This document shows, piece by piece, positions 1-35,823 of a stretch of DNA of 35,823 nucleotides (positions within the stretch are counted from its first letter, which is position 1; every line of letters begins with the position of its first letter). The stretch is taken from positions 1 to 35,823 of the IMG/VR virus record IMGVR_UViG_3300042484_002026; one strand, given 5' to 3'. This DNA is from a virus. The notes beneath the pieces are model-generated. The model had not been told where the DNA came from and ran no database searches. It saw only the letters and a program-made list of their open reading frames with translations. The translations under genes were made by a program, and so were the position numbers.

Positions 1-1008
1 GTGTCTTGTCGTATGGTTATGGTGATTATGTGTTCTAGGGGCGTGGCTTACATGTGGGGCAACATGGTGGTGGTCTGTGCGAGTAGGTGCAGCCGCTCCG
101 TTTGCACCGTTTGCTCCTTTGGGTACATGTGTTCCAGCAGAACCAGGGCTTCCAGCAGAACCAGAACTTCCAGGACTTCCAGCAGAACCAGAATCACCGT
201 GACTACCAATAGAGATTATCTTTCCCGCTCCCAAGATTGTCTTGGCAACCACAAGAACTACTCCTCCACCATTTCCTCCTGAACCTCCCGCCCCACCGGC
301 ACCACCTGCTCCTCCTGCTCCTCCAGTACCTCCTGCTCCGCCTGGGGCGGTAGGGTTTGCTGAACCATCTGCTCCAGGATTGCCTTTTCCTCCAGGTGCA
401 TTGACCGTACTTGCGCTAGGTCCGTACCCTCCATTAGCGCCCGCAGCGCCCGCCTTGCCAGGCCATGATGCTGGGGTTGTACTCGGTGTTCCCGTATCAC
501 CTGTAGCACCAGTAGCACCAGTGGAACCAGTTGCGCCCGTAGCACCAGCGTTTCCTTTTGAGCCACCACCCACGGGAACGATTGTCCCAGTGGTGTCGAC
601 CATGATTCCCGAAAGCATCATATTTATGTTTTTGTACAAATACGAAGGCAGTTGTGGAATAGTGGGAGCCGATGCTCCTCCACCTTGACCACCTGCTCTG
701 TATGTTATTGCACCCTGCGAATGACCCTTAACTGTTCCGTCTGTAACAACAGTGGCTGAAGGACTGACAGTTTCACCAGAAACGGAACCTATCCCCATGT
801 GTCCATCCAGCATCAACGTGTTTCTGACGAACACCCTAAATCCGTTTGTTAGCAATACCCCTGATGGGGTAATTGTTAGCGAATTATAAAACATGTCTGA
901 AGTCAAGGTAACGACCGAGGAAACCGTGACATCACCATCAATTCCCGAACCATATACGGAATCGTTTGCTGCTCTTGCAACACTTTTTTCTATTCGTAAG
1001 ATTGGCAT
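1..1008 (-). CDS. Gly/His-rich tail appendage protein, 3' end cut by window edge
   Basis: This open frame runs without a stop from the ATG at 1008 to the window edge, so at least 336 residues are visible and the C-terminus is missing. The N-terminus carries the NDSVYGSGIDGD...TNGFRVFVRNTL module shared with the genes at 1010-1774, 12340-14016 and 14019-14744. It is followed by long Gly/Ala/Asn-rich runs of GAGGAGG and GSAGSPG type. The last visible stretch is histidine-rich (TDHHHVAPHVSHAPRTHNHH). Gly-rich tracts of this kind form polyglycine-II bundles in some phage tip adhesins such as T-even gp38; applying that here is inference. It starts two bases after the stop of its upstream neighbour, so the two are probably translationally linked. 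The best full-length comparison is the paralogue at 12340-14016. Confidence 0.8.
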   Translation of the reverse strand, partial: MPILRIEKSVARAANDSVYGSGIDGDVTVSSVVTLTSDMFYNSLTITPSGVLLTNGFRVFVRNTLMLDGHMGIGSVSGETVSPSATVVTDGTVKGHSQGAITYRAGGQGGGASAPTIPQLPSYLYKNINMMLSGIMVDTTGTIVPVGGGSKGNAGATGATGSTGATGATGDTGTPSTTPASWPGKAGAAGANGGYGPSASTVNAPGGKGNPGADGSANPTAPGGAGGTGGAGGAGGAGGAGGSGGNGGGVVLVVAKTILGAGKIISIGSHGDSGSAGSPGSSGSAGSPGSAGTHVPKGANGANGAAAPTRTDHHHVAPHVSHAPRTHNHHNHTTRH

Positions 1009-1009
1009 A

Positions 1010-1774
1010 TCAAACCTGCGACATGTAGTGGACGGTGCCTGCGTTTTGCCCAGTCACATCAGTAGTAATTCCAGCAGCCAATGCTTCGGCAGAAGATACA
1101 ATAAGAATCACGCCACCTCCAGCGGGAGCAGTTCCTGGAGCTTTGATATAAGCTGTACCTGTTGCTGGCCCAGAAATGTAACGAGCAGCAATGATGATTA
1201 TTCCTCCACCTGCTTGACCTAGCGCACCTGCTCCTCCACGAAGAAATTCTGGTCCGCCCGCGGCGGTGATTGAGTAACCAGTGATTGCTTGACTTGGAAC
1301 TTTAAAATAGTTGGCACCGCCAAGTGCTGCTGTTGGGAGTGTTGACAGATACCCAGTTGCTGCACCACCCAAGGAGTGGGTAACTGCTTCTAAAATCCCA
1401 CCACCTTGAGCAATAGAGCCAGCAGTAGCAAATCCAGTCGTATAGCCAATTATGGAGTCGGCTCCCATGAACTTCAATGTGCCTTTAACGAATATTCGAT
1501 ACCCGTTAGGCGCAAGACGAACGCTCGCATTAATCGTCAAATCATTTAAATACAAATCCCGTGTCATGGAATAAACACTTGAAGAAGGAGCCATGCTTAG
1601 AACTGTTGTGGTTCCGTCTAGTACAGCATCACCATCAGCACCAGTTCCGTAAACAGAATCAACGGCTTCGTTGTAATAGGAGTTCCATACCACTCCATCC
1701 CATTGCCAACTTTTAGAGCCGATTGTATAAATCTGGTTTGTGTACGGAGAAGCAGGGAAAGTAATCGCTGCCAT
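1010..1774 (-). CDS. Beta-rich tail appendage protein (array B copy)
   Basis: This 254-residue protein is probably a virion appendage subunit. Residues 1-30 ([19 protein letters not shown], then WQWDGVVW) match the N-terminal module of the collagen-like fibre at 1932-4682, so both may use the same attachment or oligomerisation segment. From about residue 40 it carries the DSVYGTGADGD / TTTVLSMAPSSSVY / MTRDLYLNDLTI / GYRIFVKGTL module. That module is nearly the same as in the protein at 14019-14744, and the whole C-terminal half is also alignable. The ATG overlaps the stop of the preceding 53-residue gene (TAATG). I infer structural function from context and from the shared modules; no enzyme motif is visible. 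Confidence 0.8.
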   Translation of the reverse strand: MAAITFPASPYTNQIYTIGSKSWQWDGVVWNSYYNEAVDSVYGTGADGDAVLDGTTTVLSMAPSSSVYSMTRDLYLNDLTINASVRLAPNGYRIFVKGTLKFMGADSIIGYTTGFATAGSIAQGGGILEAVTHSLGGAATGYLSTLPTAALGGANYFKVPSQAITGYSITAAGGPEFLRGGAGALGQAGGGIIIIAARYISGPATGTAYIKAPGTAPAGGGVILIVSSAEALAAGITTDVTGQNAGTVHYMSQV

Positions 1775-1935
1775 TACTCAGATTTCCATTCTTCTGCTGT
1801 GTTACCTTCTGCAACCCACGCTAGATACAACTGGTAATCAGAGTTCGCAGAGTCAAGTGGAATCCAGCGCACTGCATCATCTGTCGTTTGAACAATCACT
1901 TGTTCGGGACCATCCACAAAAATAGAATATTTCAT
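1774..1935 (-). CDS. Small tail-associated protein, 53 residues
   Basis: This is a short gene filling the gap between the collagen-like fibre and the appendage protein. Its ATG (1935-1933) overlaps the fibre stop in an ATGA, and its TAA overlaps the next ATG, so it is embedded in the translational chain. It starts [15 protein letters not shown] and includes [17 protein letters not shown] and [11 protein letters not shown]. The WIP...[13 protein letters not shown] pattern is familiar from small or C-terminal segments of tail-fibre-associated proteins in many tailed phages. Its precise role (fibre assembly, chaperone or virion component) cannot be read from the sequence. Confidence 0.75.
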
Positions 1936-4682
1936 AATTCACTCGTCGCTTCCCAATGACCAAGCGTTTGACCACCCTGCCACGAATAACCACCATCGGC
2001 TTGATTTACGGTAAAAGCCTTAGTGGTTGTATTTATGACGCTCGCTGGTCCTGCATAACCTGGTGCTGCTTGCGGACTAGAGATAACAGCCCACGCACCT
2101 ACACCACCCGCCTGTGTCCACAATGACACAGTAGGACTTGCTCGTTTGAGAGTTTGAAAACGAACGGTAATGAAATGTTGCCCACTTGCATTACCAAAAC
2201 TACTTTGATAATGAACACCAGTTGCCGTACTTGTTGCAGTTGCTACACCATCAGCATACGATTTTTCGTAGTACCGTTGGCATAGTGCTAGTTCTACACC
2301 GATAGGTCGTTGTTCAAACGGTGTGGGCTGAGGGTTTGCTTCTAACTGAACACCGGTAATTTGCCAATAGTTGCTTGTAGCGGCAGCAAGATTGACTTGA
2401 CCAGCAGCACGGTTAGCATTGGTGCTAGTTTGCCAGGTAGTTGCTAAAGTTCCTGAAGAAAAACCAGTTCCAGCGGCTAACCAAAATTGAATATCTAGAG
2501 AACGGTTCTCATCGTTATCAAAAGCACCAGTAGTATCAGCAGGAAAAGTTATAGTTTTCTTTTCCCAAGTTGCCGAAGCAGACACCGTATACGATGCGGA
2601 AACGATACGAGTATTGTCAACATCAAACAAACCAGCAATATATGTACCAGTAACATTTGATTTAACCCAAAAACTTAAAGTTAATTGTTTGGCAGAAGAT
2701 GTCCCTTTAAGTATTGCTTGGAGGTTTTGACCTTCTAGCCGTGTTTGTGGAACCATATAGTCATTGGCAGAAGGTGAAGCATCAGCGGTGGTGCATAACC
2801 ATTTCCAAGATTTTCTAAAACCTGAACCCGTTGGAGCATCATTTTCAACAGAATTAGTCCAAGTACCTAAAGTACCTATTTGGGAAGTCCATCTATCCGC
2901 AGTTGGGTAGGAGTCGGCAGTAATAGAAGCGACTGATGTACCTCGTTGAGCAACCTGCATAGCCCCATTGATAATAAGATTGCGGAAACCAGACCCTGGG
3001 TATGTTGGACCCCAGTTAGTACCGTCATACTGATAACCAATCTTTGTATCTGTTTCATAAATTGTTTGACCAGTCCACGGAGAAGCAGGACGGGTAGGAG
3101 AAGTTACTTGGTATGGCGACATTGTTCCACCACCTAGTTCAACCCATGCTGAGCCGTAGTAGATGTATGAAGCGCCAGTAGAAGTATCAAACCAAAGGTC
3201 TCCAGCAGATGGAGACACCGGCGCAGTTGCAGAGCTGGTTAATGGTGCACCCACACCTGTCGCACCCGTTGTACCATTTGCGCCAGTTGGTCCAGTTGCA
3301 CCAGTAGGTCCTGTAGCGCCGGTAGCGCCGGTAGCGCCAGCACCAGTAACCCCCGTTACACCCGTAACACCAGTGACACCGTTGACACCTGTTGGACCTG
3401 TGGGACCATCTGCGCCAGTTGCACCCGTAACGCCGACACCAGTGACGCCAGTAACTCCATTGACGCCAGTTGGACCTGTGGGACCATCCACCCCTGTTAC
3501 TCCAGTTACTCCCGTAACACCAGTAACGCCAGTAACTCCATTGACGCCAGTTGGACCTGTGGGACCATCCACCCCTGTTACTCCAGTTACTCCCGTAACA
3601 CCAGTAACGCCAGTAACTCCATTGACGCCAGTTGGACCTGTGGGACCGTCCACCCCTGTTACTCCAGTTGCTCCCGTAACACCAGTAACGCCAGTAACTC
3701 CAGTAACGCCTGTTACACCCGTAACCCCGTCTGGGCCTGTTGCTCCTGTAACCCCAGTTACGCCATTTGCGCCAGTAGGACCAGTTGCGCCAGTCGGACC
3801 AACTGGACCAATGCCGCCAGTTTCTGTCCATTCAATTGAGTCTGTGCCAATTTTAATATACCCACCAGCAGCAGTGCCAGAATTGATTTGGACATATGTT
3901 GTTCCAGCGTGGTCTCCTTGGGAAACCAAAACGAAGTCGCCGCTTTCGACTTGACCAGCAATGCTGTTATCAAAGTCGGTGGCACGGGTGAGCTTAAATT
4001 TGGAACCTCCAGAACCAAGACTCGTTACGGTATATATGCCGTTTTCAACTGGGTTTGTTCTTCCTGAAAAAAGAATTCGGTCGCCCACGATTACTGTTGC
4101 GCCGCCAACTACAGAAAGAGCACCATTAGCGTTTGCTTCTATGTAGGCACCAATACCTAAACCTTCACTTTGGTCTGCCGTCCCAGCAAAATAGGTACTT
4201 GAACCCATCGAGTCTTGAACCGTCACTACTGTTGCGTGTGCATTTTGCGCACCAGCAGGACCAGTAGCCCCAGTGACCCCGGTGACTCCATGTGTCCCTG
4301 TTACGCCTGTTGCACCAGTGACTCCAGTAACCCCAGTGACTCCAGTAACCCCAGTGACCCCAGTAACGCCAGTGACCCCAGTAACGCCGTCTGGGCCTGT
4401 TGCTCCCGTTGCACCATTCGTTCCGGTAGGACCAGTTGAACCAGTAACGCCGTCAGTACCATTTGAACCTGTTGGACCAGTTGCCCCCGTAACTCCGGTA
4501 ACTCCAGTAACACCAGCGCCAGTCGGACCAGTTGGGCCGGTGGAACCAGTTACACCTGTAGGACCAGGAGTATTAACCCCAGCCACAAGGGTCCATTTCC
4601 CGCCAGAATAGACCCAAGTCTTATCGCCAACGGTGAAAGTATCGCTATTTACGGGTGAATTAGGAAAATCTATGGCAGCCAT
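1932..4682 (-). CDS. Collagen-like tail fibre protein, 916 residues
   Basis: This is probably the main host-contact fibre of array B. Residues 1-35 form an N-terminal module shared with the 1010-1774 protein. Three blocks of Gly-X-Y triplets follow, dominated by GVT and GPT. Between the first two blocks is a globular domain containing [23 protein letters not shown] and GTDSIEW, which also occurs in the 16836-18149 protein. After the last triplets come a Trp/Tyr-rich linker ([13 protein letters not shown]) and a C-terminal lectin-like region ([43 protein letters not shown]) typical of phage fibre tips. In all triplets I read, Pro occupies X and Thr, Asn or Asp occupies Y. A GAGG Shine-Dalgarno precedes the ATG. 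The DNA contains three 81-bp tandem repeats. Confidence 0.9.
3451..3693 (-). repeat. Three 81-bp tandem repeats inside the collagen-like fibre gene
   Basis: Units start at 3451, 3532 and 3613. Units 1 and 2 are essentially identical and unit 3 differs at about two bases. Each encodes 27 residues (nine triplets) with the [11 protein letters not shown] signature. The near identity at DNA level in a protein that tolerates drift suggests recent slippage or recombination that changes fibre length in 27-residue steps. A diverged unit lies just upstream (3370-3450). Confidence 0.85.
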
Positions 4683-4868
4683 TAAACCTCAAATTTGTTG
4701 CTACAAGTTGTCTTTACTGCAAGTATAGAACCTATTTTCCCGCAGTTCTAGAAATGAGGGTGGTTCATGGAAACCTAAACAACATATTACTACAACATAT
4801 GAACAATCTACCCAAACAGTCCCAGCAGGCGGCGGTATACCCTTCCAATTTTTGAGACAATGTTTACC
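4683..4868 (-). promoter_or_regulatory. Intergenic leader of fibre array B with promoter-like and inverted-repeat elements
   Basis: This 186-bp gap separates the end of the enzyme cargo from the collagen-like fibre. Reading leftward, a TATACT hexamer (4727-4722) resembles a -10 box about 40 bp before the fibre ATG. It is bracketed by an inverted repeat, TAGAAC at 4726-4731 and GTTCTA at 4745-4750, which could be an operator or a weak stem. Further upstream, the 9-mer ACAACATAT occurs twice (4779-4787 and 4792-4800, period 13). There is no open frame of note and no strong terminator. The promoter call is inference. Confidence 0.4.
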
Positions 4869-5927
4869 CTATTTCAAAGAATACCAACCGTCTTCCCAGA
4901 GGGTCAATAGTTTTGTAAAATACTCTTCATACATGACGGCAACGACTTCCAGGCTGTACTTCGAGAATGCCAATTCGTGGATTTTCTTACGGTCAAGGTC
5001 CTTCACCTTTTCGGTAGCTTCCATGAACTCCTTAAGGGTGCGGCATCTATATCCGTTGAAACCATTTATAACAAGTTCCGTGAATGCTCCCCAGTCAGTT
5101 GTAATAGTCGGAGTACCGCAGGCATGCGCTTCAGGAACAACGCTTCCAAATGGCTCGACATACAGCGTTGGGGCGAATGATGCAATTGCGCCACCAAACA
5201 GCTTGGCTCGTTCTTCTGCTCCGACCACACCAACATATTCCCCATAGGACGGAATGTTTCCCTGTCCTGCAATGATGAGACGTTTACCCAATCGCTCGCA
5301 CACCTCTTCAGCAATCTGATAGCCCTTACGTTCGGTGAGACGACCCATGAATAAGTAGTAATCTTCTGGTTCCGCACTGAATGGAAACCGCTCCATTTCA
5401 AAGTATGAAGGGATGACGGTGTCAAAGAAGTTCCCGTCTAACGATGCGGCATTACTTGTGGATGTTCCATAGATTGTGTGCATCCAAGCGTATGATTCAA
5501 ACACCCTAAACTTGGCAAATGTTCCTGGGTAGCCAATACCGAACTCAACGAAAGTAAGCGCTGGAAGAGCATCCGCAATTTGCTTATGGGCGAGTCCACC
5601 GATACTGCAAATAAAGTCTTCTTTTTCTGACCGTTCCTGGATTGCCCTAACTACGTTGTCGTTGAATTTTTTCCAGTGTGGCAACGAATAGTCAAAAGAT
5701 GCCATTGTGTAATGATTCCCACCAAGCGACTTAAGTCTTTCTTTTTCAGTTATGCACGTAATATGCTCATCACACGGAGCCTCATTATCTTCGCCTGCAT
5801 ACAGATAAACGGTATGCCCCAAAGATTTCATCATCATGCAGAATTTACGTACTTTTTCCGTGAAAGCACAAGCCGTAAAATCTAGTGTTGTATTTGTATG
5901 TGGCAAACTAACTACGTGAAAACGCAT
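4869..5927 (-). CDS. GT4-type (GT-B fold) glycosyltransferase
   Basis: This 352-residue protein has the layout of a retaining GT4-family glycosyltransferase that transfers a sugar from a nucleotide donor. The N-terminal acceptor half (MRFHVVSLPHTNTT onward) is followed by a donor-binding half with YLFMGRLTERKG (about 191-202). The EX7E motif is present (E258 and E266 in EPFGSVVPEAHACGTP), followed by the ITTDWGAFTELV loop. It is about the usual family length and starts after a GAGGAA Shine-Dalgarno. It is the last gene of the enzyme block before fibre array B, so substrates could be fibre threonines, host cell-wall glycans or a phage-made glycan. The sequence does not decide between these. 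Confidence 0.88.
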   Translation of the reverse strand: MRFHVVSLPHTNTTLDFTACAFTEKVRKFCMMMKSLGHTVYLYAGEDNEAPCDEHITCITEKERLKSLGGNHYTMASFDYSLPHWKKFNDNVVRAIQERSEKEDFICSIGGLAHKQIADALPALTFVEFGIGYPGTFAKFRVFESYAWMHTIYGTSTSNAASLDGNFFDTVIPSYFEMERFPFSAEPEDYYLFMGRLTERKGYQIAEEVCERLGKRLIIAGQGNIPSYGEYVGVVGAEERAKLFGGAIASFAPTLYVEPFGSVVPEAHACGTPTITTDWGAFTELVINGFNGYRCRTLKEFMEATEKVKDLDRKKIHELAFSKYSLEVVAVMYEEYFTKLLTLWEDGWYSLK

Positions 5928-5936
5928 GAATTTCCT

Positions 5937-6548
5937 CTACTTGTAGACGGCCAGAACAACACTATCAACACATTCGTGAACTTTTGATGTCGCAAACACC
6001 TTGTAGTTAAAGCCTTTACCATCAAAATAATCGGTGAACTGGCTTACTCGTTGTTCCCAACTATCCATGTTGTAATTCCCAAACAAGATGTCCTCAATCA
6101 TGTAGATTCCACCCTCGGAAACAAGGTCAAAAAGGTTTTCAAAAGTATTGATGGAAAGTTCAAAAATATGAGATGCGTCGTCAAGGATGATATCGATTTG
6201 CGACGGAAGTGATTTACGCATCTCCATAAATGTCTCGACCTTGGATTGGTCAATAAAGAACGTTTCGATTATTCCACTCTTAAAAAGCAAATGTTTCTTA
6301 ATGTCTGCGCCGTAGATTTTTGCTTCCGGGAACATCTGCTCCCACGCAAACAAATCCGTGCTACGGGTGTCTCCAAGAAAAAGACCAATTTCCAAAAAAG
6401 ATTTTGGTGACATGCCGGACAGTAGGTGTGAATACACATCCTCGTAGCCGTGATGCGAAGACTTATCCGAGCCAGCAACAGTGAACTCAAAGCCAAGTTT
6501 TTTAGAGAACTCTTCATCGTACGAATATTCTGTATGCAGCAAAATCAT
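5937..6548 (-). CDS. Class I SAM-dependent methyltransferase (CmcI/macrocin O-MT-like)
   Basis: This 203-residue protein has a Rossmann methyltransferase core: SFLEIGLFLGDTRS as SAM motif I, IYGADIK as the following acidic strand, IDIILDDASHI and GGIYMIEDI. The DDASH...F..LF..L..GG.Y.IEDI pattern is that of sugar or macrolide O-methyltransferases and cephalosporin-hydroxylase-like proteins. I chose the ATG at 6548 because it follows the stop of the upstream membrane-protein gene by one base. An upstream in-frame extension reads through that gene out of frame and looks like antisense noise. A related enzyme is encoded on the other arm at 22350-22961. The acceptor is unknown; a sugar hydroxyl is likely given the neighbouring glycosyltransferases. 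Confidence 0.82.
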   Translation of the reverse strand: MILLHTEYSYDEEFSKKLGFEFTVAGSDKSSHHGYEDVYSHLLSGMSPKSFLEIGLFLGDTRSTDLFAWEQMFPEAKIYGADIKKHLLFKSGIIETFFIDQSKVETFMEMRKSLPSQIDIILDDASHIFELSINTFENLFDLVSEGGIYMIEDILFGNYNMDSWEQRVSQFTDYFDGKGFNYKVFATSKVHECVDSVVLAVYK

Positions 6549-6549
6549 G

Positions 6550-6837
6550 TTAGAACCACCAGAAATGCTTGATAATTGAAAGAGATGCCAGAACAACCCA
6601 CAATACGTTAAAAAGGATGATTGTGGGAAGTGTCTTCTTGGTGGATGTCCAAATAAGAGCAACGCTCGAGATGATGGCAAAGATGTAGAGCCACCAGAAC
6701 TGCTTGCCAAGTAGCAAGCCGGGAAAGATGATGGCAATCTTGGTAGAAAATCCCCACGCCTCAACGGTGTTGACTCTTGTCCAGTAGTCCTTGGATGACA
6801 TTGTTTTAATGGCTGTAATGATTTTATTATAAAACAT
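6550..6837 (-). CDS. Small integral membrane protein, 95 residues
   Basis: I do not recognise this protein as a family member. It is strongly hydrophobic from about residue 30 (AIIFPGLLLG, FWWLYIFAIISSVALIW, TIILFNVLWVVLASLSII) and ends HFWWF. Two to three membrane segments are likely, with a short polar N-terminus. It overlaps the upstream oxygenase gene by 11 bases, and GAAAGGT before the ATG at 6837 supports that start over the internal Met at residue 13. It sits between an oxygenase and a methyltransferase. It could be a membrane anchor for the modifying enzymes, a flippase-like helper or a holin-type protein; context slightly favours a role with the sugar enzymes. Confidence 0.7.
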   Translation of the reverse strand: MFYNKIITAIKTMSSKDYWTRVNTVEAWGFSTKIAIIFPGLLLGKQFWWLYIFAIISSVALIWTSTKKTLPTIILFNVLWVVLASLSIIKHFWWF

Positions 6838-7384
6838 GATTACCTTTCATTCGTTGGTGCTGATAGGCAGTTTCTCGGTCGGCAAAGAATAGCTGAAGAC
6901 TACATCTTTTGACAGGTGCTGCACTAGTAATCATTGATACATGATGGGGTATCTGTCCCTTTGCAACAACGGCGGTATTGAATTCTGGAACATACCCTTT
7001 TAAGTTTTTATCTTCCATATATATGAATAAACCTCCCCAGTTTTTGTCCCATGACTCATTTAGGTAGATGGAGACATTTATTGGTGAGTAATCTTCATGC
7101 CAACCAATCTGGGAATGAATAGGCATTGAATAAAACATTGGAAATGGGATACATAAATCCATTTCTTTGACTTCAGGGACAAATAAACTCACCTCTTCTC
7201 TGAGGTTTTCTTCAAATTGTTCAAGACTTGCCATCGTTATTGCGGCCGAACCTTCAGTGAGTTCTTTGTTCCACATCGTATTTTCTCGCCAAATATAATC
7301 AAACGAATTCTGGGAAATATACTCGTGGATTTCACTCAACAAAGAAATAGATAAAACATTTTCATGCCGTTCTATGGTTCCCAT
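6827..7384 (-). CDS. 2-oxoglutarate/Fe(II)-dependent oxygenase (first of three)
   Basis: This 185-residue protein carries the facial triad and cosubstrate residues of the 2OG-Fe(II) family: H96-x-D98 in GWHEDYS, a distal His at 147 in PHHVSM, and R160 in VKRCSLQLFF as the likely 2OG carboxylate ligand. The spacing and the NVSIYLN and WGGLFIY strands fit a prolyl-hydroxylase-like double-stranded beta-helix. It would hydroxylate or otherwise oxidise a side chain or small molecule. Its first seven codons closely match those of the oxygenase at 8048-8764 (MGxIERH), at DNA level too. Substrate is unknown; the clustering of three such enzymes with two collagen-like fibre genes is suggestive only. 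Confidence 0.83.
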   Translation of the reverse strand: MGTIERHENVLSISLLSEIHEYISQNSFDYIWRENTMWNKELTEGSAAITMASLEQFEENLREEVSLFVPEVKEMDLCIPFPMFYSMPIHSQIGWHEDYSPINVSIYLNESWDKNWGGLFIYMEDKNLKGYVPEFNTAVVAKGQIPHHVSMITSAAPVKRCSLQLFFADRETAYQHQRMKGNHVL

Positions 7385-7386
7385 GC

Positions 7387-8055
7387 CTACTTCCAGACCA
7401 CTGTTTTTACATGACCAAGACGGATGGTGGTGTCAAGCATGGGTTTGAATCCTGCTTCATGTGCACGGATAAACCATGATGCGTCCTCGCTTGTCTCAAA
7501 GGTTTTTTCCCCAGTCGATGGATTGTGAACTTCCTTGTTTGAAAAGTACGGCACCTCCATTTCACCAAACACCCCTCTTGATATGCAAACAAATCCAAAT
7601 CCGCTTGTGTAGATACCTACGTATTCAGGGAGACTATCTAGTTCTTCTAATAAGAAAAAAGATGGGGAATTTGATATAGGGCTTATTGCTAGTGCGCAAG
7701 TTTCGGTTGCATTGCTTCCAAATTGTTTGGTAGAACTTAGTTTGCCATCCGAACTGACGTGATAGGAGCCGACGGTAATTGGGTGTGGGGAGGAGATGAT
7801 TTTGGCAAAATCTTCTACCGTCCATTGTATGTCACTGTCTATCCATAACATTTTGTCATACGCTAGTCGTGATATGCGAATTTGCTCGACCATAATTTCG
7901 CGTAATTGGCCAACGTGCGAGCCAGCAGCAGTGTGTATATCAACATTAATATTGTTTTCATAACCAAATTTGAATGTTTGGCACAAAGAAGCAACATACT
8001 CTGGGGTGTATGACTGTGCGGGGGTCATGATTAGCACCCGGCGAACATTATTCAT
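7387..8055 (-). CDS. GT-A-type glycosyltransferase-like protein with DSD motif
   Basis: From the ATG at 8055 this is a 222-residue protein of the phage GT-A-like group that begins VLIMTPAQSYTPEYVASL and carries a metal-binding DxD in KMLWIDSDIQW (D73-S-D75). ITVGSYHV and an ED pair (FETSEDASWFIRAHEAG) follow, as in family-2-like transferases. I prefer 8055 to the more upstream Met at 8100 because it overlaps the preceding stop by only eight bases. The protein probably transfers a hexose or related sugar using a divalent metal. It lies between two 2OG oxygenases, which suggests that hydroxylation and glycosylation act in the same pathway; that link is inference. Confidence 0.82.
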   Translation of the reverse strand: MNNVRRVLIMTPAQSYTPEYVASLCQTFKFGYENNINVDIHTAAGSHVGQLREIMVEQIRISRLAYDKMLWIDSDIQWTVEDFAKIISSPHPITVGSYHVSSDGKLSSTKQFGSNATETCALAISPISNSPSFFLLEELDSLPEYVGIYTSGFGFVCISRGVFGEMEVPYFSNKEVHNPSTGEKTFETSEDASWFIRAHEAGFKPMLDTTIRLGHVKTVVWK

Positions 8056-8764
8056 CTTCTGTAAACTTTGTTTCTGGAGTAATAAATGAATCCTCATCAA
8101 TCAAGTTGATGTTTTGGACAGGCTCAATCGAACAGTTGATAAATTCACTGATAATCCACTTATCGCTAGATAGCGGAACCAGACCCTGATGCGGGTACTG
8201 CCATGTGGTTGGAAAAACTACAACCTTTCCAACTTCTGCGTTCACTGTTAATTCGTGCATAGGGAAATGAGTCCCACCGCCATCTTGCACCGTATTGAGA
8301 TAAACAACGACTGCGAGAATACGTTTGATACTGCTATCACCATGCGTTTCAATCCATGGAACAGCATCGCAATGCTGCCTGTAGTAGCCAGCATTTCGTT
8401 CGTAGCGCTGAATCCTAAAACCAGTAGATTGGACATTTGGCGCCTGCCATAGCTCTCGGTACTGCTCAATGTAGTCAGCAACGCACGACCAAACGATGGT
8501 GTCAAACGAACTGCATATCTCAAAATATTTTTTATAATGTCTTAATTCTGGCGTGTATTGCTCATCATTCATAAATGATGTATCCATACACCTCTTCATG
8601 TATGGATTGTAACCACCGATGGTCGGACCAGCAGAAAACAGTGTATTAAAATCTTCCGTCAAACATGAAACCAATTCTTTACATAATTCTGCGTCTAGGA
8701 CATTTTTGTATTCAGCAATACCAGAAACTAACCCGAGTGGAAAATGCCGTTCTATCTGTCCCAT
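8048..8764 (-). CDS. 2-oxoglutarate/Fe(II)-dependent oxygenase, prolyl 4-hydroxylase-like (second of three)
   Basis: This 238-residue protein has a P4H-type core. H131-C-D133 follows the YERNAGYYRQ strand, the glycine-rich GGGTHFP turn comes after the ILAVVVYLNT strand, the distal iron His192 sits in YPHQGLVPL, and K202 in DKWIISEF is the 2OG-binding lysine typical of P4H enzymes. All key residues are present, so it should be active. It overlaps its upstream neighbour by 13 bases. Peptidyl proline is the classical P4H substrate, but phage members of this family have no settled substrate. The N-terminal MGQIERH is shared with the oxygenase at 6827-7384. Confidence 0.88.
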   Translation of the reverse strand: MGQIERHFPLGLVSGIAEYKNVLDAELCKELVSCLTEDFNTLFSAGPTIGGYNPYMKRCMDTSFMNDEQYTPELRHYKKYFEICSSFDTIVWSCVADYIEQYRELWQAPNVQSTGFRIQRYERNAGYYRQHCDAVPWIETHGDSSIKRILAVVVYLNTVQDGGGTHFPMHELTVNAEVGKVVVFPTTWQYPHQGLVPLSSDKWIISEFINCSIEPVQNINLIDEDSFITPETKFTEDE

Positions 8765-9543
8765 GCTCTTTGCTCCCTTTTGTATTTACCTTTTCTCCAA
8801 TCATTCAATGGGGACCATGGTCCACCAAATCCTCGACTCCTATGTAGTGAGTGAAGTCCTTGGTCGCCAAAGATAATGGAATCGGTATTTTCTTTACGCT
8901 TGACCACTATTAGCTGTGCTATTGGTGTTCCTTGTTTGAGATAGAAAGGTTCTTTGGTTTTGACATTTAGAACCACATTGACAGTGTGATAATAATCCGT
9001 ATTGACTATCCCGGGGACAACATCAAACTCTGGCTGTGGGTTAATTAAAGAACCAACAATAAGAACAGAGTAGCCTTTTGCCGTTCTGAAGGAGAAAGGG
9101 TTAACAAGTTTTAAGAAGTTTGTTTTCTTTACCGAATCATCTCGGCGTTCAGTGTATGGGCAATCACCGGTTTGCTCATAGGTGAACGGGTCAATGCGAC
9201 CAGCAAGGTCACTTTCTGATTCTGGCACTAAATTGAATTCAGCCTGAATCAACGAGCCATCTGGTGAGAGTCGGCACCTAAGGTCTGCCCACAATGGGAT
9301 TGTGATTCCCGTGTACATTAGGTCTGTTGTTCCAGGACAAAATTTAATATTCTTGTCATCTGGTAGTTTATTGACCCACCATTCTTTGCTATTTTTATTA
9401 ATGAACGGTTGAATTTTTTCAACGTCCAACATTGAATTGGACTCAGGCATTATGAGAATTTGGTTTGGTTTTAAGTTTGGAACTTGACCAACCCGGTTTA
9501 AACCTGATAGGTGTGAGATTCCTTTATTTTTTGAATATTTCAT
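8752..9543 (-). CDS. DUF6065-like protein with dUTPase-like motifs
   Basis: The FSFRTAKGYSVLI / GIVNTDYYHTV / GTPIAQLIV string resembles the DUF6065 family as I remember it. It also reads like dUTPase motifs: GIVNTDYYH (178-186) against GxIDxDYRG, GTPIAQLIV (205-213) against GDRIAQLIV, and RSRGFGG (235-241) against the Gly-rich C-terminal arm. In motif III the usual first Asp is Asn181 and the Arg-Gly is lost, so dUTP hydrolysis is unlikely. I infer a beta-sandwich binding protein of the dUTPase/DCD fold, possibly binding a nucleotide-like or sugar ligand. It overlaps the halogenase gene by 20 bases, so the two are probably made together and may cooperate. Confidence 0.6.
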   Translation of the reverse strand: MKYSKNKGISHLSGLNRVGQVPNLKPNQILIMPESNSMLDVEKIQPFINKNSKEWWVNKLPDDKNIKFCPGTTDLMYTGITIPLWADLRCRLSPDGSLIQAEFNLVPESESDLAGRIDPFTYEQTGDCPYTERRDDSVKKTNFLKLVNPFSFRTAKGYSVLIVGSLINPQPEFDVVPGIVNTDYYHTVNVVLNVKTKEPFYLKQGTPIAQLIVVKRKENTDSIIFGDQGLHSLHRSRGFGGPWSPLNDWRKGKYKREQRAWDR

Positions 9544-11014
9544 GGTGTTTGATTACTCGTTCTGTACGAAGGTAGGAATCACGTATTTGGGTAATCCTTG
9601 TCTTTGCTAATTCTAGTGTATTGTGCCTAATCAGGGCAAGACGTGAATTTTCTTCATCAACCAACCCCTGACCTTGGGCAACATGCCAAAAATGCGCAAC
9701 CTGAAACAACTCATAACCATTCATGCCATAGTAGTCGTTCCGTGAAGGGCTTCGCTCTTTCCAGAGTTCCATCATATCTTCCAACATTGGCGGCCTAGGC
9801 ATATCTGCTGCATCACGCCAAAATTGAGTGTCTCTTCTGTCGGATACGTAATGTAATGCAATCATGGAGACCAAGTTTTGATGAAATTCGTCCATTATTT
9901 GGTTGTATCTTTTTATGGATGCAGAGTGATTGGGTGAATAGGAACCTAGAAACGTACACAATAAACGAGCCTGCTGAATGGCGGTAGAAATAGAAGTTGC
10001 CTCTAATGGCTCGATAAATGAACTTGCAAGTCCAATGGCTACACAATTTTTATGCCATTGAGTTTTTAGGAATCCTGAATCAAAATGAATAAATCTTGGG
10101 TTCTCTATGGGGTATCCAGTCATTTGTGACAATTCTTCCAAGACAGCCTCATCATCAATATGCTTAGATGAGTACACATACCCATTGCCCCTGCGGCTTT
10201 GTGTTGGTATTTCCCACACCCACCCAGAAGATGCTGCTCGGGCACGTGTGTATGGACGTATCTCGCCATTTGGGTCAGGGGGAGTTGGGAATGGGGATGC
10301 AGAATCAACCAGTAAATACTTCGAGTATGACTCCCATGCGTTGTTCCCAAGGGCACTCATTAGGACTCTTGATAAACCAGTTGCATCAATCCAGAAATCA
10401 GCAAAATACTCATTTTCCCCACACGATACAGAACCAATAAATCCGTTATCTTCTTTGATATTCAATTTGGTAACTTTGTCATCAATAACGCTTATCCCGC
10501 GTTTTTTGCAAAGTTCATGGAAATATGAATTTAGTTTAAATGTGTCAAAATGAAACTGATTTGTTTGTTTGTGAAATGACAGTCCTTCTGTTATTTCGTT
10601 TCCTTCTGCGTCAATTTGAAAAGGTTTCTGAATACAATTTTCTATAAATAGTGGGTGTGAAAATAAATTTGTTAACAGTTTGTCATTTGAATTAGCCCAG
10701 TCATAAACCGGAATCAAATCATTATGCAACTCATAGGAGGAAATACTATGAAAATACTTGGGTGTGTGATTTGTCCAACCCTCAAAATAGATTCCGTATT
10801 TATGCGTTGCTTCAGTTTCTTTGACGAGCTCGTCAATGTTTATGTCGCACAATTCGCAAAAAGTTCTCCAGTGTTCGGTCGAACCTTCACCAACCCCAAT
10901 TATTCCTATTTTTGAAGACTCCAATATGGATACATCAAATACCGGCAAGAGTTTTTTTATTACTAGTGCGGCAATTAAACCTGCCGTTCCTCCGCCGACA
11001 ATGTTGACTTGCAT
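9524..11014 (-). CDS. Flavin-dependent tryptophan halogenase
   Basis: This 496-residue protein has all signature motifs of flavin-dependent tryptophan halogenases: the FAD-binding GGGTAGL (7-13), GVGEGST near residue 43, the lysine K72 (HKYGIYFEGW) that corresponds to the catalytic Lys holding hypohalous acid, GWVWEIP (264-270), and E338 in EPLEATS, matching the Glu paired with that Lys. Length is close to PrnA/RebH enzymes. It would need FADH2 from a host flavin reductase; none is encoded nearby. The substrate could be free tryptophan, a peptide-borne Trp or another aromatic. Halogenase-like genes beside 2OG oxygenases occur in other aquatic phages, but their role is not known to me. Confidence 0.93.
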   Translation of the reverse strand: MQVNIVGGGTAGLIAALVIKKLLPVFDVSILESSKIGIIGVGEGSTEHWRTFCELCDINIDELVKETEATHKYGIYFEGWTNHTPKYFHSISSYELHNDLIPVYDWANSNDKLLTNLFSHPLFIENCIQKPFQIDAEGNEITEGLSFHKQTNQFHFDTFKLNSYFHELCKKRGISVIDDKVTKLNIKEDNGFIGSVSCGENEYFADFWIDATGLSRVLMSALGNNAWESYSKYLLVDSASPFPTPPDPNGEIRPYTRARAASSGWVWEIPTQSRRGNGYVYSSKHIDDEAVLEELSQMTGYPIENPRFIHFDSGFLKTQWHKNCVAIGLASSFIEPLEATSISTAIQQARLLCTFLGSYSPNHSASIKRYNQIMDEFHQNLVSMIALHYVSDRRDTQFWRDAADMPRPPMLEDMMELWKERSPSRNDYYGMNGYELFQVAHFWHVAQGQGLVDEENSRLALIRHNTLELAKTRITQIRDSYLRTERVIKHHEIFKK

Positions 11015-11015
11015 G

Positions 11016-11639
11016 CTAACTGAACCATGTCACAAAGGAATATTTGACATATGGAGAATTTTCCTCAACAGGAAGAGCAGAATGGCGATAGACGAAGTTG
11101 GATGGAAACAAAATTATTGAGCCAGCCTCGCAAGGAACCGTTAAATCAAGATGTCCAAAGTAAAGTTCGCCGCCAACAAAATCGTCACTCAACCATCCGA
11201 CCAAACTTAACTGACGTTTGTTTTCCCAATGATAATCAATATGCGGTCGATACTCGGCTCCGCTTGGGTATTTTAATACCCTGTATCCTTCGTCGGAGCG
11301 AAGGTCTAGATTCCAGTATTGTCGGTATTGGTGAACACATGCATTTATGTGACTAAATGCCGTCTTCCATTTTTCAGAAACAGCATAAAGTCGATTGGTT
11401 TGCTGAACTTCGTCCGAGATTGGACCAAGGTGCATTTCTATGGAGCCCCTATAATTTGATATTTTTCCTTGGTCTGTTCCAGACATTTCCCACATTAAGT
11501 ATGGCCAGTCTTGGGAGGACTCTTCTTCCAGCATGTCCTTGATTCCGGTAGGGTCAAAAACATTCCTATACAGAAAGACCCCTGGCGCTAGGTTTTCATA
11601 CGGATATTCATTTGCTCCTTGAATATCTTCAATTGTCAT
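11016..11639 (-). CDS. 2-oxoglutarate/Fe(II)-dependent oxygenase, P4H-like (third of three)
   Basis: This 207-residue protein shows H133-I-D135 after the VLKYPSGAEYRP strand, FVGGELYF as the core turn, AGSIILFPSNFVYRH with distal His186, and K199 in YVKYSFVTWFS as the 2OG ligand. All catalytic residues are present. Its ATG overlaps the stop of the upstream unknown gene (ATGA), and it ends one base before the halogenase start, so oxygenase and halogenase are co-translated. It does not share the MGxIERH start of the other two oxygenases and looks like a separate lineage within the family. Substrate is unknown. Confidence 0.87.
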   Translation of the reverse strand: MTIEDIQGANEYPYENLAPGVFLYRNVFDPTGIKDMLEEESSQDWPYLMWEMSGTDQGKISNYRGSIEMHLGPISDEVQQTNRLYAVSEKWKTAFSHINACVHQYRQYWNLDLRSDEGYRVLKYPSGAEYRPHIDYHWENKRQLSLVGWLSDDFVGGELYFGHLDLTVPCEAGSIILFPSNFVYRHSALPVEENSPYVKYSFVTWFS

Positions 11640-12085
11640 GAGTTTCCCTCTGTGTGAGAATTAAATTCTTTGAGCAATAAATATTGTTTATTGTCTTTCC
11701 AGATAACTAACGAAAATTTTGACTCAAAACTTATTCTAACCATCAACTCAACGTAATGTTTTTCAAGATGATTTATTTTAAGTACGCTGTGCCCATTTGG
11801 TTCTCCGACAAGATGGGAGAACAGTGTAAAAAAAACATTTTTACTCAAATCTAAAAAATCGTTATAATAAGAAAATTTTACAGTTGTGCCAACGGTCGCT
11901 ATTTCTGGCTCCATTGTTAAGTAATGGATGGTTGGAATAGACAGGGGGATTGGTGAATCTCTATCAAATTTCAGGTTTGCTGTTCGTTCATTATCCCCAA
12001 CCAGAATGGGCGCGGCATGCAGCCTTGAAAGTTTTTGTGCCTCAGCTAGGAATGTTTCGTCTGGGCAATATATAACCCTGTCCAT
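11636..12085 (-). CDS. Unknown 149-residue protein of the enzyme block
   Basis: I do not recognise this protein. It is a mixed-charge soluble protein with alternating beta-like stretches (ATVGTTVKFSYYNDFL, HYVELMVRISFESKFSLVIW) and no signal peptide, membrane segment or metal-binding cluster. The C-terminal half could be a small beta barrel or sandwich. It starts ten bases downstream of the small protein ending at 12096 and overlaps the following oxygenase by an ATGA, so it is part of the transcription unit that links fibre array A to the oxygenase/halogenase genes. It could be a virion protein or an accessory to the modifying enzymes. Confidence 0.65.
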   Translation of the reverse strand: MDRVIYCPDETFLAEAQKLSRLHAAPILVGDNERTANLKFDRDSPIPLSIPTIHYLTMEPEIATVGTTVKFSYYNDFLDLSKNVFFTLFSHLVGEPNGHSVLKINHLEKHYVELMVRISFESKFSLVIWKDNKQYLLLKEFNSHTEGNS

Positions 12086-12095
12086 CCGACAAAGA

Positions 12096-12332
12096 CTACT
12101 CCAGTCCGGCGATTAGCGCAGAAACAGTTTTATAATTAGTGATATTTATTGCAAGATGAGCGGCTAGACTGGGGTCCAAGGATTCCACGGTTCCTAATGT
12201 GTCCAAGTCTACCGTGAAGGGGTTTTCATAACCTGCTTGAATTAGGCAGTTGGTGATATTGCTTGCGAACCCAGACTGCGAACTTCTAAGGGCCATTAAT
12301 TTTTGTTCGTCCGATATATCTAATGTTGCCAT
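12096..12332 (-). CDS. Small protein of unknown function, 78 residues
   Basis: A short soluble protein (MATLDISDEQKLMALRSSQS start, SLAAHLAINITNYKTVSALI near the end) that I do not recognise. It is predicted largely helical, with no Cys and no membrane segment. It sits seven bases after the Gly/His-rich adhesin and before the enzyme block, so it may be the last gene of fibre array A, for example a fibre assembly helper, in the position that a short adhesin-associated gene would occupy. No motif supports a specific role. Confidence 0.6.
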   Translation of the reverse strand: MATLDISDEQKLMALRSSQSGFASNITNCLIQAGYENPFTVDLDTLGTVESLDPSLAAHLAINITNYKTVSALIAGLE

Positions 12333-12339
12333 GATGCTC

Positions 12340-14016
12340 CTATGAGTTTATTAAAACCTTTGTTGAGGAAGATAGTGTTTGGGCTAAGTTCCATGAATCA
12401 GTAACGATGATAATACCACCCTCTTTGCCTGAAGCGCCAGCGTTACCCGCTGTACCCGCAAGTCCGGCAGCGCCATTGTTGCCTGGATTGCCCGGGTTCC
12501 CTGCAGTACCAGCAGCGCCATTGTTGCCTGGATTGCCCGCCGCACCCGCCGTACCATGGTTTCCTGCCGACCCCCCTGCACCGCCGGCAAGAGCGAAAGT
12601 ATGGCTGACGGGTCCATGGCCTGCATTCAGTGTAGCGTTATGACCAGTATTAGGGTTATGTCCGGAGACGAACGTATGGGCTAAACCAATTGCAAAGTGA
12701 GCGACGTTTGAAGGAACGGAAAATCGCGGCCATGTTAGGTTCGCCGCAGCTCCGGTCCAATGGAAGGCATGGGACGTGCTTCGATGTGCATGTCTCGGGA
12801 AGTGAGCTTGGTTTGATTCGTTGGCGGGACGGCCGCCTTGGCCACCAAATGTGCGCATGCTACTGTTCAATGCCGTTGGTCCAAAGCCGTGGTTTGCGGT
12901 GGAACCAGTGGGGTTTCCGGGGTTATGAAATCCATTGTCACGAGCGCTTACATAACCGTTACCTGCAGCACCAGTATTTCCTGCAGCACCTGCAGTGGCA
13001 TTCCCTGCAGTACCAGCTGTAGCTCCAGTCCCAATATTCCCCGCAGCGCCAGCGTTTCCAGATGTTGCTCCAGTTCCGATATTTCCAGCATTTCCTGCCA
13101 CCCCAGATGTGCCGGATTGTCCAACGCTGATAATTGTTCCTGCACCAGAAATGGTTTTAGCGACAATCAGAACGATTGGTCCGCCCGCCCCTCCAACTCC
13201 ATTGGAACCAGCATTCCCAGCATTACCTGGGTTTCCTGCCAAACCTTTGGGGCCATTGGTCCCAGGGTTTCCGTGATTACCTGCTGCACCGTTAGTACCT
13301 GGGTTTCCAGCTCCGTTAGTGCCTCCGTTCCCAGAACCAGCGGCACTGTTGGGAGAATGAAAATGATAATGTATATTGGAGCCGGCATGAGCGTAGTGAC
13401 TATTAGCCGGAAGCCCAGCTCCACTTTGACCTCCGGTAGCACCAATTCCGTTGGTACCTGCAGTAGCACCAGAACCAGCCGCACCCGCCGTGCCAGCAGT
13501 AGCACCAGTTCCGATATTTCCGTCAGCTCCAGTACCACCAGCACCACCCGCACCAGCACCAGTGCCTGCGGCGCCAATATCTCCACCACGGAACTGACGA
13601 ACAGTTGCTGCGTTATCTACGTAGTACCCAGTGATTGCAGACTCAAGTTCGTTTAATAACGATAAAGCAACAGGGTTTGTTGATACTTGACTAAGGCTGT
13701 ATGTTTCTACTGTCGAGGATTGACCAGCAACAGTGCCATCAGATATGGCAGTCGTGTAACCTACGGTCGCACCTATTGTTCCGTTGTTTGTAAGGGTTCC
13801 TTTAACAAATACACGAAAACCGTTAGTAATCAAGGTGCAACTGGAATTGACGGTCAAAGAGTCGTAATACATATCTCGCGTAATGACCGTCGGTGTCCCA
13901 GTGTTGGAGATAACAACTGTCCCATCGCTGCCGTTGCCATAAACAGTATCGTTACCAATCTTCTGTATATATTCTTTGACCTCTGACCCAGGTCTAGTCC
14001 TAATAATTCCACTCAT
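12340..14016 (-). CDS. Gly/His-rich tail appendage protein (array A copy), 558 residues
   Basis: Residues 1-70 carry the NDTVYGNGSDG...TRDMYYDSLTV...TNGFRVFVKGTL module shared with three other proteins in the window. From about residue 140 the chain is dominated by GAAGNPGN, GTGATAG and GAGGAGG repeats, which could form polyglycine-II-like bundles. Two histidine-dense islands interrupt them (SHYAHAGSNIHYHFHS, and a later FPRHAHRSTSHAFHW followed by many more His). The C-terminus returns to a beta-type GGIIIVTDSWNLAQTL segment. It is the full-length paralogue of the protein cut at the left edge. It follows the 241-residue appendage gene by two bases. I infer a receptor-binding or tip role; metal binding by the His islands is possible but unproven. 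Confidence 0.82.
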   Translation of the reverse strand: MSGIIRTRPGSEVKEYIQKIGNDTVYGNGSDGTVVISNTGTPTVITRDMYYDSLTVNSSCTLITNGFRVFVKGTLTNNGTIGATVGYTTAISDGTVAGQSSTVETYSLSQVSTNPVALSLLNELESAITGYYVDNAATVRQFRGGDIGAAGTGAGAGGAGGTGADGNIGTGATAGTAGAAGSGATAGTNGIGATGGQSGAGLPANSHYAHAGSNIHYHFHSPNSAAGSGNGGTNGAGNPGTNGAAGNHGNPGTNGPKGLAGNPGNAGNAGSNGVGGAGGPIVLIVAKTISGAGTIISVGQSGTSGVAGNAGNIGTGATSGNAGAAGNIGTGATAGTAGNATAGAAGNTGAAGNGYVSARDNGFHNPGNPTGSTANHGFGPTALNSSMRTFGGQGGRPANESNQAHFPRHAHRSTSHAFHWTGAAANLTWPRFSVPSNVAHFAIGLAHTFVSGHNPNTGHNATLNAGHGPVSHTFALAGGAGGSAGNHGTAGAAGNPGNNGAAGTAGNPGNPGNNGAAGLAGTAGNAGASGKEGGIIIVTDSWNLAQTLSSSTKVLINS

Positions 14017-14018
14017 GA

Positions 14019-14744
14019 TTAAACCAACTGCATGTAAATCGAAGTGCCTGAATTAGCACCAGTAACATCAGTAGAAACATTGGCCGGAATAGCAGATGCT
14101 GAAGAAACCACTATGACCACTCCTCCTCCTCCTGGCGATGTTGCTGGTGCCGCAATTTTAGCATTTGTGGTCGTGGCAGTACAGGACATGTAACGGGCAG
14201 CAAGAATGACCACACCGCCGCCAGCCTCGCTAGACCCACCTGCCCCACCACGCAGAAATGTTATTCCGCTGGTAGCAGTTACCGAATAACCCAATACAGC
14301 CTGGCGTGGTTGAGACCAATACTGTGTTCCGCCCTGGGATGCAGTAGGGGCAGTGGCAGTGTAAGTGCTAGCCGCGCTTCCGCCAAGACTGTTGGTAACC
14401 GAGGTTCCGACACCCACGGATGTTGCTCCGCCTTGCTGAATAGAGCCGGCGGTTGCAAAGCCTGTCGTAAAACCGATTGTTGAAGCATTGCTAAGAGTCA
14501 AAATGTTTTTTACAAAAATCCGATATCCAGCAGGATTCAAACGGACCGAAGCATCAATCGTTAGGTCGTAGAAATACAAATCCCGTGTCATTGTATAGAC
14601 AGAAGATGATGGTGCCATGGATAGGACGGTTGTTGTTCCGTCAAGGGTATACGAACCGTCGGCACCGCTACCGTAAACACTATCGGGAGCATCTATAAAT
14701 GCTCCAAATGGATTCAACACAGGATATTTAGCAATACCGGCCAT
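14019..14744 (-). CDS. Beta-rich tail appendage protein (array A copy)
   Basis: This 241-residue protein is the paralogue of the one at 1010-1774. Shared stretches include DSVYGSGADGSYTLDGTTTV, MAPSSSVYTMTRDLYFYDL, GYRIFVKNILTL, GFTTGFATAGSIQQGG, ITFLRGGAG, GGGVVILAARY and the C-terminal DVTGANSGTSIYMQ. It lacks the MAAIxFPxSP N-terminal module of its counterpart and starts MAGIAKYPVLNPFG instead, so the two copies differ at the attachment end. The gene order with the following Gly/His-rich gene is the same in both arrays. Virion appendage function is inferred from context. Confidence 0.8.
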   Translation of the reverse strand: MAGIAKYPVLNPFGAFIDAPDSVYGSGADGSYTLDGTTTVLSMAPSSSVYTMTRDLYFYDLTIDASVRLNPAGYRIFVKNILTLSNASTIGFTTGFATAGSIQQGGATSVGVGTSVTNSLGGSAASTYTATAPTASQGGTQYWSQPRQAVLGYSVTATSGITFLRGGAGGSSEAGGGVVILAARYMSCTATTTNAKIAAPATSPGGGGVVIVVSSASAIPANVSTDVTGANSGTSIYMQLV

Positions 14745-14746
14745 AA

Positions 14747-15084
14747 CTACACCTCGTAAGCAGTGACAGTTACCGAAACTGTTGTCGCACTTGCAAAGAA
14801 ATACAATTTCTCGCTTGTCGTAAGTTTTAAGTTTGTATTGTACGTAATCGTTTCATTGGCGTTAATTGTTGTTGCTGAAAGAATACGGTTAGCAGCAGTA
14901 TCGGATGAACCAATTCCCAATGTAATCGTGCCTGAACTAGAAGCGGTGTTGCAAAAAATAACCTGCTTGACCACTCCGACTCCTTGCGTTCCAGTACCAG
15001 CTGGGGTATAGGTGTTGGCGGGGGTTGTGTATGTCGCTACTGCCGAGACAGCAACAGGACCTAATCGAGTTGGGGTAATAGCCA

Positions 15085-15085
<1 letters not shown>
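14747..15085 (-). CDS. Small phage structural protein, 112 residues
   Basis: This Thr/Ala-rich, beta-predicted protein (starts MAITPTRLGPVAVS, with VVKQVIFCNTASSSGTITLG and ANETITYNTNLKL) resembles small virion or tail-appendage proteins common in actinophages and cyanophages, often beside fibre genes. There is no signal peptide or catalytic motif. Its ATG overlaps the stop of the collagen-like fibre (TAATG). The position in array A matches that of the 53-residue gene in array B, although the two sequences are unrelated. Confidence 0.75.
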
Positions 15086-16822
<1,737 letters not shown>

Positions 16823-16835
16823 TTGTTTTTAAAAC

Positions 16836-18149
16836 TTAACCCGTTACTACGATAGTGTAGTCACCTGCTGTAATTGTTCCAAGAAGAGTAACTGTTACCG
16901 TGTCGGCGTTCGTGCGAGCAACGTCACCAATTACCGTAGCACCACCTGATACTTCAAAAATCTGAACAATAACGTTCGTTGAGTTGAACATGTGGTCAAC
17001 CTGGGTTGTGGAGGTTCCACCAGCGCTAGCTGCACAGCCTTTGCTTGCGATGCGAGCAAGAGCTGGAGTAGTAGTATTCGCAGTTCCTGCAGACGTTTTA
17101 ATACCAAGGTTTGTGCGAGCACTTGCTGCATCTGACGCACCAGTACCACCGTCTGCGACAGCAACATCTGTACCGTTCCAAACACCAGTAGTGATTGTTC
17201 CAAGGGTTGTGATGGTGTTTTGACCAATGTACGTAGAATCGATGTCAATGGCATCCGAAGAAACAGATATACGACCCGCTGTTCCAACAGCATTAATCGT
17301 ATTTCCAGTTTTTGTGAGACCGTCACCAGCAGTGATTTGGCCAGCACCAGAGAACTGGACCCATTCGATTGCATCTGTGCCTACAGTGATGGCTCCGTTG
17401 CTTGTTACAACCCAGCCAGAGTCTGCATTTGCGGTACCTTCTTCAACAAAAGTAAACGCTCCACCGGACACTTCGCCGGTTCCATCAAAATCAGTTGCAC
17501 GAACCGCAGCGCCAGTTGCCTGAACAACGTAGATACCGTTTTCAGACTGGGTGCTCTGGTTCTTTACGAGAACACGGTCCCCAGTAGCAAGAGTTACGCC
17601 ATCAAGCGTGTCGCCGTTCTCTAGACCAGAAGCAAGAAGTACAGCAGTAGTAGTTGCAGCGCGAACTGACTGCTTGACGTCTAGGCCCGAGCGGGCAGCA
17701 TCTACATAAGCCTTGGTAGCAGCATGTGCATCGTCAGTTGGTGTACCAAACTTTGCTTGACCGCTTCCATCTCTTATGACAAGCTTGTTTGCGGTTGCTT
17801 CAGATGCGGCATCAGCCAGCTTCGAAAAGTCTGAAGCGGACAACAAACCAGCGCTTGCAGATGTTGCAAGGTTTGGAGTAATCGTGATTTGTCCATTGGA
17901 CTCAACAATGGTGAGTGCTGTGGCGTGTGAACCGCCCGCAATTACACCGGCGGCCTCGCCAACCCCGGCAACGACCTTTCGCCATGCGGCAGCGGTTAAG
18001 TCATAAATCTTGATAACACCATCGGCGCTATTGAAGTACATCCGTCCATCAAATAGGTTTGTCGATGGGTCGCTTGCAAGCACCTCAAAGCTAGAATTAA
18101 TGAGCTGATTGCGATTGAGGTCAATGTTGGTTAGAAATTTTTGCGCCAT
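16836..18149 (-). CDS. Tail fibre / receptor-binding-type protein, 437 residues
   Basis: It starts MAQKFLTNIDLNRNQLINSSFE after a strong AGGTGGAG Shine-Dalgarno. The sequence reads as a standard phage fibre: FDGRMYFNSADGVIKIYD, AATKAYVDAARSGLDVKQSV, the GDRVLVKNQSTQSENGIYVV / FVEEGTANADSGWVV / GTDAIEWVQFSG module, then repeats (AGDGLTKTGNTI, GVWNGTDVAVADGGTGASDA) seen in side tail fibres, and a small C-terminal beta domain. The middle module also sits inside the 916-residue collagen-like fibre. It heads fibre array A and is probably the proximal or first fibre gene of the module. Confidence 0.88.
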   Translation of the reverse strand: MAQKFLTNIDLNRNQLINSSFEVLASDPSTNLFDGRMYFNSADGVIKIYDLTAAAWRKVVAGVGEAAGVIAGGSHATALTIVESNGQITITPNLATSASAGLLSASDFSKLADAASEATANKLVIRDGSGQAKFGTPTDDAHAATKAYVDAARSGLDVKQSVRAATTTAVLLASGLENGDTLDGVTLATGDRVLVKNQSTQSENGIYVVQATGAAVRATDFDGTGEVSGGAFTFVEEGTANADSGWVVTSNGAITVGTDAIEWVQFSGAGQITAGDGLTKTGNTINAVGTAGRISVSSDAIDIDSTYIGQNTITTLGTITTGVWNGTDVAVADGGTGASDAASARTNLGIKTSAGTANTTTPALARIASKGCAASAGGTSTTQVDHMFNSTNVIVQIFEVSGGATVIGDVARTNADTVTVTLLGTITAGDYTIVVTG

Positions 18150-18161
18150 TTTTGCTCCACC

Positions 18162-18473
18162 TTATGTGAGATATGCTTTTCCAGAAAATGCCGAAGAAAA
18201 CATGACCGTAATCTGAGTATTACTATTGTATTGTACCTCACCAAATACATGGGTATCTGCAGAATCCACAATGGTTACCTGTGGCTTTCCTCCGAGCGTA
18301 TGGGTTATTACCCATGTCGTTGAAGCACTCCCCTGTTCGTGAATATGGCGTCTAGTGTTTGAGGAGCCGGCTCCAGCAAACCTGACAACAACCTGATTTT
18401 GTGCATCTTGATTTACGATTACCTGATTTGGGGTATCCTCGCGAATATTTACCTGATTTGGGACATTGCTCAT
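18162..18473 (-). CDS. Small virion-associated protein, 103 residues
   Basis: The N-terminal third contains three short repeats of the form PNQVxVxxDxxNQV (for example TPNQVIVNQDAQNQVVV). It is followed by a beta domain (TTWVITHTLGGKPQVTIVD, VQYNSNTQITVMFSSAFSG) with the look of small tail proteins in tailed phages, where such domains often sit beside fibre genes. Its ATG overlaps the upstream stop in an ATGA. The function is inferred from position and fold-like pattern only. Confidence 0.72.
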   Translation of the reverse strand: MSNVPNQVNIREDTPNQVIVNQDAQNQVVVRFAGAGSSNTRRHIHEQGSASTTWVITHTLGGKPQVTIVDSADTHVFGEVQYNSNTQITVMFSSAFSGKAYLT

Positions 18474-18853
18474 CTAGTAACCTCTGGGATGAGCGTAAAT
18501 GCTCCTTTTATAACCTTTGACACAAAGCCACCGTTGTCAATGATTTCAAGGTCATAGACACCACTACTATTTATAGATGCCGTAACCGACGCAGACATCG
18601 ACATCGCTATTAAATTTGTAGTGCCGCCAACCGGATTTATTTCCAACCCTAGGTTCTCTGTGGTCAAGGTGACTATTGCAGATGCTGACTCGATGGTTCT
18701 TCGTACCTGCATTCTCGCGGTGTAACCAGTTAAGTCAAATTCTTCGTATGTCTGACCAGTTGGGTCGGTTGCGAGGTCTGGCTGCTCTATTTCCAGGATG
18801 CGCGAAAACGACGAACCCTGCTCACAGGTTATGTTGTAGATACCAGCAATCAT
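18470..18853 (-). CDS. Baseplate/tail-type structural protein, 127 residues
   Basis: The protein matches a recurring phage pattern: an N-terminal GIYNITCEQGSSFSRILEIE, then FDLTGYTARMQVRR, an AIVTLTTEN strand, a YDLEIID turn and a C-terminal GAFTLIPEVTR. This Ig-like small structural protein is found near tail fibres in many phages. The start at 18853 follows an AGGAG within 12 bases. It is the first structural gene after the holin and is translationally coupled to the 103-residue protein. Confidence 0.75.
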   Translation of the reverse strand: MIAGIYNITCEQGSSFSRILEIEQPDLATDPTGQTYEEFDLTGYTARMQVRRTIESASAIVTLTTENLGLEINPVGGTTNLIAMSMSASVTASINSSGVYDLEIIDNGGFVSKVIKGAFTLIPEVTR

Positions 18854-18903
18854 GGGCGCGCTCTCCTAATCAGAAACCATAACGATTGTAGATTAGGAAA
18901 CAG

Positions 18904-18918
18904 TCTGCTACGAGCAGA
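18904..18918 (-). terminator. Hairpin after the holin gene, weak terminator or attenuator
   Basis: TCTGCT and AGCAGA form a perfect 6-bp stem with a 3-base loop, just downstream of the holin stop. Only a weak T-run (CTGTTTCC) follows on the minus strand, so read-through into the tail genes is likely. A TACAAT hexamer further on (about 18875) could restart transcription for 18853-18162. Confidence 0.35.
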
Positions 18919-18923
18919 TATCA

Positions 18924-19139
18924 CTAAATAGCCGAAGCTGAATCCTTGTTTGGGCCGACCTTTTTGAGACCCATCGACATGGCTATTGAAAGCGCAACTG
19001 CCGTAACTCCGATTTTGAGGTTGTCCTGATTTAGGAGACCGTCAGAATCTGCTCCAGTTGCAATCCATGCCCCAAGGTAAGCCTGAACGAATGTTCTAGC
19101 TGCTCTTTCCGCAATGTCTTTGATAAAGGAAGTTCCCAT
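18924..19139 (-). CDS. Holin, r1t type
   Basis: This 71-residue protein follows the r1t/actinophage holin layout: SFIKDIAERAARTFVQAYLGAW near the N-terminus, a first hydrophobic segment, the GLLNQDNLKIGVTAV linker, a second hydrophobic segment (VALSIAMSMGL), and a short C-terminal GPNKDSASAI that matches the GxxSAxxx tail of the family. Holins of this group form membrane holes that release endolysin. A GGAG sits eight bases before the ATG. It is the first leftward gene and stands about 10 kb from the endolysin (29744-30496) on the opposite strand. Confidence 0.82.
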   Translation of the reverse strand: MGTSFIKDIAERAARTFVQAYLGAWIATGADSDGLLNQDNLKIGVTAVALSIAMSMGLKKVGPNKDSASAI

Positions 19140-19227
19140 ATGTTTTCTCCAATTTGTTTAGGTGTATCTAATTTACCACACATGATTTAGTCCTACAATC
19201 CTTGCGGTACATGCTATTGTCTATCGA
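19140..19227. promoter_or_regulatory. Divergent promoter region between leftward fibres and rightward sugar cassette
   Basis: Leftward: TTGTAG (19198-19193) and TAAATT (19175-19170) are separated by 17 bases, a fair sigma70-type pair for the holin/fibre unit. Rightward: TTTACC (19172-19177) and TACAAT (19194-19199) form an overlapping pair with a 16-base spacer. In addition TATTGT (19215-19220) lies exactly seven bases before the ATG at 19228, which has no Shine-Dalgarno. That is the layout of actinobacterial leaderless genes. Because the elements overlap, the two directions probably compete. All assignments are from pattern only. Confidence 0.5.
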
Positions 19228-20325
19228 ATGGCCCCAAAGAAACGCAAGCCGACAATTGGCTACCTAACATCAGACTGGGCCTGGGGTACTGACCCACTGC
19301 AACCCAATGGTTGTGCTTGGTACAGATGCAAGCTCCCCGCAGACCAACTGAACAAACATGGATGGTTTGCCACTGTTGGTTTTCCGGGCTTCAACCCACA
19401 ACGCGGGTTTGGGATGGTTGTCCCTGGAGACAAAGCTATCCATGGTTGGGATATTATTGTTTTCAAACTTCTAATGCAACGCGAAGTGCTTGAAGCGATG
19501 CCCCTTGCGCAAAAAATGGGACAGAAAATAGTAGTTGACGTCGATGACTGGTTTGACGGACTCGCCACAACAAATCAAGCATACAAAGCCACAGACCCAA
19601 CGACTAATCCCGATAACAATAGAGATATTTACGCGCAGATAATAATGCAGGCAGACGCTGTAATCACTTCAACTCCATTCCTGTTTGACTATTATGCAGC
19701 AAAAAGAGAAAATGTTTTCATGGTCAGGAATGGAATAGACATAGAAAGATGGAAACCACGCACACCAAGAACGAATCATCGCTTAAGACTCGGGTGGGTT
19801 GGGGCTACCCCATGGCGCTCTGGTGACCTAGAGACGCTCTCATCATTTCTTGGTAAATACTTGGTTGATAGAAGAATAGGTTTTCATCACTCTGGGCATA
19901 CAACAAATGGAGCTCCATCAGCAAACCGCCAACTCGGTATACCCGACAACATAACAAGAACCCTCCCATTGGCTCCAATTTTGTCGTATCCAGGACTATT
20001 TCAACCGATAGACATTGGCATGGTGCCTCTAAACAACATTCCATTCAACCATGCAAAATCTTTCATCAAAGGCCTTGAATATGCTGCTGCTGGTGTTCCT
20101 TTTATTTCCTCATACTCTCCAGAGTACAAAATTCTTGCCGACCAAGGAATTGGCCGTGTTGCGTATACTCCGGACGACTGGGTTCACCATTTAGACGAAT
20201 TACGTCGAACCCATATCAGAAGAGACGAGGTTGGCCACAATCTTGAAATGCTGCAAAATTTCACGATGAACAAGCGCGGCGAAGATTGGGATGCAACAAT
20301 GCGCGTCATCCTAGAAAAAATCTAG
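19228..20325 (+). CDS. GT4-like glycosyltransferase, actinophage type
   Basis: This 365-residue protein has a GT-B-like layout. Residues 1-110 include GCAWYRCKLPADQL and WDIIVFKLLMQREVLEA; the sequence then gives KIVVDVDDWFDGL, a PFLFDYYA linker, RLRLGWVGATPWRSGDLE for the donor domain and GLEYAAAGVPFISSYSPEYK for the nucleotide-sugar loop. The second Glu of an EX7E motif is plausible in this loop, but the first is not clear. Such proteins are common in actinophage genomes. It heads the rightward cassette with no visible ribosome site and is probably leaderless. Acceptor is unknown. Confidence 0.82.
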   Translation: MAPKKRKPTIGYLTSDWAWGTDPLQPNGCAWYRCKLPADQLNKHGWFATVGFPGFNPQRGFGMVVPGDKAIHGWDIIVFKLLMQREVLEAMPLAQKMGQKIVVDVDDWFDGLATTNQAYKATDPTTNPDNNRDIYAQIIMQADAVITSTPFLFDYYAAKRENVFMVRNGIDIERWKPRTPRTNHRLRLGWVGATPWRSGDLETLSSFLGKYLVDRRIGFHHSGHTTNGAPSANRQLGIPDNITRTLPLAPILSYPGLFQPIDIGMVPLNNIPFNHAKSFIKGLEYAAAGVPFISSYSPEYKILADQGIGRVAYTPDDWVHHLDELRRTHIRRDEVGHNLEMLQNFTMNKRGEDWDATMRVILEKI

Positions 20326-20333
20326 GTGTTTCC

Positions 20334-20990
20334 ATGCAGGATATCGCCTGGACATTTGGTGTAATAACCGTATACGAAGATAAGAACAGACTCAACGAGA
20401 TACTCGACAGCATCCGAACCCTTGGAGTACCAGAGTACGAAATCTTGCTTGTTGGCGGCGGCGACTCAACCGGAATAGATGGTGGAGATATTGTCAAGAT
20501 TAATTTTGACGAATCAGTCAAACCGCGATGGATTACTCGCAAAAAAAATATTCTTGTTCAAAATGCAAAGTATGAAAATATTGTACTGATGCACGACTAT
20601 CACGTGTTTGACGCGAGATGGTATGAGGAGTTCAAGAACTTTGGTACAGACTGGGAAATTTGCTCTTGCCCACAGCACCTAATAAATGGCGACAGAAATC
20701 CAATGGATTGGTCGCTCTGGGACAAACCAGGACACGGTCGCGCATGGTCGCTTGACTACAACGACTGGACGCAAACTCAATACATGTATATATCTGGTGG
20801 CTTCTTTATTGTTAAAAAGCATGTGATGCTTGAAGAACCGCTTGACGAATCACGTGGATGGAATGAGGCAGAAGACGTCGAATGGTCCATGCGTGTTCGC
20901 AGTAAGTACGTAATGAAATGCAACGGAAAAAGCGTTGTTCGTCACAATAAGTGGCATAGGCATGCAGGACCAAATCCAAATGAAAAATAA
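20334..20990 (+). CDS. GT2-like (GT-A fold) glycosyltransferase
   Basis: From the ATG at 20334 (eight bases after the preceding stop) the 218-residue protein begins MQDIAWTFGVITVYEDKNRL, as GT-A enzymes do. A VLMHDYHVF strand stands in place of the DxD, followed by YISGGFFIVKK and the GWNEAEDVEWSMRVR acidic pair that serves as the catalytic base region in family-2-like transferases. A longer reading from 20286 would overlap the upstream gene by 40 bases and adds only a basic N-terminus, so I reject it. It overlaps the following gene by 11 bases. Sugar specificity is not visible. Confidence 0.82.
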   Translation: MQDIAWTFGVITVYEDKNRLNEILDSIRTLGVPEYEILLVGGGDSTGIDGGDIVKINFDESVKPRWITRKKNILVQNAKYENIVLMHDYHVFDARWYEEFKNFGTDWEICSCPQHLINGDRNPMDWSLWDKPGHGRAWSLDYNDWTQTQYMYISGGFFIVKKHVMLEEPLDESRGWNEAEDVEWSMRVRSKYVMKCNGKSVVRHNKWHRHAGPNPNEK

Positions 20991-22353
20991 CTTTCTCGTC
21001 ATCTTTGACCTTGACGGTGTTTTGATTGAATCACGCGACGTTCATTACGATTCACTGAATATTGCCTTAAGTAGGGTTGATGTTAAATACGTAATTTCGC
21101 AAGAGGAACACCTATCAAAATATGACGGTCTTGGGACAACAACAAAGTTGAAGATGTTGACTGAAGAAAAAGGTCTTCCAGAATCGAAGCATCAGCAAAT
21201 CTGGGAAGACAAGCAAAAAGCAACTCTAAAAATACTCTCAGATTTCCCCAAGAATTACGTAGCAATTGACATAATGCAGACCCTCAAGGAAAAGGGCTGG
21301 CGCATTGCTGTTGCCTCGAACGCCATACGAGATACGGTCATAACCGCGCTAGATGCAATTGGTGTCCTCAAATACGTCAGCTACATAATGAGCAACGAGG
21401 ACGTAAGAAACCACAAACCACACCCAGAGATGTACTGGCAATGTATGGTCTCCCTTGATGCAGGTCCTGCTAATACTATAATTATTGAGGATTCCCATAT
21501 TGGCAGGGAGGGTGCGCTTAGCTCTGGCGCAAACCTTCATGCAATAAAGAATGCTGCCGACCTTAACAAGGAACGTTTAATCCGTTTTGTTGAGGAAATA
21601 GAAAATAGAGGCAAAAAGCCTGTTGCGTGGAGGAATGAAAAAATGAATGTCTTGATACCGATGGCGGGAGCCGGCTCACGCTTCGCGCAAGCTGGATATA
21701 CGTTTCCAAAACCTCTAATTGAAGTTAATGGGAAACCAATGATTCAGGTAGTTGTCGAGAACCTAAACATAGATGCGCACTTTATTTTCCTTGTACAAAA
21801 AGAGCACTACGAAAAATACAACTTAAAACAGGTTTTAGGACTCATCAAACCAGGGTGCGACATTGTCCTGGTTGATGGGATGACGGATGGCGCTGCCTGC
21901 ACGACATTATTAGCATCTGGATTGATAGACAACGAAGAACCATTACTGATGGCCAACTCTGACCAGATAGTCGATTGGAATAGCAACGAGTGTCTTTACG
22001 CATTTGGGGCTGAGGGTATCGACGGTGGAATACTTACATTTAAGGCAACTCACCCAAAGTGGTCTTACGCAAAACTTGGTGACGATGGCCTTGTGGATGA
22101 GGTTGCAGAAAAGAACCCAATTTCAGATAATGCAACTGTCGGAATTTATTACTGGAAGCATGGCTCTGATTATGTTAAATATGCGAATCAAATGATTCAA
22201 AAAGACATCCGAACCAACAACGAGTTTTATGTTTGTCCAGTATTCAATGAAGCTATTGGGGATGGAAAAAAGATTCGAATTAAAGAAGTCCCTAAAATGT
22301 GGGGAATTGGAACGCCGGAAGACCTGAACTACTACCTGGAGAACAACAAATGA
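20980..22353 (+). CDS. Fused HAD phosphatase - sugar nucleotidyltransferase
   Basis: From the ATG at 20980 this is 457 residues. The N-terminal half is a HAD-IA phosphatase or phosphoglucomutase-like domain with D10-L-D12-G in VIFDLDGVLIES, the VASNA serine/threonine motif, NHKPHPEMY with the conserved Lys, and IIEDSHIGREGA. From residue 222 comes a sugar-phosphate nucleotidyltransferase domain: MNVLIPMAGAGSRF with the Gly-rich phosphate loop, GYTFPKPLIEVNGKPMI, NSDQIVDW for metal binding, and IGTPEDLNYYL at the end. Together they could dephosphorylate one sugar phosphate and activate another with NTP, supplying donor to the neighbouring glycosyltransferases. The linker encodes a good internal start (see separate entry). 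Confidence 0.88.
   Translation: MKNNFLVIFDLDGVLIESRDVHYDSLNIALSRVDVKYVISQEEHLSKYDGLGTTTKLKMLTEEKGLPESKHQQIWEDKQKATLKILSDFPKNYVAIDIMQTLKEKGWRIAVASNAIRDTVITALDAIGVLKYVSYIMSNEDVRNHKPHPEMYWQCMVSLDAGPANTIIIEDSHIGREGALSSGANLHAIKNAADLNKERLIRFVEEIENRGKKPVAWRNEKMNVLIPMAGAGSRFAQAGYTFPKPLIEVNGKPMIQVVVENLNIDAHFIFLVQKEHYEKYNLKQVLGLIKPGCDIVLVDGMTDGAACTTLLASGLIDNEEPLLMANSDQIVDWNSNECLYAFGAEGIDGGILTFKATHPKWSYAKLGDDGLVDEVAEKNPISDNATVGIYYWKHGSDYVKYANQMIQKDIRTNNEFYVCPVFNEAIGDGKKIRIKEVPKMWGIGTPEDLNYYLENNK
21629..21645 (+). promoter_or_regulatory. Internal ribosome-binding site and start in the fused gene
   Basis: GGAGG (21629-21633) lies nine bases upstream of ATG 21643, exactly at the junction of the HAD and nucleotidyltransferase domains. 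It would yield a free 236-residue nucleotidyltransferase in addition to the fusion. A remnant of two formerly separate genes is an equally good explanation. Confidence 0.5.
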
Positions 22354-22963
22354 GCGAGGGGTTGTTGCATAGTTTGGGGCTGAAGCATGGGACAGACAAA
22401 TCACAACACTTATACATGGACGTCTATGAACGACATATCAAAAGAGAATCTGTTAAACATCTGCTCGAGATTGGAGTGCAAGGGGGTTATTCTCTTAGGG
22501 CTTGGAGGGAATGGCTTCCAGAAGATTCATCGGTCCACGGGTGGGACATAGACGAAATACCTCAAATAGAAGGATGCTTAGTACTAAAAGTTGACCAAGG
22601 CAATAGGGAACAAATTGAATCCGCAATAAATGGGCAAATATATGATGTGATAGTCGACGACGGTGGACATACTCCCGAATTGATAGAAACGTCTTTTTCT
22701 TTTTTATTCAAGTATTCAAAGATTTACATAATAGAAGACCTTCATGCGTGGTGGCTTGGTTACAAAAACCAAGACGAGGAAGCAACTGTAAATCTGTTGG
22801 AAAATATAGACAAAAATGGATGGGCTTCAAAATATTCACTACCTGATGAAGCAGAATATATTCAAAAAAATGCTGATGTTGTTGAGGTCTTCCATCGAGG
22901 CAGCCGAGATGCGCCACTATCAATGACGGCAGTTATTTACAACATGGAGAACAACAAATGAGC
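22337..22963 (+). repeat. Duplicated 19-base gene junction (22337-22355 and 22945-22963)
   Basis: The string TGGAGAACAACAAATGAGC occurs identically at two successive gene junctions. In each case it encodes the C-terminal ENNK and stop of the upstream gene, the GGAG Shine-Dalgarno, and the ATG-AGC start of the next gene. The coordinates given span both copies and the gene between them. Confidence 0.9.
22350..22961 (+). CDS. SAM-dependent methyltransferase, macrocin O-MT-like
   Basis: The protein starts MSEGLLHSLGLKHGTDKSQH at an ATGA overlap (22350) and has 203 residues. HGTDKS..H.Y...Y and HLLEIGVQGGYSLRAWREW give the SAM-binding region, VHGWDID the second acidic strand, VIVDDGGHTPELIETSF the metal/acceptor region, and IYIIEDLHAWW the C-terminal strand. 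This is the pattern of the tetracenomycin/macrocin sugar O-methyltransferase group. The same fold group appears at 5937-6548, but the two are diverged. A sugar hydroxyl made by the cassette glycosyltransferases is the likely acceptor. The longer reading from 22299 would extend into the previous gene and is rejected. Confidence 0.85.
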   Translation: MSEGLLHSLGLKHGTDKSQHLYMDVYERHIKRESVKHLLEIGVQGGYSLRAWREWLPEDSSVHGWDIDEIPQIEGCLVLKVDQGNREQIESAINGQIYDVIVDDGGHTPELIETSFSFLFKYSKIYIIEDLHAWWLGYKNQDEEATVNLLENIDKNGWASKYSLPDEAEYIQKNADVVEVFHRGSRDAPLSMTAVIYNMENNK

Positions 22964-23665
22964 AAGGAAAAAGACGATTACCTAGGAATGCAGAATTCGT
23001 ATTATGACGAATATGCATCAAAATGGTCGCTTGATTTTAGGGACCCAGTTGTCGGCTCGTACGACGCACACAACAACTGGTCAGACTATGACAATTTTTT
23101 ATTCAAGGACTTTAATACAAATGGTCTTGTAGCACTTGAATATGGATGCGGACCTGGAAGAAACTTGGTCAAGTTTGCAGATAGATTTGCTCGGGTTGAT
23201 GGGATAGATATTTCTCATGTGAATATTGAAAAAGCATGCATAAATGTTAAGGCAAACAACATTGCCGAACCAAACCTGTATGTGACCAGTGGTGACAACC
23301 TATCCGCTATTGAGGATGATGTTTATGATGTTGTTTTCGCCGTAATCTGCTTTCAGCATATTTGTGTGCATAAAATTAGATTCGATATCTTGACCGATAT
23401 CTATAGGGTCCTAAAGCCAGGCGGCAAGTTGTGTTTTCAGATGGGATACGGTGGCAAAGGCGAAATCCCAACTGCTGGGTACTACGACAACAACTATGAT
23501 GCTGGAAGTACAAATGGTCACTCGGACGTGAGCATTACTGATGAGCAAGACCTAAAGGGAGACCTTGTGGATAAAATAGGATTTACAAACTATCGGTCAG
23601 ATATTTGCGATACCGGCCCTGGTGATAATCACAAAAACTGGATATGGGTTCAGGTGCAAAAATGA
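22958..23665 (+). CDS. Class I SAM-dependent methyltransferase (type 11-like)
   Basis: This 235-residue protein has a classic methyltransferase core: ALEYGCGPGRNLVKFA as motif I, RVDGIDISHVNIEKA for the ribose-binding acidic residue, YVTSGDNLSAIEDDVYDVVF for motif II, CFQHI for the post-II loop and IYRVLKPGGKLCFQM for motif III. It starts at the second copy of the duplicated junction. Its stop overlaps the next start in an ATGA. It probably methylates an O or N of a sugar or nucleotide-sugar made by the cassette. Confidence 0.88.
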   Translation: MSKEKDDYLGMQNSYYDEYASKWSLDFRDPVVGSYDAHNNWSDYDNFLFKDFNTNGLVALEYGCGPGRNLVKFADRFARVDGIDISHVNIEKACINVKANNIAEPNLYVTSGDNLSAIEDDVYDVVFAVICFQHICVHKIRFDILTDIYRVLKPGGKLCFQMGYGGKGEIPTAGYYDNNYDAGSTNGHSDVSITDEQDLKGDLVDKIGFTNYRSDICDTGPGDNHKNWIWVQVQK

Positions 23666-24936
23666 TTTACATATCCCACAGGGGAAATCTAAACGGTCCA
23701 AAGCCGGAACTCGAAAATCACCCAACATATATAGAGGAAGCAATTGCGCGCGGATTTGATGTTGAGGTTGATTTGTGGGTTAATGAATCAGGTGCCTTTC
23801 TAGGTCATGACGGTCCACAATATCTAGTTCCTCATGAATGGCTAATTGATAGAACTGACCAAATATGGATTCATTGTAAAAATTCAGAATCATTAGCTTT
23901 TGCCATGAGGCATAATTTGCATTGTTTTTTCCACAATACGGACGACTACACGATTACCAGTAGGGGTTACATCTGGGCATTTCCTGGAAAGAAGAGGAGT
24001 TCGGAGAAGTGCATCAAGGTGCTTCCAGAATTATCCTGGTGGGAGATGGACCATGATTGGAAGATTCAGTACTCAGGTGTTTGTTCGGATTTTGTTGCAG
24101 AGTTAAACAAACCCAAATACAAACTATCCGAATCACCCGTACTAAAACCAATTGATTATGATAAGCATTTCGTCATAGGAACTCCACTAGTTGCCTGGAA
24201 GTGTGACGCCAAAGAACACATGAACTGGCTTGCCGATAAGGCCGAAATTTGCAGAAAGTTTCCAAACGTTAAATGGTTTGCCTCATTCGAGCTTGATAAT
24301 AGAGGAATAGAACCATTCTCTGAAGTGATAGCAGCGCTTAAGGAGGTGAATGGAGACTACTGGACTTATTCGATAAACGATATGCAGAAGAAGGTTGAAT
24401 CCGGAAATAGATGGATTCGAATAGAAACTGGAAGAAACCTAATTAGAGAATTTGCTCAAAGAAACAGAATAACCAGCGGTCATCACTGGGGTGAAGATTG
24501 CACAGAATTGAACTATGGAGTCGCGAATTACTCAGCAGTCCTATACATAGACTCAGATATGTCTCTCGACTCTATCGCTATTGAAAAAATGCTTGAAGTG
24601 AACAGACCCCTAGTTGGGATGGATGTGCCCGCATATTGTCTATCTGGCCCAATTGTCAATGAAAATCCAAGGATAGAAGAACACTGGACCACTGCGGGAG
24701 CACTTCTGGTTAATGCACCTGCCTTCTATGACCTCCCTTGGTCTCACAACGCATACCTAAACCTAAGCGACGACCCAACATTCCAGTCAATGGCCGAAAG
24801 GCTTCTCCGTAGAGAGGGGACTGAGAATCTTGATTCCACTTACGGTATGACATGGGTAAGGAAAGATGGAGAAGCAAAGCATCACGGAAGACTTGAGCCA
24901 GTAGAAAAAAGAAAAATAGCAGATAGGGATATTTAA
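23662..24936 (+). CDS. GDPD-like domain fused to GT-A-type glycosyltransferase
   Basis: From ATG 23662 (ATGA overlap) the protein has 424 residues. The N-terminal part matches glycerophosphodiester phosphodiesterase-like barrels: H6-R-G in YISHRGNL, ENHP at 18-21, E35-V-D37 in GFDVEVDLWV and H49-D50 in LGHDGP, all in the order of the GDPD active site. From about residue 165 a second domain begins (KHFVIGTPLVAWKC) with D297-S-D299 in VLYIDSDMSLDSIAIEKML, the DxD of a GT-A glycosyltransferase. The combination suggests handling of a glycerophosphoryl- or phosphodiester-linked substituent on a sugar. That is inference. A stop and a promoter-like gap follow. Confidence 0.8.
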   Translation: MIYISHRGNLNGPKPELENHPTYIEEAIARGFDVEVDLWVNESGAFLGHDGPQYLVPHEWLIDRTDQIWIHCKNSESLAFAMRHNLHCFFHNTDDYTITSRGYIWAFPGKKRSSEKCIKVLPELSWWEMDHDWKIQYSGVCSDFVAELNKPKYKLSESPVLKPIDYDKHFVIGTPLVAWKCDAKEHMNWLADKAEICRKFPNVKWFASFELDNRGIEPFSEVIAALKEVNGDYWTYSINDMQKKVESGNRWIRIETGRNLIREFAQRNRITSGHHWGEDCTELNYGVANYSAVLYIDSDMSLDSIAIEKMLEVNRPLVGMDVPAYCLSGPIVNENPRIEEHWTTAGALLVNAPAFYDLPWSHNAYLNLSDDPTFQSMAERLLRREGTENLDSTYGMTWVRKDGEAKHHGRLEPVEKRKIADRDI

Positions 24937-25027
24937 ATTTCTTTTAGACGATTATCGGTCATTGGAAAATTCGATGGTCAGGTAATTTTTGGGTGGTAGA
25001 ATTAGAGGTCTTTTTTAAGGAGGCCTC
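24937..25027 (+). promoter_or_regulatory. Intergenic leader of the large surface protein
   Basis: This 91-bp gap contains TAGAAT (24997-25002), a plausible -10 hexamer, but no convincing -35. A very strong Shine-Dalgarno, AAGGAGG (25017-25023), lies four bases before the ATG at 25028, stronger than any other in the cassette. No terminator hairpin was found for the preceding gene, so the surface protein may be both read-through and separately expressed. Confidence 0.4.
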
Positions 25028-28000
25028 ATGTTCGTACGGCGCCGTCGCATCAATAAACCTGCGGCCATCATGGCTGTCCCTTCAGTGTTCCTTTTGCTGG
25101 TATCAATTTTTGGCTTTTCATCCCCTGTCCAAGCCACTTTCTCCACACTTAGCCAAATAAGTGACTCTCAAGCCTTTCTCCAAGGCCAGTTTGCCGAGGT
25201 TGGCGTAAGACCAAACGGTGCCTTTGGCTCAACAAGCGTTCCTTCTGGATTTCACCAGAACTCTGGAACCTGTCTTGGCTTCCGCGTAGACCGCGCTTTT
25301 GATGGTTGGGACAACCCAGCGACTACAGACGATGGCGACTTCTTCTGTCCTGGCTCTCCGTTTGAGGGCTGGCAAATGAAGGTTGGCTCAAATCTTGCAA
25401 AGAACGATAATGGTACGACTGGCATTTCTGGTGCCGTGTCCAACCTTCAAACTTCTGGCTCCTCACAATGTGTGTCTTGGAATAGCGCTACTGCATACAA
25501 CGGCGTTTCTATAAGTCAAAGGTATTGCGTCCCAACGGATGGACAGGCACTGCATACCGACGTGACTATTAGCAATACAAGCGGTGCTGCTATTGACAAC
25601 ATCTACTTTGGTCGTGGGTTTGACCCAGACGACTACACCGGAACAGGAACAGTTCCTTTATGCAATGGTGTTGCAGAAGATACAAATATGTTTCAGTCAT
25701 GCAATGCCGTAACGGGTCAGGGAACAGAAGCCCAAGCAACAGCGCGTTGGGGTAACGGTGCCTTTATTGCACTCCAGTCCTTTGATGCTCGCGCCCGTGT
25801 TGCTCGACAGACTGGTGGATTCTCTTCTCCTGACCCATCGGAGATTTGGACTGCTGGAGATACTTCGGCAACAACTGGAACCTACAGAGGTGACATTGGT
25901 GAGTTCTCTGCCGATGCAGGTCTTTATGTCGCGCTTAGTGTTCCAACCCTTGGTGCTGGTGCGACAACATCGTTCCGTGTTAGTTACGTTCTTTCATCGG
26001 AAGGTAATAAGGCTCCAGTTCTTGGTGCCCCAATCGCGAGCGGTATTAGCCAAACCACCGCTCATGTTTCTTCAACCATAAACCCAAAGGGTTTCTCAAC
26101 TACCGCAAACCTTGTTTACTCAACTAGTTCAACTTTTTCTAACCCAACAACAGTATCCATCGGAACATTTACTGGTTCTGATGAACTCACATTTGATGTG
26201 GATATGCCAGACATAACACCAAGCACTACCTACTACGCAAAGGTTGTTGCAACGAACGAAAAAGGCACCACTGAATCTTCTGTATTTCAAATAACAACAC
26301 TCGCTGCTTCTGCGCCTACGGTTACATCAGAAGACCCAACTATTGCCATTAATGATGGCCCGGTAACACTAAGTGGAACACTCAACCCAAATGGGTTTGC
26401 GGCTACCGCAACATTCCAATACAGCACTACACCAGACTTCTCTGGAACCGTTGTTGATATTCCGGTATCTGGAGATTTCACTGGGACATCGCCTTCAACA
26501 GTGTCGACTGTTGTATCAAGCCTCAACCTAACAACGACTTACTATTTCCGACTCAAAGTAACCAATGCTTCTGGTTCTGCTTACGGCTCAACTATTTCTT
26601 TTGTTAATGCCGACCTAGTCGCACCAACATCACTGGTTGTTACGAGTCTTGATGACAACACCTCGAGTGGAACTCTCCGCTGGGCAATCACCCAAGCGAA
26701 TGCTACTACTGGCGGGATTTACGATGCAATCACATTTGGCGTTGACGGAACAATCTCTCTTGGTTCTGCTCTTCCTCAAATAACACAGAACCTTACGGTC
26801 ACTGGTAACGGCAGAACACAGACGGTTATTGACGGACAGAATCTTTACCGTCCCTTCAATGTGGCGTCCGGTAAGTCTTTAACTGTTTCAAACATGACAC
26901 TCAAACAAGGTCAGGCAACCAACGGTGGTCTTATATACAACGGCTCAGGAACTGTAGTTGCCACGAACATCCGCTTTACGGCGATGACTGGTGGTTCTGC
27001 TGTATTCAATAACAATAGTTGGTCAACCGCAACGTACACAAACTGCACGTTTGACTACCTTAACACTGGTATTGCTGGTGACTACGGCGACACCCCACAA
27101 CTTCCAAGCGATGCAGCAAATTGGGCAGATACGCATGATTATTTATTCAACAATAAAACCTATGTTGACAACTGCATATTCACAAACAACACCTACGGAA
27201 TCAAAAACTACCGCTTCACCAAGGTGGTCAACTCGCAATTTGCAACGAATAGTTACGGTGCGAGCATAACTGGTTTGAACCGTTCACAGGTGCTGAACTC
27301 TACGTTCACTTCTAACGGTATTGGTATTTACCACAACTCCTGGATGACGGTTGGAAACAACTATGGAACAAACAACCGCTTAATCACTGGGAACACATTC
27401 AACTCAAATGGTGTGGCGATTTATCTTGACGATACGTGGAACAATGCTCGAAAGAATCAAGGTTGGTCAACCGTAACTGGGAACACTTGGGATGCTTCGG
27501 GTGTCTGGGTTCGTTACTACCAGTGGGATGGAACCACCAATGCTCAGTTCACAGCGCGTCCATATACGACGGGAACAGCATTCGCGCAAAGCACAAACAC
27601 TTTCCCAGACACGATTGGCGCACCGTCCAATCTGACTGCAACGGACACTGGCTCGGGCATACTTCTTGATTGGGATGCACCTGCATCTGGCGGTTACTCG
27701 CCCGAAAGATATGCAATCACTTGGTCTGGAAGTCTTGGCGGCGGTGGGATAGCAACAGGAAATGTTGGTGGTGCAACGGCCCTGGATACTTCAATTCTTA
27801 TTTCTTACGCAACGATTTATTCGTTTGGTGTAGCAGGAGAAACATTCCCGTTCCATATTCGTTCAGATAACGATACTTTCTCAAAGTATTCTGCTAACTC
27901 CAACACTGTCTCAATGCAGGTCGGCGCTTCTGCAACTACGACTTCCAGCGTCCCCGATGTTCCCCTAGTTCCAGGAGTACCAACGGAGATAGTGTTACCA

Positions 28001-29659
28001 GAAATACCAACAACAACCATTCTAGAGACGCTGCTGCCAGAAATATTAGAGCCAATTGTAATAAGTACCACAATTCCACCAGAAGTGATAGTAACAATCC
28101 CAAGCCCATCACCTGAGTCTACCGTCCCAGTAGATGAACCAATCGATATTCCAGAACTTCCGGAGGTCGGTGAGCCAATAGCGACAGGGGACCTTGAGGA
28201 TATTCTGGACACTATATTCACTCCAGACGCATCTACAGAAGAAATAACCGCGGTTCTTGATGGGCTTCTTGATGCCAAGTTGACAGGCAAGCAGTTTGAC
28301 GCAGTTGTGGACGCCACTCTTGGTTCGCTTGAAGAACCGGATGCAGACGTTGGTGCCGTTGTTGATTCGTTCCTGGAAGCAGACTTGACCGATAAGGAGT
28401 TCACAAAGGTTCTTGATGCCGTGTTCTCCGAAGATGTCTCTGATGAAGTTTTCACTGAAGCACTAACAACAATGATTGATGCCGACCTTAGCGATAAGGA
28501 GTTTGACAAAGTTCTTGATGCCGCATTCTCGGAAACAACATCCCCAGAAGCGATGGTTTCTGCACTCAGTTCAATCTTTGATGGTCCGGCAAGTGGTGAG
28601 GATATATCCAAAGTAATGGGTGCAGTGTTTGACGAGGACATTTCAGCCGCAGACACCATGACAGTACTTAGCGACTTGCTTGAAACAAACTTGAGCGCGT
28701 CGGAAGCAGAAGCAGTCTTTGACAATGTGTTTGACAGTGACCTCTCGGATTCAGAAACCATTGACCTCATCGTTGATGTATTGGAAGACGGTCTAACTGC
28801 AGAGTTATTAGGCTCTGTTCTTGGTGCAGTCTTTGACGAAGAAGTAAGCACCGAGGTTTTAATTGAAACATTCACCGCTGTTTTGGATGGTGAACTAAAC
28901 GCCGAATCAATCGGAGTAATCGTGGATGTGTTGGAATCGGACACAATTACGAGCGAGCAGGTTGGACAAGTAGTCACGTTAGTAATTGAACAAGAAGGCG
29001 GAATTGAATCAGGCCAAGCAACAGAACTTGCAACGAGTGCAAAGGTTCTGGAAAGCATTGACGGAGAACAAGCATTGGCAGTGTTTGCCGCAATTGTGGT
29101 ATCTGAAGTTTCAGCAGAATCAGGTGCAGCTATTGCGGAAGCTCTTGTCGAGGCGCCAACCGAAGTCAAAGAATCCTTTGAAGAAGAGATAAATGTGTTC
29201 GCTGGAGTGTTCGATACTTACGAGCCATTAGGTTCAACTATCAATGTTGGGCAAAGACGAAGCGTTATTGCGGTAAACTTGGTGACTAGCACTGTGGCTC
29301 TAGCGGCTGCTGCTGGTGCAATACCAACCCCAGGTTCCAGTCCATCTGCGCCAAGACAAGATGTTGCGGTCCGAAAGGAAGAGGAGCAAGAGGAAGGCGG
29401 AGCAATCGAAGGCGAAGGCCCAGATTGGATTAAGCGGATATCTATTTACAAATACGAGGATGGAGTGAGAGTTATGGACTGGAAGAACTTTACAAGAAAG
29501 TTTGTTTATGGAATTTTGGCATCAGGGTTCACCCTTGCTGGCGCAACAGTCATGTACTTCACCCTTTCTGGTCTGACGCAGCAAATTGCCCTTTGGGGAA
29601 CAATCCTTGCATTCACTGGTTCCATGTACCTCCACATGAAAGAACCAGACTCAGAGTAG
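25028..29659 (+). CDS. Giant membrane-anchored surface protein with beta-helix and helical repeats
   Basis: This 1543-residue protein starts with a Sec-type signal peptide: basic RRRRINK, a hydrophobic core, and probable cleavage after FSSPVQA. It then shows an exported N-terminal domain (40-330, several Cys), two Fn3-like domains (about 330-530) and a right-handed beta-helix of the LVVTSLDDNTSSGTLRWA type (about 530-830). A third Fn3-like domain (865-967), a Pro/Thr-rich spacer and a run of acidic helical repeats (about 1050-1390; consensus DLSDKEFDKVLDAVFSE, 16-17 residues) follow. The C-terminus has one hydrophobic segment near 1411 and two near 1490-1535. This is the architecture of a bacterial cell-surface protein, not a virion fibre. 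Role is unknown: adhesion, receptor masking or superinfection exclusion are possible. Confidence 0.85.
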   Translation: MFVRRRRINKPAAIMAVPSVFLLLVSIFGFSSPVQATFSTLSQISDSQAFLQGQFAEVGVRPNGAFGSTSVPSGFHQNSGTCLGFRVDRAFDGWDNPATTDDGDFFCPGSPFEGWQMKVGSNLAKNDNGTTGISGAVSNLQTSGSSQCVSWNSATAYNGVSISQRYCVPTDGQALHTDVTISNTSGAAIDNIYFGRGFDPDDYTGTGTVPLCNGVAEDTNMFQSCNAVTGQGTEAQATARWGNGAFIALQSFDARARVARQTGGFSSPDPSEIWTAGDTSATTGTYRGDIGEFSADAGLYVALSVPTLGAGATTSFRVSYVLSSEGNKAPVLGAPIASGISQTTAHVSSTINPKGFSTTANLVYSTSSTFSNPTTVSIGTFTGSDELTFDVDMPDITPSTTYYAKVVATNEKGTTESSVFQITTLAASAPTVTSEDPTIAINDGPVTLSGTLNPNGFAATATFQYSTTPDFSGTVVDIPVSGDFTGTSPSTVSTVVSSLNLTTTYYFRLKVTNASGSAYGSTISFVNADLVAPTSLVVTSLDDNTSSGTLRWAITQANATTGGIYDAITFGVDGTISLGSALPQITQNLTVTGNGRTQTVIDGQNLYRPFNVASGKSLTVSNMTLKQGQATNGGLIYNGSGTVVATNIRFTAMTGGSAVFNNNSWSTATYTNCTFDYLNTGIAGDYGDTPQLPSDAANWADTHDYLFNNKTYVDNCIFTNNTYGIKNYRFTKVVNSQFATNSYGASITGLNRSQVLNSTFTSNGIGIYHNSWMTVGNNYGTNNRLITGNTFNSNGVAIYLDDTWNNARKNQGWSTVTGNTWDASGVWVRYYQWDGTTNAQFTARPYTTGTAFAQSTNTFPDTIGAPSNLTATDTGSGILLDWDAPASGGYSPERYAITWSGSLGGGGIATGNVGGATALDTSILISYATIYSFGVAGETFPFHIRSDNDTFSKYSANSNTVSMQVGASATTTSSVPDVPLVPGVPTEIVLPEIPTTTILETLLPEILEPIVISTTIPPEVIVTIPSPSPESTVPVDEPIDIPELPEVGEPIATGDLEDILDTIFTPDASTEEITAVLDGLLDAKLTGKQFDAVVDATLGSLEEPDADVGAVVDSFLEADLTDKEFTKVLDAVFSEDVSDEVFTEALTTMIDADLSDKEFDKVLDAAFSETTSPEAMVSALSSIFDGPASGEDISKVMGAVFDEDISAADTMTVLSDLLETNLSASEAEAVFDNVFDSDLSDSETIDLIVDVLEDGLTAELLGSVLGAVFDEEVSTEVLIETFTAVLDGELNAESIGVIVDVLESDTITSEQVGQVVTLVIEQEGGIESGQATELATSAKVLESIDGEQALAVFAAIVVSEVSAESGAAIAEALVEAPTEVKESFEEEINVFAGVFDTYEPLGSTINVGQRRSVIAVNLVTSTVALAAAAGAIPTPGSSPSAPRQDVAVRKEEEQEEGGAIEGEGPDWIKRISIYKYEDGVRVMDWKNFTRKFVYGILASGFTLAGATVMYFTLSGLTQQIALWGTILAFTGSMYLHMKEPDSE

Positions 29660-29743
29660 TTAGTAGATAATAATTAGCGTATTCATGTTGTAAAATAAAT
29701 GAGCGCTGAAAGAATGCGCCACTAACTGTGGAGATTTCTCAAC
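29660..29743 (+). promoter_or_regulatory. Leader of the lysis cassette
   Basis: This 84-bp gap has an AT-rich core with TAAAAT (29691-29696) as a possible -10 box, and GTGGAG about ten bases before the endolysin ATG as ribosome-binding site. No clear -35 or terminator was recognised. Confidence 0.35.
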
Positions 29744-30496
29744 ATGAACAAACTTGCATGGGACTACATCGTTCCAATGGCTATGCCTGCCGACTTGAAA
29801 GGGGTTGAACCTGGAAAACTGCCCGAATCATTGCTCAGAGCAATCTCATCTGGGGGAAAACTCCATCACCGAGCCGCAGACGCGTGGAACGCAATGGTTG
29901 CGAAAGCCAAAGCAGACGGAGTCGAGCTTAAACCCACGAGTTCCGGCGATTTATATCGCACATACGAGAGCCAACTGGCGGGCTTCAAGCAGCGCTACGT
30001 TCTGGAACCAGTTGCAGGAACAAGCACTAAAACGTTCGAAGGAAAAACCTGGTATCTAAAAAAGGGTATGGCCATGCTGGCGACACCGGGTAAGTCGAAT
30101 CATAATCTCGGTTTGGCCATTGATATTGCTAGCGCATCAGAGCCAAAGCGACTGAATTGGCTTGTTGCAAATGTCAAAGATTTTGGCTTCAGTTGGGAAG
30201 TTGTTCCAAGTGAGCCATGGCATATACGCCTCGTAACTGGTGACAAGCCAACACCGGCCGTAGTCGCGTTTACTGGTGGCGCTGCCCCAGTGGTCAATCT
30301 GAACACAGCCCCACCCATCAACGACCACAAAGCCCTACAGGGAGCCCTGAAGGCAAAGGGTTTCTACAAGGGTGAAATCAACGGTCAGAAGGACGCCGCA
30401 ACCGATGCTGCGATAAAAGCATTCAAGGTTGCCAACAAGCTTCCTGCAGATTCTGTTGTGGGTCCAAAAGTTAAACAAATTCTCGGACTCGGCTGA
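29744..30496 (+). CDS. Endolysin: M15/VanY-type peptidase with peptidoglycan-binding domain
   Basis: This 250-residue protein has a D-Ala-D-Ala carboxypeptidase or L-Ala-D-Glu endopeptidase domain of family M15, with zinc ligands in SNHNLGLAIDIAS (SxHxxGxAxD) and EPWHIRL (ExWH). It is followed by a Pro-rich linker and a C-terminal PG_binding_1 domain (HKALQGALKAKGFYKGEING, AIKAFKVANKLPADSVVG). It has no signal peptide, so it would need a holin to leave the cytoplasm. It cuts the cross-linking peptide of host peptidoglycan at lysis. Its stop overlaps the next ATG (TGATG), coupling it to a membrane protein. Confidence 0.93.
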   Translation: MNKLAWDYIVPMAMPADLKGVEPGKLPESLLRAISSGGKLHHRAADAWNAMVAKAKADGVELKPTSSGDLYRTYESQLAGFKQRYVLEPVAGTSTKTFEGKTWYLKKGMAMLATPGKSNHNLGLAIDIASASEPKRLNWLVANVKDFGFSWEVVPSEPWHIRLVTGDKPTPAVVAFTGGAAPVVNLNTAPPINDHKALQGALKAKGFYKGEINGQKDAATDAAIKAFKVANKLPADSVVGPKVKQILGLG

Positions 30497-30813
30497 TGTT
30501 CGGCGCCGAAACACTCATAACCCCAGCGATAGACATGACCGACTGGCAAAACATTATTGTTTCGGTAATTACGGCAAGCAGTCTTATTGCTGTTGCATAT
30601 CTCCAGTTTGTTTATAAGGCTGGAAAAAGGCGCGGCGAAGAAGCCAAGGCTGAATGGGCACAGAATAAAGCAGACCATGCGACGGTAGTCAACATGATTA
30701 ACCAAATGAGCAAAGGCCTTGGCAAATCAATCGACAGAAACAATGCTTCCCTAGACAGGGTTGAAGGAAAACTGGACCGTCATATCAATGACCACGCAAA
30801 GGGAGACATGTAA
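30496..30813 (+). CDS. Small membrane protein with coiled coil, DUF2746-like holin candidate
   Basis: This 105-residue protein has a single membrane segment (IIVSVITASSLIAVAYLQFVY, about 20-40), a basic stretch and a heptad-like C-terminus (VVNMINQMSKGLGKSIDRNN, LDRVEGKLDRHINDH). One N-terminal membrane helix plus a coiled coil right after the endolysin fits the DUF2746-type actinophage membrane proteins thought to assist lysis. It overlaps the neighbours at both ends (TGATG and TAATG). It could be a second holin, an anti-holin or a spanin-like factor. Actinobacterial hosts lack a typical outer membrane, so spanin is less likely. Confidence 0.65.
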   Translation: MFGAETLITPAIDMTDWQNIIVSVITASSLIAVAYLQFVYKAGKRRGEEAKAEWAQNKADHATVVNMINQMSKGLGKSIDRNNASLDRVEGKLDRHINDHAKGDM

Positions 30814-31037
30814 TGGCAAACAAACCAGCAAAGCGAAACATCTCCAACTCCGTCGCGCCAATACCTAAAGTTGACACTGGTATCAACGTGATGTACATAG
30901 GCTACAAGGGCGTAAAACATACGTGCCCTTCGTGCGGTGGCTCACGTGGAAAAGGAATGGTCCGTGAGTACAAATCAGTACTTTATTGTGGTGTTGGGTG
31001 TGTTGTCTCCCTCAAGCGCAGCGAAGATGTTCAATAA
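30813..31037 (+). CDS. Zinc-ribbon-like small protein, 74 residues
   Basis: The protein carries CPSC (HTCPSCGGSRG) and, 20 residues on, YCGVGC, giving two CxxC-type pairs consistent with a zinc ribbon, within a basic polypeptide. Such single zinc knuckles occur in phage nucleic-acid-binding or regulatory proteins. It lies inside the lysis-type cassette with TAATG overlaps on both sides. No function can be assigned. Confidence 0.68.
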   Translation: MANKPAKRNISNSVAPIPKVDTGINVMYIGYKGVKHTCPSCGGSRGKGMVREYKSVLYCGVGCVVSLKRSEDVQ

Positions 31038-31309
31038 TGAAAAAGGATTTATTCGTAAATGTCTTACTTAGAATTCTTGCTACTTTCGCCGCATCTGGTC
31101 TTGGTGTTATCGGTGCAGGAACTATCGCTGGGGTTCCAGTACTCAAGGCTGTCTTCATGGCTGGAATTGCAGGGGTTGCAATAGTCATAGAAGGTTTGTC
31201 TAGGGCATTTTTGGAAGACGGAAAACTTTCAAGTTCGGAAATCAACGATGTTTTTAATAAAGTTGACAAAAAAGCTCCAGCCAAAGCGAAGCAGAATGAA
31301 GCGGTTTAG
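31037..31309 (+). CDS. Small membrane protein, holin-like
   Basis: From ATG 31037 (TAATG overlap) the protein has 90 residues. Two hydrophobic helices are visible (LLRILATFAASGLGVIGAGT and VLKAVFMAGIAGVAIVIEGL). They are separated by a short turn and followed by a hydrophilic tail (LEDGKLSSSEINDVFNK) that ends in a Lys-rich stretch. The size, two-helix topology, charged tail and location in the lysis cassette suit a class II holin. I prefer this start to an upstream Met at 30986, which would run deep into the previous gene. Confidence 0.62.
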   Translation: MKKDLFVNVLLRILATFAASGLGVIGAGTIAGVPVLKAVFMAGIAGVAIVIEGLSRAFLEDGKLSSSEINDVFNKVDKKAPAKAKQNEAV

Positions 31310-31514
31310 CCTTGTCATCATTTCCATACTTGCTCTTGCTTCTTGTGGTTATGACGGAAAGTATCGCTATGCGTGTCAAGACCCTGCAAATTGGGGCAAG
31401 ACAGAATGTGAGCCGCCAGCATGCAAGGTAGATGGCGCGTGCACAGAGACGCTTCTTGGGTGGGACCCGAACGAAGTAACAGAAACCACGACAGGAGAGT
31501 TGGTCGCCCCATGA
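31296..31514 (+). CDS. Phage lipoprotein with conserved Cys-rich motif
   Basis: From ATG 31296 the 72-residue protein has a short lipoprotein signal (MKRFSLVIISILALASC) with the lipobox LASC, so Cys17 should be lipidated. It continues GYDGKYRYACQDPANWGK with further Cys (ECEPPACKVDGACTETLL). The KYRY.CQDP.NW....C..P.C pattern is seen in small lipoproteins of aquatic phages. It overlaps its upstream neighbour by 14 bases. Possible roles are superinfection exclusion or help in the lysis step. Confidence 0.72.
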   Translation: MKRFSLVIISILALASCGYDGKYRYACQDPANWGKTECEPPACKVDGACTETLLGWDPNEVTETTTGELVAP

Positions 31515-31792
31515 AAAAGCGCTTGACACCAGCAGAGCTGGATGCCCGATTGAAGTTTGTTATTGGATGCATGCTTGGTTTTGTGTTGATGATTACCACC
31601 ATTGGCGTTCTCTGGGCACTCGTATTTGTGACCCAGCCAATTGGGGCGCAGGCAGAAAATGACAAAATGTTCTTTGGTGTCCTATCATCGGTAGCGACAT
31701 TCATCACTGGAACCCTTGCTGGTTTGATGATTTCAACAGGCAGAAACGCCGAAGACAAAAACGGCAATGGGATACCAGATAGCGAAGAGTAG
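31511..31792 (+). CDS. Two-helix membrane protein, 93 residues
   Basis: ATG 31511 overlaps the lipoprotein stop (ATGA). Two membrane segments are clear (FVIGCMLGFVLMITTIGVLW and SSVATFITGTLAGLMIST), and the N-terminal LTPAELDARLKF is a typical cytoplasmic start. The C-terminus is acidic (NAEDKNGNGIPDSEE). It looks like a small phage membrane protein acting with the preceding genes at the host membrane; it could be a holin partner. Confidence 0.65.
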   Translation: MKKRLTPAELDARLKFVIGCMLGFVLMITTIGVLWALVFVTQPIGAQAENDKMFFGVLSSVATFITGTLAGLMISTGRNAEDKNGNGIPDSEE

Positions 31793-31814
31793 CTTTTAGC
31801 GATAAAGTTCAGGC

Positions 31815-32036
31815 ATGCCTTTCAAGGACCCAGAACGAGCTAGGGAATACAGGAGAGAACAAAGCCGCAAAAGGTATGGCCCTGCGCGTAAGGCTTACGA
31901 GCGCGAGCGTAAGAACCGCAAGCGCGTCGAGGCATATATGAAGCTCCCCGAGCCAGAACGCTCCAGAAGGCTTGAGGCGAACGCTAGACGCAGAGCATAC
32001 CAGATGAGATGGACTCTGGAAAATACCCACTTTTAA
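31815..32036 (+). CDS. Small strongly basic protein, 73 residues
   Basis: The sequence is dominated by Arg, Lys and Glu (RAREYRREQSRKRYGPARKA, RRLEANARRRAYQMRW), indicating long charged helices. MPFKDPERAREYRRE is a common opening of small phage DNA-binding or HNH-type proteins, but no HNH or Cys motif follows. It is probably nucleic-acid-associated. TAAAGT lies six bases before the ATG, so a leaderless transcript is conceivable. Confidence 0.55.
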   Translation: MPFKDPERAREYRREQSRKRYGPARKAYERERKNRKRVEAYMKLPEPERSRRLEANARRRAYQMRWTLENTHF

Positions 32037-32124
32037 AGCATCCACTACTAGGCACAAAATAATGGTAATTTCTTTATATACACACCTGCGTTTGGGATGG
32101 GCGAGTTTTTTCAGATTTATCTAA
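32037..32124. other. 88-bp non-coding spacer with no recognised element
   Basis: Before the 32125 gene the stretch is AT-rich with an ATATA core and a GGGATGGGCGAG purine segment. I see no terminator, no convincing promoter and no Shine-Dalgarno next to the ATG. Confidence 0.3.
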
Positions 32125-32460
32125 ATGGCAAAAAACGACAACTCCGACATGCTCTGGCATGATGATGGTCACTCAATAACGCTGCGCATAAACAAGTCAG
32201 AACTCGAAGTATTGAGTATCTCATGTCCAGAGGACCCAGATAGAAAATGCCTATCCGATGAGCATGACTGTGTTGTTGAGTATTACATTCAACGCTTTGG
32301 CATGGAGTGCAATGCTGGGGTATGTCCTGCCGCCGAACGCATACAAATATGCTGGACGATGCTTGGAGACCCCAAAAACCTTGACCTGGCACAGGTGTGG
32401 TTTATGCCAAAAACAGACGAATTATTCTCTGCTTGGTTGATTGCAACAAAAAAACCTTAG
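32125..32460 (+). CDS. Unknown 111-residue protein
   Basis: The protein (MAKNDNSDMLWHDDGHSITL, CPEDPDRKCLSDEHDCVVEY, CNAGVCPAAERIQICWTM, VWFMPKTDELFSAWL) is soluble and has five Cys and several Trp, so a metal-bound or beta-rich fold is possible. It lacks a recognisable family motif. It ends against the leftward regulator gene with a four-base tail-to-tail overlap, so its mRNA would run into the antisense strand of the regulator. Confidence 0.58.
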   Translation: MAKNDNSDMLWHDDGHSITLRINKSELEVLSISCPEDPDRKCLSDEHDCVVEYYIQRFGMECNAGVCPAAERIQICWTMLGDPKNLDLAQVWFMPKTDELFSAWLIATKKP

Positions 32461-32906
32461 AACGGTTCGTCTTCCTTTTGCTGCGGTGTGGTGGTTTCCT
32501 TTTTCTTCGGCCTGTTAATCGCTGATATGGCATCGTAAAACTTGCGTATATCAGGGTGTTTTAGGACCTCTTCTTGGTTGACTTTGTAGACATTTTGTCG
32601 GTTGACTTTTGTCTTTGTAATAAACCCTGATGCAATAAGGGTTTTAACTGTTTTGTCAATCATCGTTTCGCTTAGGTTTAGGTAAACCGAAATTGCTCGT
32701 TGGGTTAGATTCGGGTCGTCAACAAGAACCACCAACACTCTCCCTGCAGTCGACAGGAGACTAATCACATCGTCGTTGTGGTATCTAAATACTTTTTGTT
32801 TATCCAGGGCCTGCAGCACAGCCTCAAGTGTTTCATTCTTGTTACCACTACCCAGGGCGTCATGAATGGCCTTTTTGACCTCCTCTGCCCGGTTGTCATT
32901 TTTCAT
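32457..32906 (-). CDS. Winged-helix transcription regulator, 149 residues
   Basis: The central part reads as a winged helix-turn-helix: DPNLTQRAISVYLNLSETMI for the helix-turn-helix, DKTVKTLIASGFITK for the recognition helix, and VNRQNVYKVNQ for the wing. This is similar in outline to MarR- or ArsR-like DNA-binding domains. A charged N-terminal helical region (MKNDNRAEEVKKAIHDALGS) could dimerise, and the C-terminus is a Lys/Gln/Glu tail. It is the only leftward gene between 19.2 and 35.4 kb and faces an operator-like spacer, so it may repress its own promoter or that of the rightward early-type genes. Confidence 0.72.
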   Translation of the reverse strand: MKNDNRAEEVKKAIHDALGSGNKNETLEAVLQALDKQKVFRYHNDDVISLLSTAGRVLVVLVDDPNLTQRAISVYLNLSETMIDKTVKTLIASGFITKTKVNRQNVYKVNQEEVLKHPDIRKFYDAISAINRPKKKETTTPQQKEDEPF

Positions 32907-33046
32907 AAAATCTACCTAAGTGTGTCTACACTAAAATCACAATGGTGTAGTATCTCTGTGTGGCCACTGATACCGCACTTGCGGCCTTGGTGAGCGAGTA
33001 TAGAACTAACTCATAAGACCTACAATTAGGAGATTAGCAGGTAAAT
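32907..33046. promoter_or_regulatory. Divergent promoter/operator region of the winged-helix regulator
   Basis: Two inverted repeats share one arm: AGTGT...ACACT (32919-32923 and 32928-32932) and CTACAC...GTGTAG (32926-32931 and 32945-32950). They cover the region just upstream of the regulator ATG. The same CTACAC half-site recurs at 35758-35763 before the last leftward gene. A candidate rightward start is served by TACAAT (33021-33026), followed by AGGAG and AGGT before the ATG at 33047. Confidence 0.45.
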
Positions 33047-33322
33047 ATGTCACTCAAAGACACACTCAAATCAATTGCAGACGGCTCACTGGCCGGCTCA
33101 TTTTGTAAGTTTGGAAAAATCTACCATGGAATGGATGATGACACCAAAGAAGCAATGCGTAGCGCGATGGCTAGTAGCGCATCAACTATGGATATTTGTC
33201 GGGCACTGAACGACGATGGAATAAAGGTGCGTCGAGAGTTCATCGGGGAAAAAAGAAAGTGCTTTACATCCCAGTCAGCAGCATGCTGTTTAAACCAGAA
33301 CAACAATGGAGAAAAAAAGTGA
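33047..33322 (+). CDS. Small phage protein, possible DNA-binding, 91 residues
   Basis: The core DDDTKEAMRSAMASSASTMDI-type stretch (about 30-50), then CRALNDDGIKVRREFIGEKR, has the look of a short helix-turn-helix domain found in small phage proteins (a helix, a turn with Ser/Thr, a GIKV strand and a basic helix). Four Cys occur late (KCFTSQSAACCLNQN). It overlaps the metallophosphoesterase start (GTGA), so both are made together. Function is unknown. Confidence 0.6.
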   Translation: MSLKDTLKSIADGSLAGSFCKFGKIYHGMDDDTKEAMRSAMASSASTMDICRALNDDGIKVRREFIGEKRKCFTSQSAACCLNQNNNGEKK

Positions 33323-34533
33323 CAACACAAAAACCAAAATCAAGCATCGCCAAGTTGGCTGATTCACAGCGCAAAAATGACTCAAATTCAGCACTTGCCG
33401 CCCAGCTGGCTGATTTGATAATGAAGAACAATATTGACCTGGATGAAATCGGCAATATCCAAAAGGTTTCAATTAAGCACAACATAGGGCCTGACAAGAA
33501 TGGCGTCCCACAAGGGAAGACCACAACAAGCATTCAGCTATCTCCGAAGTGGGATACTGGTCCGGAATGGCCTTTAATTACGCCTGCTCCAAGGCCTGCA
33601 AAGCAACAACAAAAGGCAAATACAAAACCGAAGTCCATGAAGGGGTGGGAGACTGCTGTAATCATACCTGATATACAGTTCGGTTTCTATAAAACTGGAG
33701 TCGCTCACGACGCTCCAATAGCCGCAATTCATGACGATGAAGCCATCTCGGTTGCATTGCAGGTAGTGAAGGATGTAAACCCAGACCAAGTAGTAATGGT
33801 TGGGGATAACCTAGATTTTGCAGAGTTTGGCAAATACCTAACTGCACCAACCTTTAAACAGATGATTCAGCCAGCAATCGATAGGGCTGCTCAGTTCCTT
33901 GAGGACCTCAGAATCGCTGCACCAAATGCCAGAATCACTTGGATTCAGGGCAACCACGAGAAGCGACTTCCGATGTATATACAAAGCAACGCCGAGGCAG
34001 CCTTCGGAATCACAAGAGGGAAGACCAAGCAAACTTCGCTTAGGGACAACTGGCCGGTGCTATCACTCCCTGTGTTGCTGTGGATGGATGACCTGGAAAT
34101 CAACTATTTGTCAGGATATCCAGAAGCCGCTTACTACATCAACTCAAATCTACGCATTGTCCACGGCGACAAGGTTGTTTCGAACGGCAGCACGACAAAC
34201 AAATACCTGAATACAAACTCCGTTTCAGTTATTTATGGGCACATCCATAGAAATGAGCTTGCTTATCAAACGAGAGAAACCGACCAAGGACCACGAACAA
34301 TCATGGCTGCAAGCCCTGGATGTCTGTGCCGCATAGATGGCGCAGTTCCTTCGGTCAAATCAGGACTTGACGAGTTTGGTGTTCCTGTATTGCAAGGAGC
34401 AGAGAACTGGCAACAAGGTCTTGGGGTTGTCCAGTACCAGCCAAAGGGAGTTGGTGGAGAATACTTCAACTACGAGCCAATGTGGATTTTTAAAGGCAGA
34501 GGTATCTTCAGAGGTCAGGAATACGTTGCGTAA
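33319..34533 (+). CDS. Calcineurin-like metallophosphoesterase (phage type)
   Basis: I start this at the GTG 33319, which overlaps the previous stop as GTGA and has GGAG ten bases upstream. It gives 404 residues. Metal-binding motifs are in order: D118-I-Q120 (a phage-type DxQ in place of DxH), GDNLD (162-166), GNHEKR (211-216), HGD (282-284) and GHIHR (307-311). The first 110 residues are a variable, basic and probably flexible N-terminus. The enzyme would hydrolyse phosphodiesters, perhaps in DNA processing. A longer reading from 33196 would overlap the small gene by 127 bases and is unnecessary. Confidence 0.88.
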   Translation: MTTQKPKSSIAKLADSQRKNDSNSALAAQLADLIMKNNIDLDEIGNIQKVSIKHNIGPDKNGVPQGKTTTSIQLSPKWDTGPEWPLITPAPRPAKQQQKANTKPKSMKGWETAVIIPDIQFGFYKTGVAHDAPIAAIHDDEAISVALQVVKDVNPDQVVMVGDNLDFAEFGKYLTAPTFKQMIQPAIDRAAQFLEDLRIAAPNARITWIQGNHEKRLPMYIQSNAEAAFGITRGKTKQTSLRDNWPVLSLPVLLWMDDLEINYLSGYPEAAYYINSNLRIVHGDKVVSNGSTTNKYLNTNSVSVIYGHIHRNELAYQTRETDQGPRTIMAASPGCLCRIDGAVPSVKSGLDEFGVPVLQGAENWQQGLGVVQYQPKGVGGEYFNYEPMWIFKGRGIFRGQEYVA

Positions 34534-34748
34534 TGGATGGAGAGGATTTGGAGCGCAAAGTAATCACCGAAACCCTTGACGAGTGCATAAAGCTTGGATT
34601 AATCGAGGTTGTCGGGATTAACGAAGCCGGGGAATGGTTGTATGGTGCAACGGAAAAGGGCATCAAGGTTCTAAACTCTGCTCAAGGCTACAAGGCTGTA
34701 TATGAAGCCATTCTTGCAACGAGAGAAGATAACGAAGACGAGGAATAA
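34533..34748 (+). CDS. Small winged-helix-like protein, 71 residues
   Basis: The sequence LERKVITETLDECIKLGLIEV / VGINEAGEWLYGATEKGIKVL looks like the last helix and wing of a winged-helix domain (the GEWLYGATEKG turn resembles Y.LTxKG wings). It is acidic at both ends, so contact with a protein partner is more likely than strong DNA binding. Its start overlaps the stop of the metallophosphoesterase (TAATG), so it may modulate that enzyme. Confidence 0.5.
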   Translation: MDGEDLERKVITETLDECIKLGLIEVVGINEAGEWLYGATEKGIKVLNSAQGYKAVYEAILATREDNEDEE

Positions 34749-34753
34749 GTGCC

Positions 34754-35377
34754 ATGACAACAATCATTGGAATACAGGGGGATGGATTCGCGTTTGCGTG
34801 TGTTGATTCCCAGGTTTCCGATGTTGACAACAATGGATACGCAACCCAGATAGCAACTCTCCGCGAGTCATCGTCAAAACTTAGCTACAACGGTAGATAC
34901 CTTCTTGGGGCAGCCGGAGATGTAAGGGCAATAAACATCCTGCATCACGCTTTTAACCCTCCAGTCTGTCCACCGACTTTAAGGGGAAAGAAGCTTGACC
35001 ACTTCGTTACAGTTAAATTTATCCCGTCGTTAAGGGAATGCTTCGAAACACACGGCTACAACTCTCCACAGAACGAGAACTCAGAGCACGTCGCAGAACA
35101 CGGTTCCGTTATTTTTATGGCAGTCAATGGGACGATATACATAATCGACGGTGACTACTCATGGATATCTGACATGAATGGCGTATATGCAATAGGTACC
35201 GGCGCGCAATATGCCCTGGGAGCCCTGCATGTATTGATGCCAAAGACAAAGATGACAATAACCCTTGCCAAAAGGATAGGCATTAAGGCCATATCGACGG
35301 CCGCTAGATACGACCCGTACACGGGCGCGCCGTATCACTCATTCTCTACAGGTTCCGAGAAGAAGCCAAAACCTTAA
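34754..35377 (+). CDS. Proteasome beta/HslV-like Ntn hydrolase
   Basis: This 207-residue protein starts MTTIIGIQGDGFAFACVDSQ. Removal of Met would leave the T-T-I-I-G of HslV/proteasome beta subunits, with Thr as nucleophile. VDSQ fits the D17-type position, SSKLSYNGRYLLGAAGD the K33 and glycine-loop region, and VYAIGTGAQYALGALHVL the GSG-type turn with the following helix. The length suits a proteasome-type subunit without a long propeptide. Actinobacterial hosts use a Pup-proteasome system; a phage homologue might be an independent protease, or interfere with the host complex. Whether it assembles is unknown. A terminator follows directly. Confidence 0.72.
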   Translation: MTTIIGIQGDGFAFACVDSQVSDVDNNGYATQIATLRESSSKLSYNGRYLLGAAGDVRAINILHHAFNPPVCPPTLRGKKLDHFVTVKFIPSLRECFETHGYNSPQNENSEHVAEHGSVIFMAVNGTIYIIDGDYSWISDMNGVYAIGTGAQYALGALHVLMPKTKMTITLAKRIGIKAISTAARYDPYTGAPYHSFSTGSEKKPKP

Positions 35378-35410
35378 CTTACGTACTAGTAAGAGTAAGT
35401 TGTTTTTATT
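35376..35410 (+). terminator. Intrinsic terminator after the proteasome-like gene
   Basis: AACTTAC (35376-35382) pairs with GTAAGTT (35395-35401) and is followed by GTTTTTATT. The hairpin overlaps the gene stop codon. A shorter alternative pairing (CTTAC with GTAAG at 35389-35393) exists. Confidence 0.7.
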
Positions 35411-35425
35411 CTCTTTTTAAACAGT

Positions 35426-35447
35426 GTCTAGATAGATTTATCCAGAC
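35426..35447 (-). terminator. Hairpin downstream of the last leftward gene
   Basis: On the minus strand GTCTGGATA and TATCTAGAC form a 9-bp stem with an AATC loop (one G-T pair), extended by CAGT/ACTG outside. TTTAAAAAGAG follows, a moderate T/A tract. It lies just beyond the stop at 35458. With the plus-strand terminator it makes a convergent terminator pair. Confidence 0.5.
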
Positions 35448-35457
35448 CTTCCACTGA

Positions 35458-35727
35458 TTAACGCCTGCTCCTCATAATGTCTGCCCGTGTCATGGCTTCT
35501 CCGAATACACCCCTACTCAAAGCTAATTCTATTTGGCTTCCAGTTGGTGCTTTGTGCACAGACTTACTTGGGGTTGCCGCCGGCTTTGTTTTCCCGGTGT
35601 TGCAGGTTAAACACTTCTTGTAAATCCGACCGCCGCCCTTATTCATTAACTGTACGTTTTCTTCGGACAACTCATGACCGCTCCTGCAGTGAGTCCGCTC
35701 TTCTTTTTTAATTCCCTGTTTCGACAT
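35458..35727 (-). CDS. Small zinc-binding protein of HNH-like type, 89 residues
   Basis: HCRSGHELSEENVQL and, later, YKKCLTCNTGK give C..GHE...N and CxxC elements that in many phages form the zinc-binding head of small HNH endonuclease-like or DNA-associated proteins. The catalytic HNH core (two more His and Asn) is not visible, so it may be a truncated or binding-only form. I use the ATG at 35727 with AAAGGG upstream; an earlier TTG in frame would add nine residues. The C-terminus is basic (EAMTRADIMRSRR). Confidence 0.62.
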   Translation of the reverse strand: MSKQGIKKEERTHCRSGHELSEENVQLMNKGGGRIYKKCLTCNTGKTKPAATPSKSVHKAPTGSQIELALSRGVFGEAMTRADIMRSRR

Positions 35728-35823
35728 GGAATCCCTTTCCTTGTGAGTATGCAAAGACTACACAAACGAGAGGAACGAAGCAATAGTGGAGGGAAACAAA
35801 CGCCGCTTAATTTGCTGCCACGG
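35728..35823. promoter_or_regulatory. Upstream region of the last leftward gene, to the window edge
   Basis: On the minus strand it holds a GTGTAG half-site (35763-35758) like those near the regulator, and a TAGTCT sequence that could serve as -10 about 30 bases before the ATG. I see no further gene or repeat before the edge. Confidence 0.3.

Follow-up and report, generated by a model that had tools for sequence, protein, structure and literature searches.

Published work has treated the tryptophan halogenases of phages as auxiliary metabolic genes whose natural substrate and role are unknown. The viral relative VirX1 accepts a broad range of small aromatics in vitro (PMC8407142), and flavin-dependent brominases are known to act on ribosomal peptides (PMC10858898). 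The halogenase described here (HAL) is encoded in a 35.8-kb virus record from IMG/VR, the whole of which was analysed and is called the window below. Across public viral contigs, a pair of glycine-rich tail adhesins encoded near such halogenases almost never occurs without a 2OG-Fe(II) oxygenase of the prolyl 4-hydroxylase (P4H) type and a dUTPase-fold protein (DUT), is usually found with a small protein of no known family (P149), and is mostly accompanied by an intact HAL. I consider it probable, at roughly 0.58, that a conserved set of phage genes serves to modify the adhesin of the tail tip post-translationally, and that HAL is one interchangeable enzyme of this cassette.

All of the genes in question lie on the minus strand of the window. 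Transcription order begins with a collagen-like tail fibre of 563 aa (16776-15085; PF01391, 102 bits; phrog_6320 tail fibre, 3.9e-56), followed by c5, a protein of structural type encoded between the fibre and the adhesins (15085-14747; 112 aa; cluster 5, 36 loci), by the shorter adhesin paralogue ADH1 (14744-14019; 241 aa), which the adhesin profile matches beside ADH2 in nearly all loci, and by ADH2 itself (14016-12340), the Gly-rich tail adhesin that is the likely target (PHROG tail-fibre matches; Collagen, PF01391). Then come P149 (12085-11636), the P4H-type 2OG oxygenase (11639-11016; 207 aa; PF13640, 46.1 bits), HAL (11014-9524; 496 aa), DUT (9543-8752; 263 aa) and a second 2OG-Fe(II) oxygenase (8764-8048; 238 aa; PF13640, 38.5 bits; phrog_61, 2.9e-34). 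Every junction from P149 to the second 2OG gene is overlapping or 1 bp apart: P149 and 2OG overlap by 4 bp (ATGA), the 2OG stop is 1 bp from the HAL ATG, HAL and DUT overlap by 20 bp, and DUT and the second 2OG gene by 13 bp. The preliminary description had coupled HAL to the P4H-like oxygenase and to the gene at 8752-9543, as these junctions bear out, but its three-gene set proves too small; the unit is fibre, adhesin pair, P149, 2OG, HAL and DUT (and 2OG), a cassette that takes in both P149 and the tail adhesins. Beyond the second 2OG gene lie more glycosyltransferase-, oxygenase- and methyltransferase-like genes. These include an accessory phrog_1574-like gene that is weakly glycosyltransferase-like (7387-8100, minus strand; phrog_1574, 2.9e-29; phrog_34859 glycosyltransferase, 1.9e-4) and is found too in L003, L027 and L028, and a third 2OG-type oxygenase of 185 aa in the same gene run (6827-7384, minus strand; PF13640, 32 bits), on which the PHROG label 'DNA endonuclease V' is probably misleading.

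HAL is a flavin-dependent halogenase of the tryptophan type that matches PF04820 over its full length (residues 3-460; 328.7 bits, cut-off 21) and phrog_2928 at 4.9e-104. Its catalytic residues are intact, as first described: GxGxxG (G7, G9, G12), K72, E338 and GWVWEIP are all in place. Among 32 viral relatives K72, E338, W265, P270 and the three glycines show no variation, and WxWxIP and GxGxxG are invariant or nearly so; judged by these residues, HAL is very likely enzymatically active. The flavin reductase profiles PF01613 and PF03358 had no match in seven relatives of 119-203 kb, nor had PF01613 within the window, in agreement with the earlier remark that no flavin reductase is encoded nearby, and a phage-encoded reductase of these families was dropped as a candidate. 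The metal triad of the first 2OG oxygenase (H133, D135, H186) is kept in 100% of 92 relatives and its distal 2OG-binding lysine, K199, in 95%; the second oxygenase has HxD at 131 and a distal H192. In L088, HAL and a phrog_2954 domain are fused in a single 713-aa frame; phrog_2954, which has an HxD..H pattern, also matches the third oxygenase-like gene of the cassettes that lack HAL.

The gene at 8752-9543 had been called DUF6065-like, a kinship that holds remotely. As a family call it fails: DUT scores 15.4 bits against DUF6065 (PF19541), below the cut-off of 26.6, and 1 of 40 DUT relatives matches at E<=0.01, whereas the score against PF00692 (dUTPase) is 39.1 bits, above the cut-off of 22 (DUT also belongs with phrog_7084). 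In a Foldseek search with a structure model built from 40 relatives (pLDDT 87.8), all 50 matches listed were dUTPases (best E 4.3e-5; TM to target 0.42-0.68). The motif 3 aspartate (GVxD..Y), at position 181, is N in the DUT of the window and has given way to H or N in 37 of 40, while the RSG signature is missing from the segment that aligns with motif 2; the motifs are those established for dUTPases. With the aspartate and the signature lost, catalysis as a dUTPase is unlikely though the beta-clip fold is retained, and a catalytic dUTPase was rejected in favour of a dUTPase-fold protein without the catalytic Asp. The invariant W55, C69 and Y254 point to some other function that DUT may have retained. 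P149 is fast-evolving and is predicted to have a short alpha/beta N-terminus followed by an Ig-like beta domain (model pLDDT 93.9); it had no match in Pfam or PHROG and its model no convincing relative in the PDB. P149 was set aside as a substrate, having no conserved Trp and no clear PDB relative.

To trace the cassette, the best 80 viral halogenase loci were collected with a halogenase alignment alone, and profiles of the window proteins were iterated over the collected loci. In a set of 103 loci, 15 of them DUT-seeded, DUT is found in 75 and P149 in 51. When near-copies are collapsed, there are 60 informative halogenase-seeded clusters, with DUT in 44, adhesin in 43 and 2OG in 55. The genes recur in the order fibre, c5, ADH1, ADH2, (c9), P149, 2OG, (c8/c10), HAL, DUT, and since tens of divergent loci repeat it, it is not due to chance. 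The N-terminal adhesin domain alone served as an independent seed; among its best 80 matches, HAL, DUT and 2OG occur together in 34/37 informative non-redundant clusters, the remaining three loci being cut at contig ends. With DUT as seed (again the best 80 matches), HAL is present in 47/47 and adhesin in 45/47, although all such counts must be read with caution, as the seed alignments were drawn from loci with HAL and the counts concern the best 80 matches. A further scan that started from a divergent adhesin partly answers this bias: its 33 informative clusters all have 2OG, and 24 have HAL while 9 do not. Linkage is also kept in rearranged loci: in L216, L225, L234 and L241 the module is found upstream of the adhesin, and in L200-L203 it is on the opposite strand. 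Over 81 loci the pairwise distances covary (rho 0.67 for HAL-DUT, 0.61 for HAL-adhesin, 0.62 for DUT-adhesin), the pattern that co-inheritance would give. Part of the linkage may come from phages exchanging host-range loci as a single block.

The cassettes without HAL are natural REPLACEMENTS, in which alternative modifying enzymes sit in the cassette. In one order the adhesin pair is followed by a beta-protein, P149, two 2OG genes, a 2OG-like gene, a Methyltransf_21 methyltransferase and DUT; in another, by a GlcNAc transferase (PF11397), two copies of DUT and a 2OG gene; and in a third, by P149, two 2OG genes, a GlcNAc transferase and DUT. HAL was sought across the whole of these contigs (19-106 kb) and none was found, while four positive controls were detected. 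PF11397 is the family to which the GlcNAc transferase for Skp1 hydroxyproline belongs, an enzyme that works on protein, after prolyl 4-hydroxylase. The pairing of PF11397 with 2OG is the strongest hint that the target of the cassette is a protein.

Which residue might be modified was sought in adhesin composition. Adhesins accompanied by HAL contain 19% Gly and have His-rich loops (mean His 7.2%, up to 16%), and the loops of ADH2 contain His and aromatics, whereas adhesins without HAL are His-poor (2.3%) and mostly Tyr-rich. This raw difference is strong but amounts to one or two independent contrasts, too few for His-rich loops to be accepted as a trait linked to HAL, and halogenation of His is unusual chemistry for flavin halogenases. 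Trp is scarce (0.56%) and no richer in adhesins with HAL than in those without (p=0.83); a conserved Trp that could be a universal target was not found, and since 4 of 96 adhesins with HAL have no Trp at all, a Trp target in the adhesin cannot be universal. No adhesin has fewer than four Tyr, which makes Tyr the one usual flavin-halogenase target residue that is a candidate in all of them, Trp being present in most. The hunch of the preliminary description that fibres might be targets I count as supported; the Trp residues that it suggested are candidates in those adhesins that have any.

In the scheme that I infer, covering modification of the adhesin, the roles of DUT and P149 and the effect on binding alike, the 2OG enzyme would hydroxylate side chains in the adhesin or in its fibre. 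HAL would draw FADH2 from the host and, with O2 and halide, form HOX, which would be relayed via K72 and E338 to an electron-rich side chain in an adhesin loop (Tyr or Trp, possibly His). DUT and P149 would be non-catalytic partners for recognition or assembly, and the likely effect would be altered stability or receptor specificity of the adhesin. The fuller claim, that phages halogenate their own receptor-binding adhesin, that halogenation, methylation and hydroxyprotein glycosylation are swappable ways of decorating the tail tip in a dedicated cassette, and that a repurposed dUTPase fold is the targeting partner, is tentative, and I lean slightly against its holding in every part.

The nearby glycosyl- and methyltransferases are compatible with a glycan as target too. 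The cassette could make or decorate either a small molecule or a glycan of the virion for attachment to the fibre, HAL halogenating the free precursor or a glycan-linked aromatic group; glycosyltransferase, methyltransferase and HAD-like genes do flank the cassette in the window, and VirX1 takes many small aromatics in vitro (PMC8407142). I nevertheless regard this as unlikely, for the constant partners (2OG, DUT, P149, adhesin) come without a recognisable activation, ligase or synthase enzyme, and the glycosyltransferase families vary between loci. Somewhat less likely still is an auxiliary metabolic gene, whose product would act in the course of infection by halogenating free Trp, indole or some metabolite of the host. 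True free-Trp halogenases belong to the HAL family and similar proposals have been published for phages, such as antibiotic protection or altered host metabolites for cyanophage prnA, but this would leave unexplained both the near-obligate linkage to one adhesin type and the replacement of HAL by glycosyl- or methyltransferases.

That HAL might instead be a flavin monooxygenase hydroxylating protein aromatics is suggested by QhpG, a flavoprotein akin to FAD-dependent halogenases that dihydroxylates peptidyl Trp (PMC7876137). However, QhpG is nearest to CmlS rather than to the HAL family, and Lys and Glu of the halogenase type are retained throughout, as is the WxWxIP region, so that I hold this to be very improbable. 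It is just as hard to credit hitch-hiking, in which the enzymes would act on another target and share with the adhesin no more than a host-range island that phages exchange. Terminase types do differ among carriers of the cassette, and the block thus probably moves between phage groups; a passenger, however, should be lost or separated somewhere, and 2OG is kept in all the informative loci of the divergent scan, while inversions and reordering leave the set unbroken. Modification of the adhesin by the cassette is the reading that I prefer. Being linked almost without exception to one adhesin family, the halogenase gains a specific candidate substrate that can be tested, and the gene passes from 'metabolism' into 'virion chemistry'. 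Should this reading be true, there would be a halogenated structural protein in a virus and a new way of tuning the properties of an adhesin, as well as protein halogenases for biotechnology.

VirX1, the halogenase of cyanophage Syn10 (PDB 6qgm), and cyanophage prnA resemble the module HALs in being viral members of PF04820 often found beside 2OG oxygenases. In a 67-row tree, from which VirX1 was left out, the module HALs nonetheless form a separate, fully supported clade (29 rows on one side of a branch, SH-aLRT 100), neighbouring other viral and cyanophage HALs, with bacterial HALs apart. The set of DUT, P149 and adhesin is absent from the four cultured-phage halogenase loci examined, and adhesin and P149 had no match among 50,697 phage records. 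Bacterial halogenase loci linked to TonB receptors (for example Shewanella, L132) share PF04820, partners of the Cupin_8/JmjC oxygenase type and DUF6445, but 78 of the 80 nearest bacterial-genome loci have neither DUT nor P149; the other two, L104 and L105, are phage-looking MAG contigs with both. A search of the available literature found nothing on DUF6065, on a halogenase with SapC and a TonB receptor, or on hydroxyproline GlcNAc transfer in phages. The cassettes without HAL recall the Skp1-type pathway in carrying P4H-type 2OG genes together with PF11397, whereas those with HAL have a halogenase instead. Finally, RiPP brominases such as SrpI exemplify the mode of action proposed here, a flavin-dependent halogenase working on a ribosomally made substrate, although neither a RiPP precursor nor a leader was noticed here and the target that I propose is a large virion protein.

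Near the cassette, L009 (10365-10646) and 29 other loci encode a strongly conserved Trp-rich protein of membrane type, ~95 aa long, for which I found no match in Pfam or PHROG. The Gly-rich tail adhesins of halogenase-containing cassettes (L014:4113-5723, L039:3176-5245 and other such loci) carry His in their variable loops, with counts of up to 108, and possibly these loops bind metal.

The halogenase of L088 (5446-7587) is naturally fused to a C-terminal domain of phrog_2954 type, which is 2OG-like with an HxD..H pattern, and is preceded by two genes resembling that of the dUTPase-fold protein. The viral loci L082 and L087 hold four halogenase genes interspersed with several 2OG oxygenases within at most 15 kb.

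Oxygenase-like genes are repeatedly labelled 'DNA endonuclease V' or 'ferrochelatase', probably by misannotation; the window gene at 6827-7384 is a 2OG-Fe(II) oxygenase according to Pfam and phrog_274 'DNA endonuclease V' according to PHROG. Elsewhere in this phage fragment, a 1543-aa ORF (25028-29659) had no PHROG match at 0.001, and an HslV-family peptidase (phrog_1040) is encoded at 34754-35377.

In the phage cassettes L383/L385 (8891-10108) and L409 (10223-11494), a PF11397 GlcNAc transferase of the Skp1 hydroxyproline type lies beside the adhesin and is accompanied by P4H-type oxygenases, a gene content that might represent a viral pathway of hydroxyproline glycosylation.
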